Of a stretch of 64,000 nt of DNA, positions 1 through 64,000 are shown piece by piece. The position numbers were made by a program, and so were the translations under genes. Numbering within the stretch: the first letter of the stretch is position 1; each line of letters starts with the position of its first letter. The notes beneath the pieces were generated by a model. It saw nothing but the letters and a program-made list of their open reading frames with translations. It made no database searches and was not told the DNA's origin. This DNA comes from Gammaproteobacteria bacterium (lineage in GTDB: Bacteria > Pseudomonadota > Gammaproteobacteria > Xanthomonadales > SZUA-36), in NCBI GenBank assembly GCA_024279945.1, contig JAJRRA010000072.1, positions 1-64,000 on the forward strand, in the 5' to 3' direction.

Positions 1-140
1 CAGTGATTCCGGGATTCTGAACACGGATTCCGGAAAAACCGGGAAAGTGTTCATTTTGAACCAGAATCGGTGTTCACGTTAAACCGGAATGGGTGTTCAA
101 ATTGAACCAGAATCGGTGTTCACAATGGACCGGAATATGC
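1..140. mobile_element. terminal part of an IS21-like insertion element (partial, continues to the left)
   Basis: This stretch holds four tandem 23-bp repeats beginning GTGTTCA and an opposite copy near 14-30. Arrays of IstA-type transposase binding repeats at the tips are known for the IS21 family, and repeats of this look (GTGTTCA..ACCGGAAT) are familiar there. No transposase gene lies in the window, so the family call is inferred from the ends only. The boundary with chromosomal DNA falls close to 135-142, where the receptor reading frame stops resembling its family. I cannot see the other end or a target duplication. Confidence 0.5.
47..138 (+). repeat. four 23-bp direct repeats (GTGTTCA...)
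   Basis: GTGTTCA starts at 47, 70, 93 and 116, giving an exact 23-bp period. The units follow GTGTTCAnnnTgaACCrGAAT with variable bases at positions 8-10. Copies 1 and 3 share ACCAGAAT and copies 2 and 4 share ACCGGAAT, so the array alternates. An exact period with a conserved core fits a multimeric protein-binding site at a transposon end. Confidence 0.85.
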
Positions 141-2464
141 ACACCCCAAACACGTGGCAGGCCATATAGCTCATAGATGCCAAAAGTACCATCATTGCCT
201 ATGGTATTGCGGTAGGTCCGGTCTGTGACGTTCTCAACATATGCCTGAATTTGCCACCTACCGTCAGTCGACCCAAACCCGGCTCTCAGGTTGATCAGCC
301 CATATGCTCCCTCCTGAAATACAGCCTTCTCAATGGGGTTGGTGATGACGCTCAGATCTGTTTTGGTTCGGTAGTGGCCATCTATTTGCAGCCACCATTC
401 GCTGTTATCACGCATTGGACGTTGGAAACGTCCTAAAAAGTTCGCCGTAAACTTTGCATAATTGGGTGTGTTTGTGCCCTCAATGGGCGTGTCTGGCAGA
501 AGTGGTATTGAAGAACTTTGGATAAAATCACTTTTCGTGACTTCGGAGTCTGTCGTGCCGAAACCCAGCACAAATAACCAGGGATCAGATGGAACCCAGG
601 TCAGGTCCAGTTCAGCACCATATGCCTCCACATCACCAATGTTGGTAATACGCTTGATCCCAAGCGTGCTGTTGGGATCGGCAGCATTTTGCTGTACGTT
701 GGATCGATCGTAAAAAAATACATTGCCATTTATACGCAGGCGACCGGAAGCCAGATCAATCTTCCAACCGGCTTCATAAGCAAGTACGGTTTCCTTATCG
801 AATGGTGCGAGTTGTTCCACGCTGGTCGGAAAACCTCCAAAAAACCCGCCGGTTTTAAAGCCACGGGAAACGCCAAAGTAGAGTAACGCAATTTCATTCG
901 GCGACCACTCCAGACTGATCTTTCCTGAAGGTGACTGAAAGTCAGTCTTGTCATCAATACTGACAAACGGAAGTGTAAACCCATTGGCAAAGCCGAGTTC
1001 GCTACCACCTGCAAATTTTTTCTTCGCATCCGTGTAACGCAGCTCTGTAATAAGATTCCAGGTTTCGCTCAAGCTCCATTCTCCATGACCAAAAACGGCC
1101 AGTGCGGTCGTTTTCTGCTCATAACTCTGAGGACTGAAGGTGGCGCCGCCAAAGAAGAGAGGCAATATGCCATTGGCACCCAGGAGTATTGATGCCTCGT
1201 CCAGCTTATCTTGTGCGTAATTGATGCCTAAAACCCAGGAGGAAGTATCGCTGCCGTTGTAAAACAAGCGGAATTCCTGTGAGAAGGCATCAATACGGGT
1301 GTTGTAGTCAACGTGCTGATGTTCCACCGGCGTACCGTCAAAGTCAACAAACCGTCGGTAGTCGATGGAATCATAGGCCGTAATCGACTGGAACGTGAAA
1401 TCGCCCATGTCAAAACGCATGTTCAGGCTGGCACCATTCCAACTGTTTTGCTGGAAGCCGTCAGTGCCGCTTGGAGAGTTGCGTGGGCCACCACTGATAC
1501 CATAGCTATCCGGCGTAATGCCCGTGATCGTTGCGCAATTTGAGGGGTCACTGCCCTCACCGGCACGGATTGAAGGGCACAATGGATCACCCAGACCCAG
1601 GCCGAGCACCCCGTTCAGGAATCCGAGTGACACATCGGGCGCCCCTAACGCCGCCCCGTCACCAATATTGGCGTAGAAACCGATGGGTCGGAGTGGTGGC
1701 AGTTCCGAGTCATCCTTGCCGCCATGAATCTTTAGAAGAATGTCTGTCGTATCGCTTGGTGCGAAACGGAACAGGAACCGGGCTGCGTAGCGATCTATCT
1801 CACCCTGTTTCTTGTTTAGTGTGACATTGTTGTAGGCTGCATCACTACTGTTAACCCAGCGACCAGCAAATCTCATTGCCATAGAATCAGACAGACCCAT
1901 GCTGGCGGCTGCTTCAACAATAGTTTTAGAATATTCACCGTAGTCTATGGCTACGTAACCATTTGGGGCTTCACCAATTTGTGGCATGGTGGAAATAATC
2001 TGCACCGCGCCGCCAAGGGCATTCCGACCATAAAGCCCCCCCTGCGGCCCCTTCAACATTTCGACACGCTGAAGATCAAACATGGTCCATTCGGCGCTGG
2101 CGACTGAGGTCTGATAGACATCATCGACGTAAAACGCAGTCGTTGGAGAGTCGTTGATACGGAAATTTTGCAGGCCAATGCCACGGACGATGACGATTGG
2201 GACACCACCGCCACCCACATTTTGCAGGCTGACATTGGAAATCAGGTCGGAAAGTTGCTGCGCCTGATCCACTCCCTGATCCCTCAGATCAGTTCCTGTG
2301 AACGCTGCGATCGCAATACCTACATCCTGTGACGATTGTTCTCGTTTCTGAGCTGTCACAATGACCTCTTCAATCCAGCTTTCTTGCTGAGCCGCTGCCG
2401 ACAGATCTGCAGTAAATAAAGACACCGCTAATAGGCTTATGGCAATTGTTGTCCTGAATAGCAT
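74..2464 (-). CDS. TonB-dependent outer membrane receptor, C-terminus replaced by IS-derived sequence
   Basis: 796 aa. The ATG at 2464 is preceded by AGGAGA at good spacing and opens a signal peptide (MLFRTTIAISLLAVS..., cut near the AAA-QQ stretch). The mature protein starts with the plug-domain signature EEVIVTAQKREQS, followed by plug motifs such as LKGPQGGLYGRNALGGAVQI near residue 140, then a long beta-barrel ending PRVWGVHI. Receptors of this class normally end a few residues later in a barrel strand with a terminal aromatic. Here about 20 unrelated residues follow, encoded by the IS21-like repeats, so the last strand is probably damaged. It imports a substrate across the outer membrane using TonB energy. 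Divergent from the TetR gene and its operator. Substrate unknown. Confidence 0.88.
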   Translation of the reverse strand: MLFRTTIAISLLAVSLFTADLSAAAQQESWIEEVIVTAQKREQSSQDVGIAIAAFTGTDLRDQGVDQAQQLSDLISNVSLQNVGGGGVPIVIVRGIGLQNFRINDSPTTAFYVDDVYQTSVASAEWTMFDLQRVEMLKGPQGGLYGRNALGGAVQIISTMPQIGEAPNGYVAIDYGEYSKTIVEAAASMGLSDSMAMRFAGRWVNSSDAAYNNVTLNKKQGEIDRYAARFLFRFAPSDTTDILLKIHGGKDDSELPPLRPIGFYANIGDGAALGAPDVSLGFLNGVLGLGLGDPLCPSIRAGEGSDPSNCATITGITPDSYGISGGPRNSPSGTDGFQQNSWNGASLNMRFDMGDFTFQSITAYDSIDYRRFVDFDGTPVEHQHVDYNTRIDAFSQEFRLFYNGSDTSSWVLGINYAQDKLDEASILLGANGILPLFFGGATFSPQSYEQKTTALAVFGHGEWSLSETWNLITELRYTDAKKKFAGGSELGFANGFTLPFVSIDDKTDFQSPSGKISLEWSPNEIALLYFGVSRGFKTGGFFGGFPTSVEQLAPFDKETVLAYEAGWKIDLASGRLRINGNVFFYDRSNVQQNAADPNSTLGIKRITNIGDVEAYGAELDLTWVPSDPWLFVLGFGTTDSEVTKSDFIQSSSIPLLPDTPIEGTNTPNYAKFTANFLGRFQRPMRDNSEWWLQIDGHYRTKTDLSVITNPIEKAVFQEGAYGLINLRAGFGSTDGRWQIQAYVENVTDRTYRNTIGNDGTFGIYELYGLPRVWGVHIPVHCEHRFWFNLNTHSGLT

Positions 2465-2517
2465 AAGGATTTCTCCTGTTTTCGAAGTGCTTTTGTCAAT
2501 GGTTATCATTCGGACCC

Positions 2518-2549
2518 ACATATAACTGAACGCGCGTTCAGTTATATGT
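2518..2549. promoter_or_regulatory. perfect 32-bp palindrome, probable TetR operator
   Basis: The sequence reads identically on both strands for 32 bases, centred between 2533 and 2534, with half-site GCGTTCAGTTATATGT. It lies between the divergent receptor and TetR genes, and TGAACG-CGTTCA is a common TetR-family core. The AT-rich flanks (TATAAC, TTATAT) could double as -10 elements, so binding would block both promoters. Autoregulation and co-control of the receptor are inferred. Confidence 0.8.
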
Positions 2550-2640
2550 TAGAATAACACCGGTTCTGAATTTTGCAAGTGAGTGTCATACAATCGGGCA
2601 ACAGCAGCTATTGCAAAACGGCGTTGGGAGAACCGGAACA

Positions 2641-3291
2641 TTGCTGAAAACAAAACCAGGAAGGTCGGATCTTCGCAGAAAGTTACCCAACCAGGAAAGG
2701 GCAAAGCGTACCGTGGCAAAAATCACCGCTTCCGCTGAGTCGATTTTGGGCAAGGAGGGCATCAATGGCCTGACGATGCGAAAAATCGCGGCAACGGCCG
2801 GTATCAGCGTTGGCCTGGCCTATGACTACTATCCAAGCAAGCAAGCAGTTCTTTATCAGATCTATGAACGCCGCCTCAATGAACAGTTGCAAATGTTTGA
2901 TAAAGCGTTTGGTGACGAGATAGGCGATACAACTTTTACGCAAGCATTCCAGTATTACCTGTCGCTCCAACGGGCGGCTCACTATCCGTCACCCATAGAC
3001 CTTGAGTTGAACAATGCCATAGACCGGGATCCTGAATTGGCGAAAATGACCAGACATTTTGAAGAGGCGCTCACTGACCGTTATATCAGGCTTTTACACC
3101 ACTACGGATCAACGTGGAGCGATGCTGATCTCAGGCGCCTGGCGGCATACGCACATCAGGTCGATCAAATGAACCTAAAACTACAGGCTTCGGCAGATGG
3201 CTACACGCGGAAAGTTTACGGTGACCTTTCCACCGAAATGTTCTATTTCATCGTTAAGTACTCTGGTGCATCAATTGGAAAACGAGTTTAG
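2641..3291 (+). CDS. TetR/AcrR-family transcriptional regulator
   Basis: 216 aa from a TTG start at 2641, chosen because GGGAG lies about 10 bases upstream; an in-frame TTG at 2611 would add ten residues without a clear ribosome site. The N-terminal helix-turn-helix is typical (AESILGKEGINGLTMRKIAATAGISVGLAYDYYPSKQAVLY, about residues 33-73, with the usual Y-PSK end of the recognition helix). The C-terminal ligand domain is not assignable to a known effector. Its stop lies 15 bases before the acyl-CoA ligase start, so the two are probably co-transcribed. The perfect palindrome upstream is its likely operator. Confidence 0.88.
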   Translation: MLKTKPGRSDLRRKLPNQERAKRTVAKITASAESILGKEGINGLTMRKIAATAGISVGLAYDYYPSKQAVLYQIYERRLNEQLQMFDKAFGDEIGDTTFTQAFQYYLSLQRAAHYPSPIDLELNNAIDRDPELAKMTRHFEEALTDRYIRLLHHYGSTWSDADLRRLAAYAHQVDQMNLKLQASADGYTRKVYGDLSTEMFYFIVKYSGASIGKRV

Positions 3292-3306
3292 AAAGAGGGA
3301 TTGAGA

Positions 3307-4938
3307 ATGAGTAGTGATTTTCTGTCTTCCTGGGAAGAAAACTGCCTGAAGATTGAATCTATTGAATTTCCGGTAAATTTCCAGACCTTACTCAGCCGCG
3401 CTGCGGACTTGTATGGCAACCGTAAAGCGCTGCACTTTATCGATACTGACTGGGCAATCTCGTTTGCAGAACTTAATGAACGCGTGCTTCAGCTCGCAAG
3501 CGGTTTAAGTGTGGCAGGTGTGAGCAAGGGTACACGAGTCGGTGTTCTGCTGCCAAATCGGCCGGAGTTTCCATTAACCTGGCTGGCGCTTGCTCACATT
3601 GGTGCTGTCATGGTTCCGACCAACATAGCCTACACCAGCAGTGAGCTGGATTACTTATACAACGATTCAGGTATATCCTACCTCCTTATCGATCATTCAC
3701 TGTTGCCAGCATTTTTGGGCATGCAACGAAGGCCCGCAGCACTGGCTGATGCAAACGTAATTGTGGTCGGTAGCGACAAAGTCGAACCATTCCGGTCTTT
3801 TCAGGAGCTTGCGACCAGCGAAGAAGGGGCATTCCACTCATCAGAAGCGGTCAGTGGTGATGACCTTCTCAATATCCAGTACACATCCGGAACCACAGGT
3901 TTTCCAAAAGGCTGCATGCAGCATCAGCGCTACTGGATGGTACTGGGTTGCACAGTCGGTATGTTCACGCCAGACATTCAGTCCATACTCACGGATCACC
4001 CATACTTCTATATGGACCCGCAGTGGCAGCTCGTGTGGGGCTTGTACAGCGGCGCAACGGTCTATGTCTCGCCGAAAATGAGTATTTCGAAATTCTGGAA
4101 ACGCGTGCGTCACCACGGCATCCAATGGGCCTGGTTTCCCCTCCCGGTCCTCAATCTTCCGGAAACCAGGCGCGACCGCGAACACCCAATAAAGTACTTT
4201 CACGCCGGCGCAATTTCGTCTACCAATGTCAAGATTGCCGAACAGAGATTCGGAGTTCCGGTACGAAGCGCTTATGGCATGACGGAAATTGGTGCCGGGA
4301 CGGTCATTCCACACATCGTGGAGAACGATGAGATCCTGGAGACTGTTGGGCTCCGCTCACCGTTCAGAGAGTTAAAGATAGTAGATGAAGACGGAAAAGA
4401 AGTAGCCGCAGGAACACCCGGCGAACTCATTGTAAGAGGTGATGGAATTTTCCTTGGTTACTGGAACAACCCCACAGCCAACGAGTGCTGCTTCTACGGA
4501 GAGTGGTTCAGAACCGGCGACATATTTGTGCAAACCAGGCACGGCTACTACAAGATCATCGGGCGACTCAAGGATATGATTCGCCGTAGCGGGGAAAATA
4601 TCTCCGCCATGGAAGTGGAACACGTTGTTCAGGAAATTGCGGAAATTGCAGAAGTCGCGGCAGTCCCTGTGCCGGACGAGTATCGTGGAGAAGAGGTAAA
4701 AATTTATGTGAAACTCAACGATGGGTTTTCACGACCGGATTGCCCCCCACAGAAAATCATTGGCCATTGCACCCAAAACCTCGCACCCTTCAAAGTGCCG
4801 CGCTACATCGGGTATGTTGATACTTTTCCATATACGCCCTCCGGCAAAATTGCAAAACATGATCTGCTTGCCGGCGTGCCAGATCTACGCGCCGACAGTT
4901 ACGATCACAAAAACAAGGGAAGCTCTGATTTATTCTGA
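3307..4938 (+). CDS. AMP-forming acyl-CoA synthetase (ANL superfamily)
   Basis: 543 aa; ATG at 3307 follows GAGGGA at 3295-3300. All core ANL motifs are present in order: the P-loop YTSGTTGFPKG near residue 190, YGMTEIGAG near 322, TGDIF near 403, the hinge GRLKDMIRRSGENIS near 420, and the catalytic lysine in PSGKIAKHD near 512. The enzyme would adenylate a carboxylic acid and transfer it to CoA in the cytoplasm. The overall look is closest to the carnitine/crotonobetaine-CoA ligase type, but the substrate cannot be read. With the TetR gene and receptor it suggests uptake and activation of an organic acid, controlled by the acid or its CoA ester. Confidence 0.88.
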   Translation: MSSDFLSSWEENCLKIESIEFPVNFQTLLSRAADLYGNRKALHFIDTDWAISFAELNERVLQLASGLSVAGVSKGTRVGVLLPNRPEFPLTWLALAHIGAVMVPTNIAYTSSELDYLYNDSGISYLLIDHSLLPAFLGMQRRPAALADANVIVVGSDKVEPFRSFQELATSEEGAFHSSEAVSGDDLLNIQYTSGTTGFPKGCMQHQRYWMVLGCTVGMFTPDIQSILTDHPYFYMDPQWQLVWGLYSGATVYVSPKMSISKFWKRVRHHGIQWAWFPLPVLNLPETRRDREHPIKYFHAGAISSTNVKIAEQRFGVPVRSAYGMTEIGAGTVIPHIVENDEILETVGLRSPFRELKIVDEDGKEVAAGTPGELIVRGDGIFLGYWNNPTANECCFYGEWFRTGDIFVQTRHGYYKIIGRLKDMIRRSGENISAMEVEHVVQEIAEIAEVAAVPVPDEYRGEEVKIYVKLNDGFSRPDCPPQKIIGHCTQNLAPFKVPRYIGYVDTFPYTPSGKIAKHDLLAGVPDLRADSYDHKNKGSSDLF

Positions 4939-5363
4939 GCGGAGCAGATTGTGATGCGAAATGTGTTCAAAGCCGAACATGAAAAACCGTCAGAGTATAA
5001 GAGGGAAAAAAGCCCTTTGTCATGAAACTGACATGTACTGAAGCAGTTTTTTGCATCAGTTTTTCACGTTTTACAGTCAGATCACCGCGAAATCTCATCA
5101 CAGCGGGTTGTCCATGCTGGATTTCACCCCGTACCACTGCAAATTCCTGGCCTCAGGGCGACAGATGCCGCCGCTTCCCGTCAGAAACAGCCAGCCTGGC
5201 ACGCTCATTGGCCCTGGCGCTCCAGGTAACGGACAACGCGGTGGTGTGCGTCAGACGGGTGAGTTCATCACGGGGCTGGAAAAAAATACTGGACAGGGAT
5301 CAGACAGAAGCAGGGCCAGAAGGGCCATCAGCCCATCATGTTGGTTTTCATCGGCATGGGTTT
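4939..5363. other. no recognisable gene
   Basis: After the ligase stop I find no open frame with convincing codon use or a known motif. Short coherent stretches on the minus strand (about 5050-5330) are broken by several stops and look like decayed coding sequence. This is the start of the disturbed region that continues to about 7900. Confidence 0.5.
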
Positions 5364-5699
5364 TCAGTCAAGATACGGCCCCAGCCAGGGTTTTTCTCTC
5401 AATTCACGCGCAACCGCATTGCTCAACGCAGGCGGCAGGGGAACCGGCAAACGCCCGGCAGCGGACCCTGTGGTCGGAGCGGATCATCCGGTGGAAAATG
5501 CCCTGCGCGTCTCAGGGGCGGCTTCGCAAATTTTGCCGTCCCGCCGGCTCAACTGACGCCACAGCCAGTAGCAGAACAGCCGCGATTTTTCGGGGAAGGA
5601 TTTGAGGTATGCACGGGTGGGAAAGTACTCCAGCTCAGTCTCCCGGGCGAGACGCTGGTAAGCATATCGCCAGCATTCAGTGACCGAAATATCGTGCAT
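5364..5699 (-). pseudogene. hypothetical gene with one in-frame stop
   Basis: ATG at 5699 lies only 2 bases after the stop of the upstream frame. It opens 71 codons (MHDISVTECWRYAYQRL...) to a TGA at 5484-5486. The same frame then continues for 39 more sensible codons (..LPVPLPPALSNAVARELR..) to a TGA at 5364-5366. The product would be rich in aromatic and basic residues, with no motif I recognise. Either it is a pseudogene with a nonsense mutation or the second part is chance. It sits among mobile-element debris. Confidence 0.35.
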
Positions 5700-5701
5700 A
5701 A

Positions 5702-6301
5702 TCAGTGTATTGTGTTGTCATCGATATAATCTCCGAAGTCCCCGTTCGGCCGCAGGTCAGCACAGGAGTGTTGAAGCCAGCACTCGTTCGAACGACCGCC
5801 TTCTGCATTGCCGTGGATGACTTCCCGTGCGTCCTTTTTTACACCAAGGGCCAGGCAATTCTCGAGACTGAGTTTGCCAAAGTTGCATCCGTAGTCGACA
5901 CAGATAGCCTCGCTACGCCAACTCATAGGATACTCCGCGCCGCCGTAACACGAATAGGCGCCACGCTTCCCGTAGCCGGTGATGGGAGGGGGTGGCGGCG
6001 ACACTTCACCTGAGGGGCACCGGCTACCAGAAAAGACAAGACTGGCGTTGTAGTAGGAGCGAATGTACGTATAGCCGGGATTGGGCCAACTGTTTCCAGT
6101 TCGTCGTGCTTTGTCCGATACCATTTGCGTGCATTTTTCTGGATTCATGCCGCCCGGCGTCGAATTGCTGCACCAAGCGCCGATGATCGAATACCCCTGC
6201 GGCACCCGTGGCTTGGGTCCCTGGAATACGCTTGTCCAATTCAGTGTAATCTGCTCACTTGTTTTCGAGACCTCGCGCAGAATATAACGAATAAGGATAG
6301 A
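5702..6301 (-). pseudogene. 5'-truncated cysteine-rich protein gene of unknown function
   Basis: This frame is open for 199 codons from just inside a TGA at 6302-6304 and has no good initiation codon at its beginning. The translation is non-random: a hydrophilic start (ILREVSKTSEQITLNW), about ten cysteines, aromatic/glycine-rich segments and a PPPPP run, ending DYIDDNTIH. It looks like the C-terminal part of a secreted or surface protein with disulfides. The upstream part may continue in another frame (..LVQLQDKIVARFALSDLS..), which suggests a frameshift as well as truncation near the insertion element at 6379. I do not recognise the family. Confidence 0.45.
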
Positions 6302-6378
6302 TCACTGAGAGCGAAGCGAGCCACAATCTTATCCTGTAGTTGGACAAGCCCGTTCTTTATATAGAGCCTGCTCAGAAA

Positions 6379-6401
6379 GTAACTTCTCAATAACCCCGTG
6401 C
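6379..6401 (+). repeat. left terminal inverted repeat
   Basis: 23 bases, matching the reverse complement of 7363-7385 at 22 of 23 positions. Confidence 0.85.
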
Positions 6402-6454
6402 AAGCGGCATTCAGGACTGAACTCCCAAAGCTGAATGCCCTATAGTTGTGGCCC

Positions 6455-7360
6455 ATGGAACAGGGCACGATTCTTCAAGGGCGCACCGTCACGACCCAGG
6501 ACATTGAGTTTATCCGTCAACTGATAGCCGATCACCCCGCTTGGCATCGCACTCGGCTGTCCCAGGAACTGTGTCGCCAATGGGATTGGACCAACGCCAA
6601 GGGGGCGGCCAAGGACATGGCTGCCCGCGCGCTATTGCGCAAGCTCGATAGCCGCGGTCTGATCGCACTGCCCCCGCCGGTGCGTTCGGCCAACAATGCC
6701 TTCCGTCATCGTAACGCGGCGGCGATTGTCCTGGATCAGACACCCATTACCGGTAAGCTGGCGGAGCTGACACCGGTGCGGGTCCTGCCCGTGGCCAACG
6801 ACACTCACGCACAGCTGTTTCGGGGCCTGATCCACCATGGCTTTCCAGCGGAATTGGTGATCCTCAGTGATGATGCCGGGCAGTTTGATGTGTTCCTCCA
6901 TGCCAAAGCGCTGAATTGGGTCAGAGAACAGATCTGGGACCTCTACCACGATCTCAAACATTATCGGCAACATCCCAGTAAAGTCGAAAAACGGGAACTG
7001 TCCGCTCGCTTCGATGGAATCTGTCGCACGAAAATCGGCTTCCAAACCCTCAACCTGGCACTGCAACGACTGGCCAACAATAAAGCTGAGTTATTGTTGG
7101 TTCTGGAGCGGCCGGATATTCCCCTGCACAATAACCTCAGTGAACGGGATATCCGGGAATATGTCATTAAGCGAAAGATCAGCGGCAGTACCCGGTCTAA
7201 TGAGGGCCGGCGATGTCGCGATACCTTCGCCAGTTTGAAAAAGACCTGCAAAAAACAACGCATCCCCTTCTGGGATTACCTGCTCGATCGCGTCAGCCTT
7301 TCAAATACCATCCCCTACTTACCAGATATCATCCGCGGTACTGCTTCAATCACTACGTGA
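6455..7360 (+). CDS. chimeric transposase: DUF4338 (DruA-like) N-terminus joined to an IS66-like C-terminus
   Basis: 301 aa from ATG 6455. Residues 1 to about 130 (GRTVTTQDIEFIRQLIADHP.., KDMAARALLRKLDSRGLIALPPP, LTPVRVLPV) match my memory of the start of DUF4338 proteins. After LFRGLIHHG the sequence jumps to FPAELVILSDDAGQF and then to a typical IS66-like tail: VREQIWDLYHDLK, NKAELLLVL, HNNLSERDIREYVIKRKISGSTRSNEG, CRDTFASLKKTC. In full-length relatives the DUF4338 fold and the region carrying HALCWVHAER are much longer. At least two in-frame deletions therefore seem to have fused two proteins, or two domains, into one uninterrupted frame. Activity is uncertain because part of the DDE core is missing. 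Confidence 0.65.
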   Translation: MEQGTILQGRTVTTQDIEFIRQLIADHPAWHRTRLSQELCRQWDWTNAKGAAKDMAARALLRKLDSRGLIALPPPVRSANNAFRHRNAAAIVLDQTPITGKLAELTPVRVLPVANDTHAQLFRGLIHHGFPAELVILSDDAGQFDVFLHAKALNWVREQIWDLYHDLKHYRQHPSKVEKRELSARFDGICRTKIGFQTLNLALQRLANNKAELLLVLERPDIPLHNNLSERDIREYVIKRKISGSTRSNEGRRCRDTFASLKKTCKKQRIPFWDYLLDRVSLSNTIPYLPDIIRGTASITT

Positions 7361-7362
7361 GT

Positions 7363-7385
7363 GCACGGGGTGATTGAGAAGTTAC
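7363..7385 (-). repeat. right terminal inverted repeat
   Basis: 23 bases, inverted copy of 6379-6401 with one mismatch; begins 2 bases after the transposase stop. Confidence 0.85.
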
Positions 7386-7471
7386 GAAAGTGTAGCAGAA
7401 ATCACCGGAGTTTTCATCTCTTTGTAAGACATTTTCTTTATTTATTTCAATTGCTTATCGTTTATGGATGA

Positions 7472-7570
7472 ACACTACTCTACCAGATCATCCGTAAGTA
7501 CTGGCCCGAGTTTCAGGCCGAGCTGGCCAGCCAGAACAAGTACCTTCCTGCCTACATCACACAACAATTC
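7472..7570 (+). pseudogene. fragment of an IS91-family (Y2) transposase N-terminus
   Basis: The frame reads TLLYQIIRKYWPEFQAELAS followed by QNKYLPAYITQQF. This matches the start of IS91-type transposases, which typically have a hydrophobic helix, a W/Y-P-x-F motif and LPxYVxxEFE before the zinc-binding cysteines. The similarity stops after QQF, right where sequence shared with the IS110 fragment begins, so only about 33 codons survive. It has no start codon and no function. Confidence 0.5.
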
Positions 7571-7580
7571 AGGCTTGACA

Positions 7581-7808
7581 CTACATTAGGTCACGCTGCA
7601 GGCAATAGTCGATGTAGGATGCCTCGTAATACAGCTTGATTTTACGACCTTTAAAATGCCGTGCCATTCTGTCCCGTTGCTGTAACAGGCCTTTCAATGT
7701 GGGCCTGCATTTGAAATCAACGACTTCACCGGTATCTTTGTTGAATGCTGAGCCGTGGTACTGAGTATCATCGACATCCAGGCCGATGCGGACTATATTT
7801 TGTTTCAT
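7581..7808 (-). pseudogene. N-terminal fragment of an IS110-family transposase
   Basis: ATG at 7808 is preceded by GGAGGT at ideal spacing. The 75-aa product begins MKQNIVRIGLDVDDTQYHGS, the usual start of the IS110 DEDD domain with its first acidic residue, and ends at YIDYCLQRDLM. Full-length relatives continue for more than 200 residues beyond the LQRxL motif. The truncation point coincides with the end of the IS91-like fragment, so one element has cut the other. Confidence 0.7.
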
Positions 7809-7858
7809 AGACACCTCCATTTTTGCTTCATGGTTTGAGCTCAATAGCCTACCAATTT

Positions 7859-7886
7859 GAGGCATCCATCATTGATGGATGCCCTC
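7859..7886. repeat. short inverted repeat (GGCATCCATC-att-GATGGATGCC)
   Basis: A 10-bp perfect stem around ATT, extending two more pairs with a one-base bulge. It lies between the IS110 fragment start and the end of the ATP-grasp gene. It has no T-run, so it is not a clear terminator. It may be part of the subterminal region of the IS110 remnant or a protein site. Confidence 0.5.
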
Positions 7887-7956
7887 GGTTCAGCTAAGGT
7901 CGGGGGCGTCTACATCTTCTTGTATCTATACTCATTGACTCTGACCGTTCAGGAGA

Positions 7957-9228
7957 TCAACCTCTCTTGATCCCCAGCGTTTTCAATGACGCCTCAAGCA
8001 TGCGAAGATGCTCCACATTTTCGGCTAAGAGGATCACGGCAAAACTTCCGGTATCTGATAAATCTTCGCAGTTGAAGGGGAAAACGGAATTCAGTTTGCT
8101 GCCGTCGTAAAGAACTGAATCGATCTGTTTGTTCAATTCGCTAAAGGTGCAGGGGGCCGTCTTGATCTTGATAAATTCCCAGGCAGGAACAGGTCCCATC
8201 AATTCTTCAATGTTATGAACGATGAGGTTCACATAGGAAGAGCCATTGAAACGGGCATTATTCTCAACCGGGAAGATCCCTTCCTCTGCGACAATGTAAT
8301 CGAAACCGGTCAGCCCACAATATCCGGATGCCGCCATCGCGGTTATGATTTTCAGTGATGTCTGCTTGATGGCATCAAAAACTTGCGGTGCAGGGCCATC
8401 CCCCTTCAGGCTGCCGACGTGCACCATTCCTTCTTTGCAGATCTGTTCAAACATGCCGATATGGATGATTTTTCCATCCCGATCTACAACCCATTGGTCA
8501 TTCGGGCTGGAAGTGACATTCAGGAAGGGTTCAATGAGAACAACCTTTTCGCCGCTCTCGACAATAGTTTGGTACAGCCCGGCAAGGTCGTCGCCATTGG
8601 TCTTGTACAACGACATGCCAGCCTCACCCAGAGTACCGCGAATGATGACAGTGTCGTGGGTTGACAGATAACGCTCCACAAGGCTCTGCATCTGCTGAAA
8701 ATTGTCGTTCTTTTCCGGTTGCATGGTAAAGGCAACACCATCTACGACCGGCACCTTCAGTTCCTGACAAAAAGCCTTAAAGGTCGCCTTGTCATTATGT
8801 TTCAGGGTATCGGATGCTGTAGCACCGAAAAGATCAGCGCCAAGGGCTTCGGCTGCTGTGGCTTCCATTTGCGTCGAAAACCAGGGGGCGTAGACAGGTT
8901 TTCTACCCATCTCGCTGATTTTTCTTTGCACCGGTTGCGGATCGGCCACAATCAGTTCTGAGAGGGTCTTGCCGTTTGGCGGCATATTGTAGGCAACGAC
9001 ATGATCTGTTCCCAGACAGTGGGAGCGTAACCAGCGGTGATAGTCCTGGTCCAGTTTGCCTCGTAAGATCACCAAATCATCGGCACGTGCCGATGCCAGA
9101 GCGCGGTCAGATTTTGAAGTGACAGTGGCATCGCGACGAGAAAACTGGGAAAAGTGATCGGCAGCGTAAACGACCAGTTCGTCACTATTACCTGAAATAG
9201 CGGTTCTTATCGATTGAAAATCTGACAT
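7957..9228 (-). CDS. ATP-grasp ligase, last gene of a head-group-like operon
   Basis: 423 aa. ATG 9228 has GGAG seven bases upstream; a longer TTG start at 9243 is less likely. An N-terminal ~130-residue preATP-grasp region is followed by the ATP-grasp fold: HNDKATFKAFCQELKVPVVDG near 144, VIIRGTLGEAGMS near 195 (ATP lysine-equivalent region and glycine loop), and the metal-binding VENNARFNGSSY near 318. ATP-grasp enzymes join a carboxylate to an amine or similar nucleophile through an acyl-phosphate. Position downstream of a CDP-alcohol transferase and a PLP enzyme suggests it acylates an amino head group or builds its precursor. Substrate unknown. Confidence 0.75.
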   Translation of the reverse strand: MSDFQSIRTAISGNSDELVVYAADHFSQFSRRDATVTSKSDRALASARADDLVILRGKLDQDYHRWLRSHCLGTDHVVAYNMPPNGKTLSELIVADPQPVQRKISEMGRKPVYAPWFSTQMEATAAEALGADLFGATASDTLKHNDKATFKAFCQELKVPVVDGVAFTMQPEKNDNFQQMQSLVERYLSTHDTVIIRGTLGEAGMSLYKTNGDDLAGLYQTIVESGEKVVLIEPFLNVTSSPNDQWVVDRDGKIIHIGMFEQICKEGMVHVGSLKGDGPAPQVFDAIKQTSLKIITAMAASGYCGLTGFDYIVAEEGIFPVENNARFNGSSYVNLIVHNIEELMGPVPAWEFIKIKTAPCTFSELNKQIDSVLYDGSKLNSVFPFNCEDLSDTGSFAVILLAENVEHLRMLEASLKTLGIKRG

Positions 9229-9284
9229 TCTGGACTCCGGCAAGGGGGAATGGAAGTGGAGAAAGGTTACCGCTATCCTGCGGG

Positions 9285-9929
9285 TTAGAGCAATTTCCAG
9301 CCATAGAGCAGGGTCAGCATCAGCGTGTAAATGGTGATGGCGTAATACCAGCGTCCGGAAAATTTAGGGGTCTTGATCGGGGCGACGTTGAGGGCGGCTA
9401 GCACCATCAGCAGAGCGTAGAGAATCGGGCCGAAAACTGCAGAACTGACCAGCCCCTCAAAGAGGAACAAAAAGGCCAGGATAATGCCATTGTTGTCGAG
9501 GGCCAACCCCCAGTAGGTTGATTTATCCACCAGGCCGAAGACATTGAAATAGCTCAGCCGGATCACGCCGATTGCGACAATGACAAAAGCTCCGGGGATG
9601 TACCAGGGACTGAAGTTGCCATAGCTCAACAGGATAACAGCGGGGAAGATGCCGAAACTGACAATATCGATCAGTGAGTCGAGTTGAGCACCGAACTCTC
9701 CCTGCTCTGCGGTTCGACCTTTCATCTTGCGGGCGATAATGCCATCGCTCCAGTCAAAAAAGACCGCCCAGAGCAGGCCGATCATTGCCGCTGAGAAATT
9801 ACCCAGAAACGCGAAATAGATGCCGAGCACTGCACTAAGGAGGCCAGCCAGCGAGCAGATGTTCGGCAGGTCCTTCGCATAGTAAAGTATGGCCCTGGGA
9901 GTCGCAGGGTTATCCGGTGACGCACTCAT
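9285..9929 (-). CDS. CDP-alcohol phosphatidyltransferase family membrane protein
   Basis: 214 aa with about six membrane segments. The family signature is complete: D59-x2-D62-G-x2-A-R67, then G80-x3-D84-x3-D88 (DWSDGIIARK ... GAQLDSLID). The spacer between R67 and G80 is 12 residues rather than the usual 8. The four aspartates bind metal and catalyse transfer of a phospho-alcohol with release of CMP. Its ATG overlaps the stop of the aminotransferase gene (ATGA), so the two are translationally coupled. A canonical pssA is elsewhere (32184), so this copy probably uses a different alcohol, most simply the product of the neighbouring cytidylyltransferase. Confidence 0.85.
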   Translation of the reverse strand: MSASPDNPATPRAILYYAKDLPNICSLAGLLSAVLGIYFAFLGNFSAAMIGLLWAVFFDWSDGIIARKMKGRTAEQGEFGAQLDSLIDIVSFGIFPAVILLSYGNFSPWYIPGAFVIVAIGVIRLSYFNVFGLVDKSTYWGLALDNNGIILAFLFLFEGLVSSAVFGPILYALLMVLAALNVAPIKTPKFSGRWYYAITIYTLMLTLLYGWKLL

Positions 9930-11038
9930 GATATTTTTTTCAAACCAACAATTGTGGTCAGGGCCTCGGTCACGACTCTGTTTTCGGTCTTGGTGCGGCT
10001 GGCAATGCGGATGTAACGATCGGATTCAGACATGGTCTTACCCTGACAGTGCTTGATGTAGATATTGTGCTCGACGAACAGTCTGCGTGCTACTTCGGGA
10101 CCGGCAGGAGCATGGTCAGGAAGCCGGCAGAAGATATAGTTGGCGTCAGGCCGATAGACCTTCAGTCCGCTGATGGTACAGAGGTCCTGATAGAATTGAT
10201 CACGATCCGCCCGGACCTGATCGCAACTGGCGAGGAACTCCTGCTTGTATTCAGGGGCATGAACCAGCAAGGTTTCAGCAAATCCGTTGAGGTTCCAGAT
10301 ATGCAGCCCCTGACGAACCTGCTCAGCAAATTGCGCGTTGGCCGTCAGCATATAGCCGATGCGTAGACCGCAGATACCGTAAGCCTTGCTCATGCTCTTG
10401 AATATCGCAAGATTCGGATAGCTGGCGATGTCCTGCTCCAGACTTGCCCCGCCAAAATTCTCAGCAAAATCGATGAAGGATTCATCGATAATGAGCCTGC
10501 AGTTGTGTGCGGAGAGTTTGTCCAGCAGCCGGATCAAGTCGGCCTTCGGCACCAGCAGAGACGTCGGATTATTCGGTGACACCACCACCGCAACGTCGGC
10601 CTGACAACGGAGCGCCTCTGCCGCAAATTTATCCACGTCCAGTTGGAAAGAAGGGGCATCGAGCGCGAACTCGTTGATATTTTCCGTCGGTGCCGCGTTG
10701 GCGTATTCGTTGAACGACGGGACCGGGACAATCAGTTTTTTGGCGAGGTGGCCGGAAACGATCTTGATCAGTTCTGCCGCCCCGTTGCCCACCACAATCC
10801 ACTGTGGCGGTTGATTGATCAGTTTGCCCACCAACTCGGCCAGAACATCCTGAGCCACGGGATAGTTCAGCACCAGTTCATGGATTTGACTGGTCAGCTG
10901 CTTAAAAAAACGCTCGGGTGGAAAATAGAGATTATACAGGTAGGCGTGGTCGATAAAATCATGACGCCAATAGCCGCCGTGCTGGCGTTCAATTGCCTTA
11001 AATTGCTGCTCTCTGGCAGCACTATTCCGACCTGTCAT
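9926..11038 (-). CDS. class I/II PLP-dependent enzyme, HisC/CobD-like
   Basis: 370 aa, fold-type I aminotransferase. Visible PLP residues: SPNNPTS near 153 (Asn), DESFIDF near 185 (Asp pairing with the pyridine N), SMSKAYGICGLRIGY near 215 (Schiff-base lysine), and RIASRT near the C-terminus (carboxylate Arg). HGGYW near residue 20 recalls the HGG of CobD-type threonine-phosphate decarboxylases. The fold serves both histidinol-phosphate transamination and decarboxylation of phosphorylated amino acids. No his or cob genes are nearby. Next to a cytidylyltransferase and a CDP-alcohol transferase, production of an amino-alcohol phosphate is the more economical guess, but that is inference. Confidence 0.8.
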   Translation of the reverse strand: MTGRNSAAREQQFKAIERQHGGYWRHDFIDHAYLYNLYFPPERFFKQLTSQIHELVLNYPVAQDVLAELVGKLINQPPQWIVVGNGAAELIKIVSGHLAKKLIVPVPSFNEYANAAPTENINEFALDAPSFQLDVDKFAAEALRCQADVAVVVSPNNPTSLLVPKADLIRLLDKLSAHNCRLIIDESFIDFAENFGGASLEQDIASYPNLAIFKSMSKAYGICGLRIGYMLTANAQFAEQVRQGLHIWNLNGFAETLLVHAPEYKQEFLASCDQVRADRDQFYQDLCTISGLKVYRPDANYIFCRLPDHAPAGPEVARRLFVEHNIYIKHCQGKTMSESDRYIRIASRTKTENRVVTEALTTIVGLKKIS

Positions 11039-11108
11039 TTATTTTGTTGCCTTCGTTAAACGCTATCAGAAACGGATCGACCAAATTCTCTGTCCGTAGT
11101 TGAGCGGA

Positions 11109-12011
11109 TCAATCAGAGGTAGCTAAGGGTAAGAAGGGTGGTGTCGAATTTTTACGGATAACGGTATTTTTTATCTCGGCCATATTGCGAACGGCAATCG
11201 GGGCAATCTTTTGAACCAGAGGTTGAAGTTGCTGCGTGGCAACCTTGAGCGGGGAAGGCCTGGGGAACATCTTCTCAGCCGCGCTCAGGTCCTCAAGGGT
11301 GTCGATCTCATACCAGCAGTCCGTATCAAAGAAGACCGGGGAAAATGTGAGATTCTCCTCAGCGACCAACTCGGCGAAAACAGTCTCGTAGTATCCCTTC
11401 ACCTTCTGGGCGGTAATATGTCGATCCAGTCGCTCCCAGATCGATCGCCAGGTACTGCGGGAAAAGCTGTAGATGTTTACGGTCTTGAAATGGCTGGCCT
11501 CAGTGCGATTTACGGCGCCAAGCCAAAAAGCATCGAGTTGTTGTTGCTCATTGAGCGTTACCGTCGTGCCGTTCATCCATGGCAACCGCCTGGAGACGGC
11601 GATTCGGTCAGGCAGGAGCATCGGCTTGAGCAGTTTAGGTTGAAACACCAGATCGCTTTCAACCAGGAGGAAAGGTTCGTCGATCATCTTTCCGGCTAGC
11701 CACAACGAGTAGATGTTGTTGGTTGTTTTATATCGCGGACTGGCGATATATTCGATTTCAATATCGGCATAGCGGCTGCCGAGATAATTATGAATAACCT
11801 CCGACAGATGTCCGACGACTACCACCAGGCGTTTGAATCCGTGATAGCGCAGGGAGCGGACCAACCGTTCAAGGATGGGGATTCCATTGACCTCAACAAG
11901 ACATTTGGGTGTTGAATCCGTTAGTGGAGAGAGTCGACTCCCCGTACCGGCGGCCAATAACAAGGCGGTTTTCACCGGGGTACCATCATCTGAAAGGTCG
12001 CTATAATGCAT
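11109..12011 (-). CDS. nucleotidyltransferase, LicC-like (CTP:phospho-alcohol cytidylyltransferase type)
   Basis: 300 aa. ATG 12011 has GGAG seven bases upstream. The N-terminus has the sugar-nucleotidyltransferase signature LLAAGTGSRLSPLTDSTPKCL near residue 18, then TNNIYSLWLA near 98, a segment typical of LicC-like phosphocholine cytidylyltransferases, and VESDLVF near 118 with the metal aspartate. Residues after about 240 form a tail not found in short relatives. It would activate a phospho-alcohol as its CDP (or sugar as NDP) derivative for the downstream CDP-alcohol transferase. First gene of the operon 12011 to 7957; the gap to the next gene is 70 bases. Confidence 0.78.
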   Translation of the reverse strand: MHYSDLSDDGTPVKTALLLAAGTGSRLSPLTDSTPKCLVEVNGIPILERLVRSLRYHGFKRLVVVVGHLSEVIHNYLGSRYADIEIEYIASPRYKTTNNIYSLWLAGKMIDEPFLLVESDLVFQPKLLKPMLLPDRIAVSRRLPWMNGTTVTLNEQQQLDAFWLGAVNRTEASHFKTVNIYSFSRSTWRSIWERLDRHITAQKVKGYYETVFAELVAEENLTFSPVFFDTDCWYEIDTLEDLSAAEKMFPRPSPLKVATQQLQPLVQKIAPIAVRNMAEIKNTVIRKNSTPPFLPLATSD

Positions 12012-12329
12012 TAACACTCCTGCAATTGCCTGTAGTAAACAGGGGAAGGGGGCATGCCTTAGTGGAGCAACCGGCACTTTTGCTCAGGCAAAAAAAGCAA
12101 TCTACATCACGCGGGCAGGCTAAGAAACTGCACCAATACGAGCACGAGATTGAGCCCGTGCGGTGCAAGGGGGAAGTATTTTTTTGTGACAGGGATCATT
12201 GCCATCGGAGAATGTCCGCCCAATGCTCCGCAACGACAAAAACTAACAGAGCAGTATGTGATATTTACCTGCTGAAGTCAATAGTGAATGCAAATTGCAA
12301 ATGCACCACGTTCTACAGGCCAGGACACT
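12012..12329. other. leader region of the head-group operon
   Basis: No gene is seen. A sigma-70-like promoter on the minus strand lies at 12253-12281, leaving an untranslated leader of about 240 bases before the ATG at 12011. I could not identify a riboswitch or terminator in it. Confidence 0.4.
12253..12281 (-). promoter_or_regulatory. candidate sigma-70 promoter for the head-group operon
   Basis: On the minus strand TTGACT (12281-12276) is followed after exactly 17 bases by CATACT (12258-12253). The -35 matches consensus at five of six bases, the -10 at four of six. It points toward the cytidylyltransferase-like gene. Confidence 0.4.
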
Positions 12330-12599
12330 TCATGGGGTGTCCTGTATCCGAGACCTTTCTGTGGGAATCTTCGGGACCGCCAAAAAGAGCGCAATCTCTT
12401 CCCGGTTTCTCCGACAGGGTTTGAGTCTCCCGCTCAACCAGTCCGCCAACTGTTCCGGATCTCGTCCTATCTCAGTGCCGAGATGTTCCAAGGTCAGACC
12501 GTTGACCTGTTTGTACCAGGCCAGTTTTCCCAACAGATCGTCCGGTTGAGGGGTGGGGTTGTAGCCAAGAAAAGCTATGACTCGGGGGATAAAACGCAT
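12330..12599 (-). CDS. small helix-turn-helix protein, possibly a gene remnant
   Basis: 89 aa. The sequence resembles the short XRE-like tail that starts IPRVIAFLGYNP, continues with a GLTLEHLGTEIGRDPEQLADWLSGR helix-turn-helix, and is met as a C-terminal domain or stand-alone ORF in proteobacteria. Normally the second helix reads QxxLAxxLGVDPxTLxxWE. Here the pattern is intact enough for DNA binding. No convincing ribosome binding site precedes ATG 12599, and the first residues look like the middle of a longer domain, so truncation is possible. Target unknown. Confidence 0.5.
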   Translation of the reverse strand: MRFIPRVIAFLGYNPTPQPDDLLGKLAWYKQVNGLTLEHLGTEIGRDPEQLADWLSGRLKPCRRNREEIALFLAVPKIPTERSRIQDTP

Positions 12600-12754
12600 C
12601 TGCTTTATATTACATTCGTAAAATATTGTAAAGCTTTCGTTCTACCCATCTTGCCACTCACCGGTTGTGATGCAGCGATCGCAGCCGAGTCTTCACTGAC
12701 CAATGGGCGCAGCGATTGAAGCGCGTGTTTTATATTGATATCGAAATCTGCGGT

Positions 12755-13195
12755 CTACCCGTGTTCGCGGTGCCCGCAGTGCTTGCAGTTCACCCACTCG
12801 GCCTGGCCGTTTTCGTAGTATTCCTTTTTCCAGATAGGCAAGCGGGCCTTGGTTTCATCGATGATGTAACGGCAGGCGGCGAAGGCGGCATCGCGGTGGG
12901 GGGAGGAGACGCCTACAACGACCGCCACATCGGACAGTTCCAACAATCCGCTGCGGTGTACACCACAGGCGTTAGTCACGCCAAAGCGCTCGATGGCTTC
13001 ATCGATGATGCTCTGGCCTTCTTTTACCGCCAGCGGTTCGTAGACTTCGTATTCCAGACGCAGGACGCTTTGTCCCTCGTTGTGGTTTCGCACCCAGCCG
13101 TCAAACTGGACATAGGCGCCGCAAGCCGGGTCCAGCAGCTGTTTCCTGAATGCATCCGGGTCAATTGCCTGCGATGTGATTTCGAAGTGCTTCAT
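12755..13195 (-). CDS. moaE: molybdopterin synthase catalytic subunit MoaE
   Basis: 146 aa, full family length. Recognisable MoaE motifs: FDGWVRNHNEGQSV near 31, LEYEVYEPLA near 48, the HRSGLLELSDVAVVVGVSSPHR block near 80-101, and KARLPIWKKE near 117-126 with the active-site lysines. A cysteine pair CKHCGH near the C-terminus is an unusual extra. MoaE binds the MoaD tail and transfers sulfur to precursor Z (cPMP), producing molybdopterin. Its ATG overlaps the moaD stop (ATGA). moaC and later cofactor genes are not in the window. Confidence 0.93.
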   Translation of the reverse strand: MKHFEITSQAIDPDAFRKQLLDPACGAYVQFDGWVRNHNEGQSVLRLEYEVYEPLAVKEGQSIIDEAIERFGVTNACGVHRSGLLELSDVAVVVGVSSPHRDAAFAACRYIIDETKARLPIWKKEYYENGQAEWVNCKHCGHREHG

Positions 13196-13434
13196 CCGCC
13201 AGCCACCGGTGGGAAAAACAGTACTTCGTCGCCCTCGCTAAGGGCAGCGTTCCAGTCAGACATTTCATCATTGATGGCCACCAGGGCAGCAGAATAGGAT
13301 TGCAGGCCTTCATGCTTTGTGGCGCATTCGGCAAACAGTTCGGCCGGGCTGTTGGCGCCGGTGGTAATTGTTTCAAAACCGACACCGGTTTCTTCCCGGT
13401 ATGCCGCAAAATACCTGACCTTGATATTTTTCAT
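13192..13434 (-). CDS. moaD: molybdopterin synthase sulfur carrier subunit MoaD
   Basis: 80 aa from ATG 13434, with GGTGGATGAG just upstream inside the moaA 3' end. A ubiquitin-like beta-grasp protein: MKNIKVRYFAAYREETG at the start and FFPPVAGG at the end. The C-terminal Gly-Gly is the site of thiocarboxylation. A longer in-frame start would read through the moaA end and is not supported. It lies 4 bases after moaA and overlaps moaE. Confidence 0.92.
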   Translation of the reverse strand: MKNIKVRYFAAYREETGVGFETITTGANSPAELFAECATKHEGLQSYSAALVAINDEMSDWNAALSEGDEVLFFPPVAGG

Positions 13435-13438
13435 ATGC

Positions 13439-14476
13439 TCATCCACCGATTCGGTACATTTCAACTTTTTTCTGATCCTGTCCGGGTTGGCCGCGTTCTT
13501 CACTGTAACGGTCGTCCCGGTTCTCCCAATCCGAGCGAATCCGTTTTTGCAGTTCAGCGGGGTCTGCGTTATGCCGGATCAGCGGCATCAGGTTGGTGCC
13601 CTTGTTGGAGAACAGACAGGTATAAAAAATACCATCGGCTGTGATGCGGGCACGGGTGCAACCGCCGCAGAACGGATTGGAAATGGAGCTGATAAAGCCG
13701 ATTTCACCCTGGCCGTCCACGTATTCATAGCGTTGCGCGGTCTCGGCCGCCGTGCGTTGCTGGATCGGCTGGATCGGCCATCTGGCGGTGATTCGTTCGA
13801 TCCATTGTGCTGACGGGATCACTTCAGCAGCATCCCAGTGATTGCAGTTGCCTACGTCCATGTATTCAATCAGGCGAACGCTGTGACCGCTGCCGCGGAA
13901 ATGGTCCAGCAAATCCATGATGGTGTGACAATTGACGCCGCGCTGAACCACGGTATTGATCTTGAGGTGCTTGAAACCGGCTGCTTCGGCAGCGGCAATG
14001 CCTTCCAGGATTTGGTCCAGCCGGGCCTTACCACCGCTCATTTCCCTGAGGATGGTTTCGTCCAGTGTGTCCAGGCTGACGGTGATGCGGCCCAGGCCGG
14101 CTTCAGCCAAATCCTCGGCCAGGCGTGGCAGCATGACGCCGTTGGTGGTCAGCGCAATGTCCTCGAGTTGCGGGATGGCCGCCAGTGTCTGGATCAGTCC
14201 GGGAAGTCCGGGCCGGATCAGGGGCTCACCGCCGGTGATACGCAGCTTGCGCACGCCCAGGTCGACAAAGGTGTACACCAGGTCTTCGATCTCATGATCC
14301 GTTAGCAGTTTCACCAGTGGCAAAAATACGCCCCGCCCCTGTAGCGAATCTGCCGGCATGCAGTAAGTGCAGCGGAAATTGCAGCGGTCGATAACTGACA
14401 TGCGCAACTCGCGCAGGGGGCGCTGCAGGAGATCCTGCAGTGGATTGGGGTTGATGATTTTTACCGGTATCTGCAT
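13439..14476 (-). CDS. moaA: GTP 3',8-cyclase MoaA
   Basis: 345 aa. Radical-SAM cluster motif CNFRCTYC near residue 32, GGEPL near 90, and a second 4Fe-4S site in FCGGCTRARITADGIFYTC near 268. The C-terminus ends RIGG, the Gly-Gly needed for catalysis in MoaA. It converts GTP to 3',8-cyclo-dihydro-GTP with MoaC, the first step of molybdenum cofactor synthesis. ATG 14476 is chosen (GGATG upstream); a longer TTG start at 14497 would overlap nothing but lacks support. Lies between the TSUP gene and moaD on the same strand. Confidence 0.95.
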   Translation of the reverse strand: MQIPVKIINPNPLQDLLQRPLRELRMSVIDRCNFRCTYCMPADSLQGRGVFLPLVKLLTDHEIEDLVYTFVDLGVRKLRITGGEPLIRPGLPGLIQTLAAIPQLEDIALTTNGVMLPRLAEDLAEAGLGRITVSLDTLDETILREMSGGKARLDQILEGIAAAEAAGFKHLKINTVVQRGVNCHTIMDLLDHFRGSGHSVRLIEYMDVGNCNHWDAAEVIPSAQWIERITARWPIQPIQQRTAAETAQRYEYVDGQGEIGFISSISNPFCGGCTRARITADGIFYTCLFSNKGTNLMPLIRHNADPAELQKRIRSDWENRDDRYSEERGQPGQDQKKVEMYRIGG

Positions 14477-14489
14477 GTGTGCGCATCCA

Positions 14490-15278
14490 TTAAACAAAAG
14501 TCATTCCGTACCATTTCCACAACAATCGAGCCGCAACGTAAAGCACCAGGGCTGCGGTCAAGCCCTTGACCCATCGTTCCGGGAGGTGCTTTGAGCCCAG
14601 GCGGCTGCCAATTTGCCCACCGACTACCACCACGATAAACAGTGGCCAGGCATCGATTAATTGATTTCCTGCCCACTGTTGGGACGGCTCGCTTGCTGCC
14701 TGTTTCATCAATTGCCCGCTCAGACCGGCGATCGAGTTGAACAGTATAAACGCACTGGAAGCGGCCGCAATCCGGTATGCGCCGGCCCAGCGGGTCACAT
14801 GCAGCAGAGGCGACAGAAATATGCCACCTCCAATACCTACAATACCGGAAAGTAAACCGATTGCGGCGCCGGCCGGCAGCCCAACCAGCCAGGGGTTCAC
14901 TACCTGGCTGTGATATTCGCTGTCCGTGCGGGATCGGGAAGCCAGCATTTGTAACCCCGTCAGCAACAGGGTAAAACCCAGAAGGCCCACGAACCATTGC
15001 TGGGAAACCGGGATGCGTCCTCCCAGCCAGGCCATGGGAACCGATAAGGCGATAAAGGGCAGGATTTCCCGAATGCTGAAATGACCCTGGCGCCAGAACC
15101 AGTAAACACCGCCCGATACCACCAGGATATTGCAGATCAGAGCGATGGATGGAATCAGGCGGTAATCAACATCAGCGAGAACCAGCAGGGCATTGTAGGT
15201 GGAGCCGCCGCCAAACCCGACCATGGAGTAGGCCAGTGCGGTGACAAAAAATGCCAGTGCCAGCAGGGTTGAGATCAC
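14490..15278 (-). CDS. TSUP (TauE/SafE) family membrane permease
   Basis: 262 aa with about eight hydrophobic helices. The duplicated TSUP signature is visible: SMVGFGGGSTYNALLVLA near residue 20 and SGIVGIGGGIFLSPLL near 143. TSUP proteins move sulfite, sulfonates or related anions across the inner membrane. The GTG start overlaps the stop of the upstream DUF3144 gene (GTGA) and the stop is 13 bases before moaA, so it is in the moa operon. A role in sulfur or oxyanion handling linked to molybdoenzymes is plausible but not shown. Confidence 0.87.
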   Translation of the reverse strand: MISTLLALAFFVTALAYSMVGFGGGSTYNALLVLADVDYRLIPSIALICNILVVSGGVYWFWRQGHFSIREILPFIALSVPMAWLGGRIPVSQQWFVGLLGFTLLLTGLQMLASRSRTDSEYHSQVVNPWLVGLPAGAAIGLLSGIVGIGGGIFLSPLLHVTRWAGAYRIAAASSAFILFNSIAGLSGQLMKQAASEPSQQWAGNQLIDAWPLFIVVVVGGQIGSRLGSKHLPERWVKGLTAALVLYVAARLLWKWYGMTFV

Positions 15279-15517
15279 TTTCCAGCCTGGGCCTGCACTT
15301 CGGCTTTCTTGATGACCTGATGGTGTTCCAGTGTCCGGCGGTAGACCTCGACAACCTTGTCGACACCGGATGATTCCAGGGCGCCATTATTGCCGGCAGC
15401 GACGTAGGTTGCATAAATGCTGGAGGCGGTCATCAGTGAGCCTGAAACCATGACAATATCGATGCCTTCTTTCTTCAGGTCATTGGCAAGTTCGATGAAC
15501 TTGTTGGTGCAGTACAT
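15275..15517 (-). CDS. small DUF3144-like protein
   Basis: 80 aa from ATG 15517 with AGGA about eight bases upstream. The sequence (NKFIELANDLKKEGID.., ASSIYATYVAAGN, GVDKVVEVYRR) matches the DUF3144 pattern of an FIxLAN start and a Y-A-x-Y-V-AGN core as I remember it. All-helical, soluble, function unknown. First gene of the DUF3144-TSUP-moaA-moaD-moaE run, coupled to the TSUP gene by a GTGA overlap. Confidence 0.7.
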   Translation of the reverse strand: MYCTNKFIELANDLKKEGIDIVMVSGSLMTASSIYATYVAAGNNGALESSGVDKVVEVYRRTLEHHQVIKKAEVQAQAGK

Positions 15518-15645
15518 GTGATTTTCCTGATTGCTCACGCAGGTGCTCCGCTTAAATAAATGAATGGGCGTATTGTAATCGTATTGGCTTGCAGATGGCA
15601 TAAGTTGCAGGCAATGTAATAATCTGTATTTGCCTGCTTTGAAGC

Positions 15646-18252
15646 TCAGTTGTTGCAGTTCAGGCCTTCGAGGAAGGTCAGGCGGGTGAGGTTCAGACTG
15701 CCGGCGGGGAAGCCTTCCTCGGTGGGGGAAAAATCGGCCGTTCCATTGTTGCAGTCCATATTGAGTTCCAGGGAACCCCAGGGATTGACTTCTACACTGT
15801 CGGGATCAAAACCGGGGCCAAATATTCCGCCCCGCGTGGTGAACATTTCCGTAAACAAAAGTTTGCCGGCATCGACCTCTCCCACTCCGAAAAACCAGCG
15901 GCGGTTGCCCTGGGAATCGTAGCTGAACCAGTAGACCAGCGCGCGTTTATCGGTCATCACTTCCAGTACATAGCCTTCCCCGGAATGCGATGGGTCGTAC
16001 CAGGAACCACTCAATCGGCCTTCGTACAGATCCGGGGGAAGTGACTGATTAGCGCAGTCGATGCCCATTACCCGAGACAGGCGTTGCAGGTTCATGCGCC
16101 CGTGGCGACGGTCATTTCCGTCTTTGTCGATCAGCCATTCCATCGCCCCTCTATCACAGCCTGACCAGATAAAACTGGCTGAACCGACAACCTTCAAACG
16201 GATCTTCTCCGGATCAAAATCCGGCCCGAACACGCCGCCAGATGCCTGGGTCAACTCGGGAAAAATGATGCGGTTGCCGTGGATTTCACCCTCGGCGATG
16301 TACCAGTCCTGTTCACCTTCGGGGGTATAGGTGAACCAGTACATCAAGGCGCGATCAGCAGAGAGAATTTCCAGCACAAAGCCTTCGCCGTTGCGGGATG
16401 GGTCATACCAGGCGGAAGAAGTACCCGCCTCGATCACGAAGGGATCGTCCATCGGATCGGAAGTGACCTGGACCCGGATGCTTGTATCGCTGCCGCCGTT
16501 GTCGGTGAAATCATTGCCGTTGCTGTCCTCGAAACCGGACCAGCCGCCATTTTCCCAGAAAGCTACGGTTGCCGGATCGGCATCGGTCCGGCTTCCGGTC
16601 ATGTCGAAGGTGCCATATTCCAGGGTGGCTATGGCTGTGCCATCAATCAGTCCCTGGTTATTGGCATCTGCGGGAAAACGTAATTTCGCCGACCATGCGT
16701 CATCCCGGTAGTGCAGGTATCCCTGTGGTGACCCTCCGGGCATTTGCAGCCACTGCTCCTGATCCAGGTTTACGGTCAACTCTGTATCATCGACTGTAAA
16801 TCTCCTGTCTACGCTCAGGGTTTCCACCGGCTGGCCCGGCAGCACAGAGACCTGGCCTTCCTGCCGCCAGCGCATGGGTTTGTCGAAGGCCAGCCACAAA
16901 GTGTAGTCGCGCTCCGCCTGCAGTGGCTGAGCCTGGAATGTGTAGAGTTCACGGTTATGGTCACCGCTGACGTCCCATTTCGCCTCGAAAACCACCGCGC
17001 CCGTTTGCTGATCGGTAAAGCGTACGGTGCTGATTGAAGGCGGTCCCGCCTGCTGGTAATAAGCCACGGTAAATGTTTGCGCCAGTTCGGTGCGCACACG
17101 CTCAATTTCCGATTCCGGCAGGATAAAACCGTCGTGGCCGTTACGGCCCAGCCCGCCGTAATCCACTCCACTGTTTTTTGGCTCGATCTCCAGTGTCCAG
17201 GATGGTACCTGGTAGCCGTAGGCGAAGAGTTCATCGGTAGAGCCGATACCCTGGTTTTCAGGTATATTCTGCCCGGGTCTGAAACTGTAATATTTACCGG
17301 CGCTAAAAGCTGCATGGTGGCTGGAGAACGTGGTCAGTAGCCTTTCCGTCAGTCGGGTCAGGCGGTCGTTCCCGTTGTTGACCCAGAAATGTACCTGGGT
17401 GAAAGAATGCATGTCGGTGTACATGCTGAGTTGGTCGGCCGGGCCCAGTTCGGCGGCAGTTATCAGTGCCTGCGCTTCCGGTTCGGACTGGGTCGATGCA
17501 CCGTGGTAAACGATACTTCTTCGGTTGTTCGACGAACGCATGGGGTTGGTATTCCAGAAAGGAGGGTTGTTCCGGTTGAGGTCGACGCCGAGTAAGTGGT
17601 CTCCCTGTGTCGACAGATTTTCATCCACCTCCAGCATGTTTTTGCGTCGCATGCGGCCGTCGCGGGGAGACCCCCTGGGATCATCCGGATCCGTGCCCAG
17701 CCAGTTTTTGTCGGGAAAACGCTGGGTTTGCAGAAACCCGTCTATATTGAGAACGGGGATAACCAGGATGTTGGCGTTGTCCCTCAGGTAGCTGATCAGG
17801 TGATGGTCGTCTTCGGCCAGCGCAAGCAGTTCAATGATGCCCGTGGCCACTTCCGGGGATTGCCATTCGCGGGCATGGGTTCCGCCATTGCTCAGCATGG
17901 CCTGCTCCGGCAGGCCGTTGACGGTCTGGTGGTCAGCGTCGCCGAGTTGATAGGCCCAGATGATGCGCCCGGCCCGGGTTTCGCCGACCTCAAAGGCCTG
18001 TACCCAGGGCGTCGTATCGGCAAGATCCTGGTGACGCGCATGCAAGCCGTTGTAACTGCGAAATCCGTCAAAAGGCAATGCGGTATTGACCGGGATCGGT
18101 ACAGGGTAGCCCAGGGCAATTTTTGTGGTGTCGCTGACGGGGGCATTATCCACCCACTGAACAACCCGGGACTGCTGGGCAGTAAGGTGGCTCATTGCGG
18201 TCATTGCAAACAGGAGAAGACCTGAGAGGATGTAGTTTCTTGCGGGCCTCAC
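15646..18252 (-). CDS. secreted M14 zinc carboxypeptidase with two C-terminal repeat domains
   Basis: 868 aa. Signal peptide MRPARNYILSGLLLFAMTAMSHL, GTG start overlapping the upstream stop. The M14 peptidase has the zinc motif HAREW..E near 120, a further zinc His in TDMHSFTQ near 260 and the catalytic Glu in LEIEPKNSG near 360. A proprotein-convertase-like or Ig-like middle follows. From about 608 there are two copies of a ~130-residue domain with WYDPSxxGEGxVLE, W/YWFxYxxxG and GGxFGPxFDP motifs (about 608-740 and 745-868). The product is probably extracellular or periplasmic and removes C-terminal residues from peptides. Type II secretion (53538 onward) could export it. Confidence 0.88.
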   Translation of the reverse strand: MRPARNYILSGLLLFAMTAMSHLTAQQSRVVQWVDNAPVSDTTKIALGYPVPIPVNTALPFDGFRSYNGLHARHQDLADTTPWVQAFEVGETRAGRIIWAYQLGDADHQTVNGLPEQAMLSNGGTHAREWQSPEVATGIIELLALAEDDHHLISYLRDNANILVIPVLNIDGFLQTQRFPDKNWLGTDPDDPRGSPRDGRMRRKNMLEVDENLSTQGDHLLGVDLNRNNPPFWNTNPMRSSNNRRSIVYHGASTQSEPEAQALITAAELGPADQLSMYTDMHSFTQVHFWVNNGNDRLTRLTERLLTTFSSHHAAFSAGKYYSFRPGQNIPENQGIGSTDELFAYGYQVPSWTLEIEPKNSGVDYGGLGRNGHDGFILPESEIERVRTELAQTFTVAYYQQAGPPSISTVRFTDQQTGAVVFEAKWDVSGDHNRELYTFQAQPLQAERDYTLWLAFDKPMRWRQEGQVSVLPGQPVETLSVDRRFTVDDTELTVNLDQEQWLQMPGGSPQGYLHYRDDAWSAKLRFPADANNQGLIDGTAIATLEYGTFDMTGSRTDADPATVAFWENGGWSGFEDSNGNDFTDNGGSDTSIRVQVTSDPMDDPFVIEAGTSSAWYDPSRNGEGFVLEILSADRALMYWFTYTPEGEQDWYIAEGEIHGNRIIFPELTQASGGVFGPDFDPEKIRLKVVGSASFIWSGCDRGAMEWLIDKDGNDRRHGRMNLQRLSRVMGIDCANQSLPPDLYEGRLSGSWYDPSHSGEGYVLEVMTDKRALVYWFSYDSQGNRRWFFGVGEVDAGKLLFTEMFTTRGGIFGPGFDPDSVEVNPWGSLELNMDCNNGTADFSPTEEGFPAGSLNLTRLTFLEGLNCNN

Positions 18253-19301
18253 CGGTTTGCCTCGCGGGGTTGAAGGTCGCTGGCGATGGCCAGTGATGCA
18301 CGTTTCGAAGCCAGTCCATCCTTGCGGTTTGCCAGGGCATTCAGTCGGCCACGAATTTCCGGATTCGTGCTGGACCCCAGAACCAGGGCGGCGGAGGTGC
18401 CCAGGTTCCGGTTCTCCAGCATATTGAACATCCGGTCACGAACTTCCGGATCATCCAGCAGGGCTGGCGCCAGTTGTGCGATGGCCAGGCCCGCCTTGTT
18501 GCCCAGATCCAGATGAATAGTGTGTAAAAGTAGTTGTTTGTTGTCTTCTGCATCCAGGTTCAGTGAAGCTGCTTTGAGAATCCGGTGAATATCTGGCCCG
18601 CTTCCCAGCGACAGGGTTGCCTGTAACAGTTCCAGATCACCCAGCAACAATGCAGACCTCCCGGCAACACCGGTCAGAGCGGCTTGTTCACCCAGGCGTT
18701 CCAGTGCGGAACTGCCCAGGCCCAGCAGTTGTTCATCCGTGGCGAAATCGAGGGCATCGATAAAGCCTCTGCGTTCTGCCGGATCGGCTCCGAGATAAGC
18801 ATTGATCCAGGCTGCCGGGTCATATTGGAATAATATTTTTGCGTCCAGCGCAGCCTGTTGGCGGGCCCAGGAATTTCTCAAGCCTGCGGCTGCCACGGGA
18901 ATGTTGAACAGGGGGACACCCCTGTCGCTGCGATCATCGTGTGCAACCAGTGTTTGTGGCCGGTACGCGGACAGGTAGTCCAGTACCTCGCGACCGATGA
19001 TATTGGATTCCATATCGGCCAGACCCTGGGCAAACGACCAGATAAGGTACTCCCTGGCCGCAACCGGCCAGTTATCATTCCGTTCCACAGCCTGAAGTGT
19101 GTCCAGAACCTGCCTGCTGTCGCCCGCCCGCGCCGATTGGTACAAGGTTTTCAGTACGCCTTGTGTACGGACCGATTCCGCACTTTCAAGCGCCAGTGCG
19201 CGATCCTGGTTGGGCTCCGGAAAGACTGCCTGGCCATAAACCGCCTGCCAGGTAATCGCGTAAATGAACAGGAGCAGAGTGATACGGGCTACGGCATTCA
19301 T
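18249..19301 (-). CDS. exported helical-repeat protein of unknown function
   Basis: 350 aa from ATG 19301, opening a signal peptide (MNAVARITLLLFIYAITWQAVYG). The rest is alpha-helical with short Leu/Ala-rich repeats of HEAT type (for example DDPEVRDRMFNMLENRNLGTS, NPEIRGRLNALANRKDGLAS). No catalytic motif seen. Its stop overlaps the carboxypeptidase start (GTGA), and the pairing suggests that the two work together, perhaps as a chaperone or inhibitor. That is inference from position only. Earlier in-frame starts fall in the intergenic region and are not preferred. Confidence 0.7.
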   Translation of the reverse strand: MNAVARITLLLFIYAITWQAVYGQAVFPEPNQDRALALESAESVRTQGVLKTLYQSARAGDSRQVLDTLQAVERNDNWPVAAREYLIWSFAQGLADMESNIIGREVLDYLSAYRPQTLVAHDDRSDRGVPLFNIPVAAAGLRNSWARQQAALDAKILFQYDPAAWINAYLGADPAERRGFIDALDFATDEQLLGLGSSALERLGEQAALTGVAGRSALLLGDLELLQATLSLGSGPDIHRILKAASLNLDAEDNKQLLLHTIHLDLGNKAGLAIAQLAPALLDDPEVRDRMFNMLENRNLGTSAALVLGSSTNPEIRGRLNALANRKDGLASKRASLAIASDLQPREANR

Positions 19302-19367
19302 GGGAATGAAAATATAGCATGTTCTCTGGCCTGATTTCGGTGACGGTCTCACAGCCTTATCGTGCTC

Positions 19368-22300
19368 CTAGCGCTCAATAACGTAGTTAATGTCTATGCC
19401 GGTGGTGCGCTGTCCGGAAGTAGCCTTGATTCCCCACCTCTTGCCCAGGTCGTAGCGCAGGCTGATCACGTTTTCATCTTCGAAGACGCCAATGCCATAG
19501 CTGAGATAGACCCGGGGCGCAATGTAGGTGCCGATGTCCACTGCTCCCACGCCCTGGTCCATATTGAAGTCACTGCCGGTGATCAACAGCGTTTGCGCCC
19601 GCTCCCGGGTGGTCATTGGATCCGTGTAGGGCTCCACAACCATCCTTTTCAGGGTGCCGTTGATAAATACACCTGCACGGCGGATTTCAGAATTACCATA
19701 GATTTTACGCTCAGCGCGGATGTCCAGATGCGGGTTGTCCGCCGGGATGCCGGGGAAGTTGATGCTTCCCTGGGTGATTTGAAGCTGCTGGCCGAAGGCG
19801 TTAATTTCTCCCACGATGTGATATTCACCCTCCGCCATTGGCACCAGCTTGTCTTGCCAGGAAAAAATGGCACTGCCGCCCAGTGTTGCTTCGGCCAGGT
19901 CAAAAACCAGTTCTATTTGATCACCGAGTGTGATTTCCAGGTCGCCGCGGATGGCCAGTTCCTGATCCGGCTTCGCTGCATGGTCCGATTTTGGAGCTTC
20001 CCCCGCCACGATGACAAGATCCGGGCTCTCCGGGTTGCTGGCGACGGGAATGGTCCTGGGGGCGATCCGGGCACGTGGAATCAGGATGCTGCCATTGAGT
20101 TCAAAGGCCTTGTCACCCCAGGCTAATTTGATATCGGGCTCAGCAACGAGTAACAGCTCGGGTGAGTCAAACAGGGTCAACTGCTTGCCTGTGAGCGCTA
20201 ATTCGAACCGCGGTGAGCGGATGTCGGACAGGTCAATATTGAGATCCAGTTCACCGTTGCCTTCCCGTGCCATGAAACGACCCGATAAATGGGATTTTCC
20301 TCCACCGAGCAGGTGGCCGGCTAACTGGATATCATGCAACTCCAGGCCGCTCGCATCGTGTTGAAGCAGTCCGTTTTCAATACTTATGGATCCGCTCAGA
20401 TTCGGGTGGAGCGCGCTCCCTGACACATCCAGTTGAGCATAAAATTGCCCTCCTGCATGGTCAATGAAGGGCAGCAGTGGTGAAAACAGATCCAGCTTAT
20501 TGAGAGTTATTTCGGCGTGGCTGGCAATTTGTGTGTTTTCACCGGCAGAAATATCCGGTAGCTGGAAATCTATATCGATTTTACCGTTACCCGGCAGTGG
20601 CAGGCTCAAGGCTCCCGTCACCAGTTTACCCTGGTCAAGATTAAACCCGATGATGCCGGTACCAGTGTTAAGCGACAATGAGGATTCTGATCGTCTACCG
20701 ACCACGCCGGGGGATATTTCAATCTGGGCCTGGCTGGACAGTGGCTGCCCGGAGCTTCCGTTCAGGCTGAAATCACCGCTGAGTTGCTGGCTGAAAGTCA
20801 GGTCCTTATCAAGAAATACTTGCATGATCTGGAGGGGGAATTGGTGCAGGACTGCATGGGTTGAGTAGGCGCCAAATCTTTGCCATTGGGTGTTAAAGCA
20901 AATACTTTGAGCTTGTTGGGTTCCGATGCAGGCATCTTCAAGCCGGGCACTGTTTGCAGAAAGATGAAGGGGCGCCGTTTTTTCAAGTTGCAGACTTATC
21001 TGCTCACCATCGCTCAATGCCATGGAATCGATGTGGCCGCTCCAGGCAAATTCTGAGCCGCCCGATTTGACCAGGTGCTGCCAGTCGATCGGCGTGCCGC
21101 TTGCCTTTACCGATAGCTTCAAGCTGGAATACAAAGCGGTCAGGCTGGCAGATTGCTGAGTTTCGTCAGCGAAAAGATCCAGGCTGATTTCATCCACAGC
21201 AAGGCCGTTTACTTCGACTTTCCTGGCAACGAGCAGTAAGTCGGCCAGGGTATCTGCAGATAGTCCGACTTTGTTGTGAATGCTGAGCGTATCAAGCGAA
21301 AGGTCGTTCCAGCCCAGTTTTTCCGCTTCCAGATCCAGCCTGAGGTACGGTTTGTCGGGTAGCAGGCAAACCCGTCCGTGGGCCTGCACAGAGCCGGTCC
21401 CGGATGCAAGGAAGTATCCCAGTTCATCGGTGCTCACAGAAAAACCCAGCCCATCAGCAGCAAACAACTCACCTTGCAAAACCAGTTTTGAGTTTCCGGA
21501 TGCCAGTTGAATATCGGCATCCAGTTGGCGCCCTCCCTGCCAGTAAAGTTGTCCGGAAGCCGTCAGTGGGCGCTGGCGTAGCTTTCCGTCCAGTTGCAGG
21601 ATATCCAGGTTGAGCCGGAAGGGTTTCAGGCTGCCTTGCGCGGTCAGCCTGGTGTTGATGGAACCGGGCCAGTTGGGTAGCAGGATGTCGGTCTGCATGT
21701 TGCTGGCATTCAGTTTTGCTGACCAGTTTGCTTCCCCGGTCCAGCCGAATTCGAGCTTGCCGGTGAAATCGCCGCCAAGCACCTGGCCATCTACTATATT
21801 CACCGTGGCCGATTCGCGGTTTCCATTAGCCTCCAGGCGCAATCGCCCCGGCGGGAAGTCTTTCGTTTGTAGGGTCGTATCACCGTTGAGGGCCCAGTTG
21901 TCGGGTGATCCGGACAGGTGCGCTTCACCGGCCGGGCTGAGGAATTGAGCTTCCCCAGAAGCAAGCGGCCAGGCGAGATCGCTCCAGTTAAGATCAGCTT
22001 CCAGTACGCCCTGGTCCAGATTGATGGTGGCCGTGGCATTCACGCGCATGCCGGTTTGGGCTATGAGGAACTGCATTTCCGTCAGTTCCACGCTGGTTTC
22101 GTTGCCATTACCACTTAGTTCCAGGCTGACTGGATCCAGGTTGGGGATGTGCAATAAGGATTTCGCTTCGAATTCGTAATCACTGATTCTGCCCTGGATT
22201 TCGAAGGTCTCTATGGTTCCAGATATTTCCTTGTCCAGGATCAGGCTCGCCTTGCCGTTCAGGGAGACGGGGAAGGGGACTGACAATCCCACCTTGCCTT

Positions 22301-22868
22301 CCAGTTCAAGTCTGGACTTCTTCGATTCCAGCGCCAGGTGTTTTAGGTCCAGAACCTGATCAAGTTGCAGCGCAGATGAGATGTGTTGTGCCGAGAAAAC
22401 AGGCGTGCCGGAAGGGCCCGAGTACGCGATGATATCCAGTTCCAGTCGGGACAGAATGATGGGAAAGGGCGGCGCAAGCGATTCCAGAACTTTACTCAGA
22501 GCCTCCAAATCAAGCGGCTCAGAGTCCTCTGCTGAAGAAGCTTCCTGGCGAATGTGCAGTGATGCAACTTCAATAAAGCGTACTTGAATTTGTAGTGGAA
22601 AAAACTCCGGTACGACAGCGAACCGGGTTTTGTTCACTCTGATGACCTTGCTTTCGTCGCGATATTTGATCATGGCGATATCCAGTCCTGAGCTGATATT
22701 CCCGGAAATTCCCTCGATTTTCAGCGAGTCGTCCAGTCGCTCCTCCAATAGGGACAGCAGCAAGCGAGCGCCCGCAGTGGTGTGCAAAATGCCATAAACA
22801 CCACCCAGCAACAGGCTGGCCGTTACCACCATTGAGATCAGCAAAATTTTCAGGCCGCGATGCTTCAT
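19368..22868 (-). CDS. tamB: translocation and assembly module TamB
   Basis: 1166 aa. One N-terminal membrane anchor (ILLISMVVTASLLLGGVYGIL), then a very long beta-rich periplasmic body with AsmA-like repeats, and the conserved DUF490 C-terminus (TSGQRTTGIDINYVIER at the end, preceded by YGIGVFEDENVISLRYDLGKR). TamB spans the periplasm with TamA and is implicated in outer membrane protein insertion and phospholipid transport. The ATG overlaps the tamA stop (ATGA), so tamA-tamB form one unit. Family length is 1200-1400, so this one is slightly short but complete. Confidence 0.92.
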   Translation of the reverse strand: MKHRGLKILLISMVVTASLLLGGVYGILHTTAGARLLLSLLEERLDDSLKIEGISGNISSGLDIAMIKYRDESKVIRVNKTRFAVVPEFFPLQIQVRFIEVASLHIRQEASSAEDSEPLDLEALSKVLESLAPPFPIILSRLELDIIAYSGPSGTPVFSAQHISSALQLDQVLDLKHLALESKKSRLELEGKVGLSVPFPVSLNGKASLILDKEISGTIETFEIQGRISDYEFEAKSLLHIPNLDPVSLELSGNGNETSVELTEMQFLIAQTGMRVNATATINLDQGVLEADLNWSDLAWPLASGEAQFLSPAGEAHLSGSPDNWALNGDTTLQTKDFPPGRLRLEANGNRESATVNIVDGQVLGGDFTGKLEFGWTGEANWSAKLNASNMQTDILLPNWPGSINTRLTAQGSLKPFRLNLDILQLDGKLRQRPLTASGQLYWQGGRQLDADIQLASGNSKLVLQGELFAADGLGFSVSTDELGYFLASGTGSVQAHGRVCLLPDKPYLRLDLEAEKLGWNDLSLDTLSIHNKVGLSADTLADLLLVARKVEVNGLAVDEISLDLFADETQQSASLTALYSSLKLSVKASGTPIDWQHLVKSGGSEFAWSGHIDSMALSDGEQISLQLEKTAPLHLSANSARLEDACIGTQQAQSICFNTQWQRFGAYSTHAVLHQFPLQIMQVFLDKDLTFSQQLSGDFSLNGSSGQPLSSQAQIEISPGVVGRRSESSLSLNTGTGIIGFNLDQGKLVTGALSLPLPGNGKIDIDFQLPDISAGENTQIASHAEITLNKLDLFSPLLPFIDHAGGQFYAQLDVSGSALHPNLSGSISIENGLLQHDASGLELHDIQLAGHLLGGGKSHLSGRFMAREGNGELDLNIDLSDIRSPRFELALTGKQLTLFDSPELLLVAEPDIKLAWGDKAFELNGSILIPRARIAPRTIPVASNPESPDLVIVAGEAPKSDHAAKPDQELAIRGDLEITLGDQIELVFDLAEATLGGSAIFSWQDKLVPMAEGEYHIVGEINAFGQQLQITQGSINFPGIPADNPHLDIRAERKIYGNSEIRRAGVFINGTLKRMVVEPYTDPMTTRERAQTLLITGSDFNMDQGVGAVDIGTYIAPRVYLSYGIGVFEDENVISLRYDLGKRWGIKATSGQRTTGIDINYVIER

Positions 22869-24784
22869 AACAGGGAAGTCCCAATGGTGAAGTGAATTCG
22901 CCAGGGTTTGTCCGGGTAGTCCAGGCCTTTTGCTATATCGACACGAATCGGGCCCGCAATACTGTACCAGCGGATACCGACGCCGGCGCCCTTTTTCAGA
23001 TCAATATTGCTCCAGTTGTTGAACGCATTGCCGACATCAAAAAAAGCCGCAAGCGACCAGTTGGGCAGGAACATGTACTCCATTTCTGCGCTGGCCGTGA
23101 CGATGTTGTTGGAACCGATACCGTTGCTGCTCAGGCTTTCAAAACCATAACCACGCACACTGGTGCTGCCGCCGGCCTTGAAGCGATAGAGGTTGGGCAG
23201 TGCCGTCAGGGAAACTTCAATGGTGCGACCGTCAACTTCAGTAAGGACATTTTTGACCTGGGCATCCGAATATCCGGCCTCACCGCGCAGCATAAATTTC
23301 CAGCGCTGCCCCTTGATAAAATTCCAGCGGCTTGAAATATAGACCTGGCTGAAGTTGATATCCGATCCCCAGGCCTTGTTGGAGGTGAATGCCCAGGCGC
23401 GGTGGCGTTGTCCAACGGTCTCGAAACCATTGCCCTGAATCGCCGGCAGGTTGAAGTTGATGCCGATCGTGAGGGAATCGGACCTCCTGGCAAAGGGGAT
23501 ATCACTTGCTCCCCTGGCCAACAATTCGACCAGTGCGGGTGGGTCGGAGGGATTAAGGCGATAGTCAATGGTTTCCCTGAGGAACTCTGTGTAGATAGTT
23601 TCGAACAACTGCATGTAACCACTGTGCCGGTTACGAATTTTCAAACGGCCAAGGCGCAGTAAATAATCGTTGATATTTCCATTGGCCAGTTTGATCAGGC
23701 TTTCGTCAAATTCATTTTCCCTGACCAGCAGATCTTCATTTTCCTTTTTTATCAAACCATCAGCCACCCAGAATTGCCGGGCTTTGCTCAGGCGTGGTTT
23801 GCGGTAATTTCCGCGAACAAATAACTCGTTGTTGTGATCCTGCCAGCCTGATACGAGGGAGAAATTGTCGCCATTGTCTGAGATCAGGTGGCGGTTCCAA
23901 CTGAATTGCAAGCGCGGTCCGGTGTCGCTACCTACTCCAATCGAACCCTGGTACGTATTCGGTTTGCGCGGTTTCATGCTGACGGCAAGATTGACCCGTG
24001 GCGGGGATTCTTCCAGGCGCCGGTCTTCAACGATGTCAATTCGGCTGAAATATCCCGTCTTCCAGATATCGATGCGGAATTTTTCCAGTAGCCATGCGTC
24101 GTATGGGTCTCCTGCCTTAAAGCGGGGCAGGTTTTTAAGAACCTGTGGTTTGACCCCATCCTGCAGGAAACTCACTTCTCCCATGACGGCTTGCTCGCCG
24201 GTTTCCAGAATCAGGGTCAACACCGCTTCGTTGCGTTCCAGATCCACTGCCAGTTCACGCTGTGTGAACTCCGCCAGCAGATAGCCGTAACTGCCGGCAA
24301 TATCCAGCACCTTCTGCTTTTGTCGTTCCCACTGAGGCTGGATCAGTCTTTTTCCCACAGTGAGTGGCCACTGGGCCTGCCATTTCCGTAATTCACTGAG
24401 GCCTGATCCATCTCCCCTCAGCTCAATTTTTACCTCCCGGATGAGCAGTGGTGGGCCGGGTGTGATATGAAGCTTGAGTAGCCACTCTCCCTGTGCAGAT
24501 TGAGTGACTTCGCTGTTGACGCTTGCGTGATAGTAACCGTAAGGCCGTAGCGCCTCCCTGGCCCCTTGTTCTGATTTGCGCCGCAAGCTCTCAAGATATC
24601 CCTGGGAATAACTGGACCTGCGGGTCAGTTGGAAGGGGTCCACGCGGTTTCTGACATTGCTGAGTTCGGGCTCCTCGATTCCGCTGATCTCGAACTTCAG
24701 GCCAGCGGCGGGCAGACGGTCCGGCATCATCATCAACAGGATGAGCAAGGGTAGGAAGCCTGATAGAAAGAAGGAGCGCACCAT
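22865..24784 (-). CDS. tamA: autotransporter assembly factor TamA (Omp85 family)
   Basis: 639 aa. Signal peptide MVRSFFLSGFLPLLILLMMM, three POTRA domains to about residue 270 (for example PGPPLLIREVKIELRGDG), then a 16-strand-type barrel with the loop 6 motif region FKAGGSTSVRGYGFESLS (the VRGY signature) near 540 and a C-terminal strand ending WRIHFTIGTSLL. The VRGY motif is diagnostic of the Omp85 superfamily. Located in the outer membrane, partner of the overlapping tamB. Confidence 0.92.
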   Translation of the reverse strand: MVRSFFLSGFLPLLILLMMMPDRLPAAGLKFEISGIEEPELSNVRNRVDPFQLTRRSSYSQGYLESLRRKSEQGAREALRPYGYYHASVNSEVTQSAQGEWLLKLHITPGPPLLIREVKIELRGDGSGLSELRKWQAQWPLTVGKRLIQPQWERQKQKVLDIAGSYGYLLAEFTQRELAVDLERNEAVLTLILETGEQAVMGEVSFLQDGVKPQVLKNLPRFKAGDPYDAWLLEKFRIDIWKTGYFSRIDIVEDRRLEESPPRVNLAVSMKPRKPNTYQGSIGVGSDTGPRLQFSWNRHLISDNGDNFSLVSGWQDHNNELFVRGNYRKPRLSKARQFWVADGLIKKENEDLLVRENEFDESLIKLANGNINDYLLRLGRLKIRNRHSGYMQLFETIYTEFLRETIDYRLNPSDPPALVELLARGASDIPFARRSDSLTIGINFNLPAIQGNGFETVGQRHRAWAFTSNKAWGSDINFSQVYISSRWNFIKGQRWKFMLRGEAGYSDAQVKNVLTEVDGRTIEVSLTALPNLYRFKAGGSTSVRGYGFESLSSNGIGSNNIVTASAEMEYMFLPNWSLAAFFDVGNAFNNWSNIDLKKGAGVGIRWYSIAGPIRVDIAKGLDYPDKPWRIHFTIGTSLL

Positions 24785-24952
24785 AATAATCCTGCGTCAA
24801 GCCTGTTGCTTGCCCAATGGGGCCGAACCTGCCCCTTCCTCACGCATTGATTTATACTGCTTCATAGGTCAGGAATTTACATCAAATCAATCGGGGTTAG
24901 TGTGACAGTACACTAGTGTTAGAAGGCCCTAAGGTATCACAAGGAAACGGCC

Positions 24953-25903
24953 ATGTCGGACTGCATTACAGCTTTGGAATATGAAGGTGGTATCGTCGCT
25001 GTGGACAGCGGCATGGTGCAGCCTTTGACGGCCGCTTGTTACCTGCTGGAAACGGATGATGCCCTGGCCCTGATCGAAGTGGGAAACAATGCCAGCGCGG
25101 AGCGGATACTGAAAATCATCCGCAGCCGTGGCAGAAGTCCCGATGAAGTGAGCCATATTATTGTGACGCATGTTCACCTTGATCATGCCGGTGGTGCGGG
25201 GGAGTTGATGGCCCGTTTGCCGAATGCACAATTCGTGGTTCATCCATACGGGGCACGGCATATGATCGACCCGTCCAGGCTTGAGGCCAGTGCCCGCCAT
25301 GTTTATGGCGACACGGCATTTGATGCAATGTATGGCACGCTCAGGCCGATAGCCGTGGAACGGGTCATTACGATGGAAGAGGGTGACAGTCTGGCCGTGG
25401 GCGGACGGCCCCTGGTGTTCATGGATTCACCAGGCCATGCCAGGCACCATTTCTGCATCTGGGACGAGCAGACACGAGGCTGGTTTGCCGGTGATACTTT
25501 TGGGCTTTCCTACCGTGACCTGGATACGCCCAATGGCCCTTTCATTTTTCCCACGACCACACCTACTCAGTTCAATCCACAGGTCCTGATCGCCTCCATT
25601 GACCGGATGATGGAGAAGTCGCCGGAGAACATGTACCTGACCCACTTTGGGCGGGTTCAGGGTGTGCCACAAATGGCTTCCAGGCTGAAAACGGCCATTC
25701 GCTTTTTTGTCGAGCTTGCTGAAACTTACGCAAACGAAGAAAACCGGACCGAAGCCATTGAAGCCGGCATGATGGACTGGCTACTGGCCGGTACACGTAA
25801 ACACGGCGTGACCCTGTCTGAACAGCAGGTCCGTGAAAGAGTGCACCATGATGTGGTGCTGAACACCCAGGGCATTGAGTTCTGGCTTGACCACCGGGGA
25901 TAA
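24953..25903 (+). CDS. metallo-beta-lactamase-fold hydrolase
   Basis: 316 aa. The binuclear metal site is complete: THVHLDHAGG near residue 68 (HxHxDH), the third-motif His in SPGHARHH near 160, the bridging Asp in FAGDTFGLS near 178 and a final His in YLTHFG near 228. Closest in look to glyoxalase-II/MBL-fold hydrolases of general annotation; the substrate (thioester or lactone) cannot be read. ATG 24953 has AAGGAAA upstream. Divergent from tamA and convergent with the LytTR gene. Confidence 0.85.
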   Translation: MSDCITALEYEGGIVAVDSGMVQPLTAACYLLETDDALALIEVGNNASAERILKIIRSRGRSPDEVSHIIVTHVHLDHAGGAGELMARLPNAQFVVHPYGARHMIDPSRLEASARHVYGDTAFDAMYGTLRPIAVERVITMEEGDSLAVGGRPLVFMDSPGHARHHFCIWDEQTRGWFAGDTFGLSYRDLDTPNGPFIFPTTTPTQFNPQVLIASIDRMMEKSPENMYLTHFGRVQGVPQMASRLKTAIRFFVELAETYANEENRTEAIEAGMMDWLLAGTRKHGVTLSEQQVRERVHHDVVLNTQGIEFWLDHRG

Positions 25904-25913
25904 TGTCGGCAAA

Positions 25914-26228
25914 TCAGGTGAAGTACTTCAGCTTGTCCTTGTAGCTTCGTGACAGCTTGACGGTATGGCCACATTTTAGGGTCAGGAAGTATTCGTTATT
26001 GATATGGGGTTGCATATCAACGACCTCCCTGATGTTGACGATGGTCGAGCGGTGAATCCGCTGGAGCAGGCTGGAGTCCAGTTCCGTCTCCAGCTTCTTC
26101 ATGGTACTGCGCATGATGTGCGTTTTGCCGCCGGCATGGACACACATGTAGTCGCCTGCAGCATCAATCCACTCAATCTGGTCTTGCGGTATCGCGGTGC
26201 TGCGGGCGCCATCCTTGATGACCAGCAT
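25914..26228 (-). CDS. stand-alone LytTR DNA-binding protein
   Basis: 104 aa from ATG 26228. It is a bare LytTR domain: IEWIDAAGDYMCVHAGGKTH near 18, then KLETELDSSLLQRIHRSTIVN near 50-70 (the conserved F/LxRxHRSxxVN) and KLSRSYKDKLK at the end. No receiver or sensor domain. LytTR proteins bind direct repeats as dimers and regulate transcription. The start is uncertain because the same frame stays open upstream for 73 codons, through the comM-tail copy at 26327-26395, which argues that this upstream part is not native. It may be the surviving 3' part of a longer regulator. Confidence 0.72.
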   Translation of the reverse strand: MLVIKDGARSTAIPQDQIEWIDAAGDYMCVHAGGKTHIMRSTMKKLETELDSSLLQRIHRSTIVNIREVVDMQPHINNEYFLTLKCGHTVKLSRSYKDKLKYFT

Positions 26229-26326
26229 GGCAACTTCTTTTTTTTTCAAGCGCCTCGTGCCTCTGGTTTTGAGTATGTGATTACCGCCTGGGTTCAAATG
26301 AAGCGACAAACAGCTATTGTTCAGGC

Positions 26327-26395
26327 AAAGCATATCACCCCTGATTATTCCCGCAATACCGAATGGATCCCGGTCCCGCCATCCGGTAAGAGACA
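26327..26395 (-). repeat. comM-tail copy A (most diverged)
   Basis: On the minus strand it reads SYRMAGPGSIRYCGNNQG-like codons and ends GAATAATCAGGG..TATGCTTT, corresponding to the last 12-15 codons and 3' flank of comM. The stop codon position of comM has changed to TGC. It starts about 15 bases downstream of the MaoC-like gene. Confidence 0.65.
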
Positions 26396-26410
26396 AGATC
26401 AATCTACGGA

Positions 26411-27097
26411 TCAGAAGTAGAGTCGGATGATAGATTCTACGACACAAGCTGGGCGATGGCAGCCTTCGATCTCAATGGTGATCTCTTTGACCATTTCCAA
26501 GCCTCGCTTAATCGGCTCAACCCTGGTTAAACGGGTGTGGGAACGGATCCGGTTACCGACTTTGACAGGGTAAAGATAGCGAACCCGGTTCAAGCCATAG
26601 TTGACCGTCATTTTAGCGGTGGGATATTGCGGGTGTTCAGGATCAACACTCTCGGTCAGCACTGGCAGCAGAGACAGAGTAAGAAAGCCCTGAGCAATGG
26701 TAGTTCCAAATGGTGATTCAGTAGCTGCACGTTCCGGATCGGTATGGATCCACTGCCGATCCATCGTCACTTCGGCAAATTGGTTGATGCGTTGTTGATC
26801 TATCTCCAGCCAATCCCCTACATGGACCTCTTCGCCCAGTTTAACGGACAGCGAAGCCAGTAACTTTTGTGCTTCCGGGTGCAACTCAATAGCTTTTGCT
26901 TGTGGCTGAGGGGCACCGTTCGAGAGCAGCCGATACTCCCGGACCCAGCTGATCAACTGGTGGCTGTTGGCTTTAATCAAAAATTCGGCCCAATAATCAC
27001 GGATTGCTGGCGATATCCATTCCGTGAGCTCAAATTGGTGCTGTGCCTGCGCTAATTTTTCGCTTTTCTTTTTGAGGAAATCGATGACTTTCACCAT
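26411..27097 (-). CDS. MaoC-like hydratase with N-terminal extension
   Basis: 228 aa; ATG 27097 has GAGG six bases upstream. The second half is a MaoC hot-dog domain: INQFAEVTMDRQWIHTDPERA (hydratase motif with catalytic Asp and His, near 105-124), SPFGTTIAQGFLTLSLLP near 128, YGLNRVRYLYPVKVGNRIR near 168. It would hydrate a 2-enoyl-CoA. The first ~90 residues (charged helix FLKKKSEKLAQAQHQFELTEW) are an extension of unknown role, perhaps to bind a partner. Lies between two comM-tail copies, same strand as comM, and so may be cassette cargo. Confidence 0.82.
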   Translation of the reverse strand: MVKVIDFLKKKSEKLAQAQHQFELTEWISPAIRDYWAEFLIKANSHQLISWVREYRLLSNGAPQPQAKAIELHPEAQKLLASLSVKLGEEVHVGDWLEIDQQRINQFAEVTMDRQWIHTDPERAATESPFGTTIAQGFLTLSLLPVLTESVDPEHPQYPTAKMTVNYGLNRVRYLYPVKVGNRIRSHTRLTRVEPIKRGLEMVKEITIEIEGCHRPACVVESIIRLYF

Positions 27098-27257
27098 TTT
27101 TAGCCTCGTATCTTTGAATAACCCGACAGACTGCTAGCCTATGAGTATATCTTAGTAGAATTTCCCTTCTTATGAAAAAGAATTTGGTGCATGAATGGTC
27201 AAGTCCATTATTCGGATTCCACGCTCATCGGCAAGCAATACGATCAATACCTCTGAA

Positions 27258-27345
27258 AAAGCACATTATCCCTGATTATTCTTTCAGTACTGGATGTGTT
27301 TCGATCCCGCCATCCGGTAAGAGATGGCCTCGGCCGGGTGGGTCT
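27258..27345 (-). repeat. comM-tail copy B
   Basis: On the minus strand it reads HPAEAISYRMAGSKHIQY followed by TGA, nearly the exact end of ComM (HLAEAISYRMAGSGNIQY). The 3' flank AAAGAATAATCAGGG also matches. By eye the DNA is about 80% identical to 28125-28217. It begins about 25 bases downstream of the PIN gene stop. Confidence 0.8.
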
Positions 27346-27367
27346 GGCCTAATTACCATGCAGTACA

Positions 27368-27792
27368 CTATATGGGGGCCTTTGCACCGGATACAGCTTG
27401 AGCCGCTTTGTCGAATGTATAAGATCCATTGAAAATTGTGTTCAGGCAATCAGCAGTGAATTTGGCCTTGTTAATTATCAGGGCGTCAGCAAAGTCTGCG
27501 CTTTTACCTCGCACCCGTTTTGCTTTTCGATAGTCGTTTAAAGCCATCCATACGACCTGCCCATCTTCAAATCGAATATTGGATTCCTTAAACAGGGTCC
27601 GGACAACACCGACCAGTTCGGTTTTGCCCAAGTTGTATTTTTTGCCTTTCAGCGTCCAAAGGGTTTCAACCAGGACAACGTCTGTAACGAGTACTGCGTC
27701 ATTACCTGCGATCAGCTTCTCTGCCTTTCAGACTGAGTCGGGTCGTCGCCCAGCAGATACCGCAACAGGACATTGGTATCGACTGCAATCAA
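27368..27792 (-). pseudogene. PIN-domain (VapC-like) toxin gene with a frameshift
   Basis: The N-terminal half starts at a TTG at 27792 (IAVDTNVLLRYLLGDD, with the first catalytic Asp). It runs into TGA after SERQRS near 27717. One missing base around 27720-27728 puts the rest in another frame: EKLIAGNDAVLVTDVVLVET, then GKTELVGVVRTLFKES, and DFADALI with the later acidic residues, ending at 27368. A restored product would be about 140 aa, the usual VapC size. The ribonuclease is probably inactive, or it is a sequencing error. It overlaps the antitoxin stop by 4 bases. Confidence 0.75.
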
Positions 27793-28004
27793 GATATTGC
27801 ACTCTGCCTTGAATCCTCATCACTCATCGATGATTTGGGTTCAATTCCTTTCAGCAACCCCTTGGCGGCACCCTTGGATTTTTTAATGATCGTCAATTGG
27901 CCATCGGCAACGAAGCTCTCTATTTCATCACCCGGTCGAATTCCCAGAGCCTCACATTGGCTGAGCGGAAGCGTAATTTGTCTTTTTGCACTGACTTTTG
28001 GCAA
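27789..28004 (-). CDS. AbrB/SpoVT-type antitoxin
   Basis: 71 aa from a TTG start at 28004 with AGAG upstream. The swapped-hairpin AbrB fold is plain: MPKVSAKRQITLPLSQCEALGIRPGDEIESFVADGQLTII. The acidic C-terminal tail (SMSDEDSRQSAIS) would wrap around the PIN toxin. Such antitoxins bind their own promoter; four half-sites TCTTTAC/GTAAAGA lie directly upstream (28013-28072). Forms a toxin-antitoxin pair with the following PIN gene, although the toxin is broken. Confidence 0.82.
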   Translation of the reverse strand: MPKVSAKRQITLPLSQCEALGIRPGDEIESFVADGQLTIIKKSKGAAKGLLKGIEPKSSMSDEDSRQSAIS

Positions 28005-28012
28005 GATGTATC

Positions 28013-28072
28013 TCTTTACTTTTGACGTTTGGTAAAGATAGCAAGGTCTTTACTATTTGTCAAAAGTAAAGA
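28013..28072. promoter_or_regulatory. operator array of the AbrB-PIN module (four half-sites)
   Basis: TCTTTACTTTTGAC at 28013-28026 is a perfect 14-bp inverted match to GTCAAAAGTAAAGA at 28059-28072. Between them lies a second pair, GTAAAGA at 28032-28038 and TCTTTAC at 28047-28053. The four half-sites have start spacings of 19, 15 and 19. They sit just upstream of the antitoxin start, where autoregulatory operators of such modules are found. Confidence 0.7.
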
Positions 28073-28124
28073 TCGAGATGGCCCGCCCTGGTGGAATGTT
28101 CGGTACAAAAACGGTACCTTATTC

Positions 28125-28217
28125 AAAGCAATTCAACACCCTGATTTTTCTTTCAGTACTGAATGTTTCCCGATCCCGCCATTCTGTAGGAGATGGCCTC
28201 AGCCAGGTGTACCTGGC
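28125..28217 (-). repeat. comM-tail copy C (the genuine comM 3' end and flank)
   Basis: Last ~21 codons of comM, its TGA (28153-28155) and about 28 bases of flank. It is the reference for copies A and B, which lie 870 to 1800 bp downstream in the same orientation. Confidence 0.8.
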
Positions 28218-29664
28218 TGATGGTTTCAGCCGCTTCCAGATCGGCCAGCGTCCTGGCGACCTTGAGTATACGCTGGCAGGCCCGGGGTGACAGAAACCGT
28301 TTCTTTGCCGCGTCCTCAAGTAACTGGTGGCACACCGCGTCAAGACGGCAATATTTGTTGACAGCCTTGTTGTTCAGGTGTGCATTGGGCCGCCCGGCAC
28401 GGGCCAGTTGGATGTCCCTGGCGGCTATCACCCGCCGGCGAATGCTGTCGCTGCATTCTGACGGCGGACTCCCGTTGTACATCACCATGCCGGGAGGCCG
28501 TGGCACCTCGATCTGCAGGTCGATGCGGTCCAGCAATGGGCCCGAGATGCGGGCGCGGTAGCGCTGAATCTGTTCGCCGGAGCAACGGCATTGTCCGGAC
28601 GGGTCTCCTGCGTAGCCACAGGGGCAGGGGTTCATGGCCGCGATCAGTTGGAAACGGGCGGGAAACTCCGCATATCTGGCGGCCCGCGCAATGACGATCT
28701 GCCCCGATTCCATCGGTTCGCGCAGAACTTCCAGCACATGCCGGCTGAACTCCGGCAATTCATCAAGGAATAAGACGCCATGATGAGCCAGGGATATCTC
28801 CCCGGGGCGTGGTTTGGAACCGCCGCCGACCAGCGCTACCGCGCTTGCGGTGTGGTGTGGCGCCCGGAAACTTCGGGTCTTCCAGTGCTTGAGATCAAGC
28901 CCGCGCTGGCTGATGGAAGAAACCGAGGCTGCTTCCAACGCCTCGCGCTCAGTCAGCGGTGGCAAAATTCCGGGCAGGCGCGAAGCCAGCATGGTCTTGC
29001 CCGTACCGGGTGGACCGCTCAAAAGAATATTGTGGCTGCCGGCAGCAGCAACTTCCAGAGCCCTGCGGGCAAAGGGCTGGTCAATAACATCCGCCATGTC
29101 CTTGCAGCTTCGTGTGGCGATGTCCGGGTTGGCAACGGTTGGGCGAAGTTTTTCCTGCCCATCGAGCCAGGCTACCACCGCGAGCAGGCTGTCGGCTTCA
29201 AATTGCCGTGGTCCTTTTGCCAGCGCGGCCTCGGCGCCGTTGCCGCGTGGCACGATCAATCCGCGACCGGCTTCCTTGGCTTTCAGGGCAACCGGGAGTA
29301 CGCCTTGGACCGGGTTGAGTTCCCCACTCAGAGACAGTTCGCCGATGAATTCATATTGCGCGAGATTTTCGTCAGAGACCTGGCCGGATGCCGCCAGGAT
29401 TCCCAGTGCGATGGGAAGGTCAAAACGGCTCCCCTCTTTGGGCAGGACGGCCGGTGTAAGGGAAATGGTGATCAGGCTCGCCGGGAATTTGAACCGGGCG
29501 TTCATAAGGGCTGCCTTGACGCGGTCCTTTGCTTCCCGCAACGCGGTTTCCGGCAGTCCGACCAGGGACATGCGCGGCAGCCCGTTACCCAAATGAACTT
29601 CCACTCTTACCGCCGGCGCTGCCACACCCAGTCCGGCGCGGCTATGGACCAGCGCAAGTCCCAT
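28153..29664 (-). CDS. comM: ComM/YifB AAA+ ATPase (Mg-chelatase-like)
   Basis: 503 aa. N-terminal ChlI-like domain (GLPRMSLVGLPETALREAKDRV near 30), AAA+ core with Walker A SGPPGTGKTML near 216 and Walker B LFLDELPEF near 297, a CPCGYAGDP..CRCS cysteine cluster near 345, and the conserved C-terminus VHLAEAISYR. ComM is a hexameric helicase promoting branch migration in natural transformation. The last residues RMAGSGNIQY lie in the repeated tail described for 26327-28217. comM is a known island insertion target in other bacteria, though usually within the gene. Confidence 0.9.
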   Translation of the reverse strand: MGLALVHSRAGLGVAAPAVRVEVHLGNGLPRMSLVGLPETALREAKDRVKAALMNARFKFPASLITISLTPAVLPKEGSRFDLPIALGILAASGQVSDENLAQYEFIGELSLSGELNPVQGVLPVALKAKEAGRGLIVPRGNGAEAALAKGPRQFEADSLLAVVAWLDGQEKLRPTVANPDIATRSCKDMADVIDQPFARRALEVAAAGSHNILLSGPPGTGKTMLASRLPGILPPLTEREALEAASVSSISQRGLDLKHWKTRSFRAPHHTASAVALVGGGSKPRPGEISLAHHGVLFLDELPEFSRHVLEVLREPMESGQIVIARAARYAEFPARFQLIAAMNPCPCGYAGDPSGQCRCSGEQIQRYRARISGPLLDRIDLQIEVPRPPGMVMYNGSPPSECSDSIRRRVIAARDIQLARAGRPNAHLNNKAVNKYCRLDAVCHQLLEDAAKKRFLSPRACQRILKVARTLADLEAAETISQVHLAEAISYRMAGSGNIQY

Positions 29665-29803
29665 CCAATCCCCAGCCTCCTTCGTTTCCAGTGCCGATAC
29701 CGAACCCGGCCATTATGCTTCAGAATGTGGCCGGATTCGGTAGGGAATTGTCGGGGAAATGTGTAGGAAACGGGCGCTGCTGATAAAGAAACCCGACTGG
29801 CTT

Positions 29804-31522
29804 TTAGCCGGACAAGCGGGCAAGAATATTTTTCAGGGCGCCTTCCAGTGGAATGTTTTCGTTCTCAGAGGAGGTGCGCAGGCGGTATTCCAACAGGCCC
29901 TTGTCCAGACCACGCTCACCAATCACAACGCGGTGCGGGATGCCGATCAACTCCATGTCGTTGAACATGACGCCAGGGCGAACGTTGCGGTCATCGTAGA
30001 GGACTTCCACGCCGGCCTCGGTCAGGTCTGCGTAGAGTTTTTCGGCGGCCTCGCGCACCCGGTGGGATTTTTTGGCGTTCATGGGTAAAACAGCCACCCG
30101 GAAGGGGGCGATGGGTTCAGGCCAGCAGATTCCGCGATCATCGTGGTTCTGCTCGATGGCGGCGGCCACGATGCGCGAAACACCAATACCGTAACAGCCC
30201 ATCGGCATGACGTGGGATTTACCGTCCTCACCGAGGACAACCGCATTCATGGCTGTTGAGTACTTGGTTCCAAGCTGGAAAATATGCCCGACCTCGATAC
30301 CCCTGGCGAGGCGAAGCTTACCCTTGCCGTCCGGACTGGGGTCACCTTCGATTGCATTGCGCAGATCGGCTACGGCGGGTAGCGGCACATCACGGTCCCA
30401 ATTTATTCCGAAGTAGTGTTTATTATCCTGGTTGGCTCCTGATACGAAGTCGGACATCACCGCCACACTGGCATCGGCAATGCACGGGATGTTCAGTTTC
30501 ACCGGACCCAGTGAGCCGGGGCCGGCGCCAATGGTTTCACGTATTTCTTCTTCGGTGGCAAAACGCAGCGGGCTGGCAACCTGTTCCAGTTTCACCGCTT
30601 TGAATTCATTCAGTGTGTGATCCCCACGCACCAGCAATGCAATCAGGTCCGAAGCCGAGGTTTCAGCGGCTTCCACCACCAGGGTTTTAACTGTTTTCTC
30701 AATCGGCAGGTCAAATTGATTCACCAGTTCCTCAATGGTGTGGGCATCCGGTGTATCAATCAGCTCTATATCGGCTGTCGGTGCAGGGCGTTCCTGCGGT
30801 GGCGGCAGCACTTCCGCCAGTTCAATATTTGCAGCGAAATCAGAACCGTCAGAGAACGCGATCTGATCCTCGCCCGAATCAGCCAGTACATGAAATTCGT
30901 GAGAGGCACTGCCGCCGATGGCCCCGGAGTCTGCACGCACGGCCCGGAATTTCAAACCGGCCCGAGAGAATATACGCGAGTAGACTTCGTACATTTCCCA
31001 GTAGGTTTTGTCCAGGCTATCCTCGTCAATGTGAAAAGAATAGCCATCCTTCATCAGGAATTCGCGAGCCCGCATGACGCCAAACCGTGGTCGAATTTCG
31101 TCCCGGAACTTGGTCTGGATCTGATAAAAAGTGACCGGTAACTGCTTGTAACTGCGCAGTTCATTGCGGGCGATGTCCGTTATGACTTCTTCGTGCGTGG
31201 GGCCGAAGACAAAATCCCGCCCGGCCCGGTCACGCATTTTGAGCAACTGGCCGCCGAAATCTTCCCAGCGGCCGGTTTCCCGCCATAATTCTGCTGGTTG
31301 CACAGCCGGCATGAGCATTTCGAGGTAGCCTGCCCGATCCATTTCCTCACGGACGATATTTTCAACTTTTTTCAGCACACGCCAGCCCAGTGGCGACCAG
31401 CTGTAGATTCCTGCTGTCAGCTTCCGGATCATACCGGTGCGCAGCATCAGTTGATGGCTGACAATCTCTGCGTCAGCGGGCGTTTCCCGGCTTGTAACCA
31501 GGTGAAATGTACTGGTTTTCAT
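29804..31522 (-). CDS. proS: prolyl-tRNA synthetase
   Basis: 572 aa, bacterial type. Class II motifs: [22 protein letters not shown] near 32, [19 protein letters not shown] near 140-160 (motif 2) and [17 protein letters not shown] near 442 (motif 3). Between motifs 2 and 3 is the YbaK-like editing insertion (about 225-390), which clears Ala-tRNAPro. Cytoplasmic, essential. ATG 31522 is followed by the canonical [19 protein letters not shown]. Confidence 0.96.
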
Positions 31523-31550
31523 TCTTTGTATAGACCCCTGAAAAACAAAA

Positions 31551-32075
31551 TCAGCCGCAGTTTTTAGCTATATACTTCTTGGACTCTTTAATCCTGGATA
31601 TCCGTTGATTGTCATCCATGCGGACAGTCTTGCCATTTTTGTCTCTATAGTAAACCCTTCGGTGAGGTTCAATGCGGGCCAGACGCTGGCGGTGTTGTGC
31701 GCACATACGCTCTATTTCCGCCCGGGTTTCACGCCGTTGCGTACGATCTGCGGTTATCTTCTCACGCCTTGCATCTGCTGCGGACAGGGGCGGACCGGCT
31801 TCTTTCCCATTCGCATTATCGCCGGTATCAGTGCCAGGCTGGGATTCGCCTGGGATTGACCCAGTTCCCCTCGAACTGTCGAGGTGGGTTTCCCGGAACT
31901 CAACGACTTGCGCTTCCTGTTTGTCCGGGGGAGTATCACTGTAATTCGCGATGCCGTTTTTGTCTGTCCAGTTGTAAACTTCCCTGGCAGCCACACTCTC
32001 GCTGATGGTGCCCGCCATCAACGCCATCACGCAAGTATACAAAACCACGATCCTGTACGGTTGCTGCTGTTTCAC
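31551..32075 (-). CDS. exported DUF4124 protein
   Basis: 174 aa. GTG 32075 has AGGGA upstream and opens a signal peptide ([22 protein letters not shown]). The DUF4124 motif [17 protein letters not shown] follows directly (about 34-50). The rest is low-complexity and charged, with an [19 protein letters not shown] helix and a short C-terminal domain ending KYIAKNCG. Periplasmic, function unknown; such proteins are common in gammaproteobacteria next to housekeeping genes. Confidence 0.8.
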
Positions 32076-32183
32076 GCTTCATTCCCTGGCCATGAATGGC
32101 TTTTCTTATAGCATAGAAACACCTTCAGGACCCAATTTTGTCCGTATATAGTGGTATGATTTCACGCTCTGCCGGGTACTGGA

Positions 32184-33023
32184 ATGAAAATGGTTCAAGA
32201 CGGGAAAAAAGTTCACAAGGGAGTTTTTTTACTTCCCAATGCACTCACTACTGGTGCCATGTTTGCGGGATTTTACTCAATTATATCCGGTATAAATGGT
32301 CATTACGTTGCGGCTTCAGTCGCCGTTGTCGTAGCCGGCCTGCTCGACGGCCTGGATGGTCGTGTCGCCCGCTTGACCAACACGCAAAGTGAGTTCGGCG
32401 TTCAGTACGACAGCCTGTCGGATCTGATTTCTTTTGGCCTGGCCCCCGCCCTGCTGGCTTTTAATTGGTCATTGTCCAGTCTCAAGGAATTGGGCCCGAT
32501 GCCGGGCAAGCTGGGTTGGCTGGCGGCTTTCCTGTTTGTGGCATGTGCGGCGCTGAGACTGGCCCGGTTCAATACCCAGGCTGCATCTGCGGACAAGAGC
32601 TATTTCCAGGGGCTGGCTTCACCGGCGGCGGCGGGAGCCCTGGTGGCGACGATCTGGTTTTTCGTTGACCACGGTATTGAGGGTGAAACGGTGCGGTGGC
32701 TCATCTGGTTTGAAACGGTGGTCCTCGGCCTGTTGATGTTCTCCCGTGTTCGTTACTTCAGTGGAAAATCCTGGCCCAAGGGTGACCGGATTCCGACCGG
32801 CTTCCTGTTCCTGGTCGTGCTGGTGTTTGTATTACTTGCCATAGACCCGCCTACTGTCCTGATGCTGATCGGAATCATTTATGTCGGTTCCGGCCTGGTG
32901 GTGACGCTGTTGGGCAGGCAACAATGGAAAAGCCGTCGCAGCCGCCGGGAATCGCTCAAGAAGGGTGATCCGGTTAGCAGCACTGCGGATGCAGATGAGG
33001 GAAAGGACGGTAGCAGGGAATGA
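32184..33023 (+). CDS. pssA: CDP-diacylglycerol-serine O-phosphatidyltransferase
   Basis: 279 aa, membrane (type II) PssA. The CDP-alcohol motif is canonical: LLDGLDGRVARLTNTQSEFGVQYDSLSD near residues 53-80 with the eight-residue spacer. Start MKMVQDGKKVHKGVFLLPNAL and seven or so helices fit the family, with a long charged C-terminal tail. It makes phosphatidylserine, precursor of phosphatidylethanolamine. Its stop overlaps the holD start (ATGA). Presence of this enzyme makes the second CDP-alcohol transferase at 9285 non-redundant. Confidence 0.92.
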   Translation: MKMVQDGKKVHKGVFLLPNALTTGAMFAGFYSIISGINGHYVAASVAVVVAGLLDGLDGRVARLTNTQSEFGVQYDSLSDLISFGLAPALLAFNWSLSSLKELGPMPGKLGWLAAFLFVACAALRLARFNTQAASADKSYFQGLASPAAAGALVATIWFFVDHGIEGETVRWLIWFETVVLGLLMFSRVRYFSGKSWPKGDRIPTGFLFLVVLVFVLLAIDPPTVLMLIGIIYVGSGLVVTLLGRQQWKSRRSRRESLKKGDPVSSTADADEGKDGSRE

Positions 33024-33469
33024 TTGAAACTCAACGCCGGTCCTACCTTGAGGCCATGGGAATTGGCGTATGGATCAATAAACCTGCCGCTCCTGATGCA
33101 GACCGGTGGGTAGTCGGTCCGGGTTCGGGTAATACCTTGCTGCTGTGCCGTTCGGCCGAGGAGAGCGAAACCAGGCTCGCAGCGGATATTGGCCGAAGCC
33201 TCGGTGGCGATCCGGTTTGGGCCTGGCCTGAGCCGGAAGGGAAACAGGAGTGTCCCTCGCTTAAAGACACCATTGATCAGCACCTGTTTACGCAGGTCTT
33301 GCTGTTCGGCCATGCTCTGGCCAGCCAGACGTTCAAGGGCAGCATACCCGAAGTCCTCAGTTCAGCGAGGCTGCAGGTGACTGCAGATCTGGATGAGCTT
33401 GCAGTGGACGGTGCCGCCAGGCGCGAACTCTGGTACGCCGTGTGTGGCTTTTTGCCCGATCCCGACTGA
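33020..33469 (+). CDS. holD: DNA polymerase III psi subunit (HolD-like)
   Basis: 149 aa. Sequence similarity to psi is limited but placed correctly: RRSYLEAMGIGVWINKP at the start (psi: RRDWQLQQLGI-W), LLLC near 40, and LDELAVDGAARRELWYAVCGF at the end (psi: LxxLxxxxxARAALWxxIC). It sits directly upstream of rimI, as holD does in Escherichia coli, with the rimI ATG overlapping its TGA. Psi links chi to the clamp loader. holC (chi) is at 36798. Confidence 0.7.
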   Translation: MIETQRRSYLEAMGIGVWINKPAAPDADRWVVGPGSGNTLLLCRSAEESETRLAADIGRSLGGDPVWAWPEPEGKQECPSLKDTIDQHLFTQVLLFGHALASQTFKGSIPEVLSSARLQVTADLDELAVDGAARRELWYAVCGFLPDPD

Positions 33470-33933
33470 TGAGCAGCGTCCCGGACACTTTGTATCCCTT
33501 GATCCGCCGGATGAACGCGGACGACCTTGATCGTGTGTGTGAGATTGAGCAGGCCGCTTACCCGTTCCCCTGGACGCGGGGTATCTTTGCCGACTGTATC
33601 CGGGCCGCTTATGACTGTACCGCCCTGCAGGCAGGATCCCGCCTGATTGCCTATGCCATACAATCGCATGGGGCCGGTGAAAGTCACCTGCTGAACCTGT
33701 GTGTCGCACCCCGTTGGCAGAGGCAAGGCTACGGCAAGCTGATGATCGGTCATGCTATCCGCCAGGCCAGGCTGCAGCAATCTTCAAGCCTGTTTCTTGA
33801 GGTCAGGCCCAGCAACACCTCAGGAATCAGGCTATATGAGCAGAATGGCTTTTTTGTAGTAGGGAAACGGCCTGCTTACTATCGCGCGGTTGGCGGGCGT
33901 GAGGACGCCATCGTCATGCGCCTGGATATTTAA
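33469..33933 (+). CDS. rimI: ribosomal protein S18-alanine N-acetyltransferase
   Basis: 154 aa GNAT protein from ATG 33469 (TGATG overlap with holD). Motifs: IRRMNADDLDRVCEIEQAAYPFPWT at the start, LNLCVAPRWQRQGYGKLMIGHAIRQA near 75 (acetyl-CoA loop Q-R-Q-G-Y-G) and FLEVRPSNTSGIRLYEQNGF near 108. Acetylates the N-terminal alanine of S18. Position after holD supports the specific name. Confidence 0.88.
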   Translation: MSSVPDTLYPLIRRMNADDLDRVCEIEQAAYPFPWTRGIFADCIRAAYDCTALQAGSRLIAYAIQSHGAGESHLLNLCVAPRWQRQGYGKLMIGHAIRQARLQQSSSLFLEVRPSNTSGIRLYEQNGFFVVGKRPAYYRAVGGREDAIVMRLDI

Positions 33934-33934
33934 G

Positions 33935-33977
33935 CCGCATATTGCACCGGCATCCGGGGTGCTGGTGCAATATGCGG
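33935..33977. terminator. hairpin between convergent rimI and valS
   Basis: CCGCATATTGCACC (33935-33948) pairs perfectly with GGTGCAATATGCGG (33964-33977) around a GC-rich loop that can pair further. It lies exactly between two convergent stops, so a bidirectional terminator is likely, although the T-run is weak. The half GGTGCAATATGCGGG recurs at 58708-58722, which hints that this is also a dispersed repeat. Confidence 0.6.
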
Positions 33978-33988
33978 GTCAAGGCCGG

Positions 33989-36754
33989 TCAGCTACGCAT
34001 GGATTCGAGTTGTTGGATCTGGATTTGCAAGTTTTCAACGTTCGCCTGGTGAGAGAGCAGACGTTGTTTTTCCTGCTCGACCACGGCAGTCGGTGCATTA
34101 TCAACGAAGCGGTTATTGCCCAATTTGCCCCGAGATTTTTTCAGGTCCGACTCTTCCCGGGCGAGTTGCTTGTTCAGGCGCGCAGGTTCTTCATCCACAT
34201 CAACCAGTCCCTGCAGCGGTATCAGGACTTTTAATTCCCCGACCAGTGCGACCGCACACTGGGACGTGTCAGCCTCGGCTGAAACCCACTCGGTGGACAG
34301 GATGCGGCCGAGGTGAGCAAGGACTTCACTGAAGCGGGTTTGCCTTGAACGATCCCGGTCCGCACCACCCTGAAACCTGACATCAAGCGGTTTTCCAGGC
34401 GGCAGGTTCAATTCTGAGCGAATGCGCCGGATGCCCTGGACTACTTCCTTCAGCCAGTTGATGTCCTCCTCGGCCTCCGGGTCGGTGTCTCCGGCTGCCG
34501 GGAAGGGCTGGATCATGATGCTGTCACCCTCAATAGCCAGCGGTGCTTTGACCTTTTGCCAGATTTCCTCGGTAATGAACGGCATCATCGGGTGCAGCGT
34601 TCTGAGAATGGTTTCAAGCACATGAAGCAGAGTGTGTCGGGTGCCCGAGCCCTCTGTCTTACCGCCGGATTGCAACAGCGGTTTGGTGAACTCAAGGTAC
34701 CAGTCACAATATTCATTCCAGATGAATTCATACAGCGCCTGTGCGGCCAGATCCAGCCGGAAGGCGCACAAATGCTGATCGACTTCGGCGATGACGGTGT
34801 TCAGACGGGAAAGAATCCACCGGTCGATGGTGCCCGGGCGTTGTGATGCGGTGACGCTGTGGCCATCGGTTTGCATCAGTACGAAGCGAGTTGCATTCCA
34901 CAGCTTGTTGCAGAAATTTCGATTTCCTTCGATCCGGCCCAGGTCAAAGCGGATATCCCGGCCGGTGGTGGCCAGTGTAGCGAAGGTGAATCTCAGTGCA
35001 TCCGTGCCGAAAGCAGGGATGCCATCGGGGAATTCTTTACGGGTGGCCTTTTCAATAGCAGGCGCCATGCGCGGTTGCATCAGGCTGGCGGTTCTTTTGT
35101 TGACCAGCGTTTCCAGATCAATGCCGTCAATCAGGTCCAGTGGATCCAGTACATTGCCTTTGGATTTAGACATTTTCTGGCCCTGTCCATCGCGAATCAG
35201 GCCATGAATGTAGACCGTCCGGAACGGCACATCATCCATGAATTTCAGGCCCATCATGATCATCCGTGCAACCCAGAAAAAGATAATGTCGAAGCCGGTG
35301 ACCATGACGCTGCCCGGGTAAAAACGGTTCAGGGACTCGGTTTGTTCCGGCCAGCCCAGGGTGGAGAAAGGCCACAGGGCAGAGGAAAACCAGGTATCCA
35401 GAACGTCCTCATCCTGGCGGAGTTTGATGTCATCGGCCAGGCCGGCTTTGCCGCGGGCATCCGCCTCGTTCATGCCGACATGGATGTTGCCTTCAGGGTC
35501 ATACCAGGCAGGAATCCGGTGCCCCCACCACAACTGGCGGGAGATACACCAGTCTTCGATGCGGTGCATCCAGTCAAAATAGGTCTTGTTCCAGTTTTCC
35601 GGCACAAAAGAAATCCGCCCGTCTTCCACTGCCTCAATAGCAGGTTTTGCCAGTGGTGCAATTTTTACATACCACTGATCGGTCAGGTAAGGCTCGACGA
35701 TGGCGTGGGAGCGGTCGCCCCGGGGGATCATCATGTTGTGATCTTCAGTCTTCTCCAGCAGGCCCTGCGATTCCAGGTCTTCCAGAATTTTTCGACGGGC
35801 TTCGAAGCGGTCCAGTCCACGGTAGGCTTCCGGTGCTTTATCATTCAGCGATGCATCAGCGTCCAGTACGTTGATCATCGGCAGGTCGTGCCGTTTTCCT
35901 ATTTCATAATCGTTGAAGTCGTGAGCGGGGGTGATTTTGACGCAACCCGAACCGAATTTGGCATCGACATAGTCATCGGCGATGATCGGGATCGTGCGCC
36001 CGGTCAGCGGTAGTTCCAGTTCCATTCCAAGCATGTCCCGGTAGCGCTCGTCATCGGGGTTGACTGCGACTGCCGTATCGCCCAGCAGGGTTTCCGGTCT
36101 GGTGGTAGCCACCACCAGGTAACCGCGGCCGTCCGTTCGGGGATATCGGATGTGCCAGAGCTTGCCCTTTTCCTCTTCTGAGATGACTTCCAGGTCGGAC
36201 AGGGCCGTGTGCAGAACAGGATCCCAGTTGACCAGGCGTTTGCCACGGTAGATCAGGCCTTCATCGAACAAAGTTACAAAGACTTTCCTGACGGCATGTG
36301 ACAGGTCTTCATCCATGGTGAAACGGTGCCTGGACCAGGCAACCGAGGCGCCCAGTCGCCGCATCTGCTTGCTGATGGTGTCGCCGGAATGCTCCTTCCA
36401 GTCCCAGACCGCTTCAACGAATTTCTCCCGACCCAGGTCATGGCGTGATTTGCCTTCTGCGAGCAGTCTCCTTTCCACTACCATCTGCGTGGCGATACCG
36501 GCATGATCGGTGCCAGGTTGCCACAAGGTATCGGCGCCTTTCATCCGTTGCCAGCGCGACAGCGTATCCATAATAGTGTCCTGGAACGCGTGGCCCATGT
36601 GCAGGCTGCCCGTGACGTTAGGTGGGGGCAGCATGATGCAATAGCGCTCTCGATCGCCTGCGTCTTCCTCAGCGGATGTTTCGAAGTATGCCTTTTCTTC
36701 CCAGAACTGATACCACCTCTGTTCAATGGCGGCCGGGTTATAACTTTTTTCCAT
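33989..36754 (-). CDS. valS: valyl-tRNA synthetase
   Basis: 921 aa from ATG 36754 ([19 protein letters not shown]), which gives the canonical start; an upstream in-frame extension is not family-like and would overlap holC. Class I motifs: [15 protein letters not shown] near 42 (HIGH) and KMSKSKGN near 526 (KMSKS). The editing domain lies between, and the C-terminal coiled coil ([19 protein letters not shown]) ends the protein. Follows pepA-holC as in Escherichia coli. Confidence 0.96.
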
Positions 36755-36797
36755 GCTTGTCTCGTACGTCTTCAGGATGCTATTGCCATGTTCAGGG

Positions 36798-37244
36798 CTA
36801 AGCTGATGATCCAATAGGGTGGCTGGCCGGGTCCAGTCCCTGCTCACGGTAAGATCTGAATTTGTGTCGTGATGCGACCCGTTGCGCAGGGCTGCCGGGT
36901 ACGATTTCCAGCAGGCGTTTGAACCTGTTAGGCTCAGGTATGGCGGTGTTGGTCAGGTTGATCAGTACTTCACTTTTCCCTTCCTCAACTGACGGCACAT
37001 CCGGGCCGGAAATGATCACCGGCGCTCGTAGATCCCCGGGGTTGACCGAGTGTGGCAAAAACCTGCCGGTGGTGTAATCCCACATCAGATCATCCAGCTT
37101 GTTGGCAAGATCACGGGTTTCCGTAAGTACCGTTATCCGGTGTCCCTGCTCCCAGGCCATTAGCGCCAGGCGGCACGCCAACTGCTCTGCCGTGAGCGCA
37201 TCTTCGCCCAGTACGTAAAAATCTACCTGGCAGGCATCGGCCAT
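36798..37244 (-). CDS. holC: DNA polymerase III chi subunit
   Basis: 148 aa from ATG 37244. Chi features: [34 protein letters not shown] at the start, [14 protein letters not shown] near 55-68 (canonical LW-F-x(2)-FxPH region), and [17 protein letters not shown]. Chi contacts SSB and psi at the replisome. The ATG overlaps the pepA stop by one base (TAATG). Confidence 0.9.
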
Positions 37245-38725
37245 TATGAGTTGGCGCTCTGGTCGATGAGGTATTGCGTGAGCAGGCCGCACGGGCGGCC
37301 GGTTGCACCGTCATCACAACCCCATTTCCAGGCAGAACCTGCGATATCCATGTGTGCCCAGTTCTGGTCTTCCATAAAGCGGGAAAGAAAACAGGCTGCA
37401 GTCAGCATACCCGCTGACATGCCGCCAATATTTTTCATGTCAGCGAATGGCGTATCGAGTTGGGACTGATATTCATCCCACAACGGCATGCGCCAGGCCC
37501 GGTCCACAATGGCGTCACCGGCAGCAATAAGATCCTCGGCCAACTCATCGTCATTGCTTATCAGGCCCGATGCATGGTGGCCCAGTGCAACCACGGCAGC
37601 GCCGGTGAGTGTTGCCACATCGATTACCGCTCTGGGGTTAAACTTTTCACTGTAGGTCAGTGCATCGCACAGAACCATGCGCCCTTCAGCGTCCGTATTC
37701 AGCACTTCGATGGTTTTTCCAGACATGCTGGTCAAAACGTCACCTGGGCGGTAGGCATCGGCATCCGGCATGTTTTCCACTGCCGCGACGATACAGATCA
37801 GGTTGATCGGTAACTGGAGTTTTGCACAGGATACAAATGCGCCCAGTACACTGGCTGCCCCGCACATGTCATATTTCATCTGCATCATGTTTTCGCTGGG
37901 CTTGAGCGACAGGCCGCCGGAGTCAAAGGTAACCCCTTTGCCCACCAGCACGATTGGCTGTTGATCAGTCGGGCCGCCAGAATATTTCAGCACGATCAGT
38001 TTGGCGGCATTGCTGCTTCCCCGGGAAACGCCCAGCAGGGCATCCATCCCAAGTTCCGCCATGTGTTCCTCTTCAAGGAGGTCCAATTCGACCTTGTCGT
38101 ATTGATTGGCAATGCTCGAGGCTTCCTGTGCGAGGTAGGCCGGGTTGCAGATATTCGGCGGCAAGTCCCCCAGGAGGCGGGCCTTGGCGAAACCAAGTGC
38201 GAATCCCTCGGCTTCTACCAGTATCGCTTCCTGGGATTCATCACCGCTGAACGAGGCTGCCTTCAGGGGTACGGGCGCCTCGTCTTTTGGAGCCTTGGTG
38301 ACCGTGTAGAGGTAGTTGGCCCGGTGTACGGCCAGTGCGGCCTGTCTCAAGCGCCAGCGGGGATCACTGTCCTCGAATTCGAGGTCATGGAGGCTCACAT
38401 GGCAACGGGTAAAAGCACGGTCGCGAAGCACCGTGCCGCCTGCCTGGCAGGCCCGGTCAAAACGGGATGGGTTCAATTTTTCCTGCTTGCCGCAGCCCAC
38501 CACCAGCACCCGTGATGCGGCCAGACCGTTGAGACCATGCAGTAATGTCGTTTTGCCCAGTCCGGTTTCAATATCGCCGGTCTCCAGTAAACTGCTGATT
38601 TTTCCGCCACTCGCCGCATCAATATCCTGCGCAGAAGCAGACAGATCACCTCCGGCGGTAACGCCGATGACCAGGCATTCAGTTTGAACAAGCCGGGGAG
38701 ATTCATTAACCAGGCTGAATTTCAT
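37244..38725 (-). CDS. pepA: leucyl aminopeptidase PepA (M17)
   Basis: 493 aa. Two-domain M17 peptidase: VLVGKGVTFDSGGLSLKPS near 250-268 (metal and catalytic Lys/Asp), NTDAEGRMVLCDAL near 330 (the family signature with Asp, Glu, Arg) and the AxLTGAAVVALG segment near 358. It removes N-terminal residues in the cytoplasm as a hexamer; in Escherichia coli it also binds DNA in Xer recombination. Divergent from lptF, as is usual in gammaproteobacteria. Confidence 0.95.
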   Translation of the reverse strand: MKFSLVNESPRLVQTECLVIGVTAGGDLSASAQDIDAASGGKISSLLETGDIETGLGKTTLLHGLNGLAASRVLVVGCGKQEKLNPSRFDRACQAGGTVLRDRAFTRCHVSLHDLEFEDSDPRWRLRQAALAVHRANYLYTVTKAPKDEAPVPLKAASFSGDESQEAILVEAEGFALGFAKARLLGDLPPNICNPAYLAQEASSIANQYDKVELDLLEEEHMAELGMDALLGVSRGSSNAAKLIVLKYSGGPTDQQPIVLVGKGVTFDSGGLSLKPSENMMQMKYDMCGAASVLGAFVSCAKLQLPINLICIVAAVENMPDADAYRPGDVLTSMSGKTIEVLNTDAEGRMVLCDALTYSEKFNPRAVIDVATLTGAAVVALGHHASGLISNDDELAEDLIAAGDAIVDRAWRMPLWDEYQSQLDTPFADMKNIGGMSAGMLTAACFLSRFMEDQNWAHMDIAGSAWKWGCDDGATGRPCGLLTQYLIDQSANS

Positions 38726-38896
38726 AAAATAGTTTCCTTGATTTGTCGTAAGCTGCGAAGATCAAATTGCCGGTCTGGATTGAACAAACGGCTTATTCTA
38801 CTCGGGCCGGGTATTACTTGCCAGATTGCAACGATCCGGTATGTGACACCCAGTCCTGAAACGAAGACGGGATGTATATTAAATCGTGAGGCAAAG

Positions 38897-39970
38897 CTGA
38901 ATATATTGCAAAAATACATACTGCGTGAATGGGTCTGGACCTTTTTCGCGGTAGCGGTGGTATTGTTGACTGTGATGATCGGCGTTTCACTGGGCGAGTT
39001 ACTCAGTGATGTGGCCGGCGGCCGTTTGCCTTCGGGTCTGATGGGCACCCTGATGCTGCTGAAAATGCCGAATGTGTTCAGCACCATCATCCCGCTAAGT
39101 ATCTTTATCGCCATCATCTGGGGTACGGGCAGGATGTACCGCGATCAGGAAATGTCTGTGATGAGGGCCAGCGGTTTTAACTGGCTGATGCTGCTTCGCC
39201 CCTTGTTCAACTTGTTGATGCCAGTGGCGGTTTTTCTGCTGGCTGTGGATATGTTTGTGGCGCCAAAAGCGGCCGGTATGGTGCGGGATAAGCTGGAGGA
39301 GGCGTACCGGACAGCAGCGGAGTGGGGACTCCAAACCGGGCAGTTCCATGTCCTTAAAGGAGGGGATCTCGTGCTGTATGTGGAGTCGGTAGACAAGGAT
39401 GGCCGCACCCTGAGGAATATTTTTATTCAACAGAAGCAGAATGAGCGGGAGCAGGTGTGGAGTGCGAAAAAAGGTTATTACTGGCTGGACAAGGAGGCGG
39501 GGGAGCGCTATTTGACACTGGAGGACGGTCAGATCACGGAAGGTGGGACTGAAGCACTCGATTTTCGCATCATCCACTTCTCCCGCAACGACCTGAGGCT
39601 GCCGGAGCTTGAACACAGGTCGAAAACGGTTTCACTTGAAGCCCGGGCAAGCAGCGAGATCATGCTTTCTTCCCAGTTGGAAGATATTGCAGAGATCCAG
39701 TGGCGCGTTTCGCCGGCAATCGCAGTCATAGTGCTTGGGCTGCTGGCAATTCCCTTGTCCCACTCAGCGCCAAGGGAAGGCCGTGGTGGTCGGGTGATTC
39801 TTGGTATCCTGACCTATACGGTTTACGCCAACATCCTTTACATGTGGCGTTCCTGGATTGCCCGGGGAGACTTGCCCCCTGCGTGGGGTTTGTGGTGGGT
39901 GCACCTGTTGGTTTTTGTCGTTGCCCTGATCTGGCTCAAACGCCAGGGGCGTATGGTCGGAAAGGGTTGA
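38897..39970 (+). CDS. lptF: LPS export permease LptF
   Basis: 357 aa if started at CTG 38897, reading (M)NILQKYILREWVWTFFAV. GAGG at 38888-38891 is five bases upstream and the N-terminus then matches the length seen in LptF (Tyr-Leu-x-Arg-Glu at residues 7-11). TTG 38906 is the nearest alternative. Six membrane segments, three at each end, flank a periplasmic jellyroll. With LptG and the LptB ATPase it extracts lipopolysaccharide from the inner membrane. lptG starts 3 bases after the stop. Distance and order opposite pepA are canonical. Confidence 0.88.
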   Translation: MNILQKYILREWVWTFFAVAVVLLTVMIGVSLGELLSDVAGGRLPSGLMGTLMLLKMPNVFSTIIPLSIFIAIIWGTGRMYRDQEMSVMRASGFNWLMLLRPLFNLLMPVAVFLLAVDMFVAPKAAGMVRDKLEEAYRTAAEWGLQTGQFHVLKGGDLVLYVESVDKDGRTLRNIFIQQKQNEREQVWSAKKGYYWLDKEAGERYLTLEDGQITEGGTEALDFRIIHFSRNDLRLPELEHRSKTVSLEARASSEIMLSSQLEDIAEIQWRVSPAIAVIVLGLLAIPLSHSAPREGRGGRVILGILTYTVYANILYMWRSWIARGDLPPAWGLWWVHLLVFVVALIWLKRQGRMVGKG

Positions 39971-39972
39971 AC

Positions 39973-41058
39973 ATGGTTAAGTTGGTTGATCGCTATGTTG
40001 GAAGGGCGGCCCTGACCGGGATGCTGGCCGTGTGGTTTGCGATGACCATGCTGTTCATCCTGTTCAGCCTGCTGGGTGAGTTACGGGACACACAGGGTAA
40101 CTACGGTACCGGTGACGTCTTCTGGTTCATTTTATTGACTACGCCGCGCATGGCTTACCAGATTTTCCCTGTTTCGGCACTGCTGGGTGCGCTGGTTGGT
40201 GTGGGTGGGCTTGCCGCCGCCAATGAACTTGTGGTGTTCCGCACTTCGGGTGTTTCCCGATTCCGGCTGGCTATTGCAGGCATTGCCGGAGCCATGTTGC
40301 TGACGGTTCCTGTCCTGATTATGGGGGAATGGGTGGCGCCAGCCGCCGAGCAACAGGCGCGAGCCTTCCGTCTCAGCGAAATGGTGGGGCGCGCTATTAT
40401 TGGCGGCCCGAGCGGAGTATGGATGCGGGATGGCAATGATATTGTCAATATTCAGCTTCCCTTGTTGTCCGCCAACCGGGGAGAGCAGTCGGTGGAGTTC
40501 AATGATATTGTGATCTATAACTTTTCCGATAATTCCAGGCTGCAGGCTATTACGCGGGCAGACAATGCATTTCATACGGGTGAGAGTTGGACCCTGGAAA
40601 ATGTATCAACGGTTCATTTCAGCGATTCGGGCGCTCGGTCAAGCCGGTCTGCGGAGCAAATATGGCCTACTGAGGTTAAACCGGAATTACTGGATTCCGC
40701 AGTCACGCGGCCCAGTCGCCTGTCATTGCGTTCGCTGTGGGAATATCTTGGCTATCTGAATGAAAACGGTCTTGATGATCGCGTCTACCAGGCGGCGTTA
40801 TGGGAGAAAATTCTGTTTCCGTTCACGGTAATTGCCCTTGTTCTGGCCGGAATGCCCTTCGTTTTCGGGGCTGCCAGAATGCATAATCTGGGCGTACGAT
40901 TGTTTTTTGGAATGATGCTCGGCGGCTTGTTCATGATTGCCAGCCGGGCGTTTCAGAAATTCGGTGATGTTTATGATCTGCCGGCGGTACTGACCATCAT
41001 TCTGCCGCCCCTGCTGCTGGCTGTTGTCGCCACCCTGGTCCTGCGGCGTTCCGTGTGA
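39973..41058 (+). CDS. lptG: LPS export permease LptG
   Basis: 361 aa from ATG 39973 with AAGGG upstream. MVKLVDRYVGRAALTGMLAVWFAM opens the first helix; then the YQIFPVSALLGALVGVGGLAANEL segment near 55 and the EWVAP periplasmic motif near 120. Three helices follow after the jellyroll. Partner of LptF. The C-terminal 261 bases lie antisense to the extended end of the RDD gene. Confidence 0.94.
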   Translation: MVKLVDRYVGRAALTGMLAVWFAMTMLFILFSLLGELRDTQGNYGTGDVFWFILLTTPRMAYQIFPVSALLGALVGVGGLAAANELVVFRTSGVSRFRLAIAGIAGAMLLTVPVLIMGEWVAPAAEQQARAFRLSEMVGRAIIGGPSGVWMRDGNDIVNIQLPLLSANRGEQSVEFNDIVIYNFSDNSRLQAITRADNAFHTGESWTLENVSTVHFSDSGARSSRSAEQIWPTEVKPELLDSAVTRPSRLSLRSLWEYLGYLNENGLDDRVYQAALWEKILFPFTVIALVLAGMPFVFGAARMHNLGVRLFFGMMLGGLFMIASRAFQKFGDVYDLPAVLTIILPPLLLAVVATLVLRRSV

Positions 41059-41511
41059 ACCCGGTAGCGCAGGCTCCTGGCAATGCAGCAAGCGCGTACG
41101 ACTAGCCCAGTCATGCCAGGTCCGTTTTTCGGAATCGAACAAGGACCACATAAACCCCAGACCGGCCGCCGCTACCGAGAGAATTGAAGCCAGGAATCTG
41201 ACGGCACACCATTTCCACTCCGGCCGTTGGCCTGCTTCGTCGCTGATGCACACATGCCAGGCTCTCATCCCCAGGGTCATGCCCCCTTTGTGCCAACACC
41301 AGGCCAGGTAAGCGAACCACACCAGGAACAGGTAGGTAGTATAAAGAGGATCTTGCATGGCGGTGTGATTGCCGGTTCCAGCCAGCATGGCGAGCGCTGT
41401 TGCCAGCATGAGCAGTGCGATGATTATGACCGCATCGTAGAGCATGATCAACAAGCGGCGAACCAGGCTGCAGGGTGTTCCGCTCGGTATTGTGCGTTTG
41501 CGTGAAAACAT
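40798..41511 (-). CDS. RDD-family membrane protein with C-terminal read-through
   Basis: 237 aa. Starts MFSRKRTIPSGTPCSLVRRLLIMLYDAVIIIALLM, with the R-D pair of RDD proteins partly preserved (RR-x(7)-D), three helices, and GMTLGMRAWHVCISDEAGQRP near 80. The domain ends at WHDWASRTRLL near 145, where relatives stop. No stop codon occurs until 40798, so about 90 further polar residues (GTPQDQGGDNSQQQGRQ..) are encoded antisense to lptG. The tail is probably the result of a lost stop codon. Function unknown; RDD proteins of this locus type are often next to lptG. Confidence 0.72.
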   Translation of the reverse strand: MFSRKRTIPSGTPCSLVRRLLIMLYDAVIIIALLMLATALAMLAGTGNHTAMQDPLYTTYLFLVWFAYLAWCWHKGGMTLGMRAWHVCISDEAGQRPEWKWCAVRFLASILSVAAAGLGFMWSLFDSEKRTWHDWASRTRLLHCQEPALPGSHGTPQDQGGDNSQQQGRQNDGQYRRQIINITEFLKRPAGNHEQAAEHHSKKQSYAQIMHSGSPENEGHSGQNKGNYRERKQNFLP

Positions 41512-41720
41512 GATTTCCTGTGTTTGAAAGTTGTGTTTGGCGAGTTATTGACTATTATCACCGATCAGGATTGAAATGGCCTGGTATTGATGCGGGCATG
41601 GAATTCCACCTCCTCCTTCGGTTATCCTGTGCCGCCGGGGAAGTCTGGATAATCTTTGACTTCAGTGATTTTATACCCGGTTGAGAACATATCTTTGTCA
41701 GAACCAATTGGAAACAGGCT

Positions 41721-42497
41721 ATGCCAAGACTTCAAAAACACCGATTCACGATGGTGCTGCTCAATACCTGCTTTGCTTTTGTATTGTGGGGTAGCGTACA
41801 GGCCCAGACCCTGGGCGCCACAGTACAGGTAGAATCCCGAATCAATCAGGATGCCGTTACCTCGCAGCAGCAGGTGAGCGCTCTGGCCATGCAGACCCAG
41901 GATCTGTTGGCTGAGTATCGCTCAGTTGTACGGGAAACCGAAAGTCTTAAAATCTACGATGACAACCTCGAAAGGGTGGTCACGGATCAGCGTAATGAAA
42001 TCGTCTCCATCAACCGGCAATTGGCCGGTCTGGAAGCGACCAACAGGGGGGTTGTTCCCTTGATGCTGGAGATGATTGATGCGCTGGGACAGATCGTAGA
42101 AGCAGATATTCCGTTTCGACTCGAAGAGCGCCGCGCACGTGTTGATCGACTGCGTAACATGATGGACCAGGCCGAAGTGACCGCTTCTGAAAAATACCGG
42201 CGAGTGATGGAAGCCTACCAGAGTGAATTGGAATTTGGCCGCACCACGGAAGCATATTCAGATACCTTGCCCACGACCGGGCAGACAGTCGACTTCCTCC
42301 GGGTTGGCAGAACCCTGCTTGTCTACCAGACCAGCGACAGCAGCGTTACCGGCTGGTTCAATCCGGGCACTCGTCAATTCGAGGAGTTACCCGAGCGCTA
42401 TCGCCGCGAAGTCAAGGAAGGCCTGGCCATCGCCAGGAATGAAAAAGCACCCAACCTCGTGGTTCTTCCTGTGCCGGGTCCGGAGGTGGTGCAATGA
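41721..42497 (+). CDS. DUF3450 periplasmic protein of the TonB2-type system
   Basis: 258 aa. Signal peptide MVLLNTCFAFVLWGSVQAQ inside an N-terminal extension; ATG 41721 used, ATG 41751 possible. The body is a long coiled coil (QTQDLLAEYRSVVRETESLKIYDDNLERVV...), followed by DIPFRLEERRARVDRLRNMMDQAEVTASEKYRRVMEAYQ, typical of DUF3450, then a small globular end. It always precedes ttpC-like genes in related loci. Its stop overlaps the next ATG (ATGA). It probably helps to couple the energising complex through the periplasm. Confidence 0.85.
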   Translation: MPRLQKHRFTMVLLNTCFAFVLWGSVQAQTLGATVQVESRINQDAVTSQQQVSALAMQTQDLLAEYRSVVRETESLKIYDDNLERVVTDQRNEIVSINRQLAGLEATNRGVVPLMLEMIDALGQIVEADIPFRLEERRARVDRLRNMMDQAEVTASEKYRRVMEAYQSELEFGRTTEAYSDTLPTTGQTVDFLRVGRTLLVYQTSDSSVTGWFNPGTRQFEELPERYRREVKEGLAIARNEKAPNLVVLPVPGPEVVQ

Positions 42498-43840
42498 AAA
42501 AACTGAGCATGGTATTAGCCCTGTCTGTTCTTGCGGCGTCTCCGCTGGCGGGGGCACAAACTTTGGACGACCTCGCTCGCATTGTTCGAGAAGCGGCAAC
42601 GACTGAAGCCCGGATTAATCAGGAGCGTGAAGCAACCTTTCTGGCTGAACGAAACAATCAACGCAAATTGCTGGCCAAAGCACGCCAGGAACTGGCTAAT
42701 GAAAATGCACGCAGTGACCGCCTGCGTGACGAGTACGACAAAAATGAAAGATCGCTGGCCGAACTCGAAACCACCCTGTCGGAGCGGATGGGCAATCTGG
42801 GTGAATTGTTTGGTGTAGTGCGGCAGGCATCCGGTGACGTCCAGGCTGCATTGGATGACTCCATGGTGACGGCCCAAATGCCCGGCAGGACACAATTTCT
42901 GTCCGACCTGTCTCAGCGGCGGGAACTGCCTACCGTGCCTGAACTGCGGAACTTGTGGTCAGCGATGGTCACGGAAATTGCGGAATCCGGAAAAGTGGTC
43001 AAGTTTACCGCTACGGTTGAGAGGACCAGCGGTGAAAAGCAGGATATGGAAATTACCCGGGTGGGTGTGTTCAACGCAGTGTCAGATGGGCTGTTCCTCG
43101 ACTGGGACACCAGCAAGAGCCGCGTCAACCTGATTGAACTTGCACGTCAGCCTGCAGACCGCTTCGGCAGTATGGCGCGCGATTTGCAAAAAGCCTCAGC
43201 CGGCGAGATGGTGGGATTTTCGGTTGATTTTACACGCGGCCAGATTCTGCGCGCCGTGGTTCAGTCCAAGACGCCAATTGAGCGGGTTAAAGAGGATGGC
43301 GGCCCGGTGGGTTATGTGATTATCGGGCTGGGTTTATTCGGCCTGTTGCTGTGTTTGTGGAAGGGTTTCTCGCTTTATACCACCGGCGGCAAGATGTCCC
43401 GCCAACTCAATCGTGAAACTGCTGACAAGACCAACCCGCTCGGCCGGGTGCTCGCAGTTTACAGTGACAACCCGGATACCGATATCGAGACGCTTGAACT
43501 GAAGCTCGATGAGGCGATCCTGCGTGAAACCGCACCCATTGAGACTGGCCTGAGTTTTATCAAAGTGTTGTATGTGGTGGCGCCGCTGCTCGGCTTGCTG
43601 GGAACGGTGGTCGGCATGATCGGGACCTTCCAGATGATCACGCTGTTTGGCACTGGTGATCCGCGCATGATGGCCGGCGGCATTTCAACCGCTCTGGTCA
43701 CCACGGTGCCTGGGCTCATCGTGGCCATTCCGTTAACGCTGCTGCACAGTTTCCTGCAGGGCAAGGCGAAAACCCTGATCCAGGTGCTCGAAGAACAGGC
43801 CGCTGGTCTGATTGCGAGGCTGGCAGAGAGCCGCGGGTGA
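42494..43840 (+). CDS. TtpC-like MotA/TolQ/ExbB proton channel protein
   Basis: 448 aa. Signal peptide MKKLSMVLALSVLAASPLAGAQ, a periplasmic coiled-coil domain (about 25-250: NQRKLLAKARQELANENARSDRL..), one helix near 275 (VGYVIIGLGLFGLLLCLW), then the TolQ/ExbB core with PLLGLLGTVVGMIGTFQMITLFG near 360 and ALVTTVPGLIVAIPLTLLH near 400. This long ExbB is the extra component (TtpC) described for Vibrio TonB2 systems. Start overlaps DUF3450, end overlaps exbB (GTGA). Confidence 0.88.
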   Translation: MKKLSMVLALSVLAASPLAGAQTLDDLARIVREAATTEARINQEREATFLAERNNQRKLLAKARQELANENARSDRLRDEYDKNERSLAELETTLSERMGNLGELFGVVRQASGDVQAALDDSMVTAQMPGRTQFLSDLSQRRELPTVPELRNLWSAMVTEIAESGKVVKFTATVERTSGEKQDMEITRVGVFNAVSDGLFLDWDTSKSRVNLIELARQPADRFGSMARDLQKASAGEMVGFSVDFTRGQILRAVVQSKTPIERVKEDGGPVGYVIIGLGLFGLLLCLWKGFSLYTTGGKMSRQLNRETADKTNPLGRVLAVYSDNPDTDIETLELKLDEAILRETAPIETGLSFIKVLYVVAPLLGLLGTVVGMIGTFQMITLFGTGDPRMMAGGISTALVTTVPGLIVAIPLTLLHSFLQGKAKTLIQVLEEQAAGLIARLAESRG

Positions 43841-44361
43841 TCTGGTTTTATCAAGCGCTCGGTTCGATCCGTGAGTTCATGGCGCTGGGCGGAGATGTGC
43901 TGTGGGCCATTATGTTTGTGTTGTTCCTCATGTGGACATTTATCCTGGAGCGCATTTGGTATATCTACCGGGTCTATCCGGCCAGGAAACGGGTGGTTGT
44001 GGCCAAATGGGAAACCCGTTCGGATACATCTTCCTGGTACGCGAGAAAAATACGTGAAGGCCTTATTTCTGAGGCGGCTGTCGCACTGAAAAGAAATATT
44101 GGCCTGATCAAGGCGCTGATAGCCATCTGTCCCCTGCTGGGCTTGATGGGAACCGTCACCGGGATGATCACGGTATTTGACGTCATGACTTTCAGCGGCG
44201 GAGGAAATGCAAGAGCGATGGCAGGGGGTGTGTCAATGGCGACGGTTCCGACTATGGCCGGCATGGTAGCCGCACTTTCCGGTGTGTATTTTGGAACCTG
44301 GCTGGAACACAAAACTCAAACAGAAACTGAGAAACTGGAAGACCTGTTACAACATCATTGA
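43837..44361 (+). CDS. exbB: ExbB-type proton channel subunit
   Basis: 174 aa from GTG 43837. Three helices: IMFVLFLMWTFILERIWYIYR near 26, then ICPLLGLMGTVTGMITVFDVMTF near 92 and MATVPTMAGMVAALSGVYFGTWLE near 130. The LLGLxGTVxGMI motif is the family signature. Inner membrane, forms the proton channel with ExbD. Second MotA/TolQ/ExbB-type gene in a row, matching TonB2 organisation. Confidence 0.9.
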   Translation: MIWFYQALGSIREFMALGGDVLWAIMFVLFLMWTFILERIWYIYRVYPARKRVVVAKWETRSDTSSWYARKIREGLISEAAVALKRNIGLIKALIAICPLLGLMGTVTGMITVFDVMTFSGGGNARAMAGGVSMATVPTMAGMVAALSGVYFGTWLEHKTQTETEKLEDLLQHH

Positions 44362-44429
44362 ACAGGGCCTGTTGCAACAGACCCTAAGCTGGCGTCATCA
44401 GGATTGACGCCAATGACGAGGACCCATGC

Positions 44430-44837
44430 ATGGCAAGAAGACATGCACATACTGAAGAAGCCGAGATCAACATCACGCCGATGCTGGACATCGTCTTTAT
44501 CATGTTGATTTTTTTTATCGTAACGACGTACTTCACCAAGGAAACGGGTGCCAGTATCATCAAGCCGGAAGCCGAGCAGGCTGTCGCTTTGAGGAATGGA
44601 ACCATATTGATCGGGGTCAGGCCTAATGATGATATCTGGATGGCCAAACGGCAGATCGAGTTACGGGAAGTCCGCCAGATGGTCGAGCGCGCCAGGGCGG
44701 AGAACCCGGAAGGCAGCGTTGTTATCGTTGCGGACAGGGGTTCGCGCATTGGTACGGTGACCCAGGTGATGGACCAGGTGAGACTGGCCGGTATCGAGGG
44801 TATTGCCATCTCCGCTGAGAAGCCTGGCGGACAGTAA
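44430..44837 (+). CDS. exbD: ExbD-type biopolymer transport protein
   Basis: 135 aa, ATG 44430 with GAGGA seven bases upstream. EEAEINITPMLDIVFIMLIFFIVTTYF near 9-35 contains the essential membrane Asp in MLDIVFIMLIFFIV; the remaining ~95 residues form the periplasmic domain (VVIVADRGSRIGTVTQVMDQVRLAGIEGIAIS). Completes the ExbB-ExbD motor. Confidence 0.92.
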   Translation: MARRHAHTEEAEINITPMLDIVFIMLIFFIVTTYFTKETGASIIKPEAEQAVALRNGTILIGVRPNDDIWMAKRQIELREVRQMVERARAENPEGSVVIVADRGSRIGTVTQVMDQVRLAGIEGIAISAEKPGGQ

Positions 44838-44873
44838 AGATGAAAACATTCCGGAAATGACAAGCCTGCAAAG

Positions 44874-45518
44874 ATGAAACACCTACGATTACTCATCGCT
44901 GCTTTGCTGGCCGTGGCCGTGACCTTCGGCCTGTTCCTGTTCATGAACCAGTTGATTTCCTCTGGTGGGGACAATCGTGCGGACCTGGGAGCGATTGCAG
45001 GCATCCATTTCGGCCCGGTTGAAATACCGGATGAGATTGTAAGCAAGAGCCGGAGAAAGCCCAAAAAGCCCCCACCACCCAAGGATCCACCGCCACCGCC
45101 AAAGATGAAAGTTTCCAGCATGAATCAGCAGGTTCAGAACATTCCGGCGATGAACATACCGAACCTCGACGTACCACTGGTGGGTGGCGGCGGCATGTTT
45201 ATTGGTAATTTCCAGCAAGTGGACCAGAAAGCAGAGGGTGACATTATTCCTATTGTCGTCATCAGGCCCATTTATCCGCGTGATGCTGCACTCAAGGGTA
45301 CTGAGGGCTGGGTGAAAATTGAATTTACGATCACAGAAACCGGTATGGTTAAGAGTCCAAAGGTAGTCGATGCCAAGCCTCCCAGGGTATTCAACCGGGC
45401 AGCCATTCGCGCCATTCTCAAGTGGAAATTCAAACCCCGTGTTGTCGAGGGTGTCGCGGTAGAGCGCCGGGCCAGTCAGATTATTGATTTCACACTCGAT
45501 AGCGCCACAGGGAACTGA
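44874..45518 (+). CDS. tonB: TonB-like energy transducer
   Basis: 214 aa, short as in TonB2-type proteins. N-terminal anchor (LLIAALLAVAVTFGLFLFMNQL), a proline-rich linker KPKKPPPPKDPPPPP near 63, and the C-terminal TonB domain: VIRPIYPRDAALKGTEGWVKIEFTITETG near 122-150 and FNRAAIRAILKWKFKPRVVEG near 172 (YP-x-A and W-x-F-x-P motifs). Spans the periplasm to the TonB boxes of receptors such as the one at 74-2464. Confidence 0.92.
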   Translation: MKHLRLLIAALLAVAVTFGLFLFMNQLISSGGDNRADLGAIAGIHFGPVEIPDEIVSKSRRKPKKPPPPKDPPPPPKMKVSSMNQQVQNIPAMNIPNLDVPLVGGGGMFIGNFQQVDQKAEGDIIPIVVIRPIYPRDAALKGTEGWVKIEFTITETGMVKSPKVVDAKPPRVFNRAAIRAILKWKFKPRVVEGVAVERRASQIIDFTLDSATGN

Positions 45519-45519
45519 G

Positions 45520-46794
45520 ATGAGTCGCGTCCTGAACCATGTGATTACCGTTGTCGCCCTGTCGATTTCCCTGTTGGCATCGACCAGCGCCACGGTATTC
45601 GCCCAGGCATCCGAGTGCAATACAAAGCGACAGGTAGGCACCAATGCATTGGATGAATTCACCTGGAAACAGCTCAACAGGGTGTATGAATACGTCAGCG
45701 AGGAAAAGTACGATGAAGCCTTTGAGCAGCTTCAGAGAATGATGGCCCGGGCCGGCAAGCAACGCTATCTGCGAGCTGTTTTGAGTCAGGCGCTGGCCCA
45801 GGTGGAGTGGTCACGTGAAAACTACGCGCAGGCCCTCAAGTTTTTCGAAGCAGCAGTGGAGTTTGATGCCCTGCCGGATCAGACACATTTTTCGCTGATG
45901 TACCAGATATCTCAGCTGTATTACATGCAGGAGCGCTACAGCGAAGCGCTCGACAAATTGGAATTATGGTTCTGCAAATCGCCCGCTGACAAAATTACCC
46001 CCGCAGCCTATGTATTACAGGCATCAATCTATGTCCAACTGAAAAATTACGCTAAAACCATCAAGGCCATTGATACGGCGATTGCCATGGCAGAAGATCC
46101 CAAGGAGCAGTGGTACCTGCTCAAGTTGGCCTCTCATTATGAATTGGACCAGTATCCCCAGGCTGCACAAACCCTCGAAGTCATGATCGCCCGTTGGCCG
46201 CAAGACAAAACTTACTGGATCCAGCTATCGCAGATTTACTACAAACTTAAACAGGAAGAAAAAGCGCTGGCCGTGATGGCATTAGCCTACCGTAATGGTT
46301 TGCTGGATAAGCAGGCTGATCTCACTTACCTGTCAAGCCTGTACAGTAATTCGGGTGTGCCTTTCAAGGCAGCGCTGGTATTGGAAAAAGGGATTGAGGA
46401 CGGAATCGTGGAGCCGACCCGGAATCACTGGGCCGCAGTAGCGGATTCCTGGTATACAGCCGAAGAACTCGACCGGGCGCTGGTCGCTTATGAAAATGCG
46501 GGCAAAGCTTCAGAAGACGGAAAGATCGACCTGCGTCGTGGCTATATTCTGGTTGATCTTGAACGTTGGCCAGATGCCTTGAAAGCGCTGGATGCAGCAC
46601 TCAGCAAGGGTGGACTCACCGAGCCGAAAACAGGCGAAGCCTACCTGCTCAGAGGCATGACGCAGTTCAATCTGGGGAATTTTGACAGCGCCAGTGCAGA
46701 CTGGGGCAAAGCGGGTCGTTACGATCGTACCCGGGATGCCGCCAGGCAATGGATGAACCACCTGCGTGAAGAACGTCGCCGCAAAGCTTCCTGA
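45520..46794 (+). CDS. exported TPR protein of the TonB2-type system
   Basis: 424 aa from ATG 45520, one base after the tonB stop. Signal peptide (VVALSISLLASTSATVFAQAS), then tetratricopeptide repeats throughout (for example AQVEWSRENYAQALKFFEAAVEFD, YQISQLYYMQERYSEALDKLELWF, YVQLKNYAKTIKAIDTAIAMA, SWYTAEELDRALVAYENAGKAS). Periplasmic scaffold. TPR genes at this position are usual in DUF3450-ttpC-exbB-exbD-tonB loci; role probably in stabilising or targeting the complex. Confidence 0.85.
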   Translation: MSRVLNHVITVVALSISLLASTSATVFAQASECNTKRQVGTNALDEFTWKQLNRVYEYVSEEKYDEAFEQLQRMMARAGKQRYLRAVLSQALAQVEWSRENYAQALKFFEAAVEFDALPDQTHFSLMYQISQLYYMQERYSEALDKLELWFCKSPADKITPAAYVLQASIYVQLKNYAKTIKAIDTAIAMAEDPKEQWYLLKLASHYELDQYPQAAQTLEVMIARWPQDKTYWIQLSQIYYKLKQEEKALAVMALAYRNGLLDKQADLTYLSSLYSNSGVPFKAALVLEKGIEDGIVEPTRNHWAAVADSWYTAEELDRALVAYENAGKASEDGKIDLRRGYILVDLERWPDALKALDAALSKGGLTEPKTGEAYLLRGMTQFNLGNFDSASADWGKAGRYDRTRDAARQWMNHLREERRRKAS

Positions 46795-46812
46795 ATTTCC
46801 TTTTCCAGAGCC

Positions 46813-46855
46813 GGGGTCAGACCACTTTTTTCCAAAGAAAAAGTGCTCTGACCCC
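46813..46855. terminator. hairpin with GGGGTCAGA arms, dispersed-repeat type
   Basis: GGGGTCAGACCACTTTTTT pairs with AAAAAGTGCTCTGACCCC across a six-base loop, with one mismatch. It starts 18 bases after the TPR stop, so it can end the tonB operon. Palindromes with GGGGTCAGA-CTTTTT arms are a recurring intergenic repeat in proteobacteria; only one copy is seen in this window. Confidence 0.65.
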
Positions 46856-46915
46856 TTTCGAACAGGCGGAGCGGGTTCAGTTATTGATACGCTTTATAGG
46901 AGAGAATGGTAGTTG

Positions 46916-47824
46916 ATGGTGAATAAAATCGTGGTGGAGAAAGAAAAACTGATTGAGGCATTCCTTGACTCGGTGTGGGCCGAACGGGGGCTCAGCGAGA
47001 ATACTCTGCAGGCCTATCGCTATGATTTGCTGCAACTGGCGACCCAACAGGAAAAGCGCAACAGTGACCTGAAATCTGCCTCGCGGGAGGATCTGCTGCA
47101 TTTCCTGGCTTCACGGGTTCAGGAAGGCAGAAGCCCGCGTTCACTTTCCCGCTATCTTTCCGGATTTCGGCAGTTTTACCGGTGGCTTTTACGCGAAGGC
47201 CGGATTTCCCATGATCCATCAGCTCTGATCGAGAGCCCACGCCTGGGTCGCGGTTTGCCGAAGGCACTTGGTGAGCAACAGGTGGAAGACTTGCTGGAGG
47301 CGCCGGATGTCGGTACTCCGCTGGGTTTGCGCGATCGTGCCATGCTTGAATTAATGTATGCCACCGGCTTGCGTGTGAGTGAACTGATTGGCCTGGAACT
47401 TCCCAGGCTAAATCTGAATCAGGGTGTGGTCAGGGTCATGGGTAAAGGCGACAAAGAAAGGCTGGTTCCGCTGGGCGAAGAGTCAATTTCCTGGTTGTTC
47501 AGGTACCTGGAACACAGCAGGCCGGAATTGATGCGCGGAGCGGACTGTGCGAAGATTTTTGTGACGACAAGGAAGGCCGGGATGACCCGCCAGGCTTTTT
47601 GGCATTCCATTCGAAAACACGCGCGGGTGGCAGCCATCGAGCAGCAGGTTTCCCCGCATATGCTGAGGCATTCATTCGCCACACACTTGTTGAACCATGG
47701 TGCGGACCTGAGGGTTGTGCAGTTGTTGCTTGGGCACAGCGATCTTTCGACCACGCAGATTTATACCCACATTGCCCGTGAAGGATTGAAAAAACTTCAC
47801 AGCAAACATCACCCCCGTGGGTAA
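46916..47824 (+). CDS. xerD: tyrosine recombinase XerD
   Basis: 302 aa from ATG 46916, AGGAGA about 12 bases upstream. N-terminal SAM-like domain (FLDSVWAERGLSENTLQAYRYDLLQL), then catalytic residues in order: Arg in ATGLRVSELIGL near 147, Lys in MGKGDKERLVPLG near 171, His-x-x-Arg in SPHMLRHSFATHLL near 243, His in LLGHSDLSTTQIYTH near 270 with the Tyr nucleophile. Resolves chromosome dimers at dif with XerC. The xerD-dsbC order fits gammaproteobacterial practice, supporting XerD over XerC. Confidence 0.93.
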   Translation: MVNKIVVEKEKLIEAFLDSVWAERGLSENTLQAYRYDLLQLATQQEKRNSDLKSASREDLLHFLASRVQEGRSPRSLSRYLSGFRQFYRWLLREGRISHDPSALIESPRLGRGLPKALGEQQVEDLLEAPDVGTPLGLRDRAMLELMYATGLRVSELIGLELPRLNLNQGVVRVMGKGDKERLVPLGEESISWLFRYLEHSRPELMRGADCAKIFVTTRKAGMTRQAFWHSIRKHARVAAIEQQVSPHMLRHSFATHLLNHGADLRVVQLLLGHSDLSTTQIYTHIAREGLKKLHSKHHPRG

Positions 47825-47991
47825 ATCGATTCCCTGGCAGTCTGTCGGATTTAAAACCATCGCATCGGGCGGAACTTTAGTATCATTCCACGCTCTATCA
47901 ATACCAGCATGGTGAATTGCCCATGGCACCGCTTGTCTGAAACTACGGAAATTCACTGGAAGAGACTTGAATTAATAATTAGAGGTACGCC

Positions 47992-48732
47992 ATGAGGCAC
48001 TGCAACACAGGATTAACTATTTTATTGCTCACCGTTTCGTTGACGGCCGCGGCACAAGACGATTACAGTATGATTGAAAAGCGAATCCGCACGCTGTCTC
48101 CGAGTGTGGACACCATTGCCATATCTGAAACACCCATTGACGGTATTTTGCAGGTTCAGATCAACGGGGATATCGTCTACACCTCTGCGGATGGGAAATA
48201 TCTGTTCCAGGGGCGGATTATCGATCTGGATACACGCGAAGACCTGACCGAGGTTGCCAAGGCAGGACTGCGCAAGGAACTGATGGACAGAATCGACCCT
48301 GCCGAGCAAATTACTTTTGCCCCGGAAAATCCGGTCTATGACCTGACGGTATTCACCGATATCGATTGTGGCTATTGCCGGAAACTGCACTCGCAGATAG
48401 ACGAATACAACAAGCAGGGAATTGCTATTCACTATATGTCCTTCCCGCGTGCGGGCATTGGTTCACGATCCTATGAAAAGGCCGTTTCTGTCTGGTGTGC
48501 AGATGATCAGCAATCCGCATTGACCGATGCCAAGTTGGGTGCCGAGCCCGATCCCGCACAATGTAAAAACCCGGTTGCAGAGCAATACCAGTTGGGTATC
48601 GATTTGGGAGTGACTGGTACACCGGCACTACTGACATCCAGTGGCCAGCTAATTCCTGGTTACGTACCGCCTGATCAACTGCGCCTCCGTCTGGACCGCT
48701 TGTCTGCAGCGGCAACGCAGGCTGCGAACTAA
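47992..48732 (+). CDS. dsbC: thiol:disulfide interchange protein DsbC
   Basis: 246 aa. Signal peptide MRHCNTGLTILLLTVSLTAAAQ, N-terminal dimerisation domain (TISETPIDGILQVQINGDIVYTSADGKYLFQG), then a thioredoxin domain with the active site CGYC near 125 and the cis-proline in VTGTPALLTSSGQLIPGYVPP near 213. A disulfide isomerase of the periplasm, kept reduced by DsbD. Two further cysteines (CADDQQ, QCK) are in place. Confidence 0.93.
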   Translation: MRHCNTGLTILLLTVSLTAAAQDDYSMIEKRIRTLSPSVDTIAISETPIDGILQVQINGDIVYTSADGKYLFQGRIIDLDTREDLTEVAKAGLRKELMDRIDPAEQITFAPENPVYDLTVFTDIDCGYCRKLHSQIDEYNKQGIAIHYMSFPRAGIGSRSYEKAVSVWCADDQQSALTDAKLGAEPDPAQCKNPVAEQYQLGIDLGVTGTPALLTSSGQLIPGYVPPDQLRLRLDRLSAAATQAAN

Positions 48733-48878
48733 AATCTGCCTGTTTTTGGCAGCCTGGGCTTGGGGCAAAAAGCAGCTAAAAAATATCACGGCAATACCAC
48801 CTGGGAGGAGTACTGAGGTAAAATGACATCCCGATAGCCGGGAATCTGTTCCGACTGCAAACATCCGGGAGTGTTGCC

Positions 48879-51800
48879 TTGTCCGAGTTCACCTGTCTTT
48901 TGGGAGAGCCCGCCCTATCTGATTTTCGCAAACGGAAGATTGTAAAGCGTCTGGCCGGTATCTCCGGCCTTTGTGCTACGCTCAAAGCGAATTTTGTCTA
49001 CCTGGTAGAGTCTGCAGCAAGCCTTGATGAACAGGAGATAACCCGCCTGCAAGACCTGTTACATGGTGAACTCACCCGCGAGTTGCACAGCGAGGATCTC
49101 CATCTGGTCGTTCCGCGCCTGGGCACGCAGTCACCCTGGTCATCAAAAGCCACAGATATTGCCCGGCGCTGTGGTCTGGACAGCGTTCAGCGTATTGAGA
49201 GGGGTACGGCCTACTTTGTCAGGGGTTCACATTTTCTTGCCCCGGACCAGCGAATTCGTCTCCGGAGTATGTTGCATGACCGCATGACCCAATCGGTGCT
49301 TGCTTCACTGGCCGATGCGCACGAACTGTTTATTCACAATGAACCGGCACGTCTTGGGTGCATTAGTGTCAGCGAACGGGGTAGTGATGCACTCAGGGCT
49401 GCAAACCGCGATCTTGGGCTGGCTCTTTCCGAAGATGAAATTGCCTACCTGCTTGAAGCCTATGCTGCGATGGGTAGAAATCCAACCGACGCTGAACTGA
49501 TGATGTTCGCTCAGGCCAATTCAGAGCATTGTCGCCATAAAATATTTAATGCGCAGTGGATTATTGACGGTGATCGCAAGGCGCAATCCCTGTTCAGTAT
49601 GATTCGTAATACACATGCCAAATCGCCTGATGGCGTTCTTTCTGCGTACCATGATAACTCAGCCGTGCTGGCCGGCCCGCTCGGAGAGCGCTTCTTCGTC
49701 GATGCCGAGTGCGGCGCTTATATCTGGAAGACCGAAAAGCTCCCGTTTCAAATCAAGGTTGAAACACATAATCATCCAACGGCCATTTCTCCATTTCCGG
49801 GGCAGCTACCGGTTCCGGAGGCGAAATTCGTGATGAATCAGCCACTGGCCGTGGCGCCAGACCCAAGGTCGGGCTGACCGGTTATTCGGTTTCTCATCTC
49901 GATATCCCGGGCCTTAGTTTTCCCTGGACGATAGATTCCGGCAAACCGGATCGGATCGCCAGTTCACTGGATATCATGATCGAAGGCCCGATTGGCGGCG
50001 CCGCATTCAACAATGAATTTGGCCGACCGGCTTTGTGTGGTTATTTTCGGACGTTTGAACAGGAAGTTGGCGGTGCCTTATGGGGCTACCACAAGCCCAT
50101 TATGATTGCCGGCGGCATGGGCAGTATTCGTGAGCAACACGTTGATAAACGGCCCCTCATTCCGGGCGCCAGCATCGTGGTGCTGGGCGGACCCGCCATG
50201 TTGATCGGACTGGGCGGTGGTGCTGCTTCCTCGGTTGGCAGTGGGCAGAGTCAGGAAGACCTTGATTTCGCATCGGTCCAGCGGGGTAACCCTGAAATGC
50301 AACGGCGCTGTCAAGAAGTGATCGATACGTGCTGGGCGATGGGCGAAAATAATCCCATACTTTCTATCCATGATGTCGGTGCCGGCGGTCTTTCCAATGC
50401 CTTGCCCGAATTGCTCAATGACGGCGGTTGCGGTGGTGAGTTGGAGTTGCGCCGCATCCCCAGTGCTGACATGGCGATGTCGCCGATGGAAATCTGGTGC
50501 AACGAAGCCCAGGAGCGGTATGTTCTGGCTATCGACCCGACCGCTGTTGAAATCTTTGCGGCCATGTGTGTACGGGAACGATGCCCCTTTGCCATTGTGG
50601 GTGAGGCTACCCAACGGCGTCGGCTCAGCCTGTCGGATGAATTACTGGGTGAAGATCCGGTGGATATGCCGCTGGATGTGCTGCTGAGTAATCCTCCCAG
50701 CATGCTTCGTGATATTGAAAGGCAGACTTTTAGCAGTAAGGAGTTCAATCCTGCTATTTACGATTTCCGCGAATCGCTGCGTCGCGTTTTACGCTTCCCT
50801 GCGGTTGGCAGTAAATCTTTCCTGATTACCATCGGAGACCGTTCCGTGGGTGGCCTGGTCACCCGGGATCAGATGGCAGGCCCGTGGCAGGTACCTGTGG
50901 CTGACGCGGCAGTGACCCTGAGCGGATTCCAGTCCATCAGCGGTGAAGCCATGGCGATGGGTGAGCGTACGCCGCTTGCGGTGATTAATGGTCCGGCATC
51001 AGGACGCATGGCTATTGCAGAGGCGATTACCAATATCGCTTCCGCTGCAATTGCCGATATTTCCAATATCCGGCTTTCTGCAAACTGGATGGCTGCGGCC
51101 GGTGAACCCGGCCAGGACGGCAGCCTGTTCGATACCGTACAGGCGATTGGTATGGAACTGTGCCCGGATCTCGGTATTGCCATCCCGGTGGGCAAGGATT
51201 CATTATCCCTGAAAACTGTGTGGCAGGACGAGACGGGTGAACGGCGTATGCTTGCGCCTGTTTCACTGATCGTATCGGCCTTCGCGCCGGTTGTAGACGT
51301 CACCAGGTCGCTAACGCCGCAGCTTGAAACCAGTCGTGGCGCCAGCCGTTTATTGTTGATCGACCTGGGCAACGGTCGCAACCGCATGGGAGGATCCGTA
51401 TTCGCACAGGTTCACTCAAAATTTGGAACACAAGTGGCCGACCTGGATTCAGCCGCGCAGTTGCGTGAATTCTTCGGGGCAGTGCAGGCACTGAACACAG
51501 CCGGCCTTGTGCAGGCCTATCATGACCGGTCGGATGGAGGATTGATCGTCACTCTGTGTGAAATGGCATTTGCCTCGCACTGTGGACTTGAAATCTCACT
51601 GGAACTAGCGTCTGAAGACCTGAATGCTTTCCTGTTCAACGAGGAACCGGGTGCCGTGATCCAGGTGGATGACAAAGTTATTGCCCGGGTTATGGCCATA
51701 CTGGGCTCTGCGGGACTGGAACCCATCGTGCAGGATCTTGGCCAGCCCGTTCCCGGTCAGCGCTTGAAGGTGCTGAACAAAGGTAGAATAGTTCTGGATG

Positions 51801-52747
51801 AATCTTTGCCGGGTCTGCAGAAACTCTGGTCTGAAACCAGCCATGCCGTGCAGCGGCTGAGGGATAACCCCGATTGCGCCGATCAGGAGTTGGAGTCCCT
51901 GCTGGACTGGCAGCGGCCCGGTTTGAAGCCACAATTAACCTTTGATCCATCAGAAAATCCGGCGGCGCCGATGATTGCGACCGGTGCGAGGCCGCAAGTG
52001 GCGATACTCAGAGAGCAAGGTGTCAACGGGCATGTTGAAATGGCTGCGGCTTTCGATCAGGCTGGATTTACATCGGTGGATCTGCATATGTCCGACCTGT
52101 TGGAAGGCCGGCGATCACTGGATCGCTTTTCCGGTTTCGTGGCCTGCGGAGGTTTTTCCTATGGTGACGTGTTGGGTGCAGGCCGGGGCTGGGCCAAATC
52201 CATTCTTTTTCACGATGATCTGCGTACACAGTTTGGCAACTTCCTGGCGCATGAAGGGAAGTTCGCGCTCGGAGTATGCAACGGCTGCCAGATGCTTTCT
52301 ACACTAAGGGAACTGATTCCGGGCGCAGCGGATTGGCCTGACTTCGTTGATAATGATTCCGAGCAGTTTGAAGCCCGGCTCAGCCTGGTTGAAGTGGGTG
52401 ACTCAGCCTCTGTTTTCTTTCAGGGGATGGCTGGGTCACGTATACCCGCGGTAACAGCTCACGGCGAAGGGCGAACAGATTTTAATGGCGGTGCGCTACC
52501 ATCCCAACTGATTGCTTTGCGCTATGTTGACAGCATGGGCAAGGCCACGGAACATTATCCGGATAATCCGAACGGTTCTCCGGGTGGAATTACCGGGCTG
52601 TGCAATACCGATGGGCGGGTTACCATCCTGATGCCGCACCCGGAACGTACGCTCAGAACCGTTAATTTTTCATGGGCCCCACAGGAGTGGAGTGATACAT
52701 CACCCTGGCAACGAATGTTTGTAAATGCCCGACAGTGGACGGACTGA
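48879..52747 (+). CDS. purL: phosphoribosylformylglycinamidine synthase PurL, with a one-base frameshift
   Basis: About 1289 aa if restored, matching the large gammaproteobacterial PurL. TTG 48879 has GGGAG seven bases upstream. The first frame runs to [16 protein letters not shown] and then breaks. The G-run at 49799-49802 lacks one G; adding it continues with [16 protein letters not shown]. Without it the first frame ends at 49877 and the second runs alone to 52747. ATP-binding AIRS-like domains ([39 protein letters not shown]) and the glutaminase ([17 protein letters not shown]) are intact. It makes FGAM from FGAR, glutamine and ATP. Sequencing error or recent inactivation cannot be told apart. 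Confidence 0.9.
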
Positions 52748-52748
52748 T

Positions 52749-53387
52749 ATGACGAATGATAACGAGGAGCTCAGGCTTAGTGAGCTACTGATACTGTCTG
52801 CACTGTGGATGCTGTTTGGTTTCATGGTGTGGTACTACCTGTCAGCTTTTCACGGCTTTCCCGCCCGGATTGCAGCCGAGGCGATCCTGCGGGAACTGCT
52901 TGGCAGTAATTTTCATCAGATCGTGGTCAACCCGGAACAGCATTTCCTGTTCCAGGTTGAAACAACCATTCCGTTTACTTTTCGCGATGGCACCACCGAG
53001 GCTCTGGGGTTCATCGTTAATCCCCTGATTTTCAGTTATGGATTGCCGCTGTTGTTCGGGCTGGTCATGGGGTCAGACGTCGGCTGGCTGAAAAAAATCT
53101 ACATTCTCCTGCTTGGTTACGTGACGATAACCATGGTGCAAATCTGGGGGGTTGTCTGGCAGTCCCTTAAAATGCTGGCCTTTAATTTTGGCGACCAGGC
53201 GCACCAGATTGTGCAGGATGCCGGCATTTCTGATACGGCTATTGCCTTGAGTTACCAGCTTGGTTCGCTGATCCTGCCGGCGCTGGCGCCTATTTTTGTC
53301 TGGGTTCTGACCAACCGGAGACTGGTCGAGCAATTCGTTGGTTGGGGTGCTGACCAAATCGAGGCTGGCGGAACCGAAAAGCCGTGA
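52749..53387 (+). CDS. integral membrane protein, resembling exosortase-associated proteins
   Basis: 212 aa from ATG 52749, right after the purL stop. Four or five hydrophobic helices (LLILSALWMLFGFMVWYYLSAF, FSYGLPLLFGLVMG, IYILLLGYVTITMVQIWGVVW, LSYQLGSLILPALAPIFVWVL). The WYY motif after the first helix and the topology recall the ~200-aa membrane proteins that accompany exosortase H-like enzymes. No exosortase gene or PEP-CTERM protein is in the window, so the link is weak. Function unknown. Confidence 0.55.
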   Translation: MTNDNEELRLSELLILSALWMLFGFMVWYYLSAFHGFPARIAAEAILRELLGSNFHQIVVNPEQHFLFQVETTIPFTFRDGTTEALGFIVNPLIFSYGLPLLFGLVMGSDVGWLKKIYILLLGYVTITMVQIWGVVWQSLKMLAFNFGDQAHQIVQDAGISDTAIALSYQLGSLILPALAPIFVWVLTNRRLVEQFVGWGADQIEAGGTEKP

Positions 53388-53537
53388 GGCTGTCAGAAAC
53401 CGGTATCATACCATTTCGGGAACGGCTGGATATCAGGCGCTGCAATGTGGTAATTCCACAAGTGATGACCGGCTCCAGCCGCCTTCCTGAGAGCCCCGGG
53501 GGACAGCAGATTGCAAGTCAGCGAAGAAAAAAGTGAA

Positions 53538-55241
53538 ATGAATACGCCAGATCAGGCGACACCGTGCAATGCGGTCTGCGACTTCCTGCTCAAGAGCGAT
53601 CGCCTGAAACCCGCCGACGTGAAGCGTGCTGAAAGCTATCGTGAGCAGCATGGCGGTGACCTGGTAACCCTGCTGGTAAGGCTGGGGCTGGTCTCCGAAC
53701 GGGACGTGGCGGAAGCGGAAGCTGATTTACTCGAATTACCCCTGTTTCGAAGCTCTGATCTGCCCGGCGAGGCGCCTGAATTGCCCGGTATCTCGGTACG
53801 TTACCTGAAACAGAACCTGATTCTGCCAATCGCCGAGTCGAACGGTGACCTGACGGTAGTGATGGCCAATCCACGTGATGAGTTTGCCCGCAAGGCATTG
53901 GAGATGGCGAGCGGGAAAAACATTATTTCTCGCGTGGGTATCGCATCTGAAATTGAGAATGGTATCGAGAAACTCCTCGGTGGTGGCCGCAGTGCCATGG
54001 GACAGATCGTCGAGAACCTGGATTCGGACGATGAAGGTGACCTGGAGGATGTTGAGCACCTCCGGGATCTGGCATCTGAGGCACCGGTCATTCGTCTGGT
54101 GAACCTGATTATGCAACGCGCAGTGGAAGCCAGGGCATCGGATATCCATATCGAGCCGTTTGAAAACCGCTTAAAGGTTCGCTACCGGATTGACGGTGTG
54201 TTGCAAGAGGTCGAAGCGCCCCCGTCCAAGTCAACCGCGGCGGTCATCAGCCGGATCAAGATCATGGCCAGAATGAACATTGCAGAGCGCCGGCTGCCTC
54301 AGGACGGTCGCATCATGCATCGAGTTCAGGGCAAGGAACTGGATTTACGTGTTTCCACCGTGCCGACTTCTCATGGCGAAAGTGTGGTGATGCGTATTCT
54401 GGATCGTGAAAGCATTGTTCTGGATTTTGATTCACTCGGATTTGATCAGGAACTCACAACGAAATTTACCAGGGCGTTGGAGATGCCTCACGGCATCATT
54501 CTGGTCACCGGCCCGACGGGTTCCGGTAAAACAACAACGCTGTATACGGCGCTTAGTGCATTGAATACGCCGGAGCGAAAGATCATCACGGTTGAGGATC
54601 CGGTCGAGTACCAACTCGAGGGCATCAATCAGATCCAGGCCAAGTCTTCAATCGGCCTTGATTTTGCTCATGCTTTGCGTGCGATTGTCCGCCAGGACCC
54701 CGATGTGATCATGATTGGTGAGATGCGCGACCTGGAGACGGCGAGGATTGCCATCCAGTCAGCGCTGACCGGGCACCTGGTGTTATCAACGATTCACACC
54801 AACGATGCAGCAGGAGGTATTACCCGGATGATGGACATGGGGGTGGAGGACTACCTGCTCACATCAACCGTGAATGCCATCCTTGCGCAGCGCCTGGTCA
54901 GGACACTGGATGCTGAGCACCGTGAGCCCTATGAAGTATTACCGGAAATGGCACAGGAACTGGGCCTGACGCAACTTGATACTCAGGACAAGTTCGTGGT
55001 TTACCACCCGGTACCATCGGCTGAAATTCCATCCGGTTACCGTGGCCGGACATCCATACTGGAATTGCTAACGATGTCTGATCCGATCCGCAGGCTGATT
55101 ATGCAGCGCGGCACCGCAGGAGAAATCCAGGATCTTGCAGTGAAAGAGGGTATGAGAACCATGTACCAGGATGGCCTGAACAAGTGTCTGCTGGGAGTGA
55201 CCACACTGGAGGAAGTGTTGAGAGTGACACAGGAAGCCTGA
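53538..55241 (+). CDS. gspE: type II secretion ATPase GspE
   Basis: 567 aa from ATG 53538; a TTG at 53511 is possible. N-terminal N1E-type domain (NAVCDFLLKSDRLKPADVKRAESY), then RAVEARASDIHIEPFENRLKVRYRIDGVL near 195, Walker A GPTGSGKTTTLYTAL near 324, Walker B DPDVIMIGEMRD near 385, and the arginine-finger region. The Zn-binding CxxC pairs found in many GspE proteins are absent: RLVRTLDAEHREPY stands where CPHCKEPY is usual, and SAEIPSGYRGRTSI where a second CxxC is usual. First gene of gspE-F-G-H-I-J-K-L-M-N-D. Confidence 0.93.
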   Translation: MNTPDQATPCNAVCDFLLKSDRLKPADVKRAESYREQHGGDLVTLLVRLGLVSERDVAEAEADLLELPLFRSSDLPGEAPELPGISVRYLKQNLILPIAESNGDLTVVMANPRDEFARKALEMASGKNIISRVGIASEIENGIEKLLGGGRSAMGQIVENLDSDDEGDLEDVEHLRDLASEAPVIRLVNLIMQRAVEARASDIHIEPFENRLKVRYRIDGVLQEVEAPPSKSTAAVISRIKIMARMNIAERRLPQDGRIMHRVQGKELDLRVSTVPTSHGESVVMRILDRESIVLDFDSLGFDQELTTKFTRALEMPHGIILVTGPTGSGKTTTLYTALSALNTPERKIITVEDPVEYQLEGINQIQAKSSIGLDFAHALRAIVRQDPDVIMIGEMRDLETARIAIQSALTGHLVLSTIHTNDAAGGITRMMDMGVEDYLLTSTVNAILAQRLVRTLDAEHREPYEVLPEMAQELGLTQLDTQDKFVVYHPVPSAEIPSGYRGRTSILELLTMSDPIRRLIMQRGTAGEIQDLAVKEGMRTMYQDGLNKCLLGVTTLEEVLRVTQEA

Positions 55242-56455
55242 TGCCCCTGTTTGAATACAAGGCTGTAGCAGCCAGCGGGGAAACAGTGCAGGGCACCATG
55301 GAGGCCGCTACGGTTGAAATGGTCGTGCTCAAGCTTCAGGAGGCCGGTAACATCCCCCTGCATGCACGTGAATCCGGCAGCGGCGGGTTCAGTCTTGCCA
55401 ATCTGAGCTTCAGTCGTCGGGGTATAAATGCACGCGAAGTGGGTGAGTTTACGCTGCAATTATCCACCCTGCTGGGTGCTGGTCTGCCGCTGGATCGTTC
55501 GCTCCATGTGCTGATGGATCTTTCGGAGAACGAACGCGTTCGTCGCACGGTCACCGAAATACGGGATCGTGTCCGCGAAGGCGGCAGCCTGTCGGAAGCC
55601 CTTGAAGAGCAGCATGGAGCGTTTAACCGGCTGTTCGTGAATATGGTACGCGCTGGAGAAGTGGGCGGTACGCTGGACATAACCCTGACTCGCCTGACTG
55701 AATACCTTGAACGCTCCAAAGACCTCAAAGACAGTGTGATTTCCGCCTTGATTTACCCGATCATGTTGCTGTTTCTGGCGGCCGGTTCCCTGATTCTCCT
55801 GCTGGTTTATGTGATTCCGCAGTTCACTCCGATTTTCGAAGAATTGGGCGGGGATTTACCGCTGATCACAAAAATTGTGCTGGCTGTAGGGTCCGTATTA
55901 CAAAATTTCTGGTGGCTCATGGCCCTGTTGACAGCCCTTTTTGTTTGGCAATTACGGCGCATGCTTGCTGACCAGGAGAAACGATTTGCCTGGGATAAAC
56001 GGGTATTGTCCATGAGGTGGATTGGCGACTTGGTGGCGAAACTGGAAATCGCCCGGCTGACGCGCACGCTGGGACCCCTGCTCAGCAACGGCGTTCCCCT
56101 GCTTTCGGCACTTTCTATTGCGCGCAATGTCATAAGCAACACGGTCTTGCAAAAGGACGTCGTTGATGCTGCCCGGGAGGTAAAGACCGGCGGCAGTTTG
56201 GCGTTAAACCTGGCGAAGGAAGGCAGGTTCCCCCGCCTAGCATTGCAAATGATCAGCGTGGGTGAAGAAACCGGCCAACTGGATGAAATGCTGCTAAAGG
56301 TTTCGGACACATACGACAAGGAAGTGCGCAATACAATTGACCGCCTGTTGGCTATATTTACACCCGTGGTCACGCTGCTTTTGGCGGTTATGATTGGTAC
56401 GATTGTGATGTCCGTCCTGCTTGCGATTCTGGGCATTAATGACCTGGTGGGGTAA
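55241..56455 (+). CDS. gspF: type II secretion inner membrane protein GspF
   Basis: 404 aa from ATG 55241 (TGATG overlap with gspE). MPLFEYKAVAASGETVQGTMEA is the standard start. Two homologous GspF domains (LSTLLGAGLPLDRSLHVL near 90 and LGPLLSNGVPLLSALSIARNVI near 285) with three helices: IYPIMLLFLAAGSLILLLVYVIPQF, NFWWLMALLTALFVWQL and FTPVVTLLLAVMIGTIVMSVLLAI. Platform protein that contacts GspE and the pseudopilus. Confidence 0.94.
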   Translation: MPLFEYKAVAASGETVQGTMEAATVEMVVLKLQEAGNIPLHARESGSGGFSLANLSFSRRGINAREVGEFTLQLSTLLGAGLPLDRSLHVLMDLSENERVRRTVTEIRDRVREGGSLSEALEEQHGAFNRLFVNMVRAGEVGGTLDITLTRLTEYLERSKDLKDSVISALIYPIMLLFLAAGSLILLLVYVIPQFTPIFEELGGDLPLITKIVLAVGSVLQNFWWLMALLTALFVWQLRRMLADQEKRFAWDKRVLSMRWIGDLVAKLEIARLTRTLGPLLSNGVPLLSALSIARNVISNTVLQKDVVDAAREVKTGGSLALNLAKEGRFPRLALQMISVGEETGQLDEMLLKVSDTYDKEVRNTIDRLLAIFTPVVTLLLAVMIGTIVMSVLLAILGINDLVG

Positions 56456-56523
56456 CAGAAGGTCCGGGGGGTGGCGCTGGACGGCGTTATTGAGTTTGTG
56501 GGAATTACTGGGAGTCTGGAGGA

Positions 56524-56988
56524 ATGAGAATTTATTCTGTAAACAATGCACAGCAGTGGGGAAAGGGGCCATTTCATTACAAAATGGCAGTTCGTATGCG
56601 CGGATTCACTTTGGTGGAACTGCTGCTGGTCCTGATGATCCTGGCCCTTATTGGCGGCCTGGTGTTGCCGGGTATCATTGGTAAGGCGGAAAGTGCCAAG
56701 GCCAAAGCGGCCGTATCACAGGTCGATCGCCTGGCGATGGCTGTTGAGAGCTATTACCTGGATACCGGTAAAACACCGGAAAGCCTTGAGTTGCTGGTCA
56801 AAGAACCCGGTGATGTGAAAGGATGGAACGGTCCCTACGTTAAGCCTTCGGCGCTGAAGGATCCCTGGGGCAGGGAGTATGAATACCGCTATCCGGGTGA
56901 ACATGGGGATTTTGATCTTGTTTCACTTGGGGCAGACGGTCAGCCAGGTGGTGAAGACAAGAATGCGGATATCAACAACTGGGAATAG
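56524..56988 (+). CDS. gspG: major pseudopilin GspG
   Basis: 154 aa from ATG 56524, with GGAG nine bases upstream. Prepilin cleavage at MRG-FTLVELLLVLMILALIGGLVLP near residue 26, Glu at +5 included. The C-terminal part has the GspG signature DPWGREYEYRYPGEHGDFDLVSLGADGQPGGEDKNADI with the calcium-site aspartates. The leader is unusually long (about 26 residues); ATG 56584 would shorten it to 6. Confidence 0.92.
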   Translation: MRIYSVNNAQQWGKGPFHYKMAVRMRGFTLVELLLVLMILALIGGLVLPGIIGKAESAKAKAAVSQVDRLAMAVESYYLDTGKTPESLELLVKEPGDVKGWNGPYVKPSALKDPWGREYEYRYPGEHGDFDLVSLGADGQPGGEDKNADINNWE

Positions 56989-57037
56989 ATCTCCCGTTTA
57001 TGCGGTATTCGCTCATTTACCCCGTGCATTCCTCACC

Positions 57038-57535
57038 ATGATAACCAGGCGAAAATATGCCAGCGGATTAAGAAGCAGGCCAGGACACGCGGTGATGGCC
57101 AGTGGTTTCACACTGGTGGAACTTATGGTTGTGATGGTCATCATTGCCCTGATGCTGGCCCTGGTTGGAACCTCGATTTCACGTAGTGTCAGCGGTGCGG
57201 AAATGCGCAATGCCGCAAAAAAGCTGGCTTCATCGCTACGCTACACACGCACGCATGCCATTCTGGTGAAATCGGAGCAGGTGTTCCTGGTGGATACAGA
57301 AAATCGGACCTATACGGCGCCCAGGCGTGATCCAGTTGAATTGCCAGAAGGTATGAATGTCCAGTTGACAACGGCACGGTCGGAACTGACATCGGAGAAC
57401 GTGGGTGGAATCCGTTTTTATCCCGATGGCGGTTCCACTGGCGGTCGTGTTTTGCTGGAAGCCAATGGCCGGGTTTATCGAGTTAACGTGGCCTGGCTGA
57501 CCGGTGAGGCATCGATCCAAAGGGATGAAGAATGA
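57038..57535 (+). CDS. gspH: minor pseudopilin GspH
   Basis: 165 aa from ATG 57038. Cleavage site ASG-FTLVELMVVMVIIALMLALVGTSI near residue 23. The start was chosen because the leader then holds five positive charges, as prepilin leaders do; ATG 57095 would leave only MASG. The globular part (AAKKLASSLRYTRTHAILVKSEQVFLVD, IRFYPDGGSTGGRVLL) is GspH-like. Part of the pseudopilus tip assembly. Stop overlaps gspI start. Confidence 0.87.
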   Translation: MITRRKYASGLRSRPGHAVMASGFTLVELMVVMVIIALMLALVGTSISRSVSGAEMRNAAKKLASSLRYTRTHAILVKSEQVFLVDTENRTYTAPRRDPVELPEGMNVQLTTARSELTSENVGGIRFYPDGGSTGGRVLLEANGRVYRVNVAWLTGEASIQRDEE

Positions 57536-57975
57536 AAAACAGTGGGGTGAAAATCCAGGGCAGCAACGGCTTTACCCTGTTGGAGGTGTTGCTTGCGTTC
57601 GTTGTTTTTGCCCTGAGTTTTACCACCGTCATGGAAATCCTGTCCGGGTCGATGCGCAATACCGTGCGGGCCAGGGAGTACACGGAATCCGCACTGGTTG
57701 CACAGTCCGTAATGGACCAACTGGGACTGGATCTCGCGCTGGAACAGGGTGCAAATTATTCTGGTGAATCGGGTGACTATCGATGGGAACTCAGCATCGG
57801 CCCATACGAAGATGTTGAAGAAAATGCGAACAGCATGGTGTTGGCTGAGCTGACCGGTATCGAGTTGTTGCAGATCAACCTGGTTATTTCCTGGGGCGAA
57901 CCACCGCGCGACAAATCCAATTATTTCAGCACGGTTCGCGCCATGCTGGTCAACCGTAAGCTGGCGGGCAAGTGA
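57532..57975 (+). CDS. gspI: minor pseudopilin GspI
   Basis: 147 aa. Cleavage at GSNG-FTLLEVLLAFVVFALSFTTVMEI near residue 13 with Glu at +5; SMRNTVRAREYTESALVAQSVMDQLG is typical of GspI after the helix. Starts 4 bases inside the gspH stop (ATGA) and ends in GTGA overlap with gspJ. Confidence 0.9.
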   Translation: MKNSGVKIQGSNGFTLLEVLLAFVVFALSFTTVMEILSGSMRNTVRAREYTESALVAQSVMDQLGLDLALEQGANYSGESGDYRWELSIGPYEDVEENANSMVLAELTGIELLQINLVISWGEPPRDKSNYFSTVRAMLVNRKLAGK

Positions 57976-58700
57976 AGTCCGGTCCACCCACTGCAACCGT
58001 AAGTCGGTCGCCAGGATTTACCCTGGTTGAAGTGTTGTTGGCCATGGCCTTGATGAGCATGCTGTTGGCGTTGGCCTATGGCGGTTTGCGGGCCTCCACA
58101 CACGCGACCGATCGAGGACAGGAGATACTGGAAGAGAGTGGCCGGATCCGGATGGCGCACCAGTTTGTGAGGAAACAACTGAACCAGATGATTCCACTGG
58201 TTTTCATGCAGAGTGAAGATCAGCAGCAGCGAACGGTTTTTGAGGGTAGCGCCAACAAGATCCGTTTTGTGGCCCCGATGCCGGGCTATCTTGGTTTTGG
58301 TGGTCCCCAGGTGCAGGAGTTGACTTTTCGGCGTGGCAAGGACGGTCTTGAATTGGTTATTTCGCATGCTTTGCTGCAGGGTTTTGAAGAGGGGAAATTA
58401 TACGAGCGCCCTCCGATTGTGCTGCTCGACCGGATTGATCAGGGGGAGTTCCAGTTCCTGGCGCCAGGTGAGAATGATGAGCTTCCCGCCTGGAGTAGTG
58501 TTTGGGAAAATCCAGAAACACTGCCGCTGGAAGTTTCACTGCAGATTGATTTTGATGAAGAGGTCTATGTGCGGTGGCCCCTGCTGACGGCGGCTGTCCG
58601 GGTCGATGCAAGAGCGTTGCGCGAACTGGCCGGAGACCAGGGACTGGGATCTGGAACCTCTATCCAAAAAATGATTCAGAACAGGACAAAGCGACGGTGA
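57972..58700 (+). CDS. gspJ: minor pseudopilin GspJ
   Basis: 242 aa from GTG 57972. Cleavage at SPG-FTLVEVLLAMALMSMLLALAYGGL near residue 15. The longest minor pseudopilin, with the region GFGGPQVQELTFRRGKDGLELV and a C-terminal domain containing VRVDARALREL. Binds GspI and GspK at the tip. Confidence 0.9.
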   Translation: MKSGPPTATVSRSPGFTLVEVLLAMALMSMLLALAYGGLRASTHATDRGQEILEESGRIRMAHQFVRKQLNQMIPLVFMQSEDQQQRTVFEGSANKIRFVAPMPGYLGFGGPQVQELTFRRGKDGLELVISHALLQGFEEGKLYERPPIVLLDRIDQGEFQFLAPGENDELPAWSSVWENPETLPLEVSLQIDFDEEVYVRWPLLTAAVRVDARALRELAGDQGLGSGTSIQKMIQNRTKRR

Positions 58701-58707
58701 TGTCGGT

Positions 58708-58722
58708 GCAATATGCGGGTTA
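58708..58722 (+). repeat. copy of GGTGCAATATGCGGG
   Basis: The same 15 bases form the right arm of the rimI/valS hairpin (33964-33978). Here the ATG of gspK lies inside it (58713). Only a half-palindrome is present. Confidence 0.45.
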
Positions 58723-59627
58723 GTGGTCACAGCGCTTACGGTTTTGCCAGGCCCCAGTCGGGTATCGCGCTGGTCATGGTGCTGTGGATTCTGTTGCTGG
58801 TGACTATTTCGACCGGTGCGTATACGCTGATGGCAAGGATGGATGTGCTCGAAGCGCACACCGTGCTATGGGGTACGCGGGCGCGTATGGCGGCTGAAGC
58901 CGGTTTGAATCTGGCGGTGCTTTCCCTGCGAGATCCGGATGAATTGACCCGCTGGATTCCCGATGGTCGTCCTTACAAGCTTCGATTCCAGGATGCAATC
59001 GTGGAAATCAAGGTGACAGATGAACGTGGCAAGCTGGATATCAATGCCGTTGACGAGAATACCTTGCTGCAACTTTTTCTCAATAATGGGCTGGATGATG
59101 ACCAGGCAAACGCCCTCGCTGCTGCGGTGAAAGACTGGAATGATCCGGATGAGATGGAGCGGCCCAACGGCGCTGAAGAAGAAACCTACCTGGCTGCCGG
59201 CCTGGGTATTGGTCCCGGTAACCGCAGTTTCGTTGTGGTGGAAGAACTGTTGCAAGTGCTGGGCATGAGTTGGGATCTTTTCCAGGTAATGCAACCGGGT
59301 TTGACGGTTTTTTCGCAAGCAGATGGGCCTGATCCGGCCTACGCTCCGGTCGAGGCATTGATGGCATTGCCGGACATGACGCGGGAAGAAGCATTGAACT
59401 TCGTTGAAGAAAGGCAATCTCAGGATGCGGCAAGCGGGCTTGGCACAGCACTGCCCAATGGCCAGATCGCCATGGCGCGGGGACGGGGGCTAACGTATAG
59501 TATCCTCGCCAAGGCGACCCTGCCTAACGGTGTCTGGGACCAGGTCGAAGCAACTATCCGTCTGGGCGGTAGCCCAGATGGCAGGCCCTTTCGAATCTTG
59601 CGCTGGCGAGAAGGATTCCATCACTGA
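58713..59627 (+). CDS. gspK: minor pseudopilin GspK
   Basis: 304 aa from ATG 58713. Starts QSGIALVMVLWILLLVTISTGAYTL after a short leader; as usual for GspK the residue at +5 is not Glu. The large SAM-like domain follows (VKDWNDPDEMERPNGAEEETYLAAG near 130, where calcium ligands lie; SFVVVEELLQVLGMSWDLF). Tip pseudopilin with GspI and GspJ. Confidence 0.9.
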   Translation: MRVSGHSAYGFARPQSGIALVMVLWILLLVTISTGAYTLMARMDVLEAHTVLWGTRARMAAEAGLNLAVLSLRDPDELTRWIPDGRPYKLRFQDAIVEIKVTDERGKLDINAVDENTLLQLFLNNGLDDDQANALAAAVKDWNDPDEMERPNGAEEETYLAAGLGIGPGNRSFVVVEELLQVLGMSWDLFQVMQPGLTVFSQADGPDPAYAPVEALMALPDMTREEALNFVEERQSQDAASGLGTALPNGQIAMARGRGLTYSILAKATLPNGVWDQVEATIRLGGSPDGRPFRILRWREGFHH

Positions 59628-59644
59628 GATAACAGGCCCTAAGT

Positions 59645-60763
59645 ATGGCAAATGCGTTTCAAAACAAGTTGCAGCAATTGTGGGCACGGATACGGACAGG
59701 ACCGGTCGGGAAGTTTTTTCACTGGTGGTTTGATGAACTTCGTCAGTCCTTGCCTGCGCGCTGGCAACAGAAGCTCCAGCATGCGTTGCGGCGGGCAACC
59801 TTTGTCCTGACCGGGGATTCCTTAATCGTTGGTGTGGATGAGAACCGGCTGCAACAGTCCCTGGATTCTTTCGCTGTCGAGCAGGATATCTCGCTGCAGA
59901 AACAACAGATATTCAGTGTGCTGGAAGAGCACGATCTGGTGGAATCCCCCCATTTTTTGCTGCTTGAGCGTAACACGATTTTGAGCAAAGAAATGACCCT
60001 GCCGATGGCGACAGAGCCCAACCTTCAGCAGGTTTTGACGTTTGAAATGGATCGTCAGACGCCCTTCAGGGCATCGGACGTATATTTTGGATGGAAGATT
60101 AGCAAGCGGAATAGAGAGACGGGCCAGATCACGCTTGATATCCATGTCGCCCCTCGCCGCCAGGTTGATAAGGCCATGGAGTATTTGAGGTCGCTCGGTC
60201 TTTCACTGACCGGCGTGGATGTGCTGGAGGATGGCAAAACCATGGGGTTGAATCTGCTGCCGCCGGCGCAGCGGGTTCGCGAAGTCAAGCGGAAAACGCG
60301 TATGAATCTTGTCTTGGCGGGGGTCGCTGTGCTGCTGCTGTCTGTGGTGATGACACAATCACTTTACCTCAGATCTCACCAGCTTGCTGAGTTGGAAGCC
60401 GCTATTGCTGAAGTACGGGATGAAGCTCGCCTGGTGCAAACCATCAAGGAGCAGATCGCCGATACCAGTGAGGCGGCGGGATTCCTGACCGTGCGTCGGG
60501 CTGCATCCCCTCTCGCGATTGAACTGCTGGCGGACATTACCCGGCTCTTGCCGGAAGACACCTATCTGGATCGGTTGGTGATTAATCAGACAAGGGTCCA
60601 GATGCAGGGCAAGTCCCAGAATGCTCAGCGCCTGATAGAACGGGTCAATCAATCTGAACTACTGGATGATGCTGCGTTTCGTGGTTCCACGCGGCTTGAT
60701 GCCAGGACCGGCCTCGAAATATTCGAGATCAACGCAATCATCAGCGGCACGGGAGAAAGTTGA
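59645..60763 (+). CDS. gspL: type II secretion protein GspL
   Basis: 372 aa. N-terminal cytoplasmic actin-like domain (RRATFVLTGDSLIVGVDENRLQQS, FEMDRQTPFRASDVYFGW near 136), a single membrane helix near 230 (MNLVLAGVAVLLLSVVMTQSLYL) and a periplasmic ferredoxin-like domain of PilN type (LLADITRLLPEDTYLDRLVINQTRVQMQGK). The N-terminal ~45 residues (MANAFQNKLQQLWARI..) are extra. GspL binds GspE and GspM. The next ATG overlaps its TGA. Confidence 0.85.
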   Translation: MANAFQNKLQQLWARIRTGPVGKFFHWWFDELRQSLPARWQQKLQHALRRATFVLTGDSLIVGVDENRLQQSLDSFAVEQDISLQKQQIFSVLEEHDLVESPHFLLLERNTILSKEMTLPMATEPNLQQVLTFEMDRQTPFRASDVYFGWKISKRNRETGQITLDIHVAPRRQVDKAMEYLRSLGLSLTGVDVLEDGKTMGLNLLPPAQRVREVKRKTRMNLVLAGVAVLLLSVVMTQSLYLRSHQLAELEAAIAEVRDEARLVQTIKEQIADTSEAAGFLTVRRAASPLAIELLADITRLLPEDTYLDRLVINQTRVQMQGKSQNAQRLIERVNQSELLDDAAFRGSTRLDARTGLEIFEINAIISGTGES

Positions 60764-61353
60764 TGGCGTTTGCGGTTGACCAGGGAAACAATCGTCTGAC
60801 TGCCTTGCTGCTCCTGGTGATCGTATTGCTGCTGGTTTACCTGCTGTGCTTCCACTGGTTCATACTGAAGCATCGTGAATACAGCAGCGAAATTTCTGAC
60901 CTGTCACAACAACTGGGGCGGTTCCAGCGAGTTGCGGCCCAGCGTTCACTCTACGAGGAACAGCTGCAAGCACTGCAAAACCGGAAATCAGATGAAAATC
61001 TCTTTCTCGAAGGCAGCGACTTCAATGAGGCTGCCGCCGGAATGTCAGAACGTCTTAGTCAGATGATCAGTACGCAGGCCGACGAAAGTTGTCAGATCGT
61101 CAGTCGGCAACCCGTGAGACCGCGGGTGCAGGAGCGATTCCAGAAAGTGACGGTCAACGTTCGCATGCGGTGCAACATCGAAGACTTAAAAAAAATCCTG
61201 TATTCGCTGGAAACCGGTGTGCCCATGATCATCGCGGATGAAGTGACGGTGATTAAACCCAGAACCCGCAGGCGAATGAGAGGAAACCAGCCAGCCCCTG
61301 TCCAGGAAACCCTGGACATACGCTTTAACATGTCGGGTTATTTACGCCAATGA
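60763..61353 (+). CDS. gspM: type II secretion protein GspM
   Basis: 196 aa from ATG 60763. One N-terminal helix (LTALLLLVIVLLLVYLLCFHWFI), then a coiled coil (HREYSSEISDLSQQLGRFQRVAAQRSLYEEQL) and a small ferredoxin-like domain (VTVNVRMRCNIEDLKKILYSLET). It belongs to the PilO-like type of GspM. Cytoplasmic membrane, partner of GspL. Confidence 0.85.
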   Translation: MAFAVDQGNNRLTALLLLVIVLLLVYLLCFHWFILKHREYSSEISDLSQQLGRFQRVAAQRSLYEEQLQALQNRKSDENLFLEGSDFNEAAAGMSERLSQMISTQADESCQIVSRQPVRPRVQERFQKVTVNVRMRCNIEDLKKILYSLETGVPMIIADEVTVIKPRTRRRMRGNQPAPVQETLDIRFNMSGYLRQ

Positions 61354-62129
61354 TCTCCTGGCTGGAAGATAACCCCATTGGGGTCACCCTGGCATCTGTT
61401 TGCGGCGGGTTGCTGGTGATATCGTTACTGCTTGCTGTTGTGTGGACTTTGCCGGCGTCTTCACCATCGCTGGGGTCAGACGGTGAAAATGCCGTTCCCG
61501 GCCTGGAATTACCAGAATTCGCTGCGAGTGAAAGCATTGATAGTTATGCGGTGATAACGGAACACCCCGTGTTCAATAGCACCCGTCTGCCGGTGATCGA
61601 GGCGGATCTGGATGATGCCGCTGATGAAGACCTGCTGGTGGAAGAGGTCGATGCTCCCGAGGTACAACTGACAGGCATCGTGATCACACCTTCGATCAGG
61701 ATGGCCATGCTGAGACCAAAAGGGGAAAAGATTTCGCTGATAGCCTTTGAGGGAAAACCCCTGGAAGGAAACTTCGGCAGTTGGCAGGTCAGCCGGATAG
61801 ACCACCGGGAGGTTACGCTTTCATCTGGTGGAGGCAACGAAATACAATTAAAACTGGAGGTTCACGGTGTAGCGATCGCGGAGCCTCCAAAGCTTGAGTC
61901 ACGCACGGCAGAGAGCAGGCAGGGTAATAATATCCCGGCCCAGCCAGCCAAAGATCAACCTTTGAGTCGAGCAGAAGAAATCCGTCAGCGGATTGCTGAT
62001 CGGCGCGAAGAACTGAAGAGGGCGGCAGAGGAAAACAAGCAAGCCGAGACAGTGAGCTACCAACAGGCGATTCAGGCCATGATGGGACGGAAACGCCAGG
62101 AAAAATCCAAGAATGAATCAGATAAATAG
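61350..62129 (+). CDS. gspN: GspN/XpsN-type (GspC-like) type II secretion protein
   Basis: 259 aa. One membrane helix (LASVCGGLLVISLLLAVVWTL), then a periplasmic region with an HR-like domain: ITEHPVFNSTRLPV near 70, VQLTGIVITPSIRMAMLRPKGEKISLI near 105 and GSWQVSRIDHREVTLSSGGGNEIQLKL near 140. This is the clamp-contacting domain of GspC, and the charged tail (SRAEEIRQRIADRREELKRAAEEN) replaces a PDZ or coil. Position between gspM and gspD matches xpsN, the functional GspC in Xanthomonas-type systems. Confidence 0.8.
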   Translation: MISWLEDNPIGVTLASVCGGLLVISLLLAVVWTLPASSPSLGSDGENAVPGLELPEFAASESIDSYAVITEHPVFNSTRLPVIEADLDDAADEDLLVEEVDAPEVQLTGIVITPSIRMAMLRPKGEKISLIAFEGKPLEGNFGSWQVSRIDHREVTLSSGGGNEIQLKLEVHGVAIAEPPKLESRTAESRQGNNIPAQPAKDQPLSRAEEIRQRIADRREELKRAAEENKQAETVSYQQAIQAMMGRKRQEKSKNESDK

Positions 62130-64000
62130 AAAATGTGTGGGTGAAAAAACGATGTTGTGGGGCATGGGTTCCAGGTTGATGCTGCTGTTGGGGCTTATCC
62201 TGGCCGTAGCCAGTTGCGCTTCGACCCAGCATGTTCCCATGCGTCCGCAGAGCACCGGTAAAACAATCAAAAGTGCCACTCCGCCGCCGGCCGATTCCGA
62301 TGCGGTCGTTTTCTCAGAAATATCGACCGGGGATACGGGCGTCACCGACATCGAACTCTATGAAGGGACGGGAGAATTTATCAATAAAAAGGCTGCCCGG
62401 CGGCGCCCGGATGTGGTATCCGAGGATGGCGAGATCGTGCTGAACTTTGAAGGTGAGTCGATTCAGTCCGTGGTGCACACCATCCTTGGGGAGGTTTTGC
62501 AGGAAACCTTCGTTATTGCACCGGGTGTGGGAGGCGAGGTGACCTTTTCTACTTCACGCCCCGTCACGCGTGAGCAACTCATGCCGATACTCGAACTGCT
62601 TTTGCAGTGGAATGGTGCCACCATGGTATACAACGAGGGCAGGTATCATATTCTGCCGGTTAGTGAAGCCATCAAGGGTCATCTTGTACCCCAGCTTGGT
62701 CCGGCGAAGACCGCCCGTGGATACGAAGTGCGGGCGGTTCCCCTTAAGTATATTTCCGCTATCGAGATGGAGAAAATCCTGCAGCCTTATGTCCGGGATC
62801 AGGCCATTGTCCAGGTGGATCAGAACCGCAGCATGATTTTCCTGGCAGGCACCCGGGAAGAGCTGAGCAACTACATGCGGACTGTTGCTATATTCGATGT
62901 GGACTGGCTGGCCGGCATGTCGGTGGCTATTTATCCTTTGCGAACCGTTGATGTGGATTCCATCATTACCGAACTGGGAGGGATTTTCAGTGGCGATGGA
63001 GATTCCCCTTTGGCTGGCATGTTTCGTTTCGTACCCCTCGAGCGCCTGGGTTCCGTGATGGTGATCACCTACCAGGAAGACTACCTGCGCAAAGCCCAGG
63101 AGTGGATCGAGATTCTGGACAGGGGCGCAGCGGGCGCCGGTAAACAGCTCTTTGTTTATCGCGTAAAGAACCTCGAAGCACCCGTGCTGGCGGGGTATCT
63201 GACACAGATCTTCGGAGGTGAAGGGGGGCAGTCGAATCAAAATGAGGCGCAGGGTACCCTGGCGCCGGGACTCGATCCGGTGGATATTGGTTCGATTTCA
63301 GATTTCAATGACAGCCGTGTCGGTGAGAAGCCGGGACAAGCCCAACAGGCGAACGGTCAGGGTGGCGGCGAAGGTATGGTGCTGAATGTTGGCGCAGGCG
63401 ACATCCGTATTACATCCGTGGTGGAAACCAACTCCATGCTGATCCAGGCTACCCAGGCGGAATACAATTCAATTCTCGCTGCCATTGAGCGGATTGACAT
63501 TGAGCCTTTGCAGGTCCTGATCGAGTCCCAGGTTCTTGACGTGGAACTAAATGAAGAACTCCAGTTCGGCGTCAACTGGTTTCTGACCAACAACCCCAAC
63601 CTGATCCCCGACGGCATCGCAGGCACTGACCGGTATGTCCAGTCAGTGGCTTTTGGCAGCGGCAGCGCCCAAGCCGGTGGGTTTAACTTCCTGACCACAA
63701 TTGCAACACCCTTGAGCGCTGGCTTGCCGTTTGTGCAGGCGACCATAGCAGCACTCGATGAGGTAACCGATGTTCGTTCCCTGGCTGCTCCGTCCTTGCT
63801 GGTGCGCAATAACGCAACGGCAACCATCACCGTCGGTACGCAGGTGCCGGTCCAGTCGTCCTCGATCTCCACGGGCACCAACAACGTGGTCAGCAATGCG
63901 CAGTATGTATCGACCGGCATCACGCTGACCGTGACACCGCGCATCAATCCGGGTGGCCTGGTCTATATGGATATCACTCAGGACGTCAGTCGCCCTGGTG
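62113..64000 (+). CDS. gspD: type II secretion secretin GspD (truncated by the window edge)
   Basis: At least 629 aa visible. ATG 62113 overlaps the gspN stop; ATG 62152 with GGGTGA upstream is as good. Either gives a lipoprotein signal (LLLGLILAVASC, lipobox VASC). N0 domain LNFEGESIQSVVHTILGEVLQETFVI near 110, then N1-N3 repeats (YEVRAVPLKYISAIEMEKILQPYV, VYRVKNLEAPVLAGYLTQIF), a Gln/Gly-rich insert in N3, and the secretin domain (VLIESQVLDVELNEELQFGVNW, VRSLAAPSLLVRNNATATITVG). Outer membrane channel. The window ends inside the barrel. Confidence 0.92.
   Translation, partial: MNQINRKCVGEKTMLWGMGSRLMLLLGLILAVASCASTQHVPMRPQSTGKTIKSATPPPADSDAVVFSEISTGDTGVTDIELYEGTGEFINKKAARRRPDVVSEDGEIVLNFEGESIQSVVHTILGEVLQETFVIAPGVGGEVTFSTSRPVTREQLMPILELLLQWNGATMVYNEGRYHILPVSEAIKGHLVPQLGPAKTARGYEVRAVPLKYISAIEMEKILQPYVRDQAIVQVDQNRSMIFLAGTREELSNYMRTVAIFDVDWLAGMSVAIYPLRTVDVDSIITELGGIFSGDGDSPLAGMFRFVPLERLGSVMVITYQEDYLRKAQEWIEILDRGAAGAGKQLFVYRVKNLEAPVLAGYLTQIFGGEGGQSNQNEAQGTLAPGLDPVDIGSISDFNDSRVGEKPGQAQQANGQGGGEGMVLNVGAGDIRITSVVETNSMLIQATQAEYNSILAAIERIDIEPLQVLIESQVLDVELNEELQFGVNWFLTNNPNLIPDGIAGTDRYVQSVAFGSGSAQAGGFNFLTTIATPLSAGLPFVQATIAALDEVTDVRSLAAPSLLVRNNATATITVGTQVPVQSSSISTGTNNVVSNAQYVSTGITLTVTPRINPGGLVYMDITQDVSRPG

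Follow-up and report, generated by a model that had tools for sequence, protein, structure and literature searches.

Association of DruA-type domains with DDE transposases of several kinds and a putative deletion derivative of an IS66-type transposon

DruA is part of an anti-phage system, and Mom of phage Mu is an adenine modification enzyme with a GNAT fold. Two reports give the Druantia type I operon as druABCDE (PMC13316683; PMC7251935). The domain of DruA is DUF4338, which another paper calls a GNAT domain and describes as fused to some DndF proteins (PMC10853773). Among mobile elements, ISDge4, a member of the ISBst12 group of the IS66 family, has the ends GTAACTGCTCAGCA and GTGACTACTCAGCA, an 8-bp repeat and one ORF (PMC12898284), and the name tIS66 is given to IS66 elements that carry a passenger, such as fosZ in ISPa75 (PMC12888890). 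The literature searched, as far as its text was accessible, names no activity for DruA and holds no link between DUF4338 and transposons (most subscription papers and ISfinder lay outside this search), and no paper in it joins DruA with "insertion sequence," with Mom, or with ISAs1 and transposase.

The element considered here lies in a window of 64,000 nucleotides (the whole stretch of DNA that was analysed), and its features are collected in Table 1; other loci are denoted by L and a number. Like the ISBst12 group, the group of elements to which it belongs has a DDE_Tnp_IS66 domain, the same type of ends (the terminal inverted repeats, or TIRs, of the window element start with GTAA, as in the IS66 family and the ISBst12 group) and an 8-bp target duplication (at L002, L005, and L095). 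Unlike ISDge4 with its one ORF, full-length relatives have an added DruA-type gene, located before the transposase gene in L002-L005 and after it in L008 and L009 (Accumulibacter), and unlike ISBst12 members, the window copy appears deleted and has a flank repeat of only 4 bp. The tIS66 elements resemble L002-L005 in the presence of an extra gene between IS66 ends; however, their cargo is a resistance gene, whereas here it is a DruA-type GNAT. In contrast to the DruA of Druantia type I, the DruA-type proteins of these six loci sit with a transposase; within L002-L005, profiles find only the DruA-type gene and the transposase gene between the TIRs, and the druABCDE operon is not present.

Table 1. 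Features of the window element and of its chimeric protein (positions in the window).
Feature	Position	Strand	Length	Basis or remark
Element	6379-7385		1,007 bp	Inverted ends and one intact frame
Left TIR (GTAA... end)	6379-6402	+		Pairs 23/24 with right end
Right TIR	7362-7385	-		Pairs 23/24 with left end
Left flanking GAAA	6375-6378			Same as right flank over 4 bp only
Right flanking GAAA	7386-7389			Right flanks of L002 and L004 also start GAAA
Chimeric gene	6455-7360	+	301 aa	From ATG, plus stop; no internal stop
Residues 1-124: DruA-type N-terminal helical domain and very start of GNAT core, up to LFRG	6455-6826	+		61% to L002/L003 ORF1
Deletion junction 1, DruA-type gene to transposase gene	6824-6829	+		DNA similarity to L003 transposase gene begins at 6827
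Transposase segment 1, with SDDAGQF motif (presumed second catalytic Asp)	6827-6904	+		Alignment, profiles
Deletion junction 2	6899-6904	+		Loss of 63 bp (21 codons) bounded by a pair of CAYGCN repeats that code for HA
Transposase segment 2, C-terminal part with NNLSERDIREYV (presumed catalytic Glu)	6905-7357	+		Pfam, profiles, alignment

The initial annotation had described near-perfect inverted ends, which are borne out (24 bp, 23/24), and a single frame with a DUF4338 start and an IS66-like end. Profiles do match both parts of this frame, but the first part mostly precedes the DUF4338 core. A DruA-type profile made from the proteins of six relatives matches window residues 1-128 (E 1.4e-49), and a transposase profile made from eleven relatives matches residues ~78-150 (E 4e-10) and ~149-297 (E 1e-72), the locus frame being numbered 3 higher than the window protein. 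DDE_Tnp_IS66 is the only Pfam family above its cutoff (residues 166-251, 41.8 bits vs. 23.1) and the match spans positions 196-281 of the 284 in the profile, its C-terminal part only, while the NCBIfam model of full-length IS66 transposases remains below its cutoff (73.1 vs. 180). Neither the Pfam DruA model nor PADLOC has a match in the window protein, because the surviving 124 residues mostly lie before the region covered by the DruA model. In the frames of L002, L003 and L005, the Pfam DruA match begins at residues 112, 114 and 79, respectively, which corresponds to ~65-97 in the window protein. Of the named domain, the window copy thus retains just the beginning, in addition to the N-terminal domain. 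The motifs SDDAGQF and NNLSERD are kept and the VDDTG region is missing, so the DDE triad, as presumed from these motifs, is incomplete. An in-frame TTG start is present at 6446, ahead of the ATG. In the AF2 model of the chimera (pTM 0.35), the N-terminal domain is confident (residues 11-70, pLDDT 85-94 by block), as are helices at 150-191 and 249-280, whereas pLDDT falls below 50 in an unstructured middle (77-149) and at 226-248, and the whole model has no Foldseek match at E<=0.001. That the N-terminal domain could be a winged helix is a guess. The GAAA noted earlier on both sides is present, but it was rejected as a true target duplication, as its 4 bp are the wrong length for a family with 8-bp duplications and as the right flanks of L002 and L004 also begin with GAAA.

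Six short peptide patterns, run against genome contigs, yielded 32 loci encoding relatives, and in six of these (L002-L005, L008, and L009) a DruA-type gene adjoins the transposase gene, always as a separate frame, with several of the remaining 26 loci being cut by contig ends. The TIRs of all six are those of the window element with 1-3 mismatches at both ends, and the full-length elements measure 2,576-2,648 bp (2,576-2,647 bp in L002-L005) vs. 1,007 bp in the window. The earlier proposal that DUF4338 proteins travel in transposons thus holds: L002-L005 carry their DruA-type gene between TIRs, and full-length elements with the same ends do exist, with the two proteins encoded by separate neighbouring genes. 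In L002-L005, the DruA-type protein has ~300 aa and the IS66-type transposase ~510-555 aa. The Pfam DruA model is called in all five accessory genes scanned (L002, L003, L005, L008, and L009), with E values of 2e-33 to 4e-41 for L002, L003, L005, and L008, and the matches run from model positions 3-49 to 221-226 of 297; to PADLOC DruA1 the relatives' proteins match weakly (E 2e-6 to 5e-3, vs. 1e-92 to 1e-196 for three full-length DruA). Perfect 8-bp target duplications flank L002 and L005, a duplication of 8 bp is also present at L095 and one of 7 bp at L015, and none was found at L004, L009, L022, and L026. Members of the group with a transposase only are 1.6-1.9 kb long (1,741 bp in L095), some of them with broken frames.

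Two smaller elements were observed alongside these relatives. At L002, a miniature element of ~100 bp with related ends (1962-2061) abuts the full-length element, and the 8 bases that follow it, GAAAATGT, are those duplicated around the full-length L002 element. Another shortened copy, at L023 (54-1115), has lost internal sequence at two points without a change of frame and is interrupted by one in-frame stop, with frames at 54-665 and 669-1115. A script found four internal gaps in copies of the group, of which three preserve the frame (two in L023 and one in L025) and one, in L031, changes it; in this list, which is incomplete since the script missed the known gap of the window copy itself, in-frame gaps may be commoner than expected by chance.

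The count of copies and of flanking duplications gives a single copy of the window element in its genome (97% complete), and no 8-bp duplication at this copy. No other match to an IS66-type transposase, no DruA (PF14236) match, no other pair of such TIRs and no full-length relative able to supply transposase were found in this genome; the assembly consists of 91 contigs, so that full-length copies may have been collapsed. The TIR pattern was found in 0 of 60 other relatives and 0 of the 397 other genomes of the phylum sample, in which only the window's own genome matched, and it had no match in viral contigs. The DruA-type protein pattern likewise had no match in viral contigs, a further protein scan of these contigs gave 10 pattern matches with no relative among them, and the DruA-type protein of L005 found nothing in phages at E 1e-5. 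Two DruA-type proteins searched in plasmids both led to the same two records, both from Candidatus Thiodictyon syntrophicum. In the class sample, partial protein matches are present in 24 of 273 other genomes, and the DruA-type and transposase profiles found the chimera in 0 of the 29 loci fetched from it. A second instance of the window derivative was thus found in none of the relatives and the phylum, class and viral samples searched.

We consider it very probable that the window element is non-autonomous and derives, by internal deletion, from a transposon of IS66 type (ISBst12-like) with a length of ~2.6 kb and two genes, a DruA-type gene followed by the transposase gene. Compared with L002-L005, the window protein consists of 124 DruA-type residues followed by 26 and then 151 residues of transposase, and since the two genes are separate in the full-length relatives, the window gene is best read as a deletion fusion. 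The compact derivative had previously been ascribed to an in-frame deletion with joins after LFRGLIHHG and VFLHAK; the joins are real but lie a few residues away (LFRG|LIHHG, placed at 6826/6827, and FLHA|K), and two deletions, not one, are required. At junction 1, ~1.58 kb is missing relative to L002 (2,647 - 1,007 - 63 bp), and this junction cannot be fixed to the base because the nearest full-length relatives are only ~60% identical. At junction 2, the direct repeats read CATGCG and CACGCC in L002 and CATGCC in the window. The window copy has lost almost the whole Pfam DruA region and, on the transposase side, the N-terminal two thirds, the CWxHAER stretch and VDDTG with its presumed first catalytic Asp; with these transposase parts gone, the product is presumably not an active transposase and the element non-autonomous. 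In the proposed derivation, a parent element would have held a DruA-type gene and then a transposase gene between the same TIRs, one deletion of ~1.6 kb would have fused the DruA-type protein at residue ~124 with the final third of the transposase, and another would have removed the 21 codons between the HA-coding repeats; the resulting copy would be movable only if a full-length relative provided transposase in trans. Lacking the 8-bp target duplication, the window copy is filed as a deletion derivative and not as an intact ISBst12 member, and may not itself have transposed.

A chimera could also have arisen by recombination of two elements, with the DruA end of one joined to the transposase end of the other. 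The missing 8-bp duplication would be expected for ends that stem from different insertions, a point of little weight as the full-length L004 and L009 are also without it. On the other hand, both halves rank the four relatives with a leading DruA-type gene in nearly the same order: the N-terminal part is 61% identical to L002, 61% to L003, 52% to L005 and 49% to L004, and the transposase part 63, 59, 56, and 49%, respectively. Both halves being nearest to L002/L003 and then to L005/L004 is what deletion within one parental element predicts; moreover, the two parts follow each other as the genes do in L002-L005, and the loss of 63 bp at junction 2 calls for an internal event anyway, all of which makes recombination improbable. 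The closest transposase matches are fragments (L027, 90% over 40 aa; L023, 76% over 80 aa at a contig end), with no DruA gene visible alongside either. A random assembly error was ruled out by the pairing of the ends and by both joins being in frame.

The intact frame of 301 codons and the in-frame joins are not required by pure decay and count against the deletion-derivative reading. They would rather suit a retained working protein, in which the DruA-type N-terminal domain and the C-terminus of the transposase would bind the ends and act to repress transposition or transcription, and its confidently modelled N-terminal domain and the in-frame gaps of other copies point the same way. Against this stand the single copy without a conserved second instance, the in-frame stop in the other shortened copy (L023), and the poorly modelled middle together with the lack of a Foldseek match for the whole model, and we rate such a function as unlikely. 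One continuous frame with clean ends would also suit an ordinary family of small transposases (~300 aa) built in this way, the outcome that the initial annotation had named as contrary to its view; two profiles find a frame joining the DruA-type and transposase parts in 0 of the 32 loci, and the DruA-type gene is separate in 6 of 6 (several other loci being cut by contig ends), which leaves such a family with hardly any probability. As a deletion derivative, the window element is itself an ordinary relic, and the wider association of DruA with DDE transposases is the more interesting result.

This association was surveyed with PF14236, which has matches at 28 places in 14 of 252 genomes of the window's class and at 41 places in 25 of 198 genomes of the phylum of L005. 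The surroundings of 67 of these 69 places (which are matches, not genes, L201 and L109 being counted twice) were fetched, searched for transposases on the same strand with 12-14 queries and classed by script. The DruA-type domain is fused in frame to a transposase at 14 of the 69 places, and at another 20 a transposase lies on the same strand within 1.5 kb, after removal from the script's 22 of L181 and L185, which match only a self-derived query without a confirmed transposase domain and were left unassigned. Eight places are at contig ends and 16 are without a transposase found. Full-length DruA by profile span occupies 7 of the 69 places, none with such a transposase nearby; three of these seven, run through PADLOC, match DruA1 (E 1e-92 to 1e-196), and four scanned neighbours of the PADLOC-checked proteins are of HerA type or have no match, and are not Druantia. 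For comparison, the same loci contain 84 other open frames (not genes) of at least 250 aa, and 5 of these control frames have such a transposase within 1.5 kb.

The partners belong to several Pfam families (viz. DDE_Tnp_IS66 in L097, L100, L107, L172, L182, L183, L189, and L215; DDE_Tnp_1_assoc and DDE_Tnp_1, annotated as ISAs1 in a plasmid record, in L066 and L092/L101; Tnp_DNA_bind, DDE_Tnp_1, and Dimer_Tnp_Tn5 in L104; DDE_5 in L180, L190, and L213; and DUF4277 in L191), and the partner in L098 is below the Pfam cutoff (17 vs. 23 bits). DUF4277 we take to be a transposase domain. At least four kinds of DDE transposase (IS66, ISAs1, Tn5-like, and DDE_5), and probably a fifth, therefore have DruA-type domains fused to them or encoded next to them. 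In L105, L106, L203, L108, L101, L066, L104, L180, L190, L191, L218, and L219, DruA is N-terminal to an ISAs1, Tn5-like, DDE_5 or DUF4277 protein. We found no earlier report, in the literature searched, of the DruA domain in several unrelated kinds of DDE transposons, and a bare DUF4338 match can accordingly be a transposon gene and not a defence system.

DruA and transposase move together as one unit. Three sites of one genome (L105, L106, and L203) are occupied by DruA-ISAs1 units (1.93 kb, 98-99.7% identity), which are flanked by 10-bp repeats at L105 and L106 but not at L203; a second set (L108, L204, and L205) is 97-99% identical, and L108 and L204, but not L205, have 10-bp repeats. A 2.4-kb DruA-Tn5-like unit is common to L218 and L219 (93%). 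L100 is an IS66 element that encloses a DruA-type gene within its ends and is flanked by a perfect duplication of 8 bp, and the ends of L097 pair 27/27. Since IS66 elements are known to carry passengers (tIS66), the DruA-type protein could be mere cargo where it is a separate gene. The in-frame fusions, however, point to more than cargo, and as DruA-type GNATs are joined elsewhere to other DDE transposases, the part of an accessory seems to suit this protein better than that of a chance passenger. DruA is nevertheless not a fixed part of such transposases: 698 plasmid records match the Tn5-like fusion L104, 0 of them cover 80% of it, and among the matches listed (the best 15 of 698) only its transposase part is matched.

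In a tree of 53 DruA cores, the Tn5-like fusions form one clade (8 rows, 98/90), as do the DDE_5 fusions (3 rows, 99/95). Elements that share the ends of the window element have their DruA genes in two separate places with starred branches between them (L002-L005, 100/96, and L008/L009), so the partner has changed at least twice among these elements; with L189 added, the group of seven needs at least three partner changes (3 in the 5-95% bootstrap range), L189 being ISBst12-like by profile only, with a left end 8 mismatches off and a right end not found on the contig. The rows of L197 and L204, labelled NA, sit among the ISAs1 fusions and inflate the number of ISAs1 changes. Capture, loss and swap could each account for a change of partner.

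Other arrangements were seen at some of these loci. In the DruA fusions of L105, L106, L203, L108, L195, L196, L204, L219, L066, and L192, the ISAs1 part is divided between two frames that overlap, and the second frame is shifted by -1 in 8 of these 10 loci and by +1 in L066 and L192; the -1 overlaps suggest, from the arrangement of the frames, that programmed frameshifting may take place. In L219 (4557-8745), a DruA-ISAs1 element is divided in two by a DruA-Tn5-like element (5949-8240) located within it. In L065 (5339-11324), on a Thiodictyon plasmid, a DUF4338 gene, an integrase/IS91 pair and an IS4-type transposase stand between two pieces of a DUF2235 gene, an arrangement that looks like a single gene split by insertions nested in one another. 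In L172 (1831-5260), two divergent DruA-type genes stand back to back, with an IS66-type transposase after one of them.

An AF2 model of the intact DruA-type protein (A1, six sequences) has a pLDDT of 72.5 and a pTM of 0.68, with three confident helices at residues 13-65 and, from ~residue 104, a core with a GNAT fold, as seen with Foldseek and with VIA-align (Z up to 10.7, a comparison that bears mostly on the residues after 103). At E<=0.001, Foldseek gives 39 PDB matches for this model, 36 of them described as acetyltransferases, and this reading of the core agrees with DUF4338 being called a GNAT domain in PMC10853773. A comparison of profiles from 13 DruA-type proteins and 6 Mom or Mom-like proteins gave a probability of 96.6 (E 5e-10, 165 core columns), and the Mom profile against the alignment of the window and transposase proteins, the one negative control on which this comparison rests, gave 0.1; Mom is the only GNAT profile that was compared. 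HHYLGY aligns with KHYSRR and ETFVEQDRF-AGTCYRADNW with a stretch of Mom, so that HY and (T/S)F(V/A)(E/D)...GxxYxAxN motifs are common to Mu Mom and the DruA-type proteins. The Mom structure 8bv8 aligns with the DruA-type model at Z 10.3 (rmsd 3.8, 160 residues aligned), tied with many other GNATs, so the fold alone is not specific to Mom. Assignment to the Mom family (PF25680) was rejected, as the best score is 22.6 bits vs. a cutoff of 27.1 and the proteins are related by profile only.

We infer that the DruA-type protein may act on DNA and help the element, by protection from restriction or in a step of transposition, and the likeliest role, as a guess, is that in intact elements it modifies DNA or else a protein, either at the element itself or at the target. 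The 16 places where a DruA-type gene has no recognised transposase beside it argue against such help. It is conceivable, though doubtful at present, that DruA-type domains are Mom-like DNA-modifying GNATs recruited, by fusion or as a neighbouring gene, by at least four and probably five unrelated kinds of DDE transposases, and that they protect or mark the transposon DNA as Mom does for Mu; that Druantia took its DruA from the same pool; and that the window element is the relic of one such transposon. The association with transposons and the profile link to Mom pose a concrete question, namely whether these proteins modify DNA and affect transposition or restriction.

In the DNA to the right of the window element, remnants resembling IS91 and IS110 were recognised by eye at 7480-7865, where a frame of 94 aa (7581-7865) has no Pfam match at 1e-3. 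Beyond them, on the minus strand (7957-12077), are four genes for an ATP-grasp-like protein, a CDP-alcohol phosphatidyltransferase, an aminotransferase and a MobA-like nucleotidyltransferase, a cluster that presumably, as a guess, belongs to a head-group or phosphonate-type lipid pathway.
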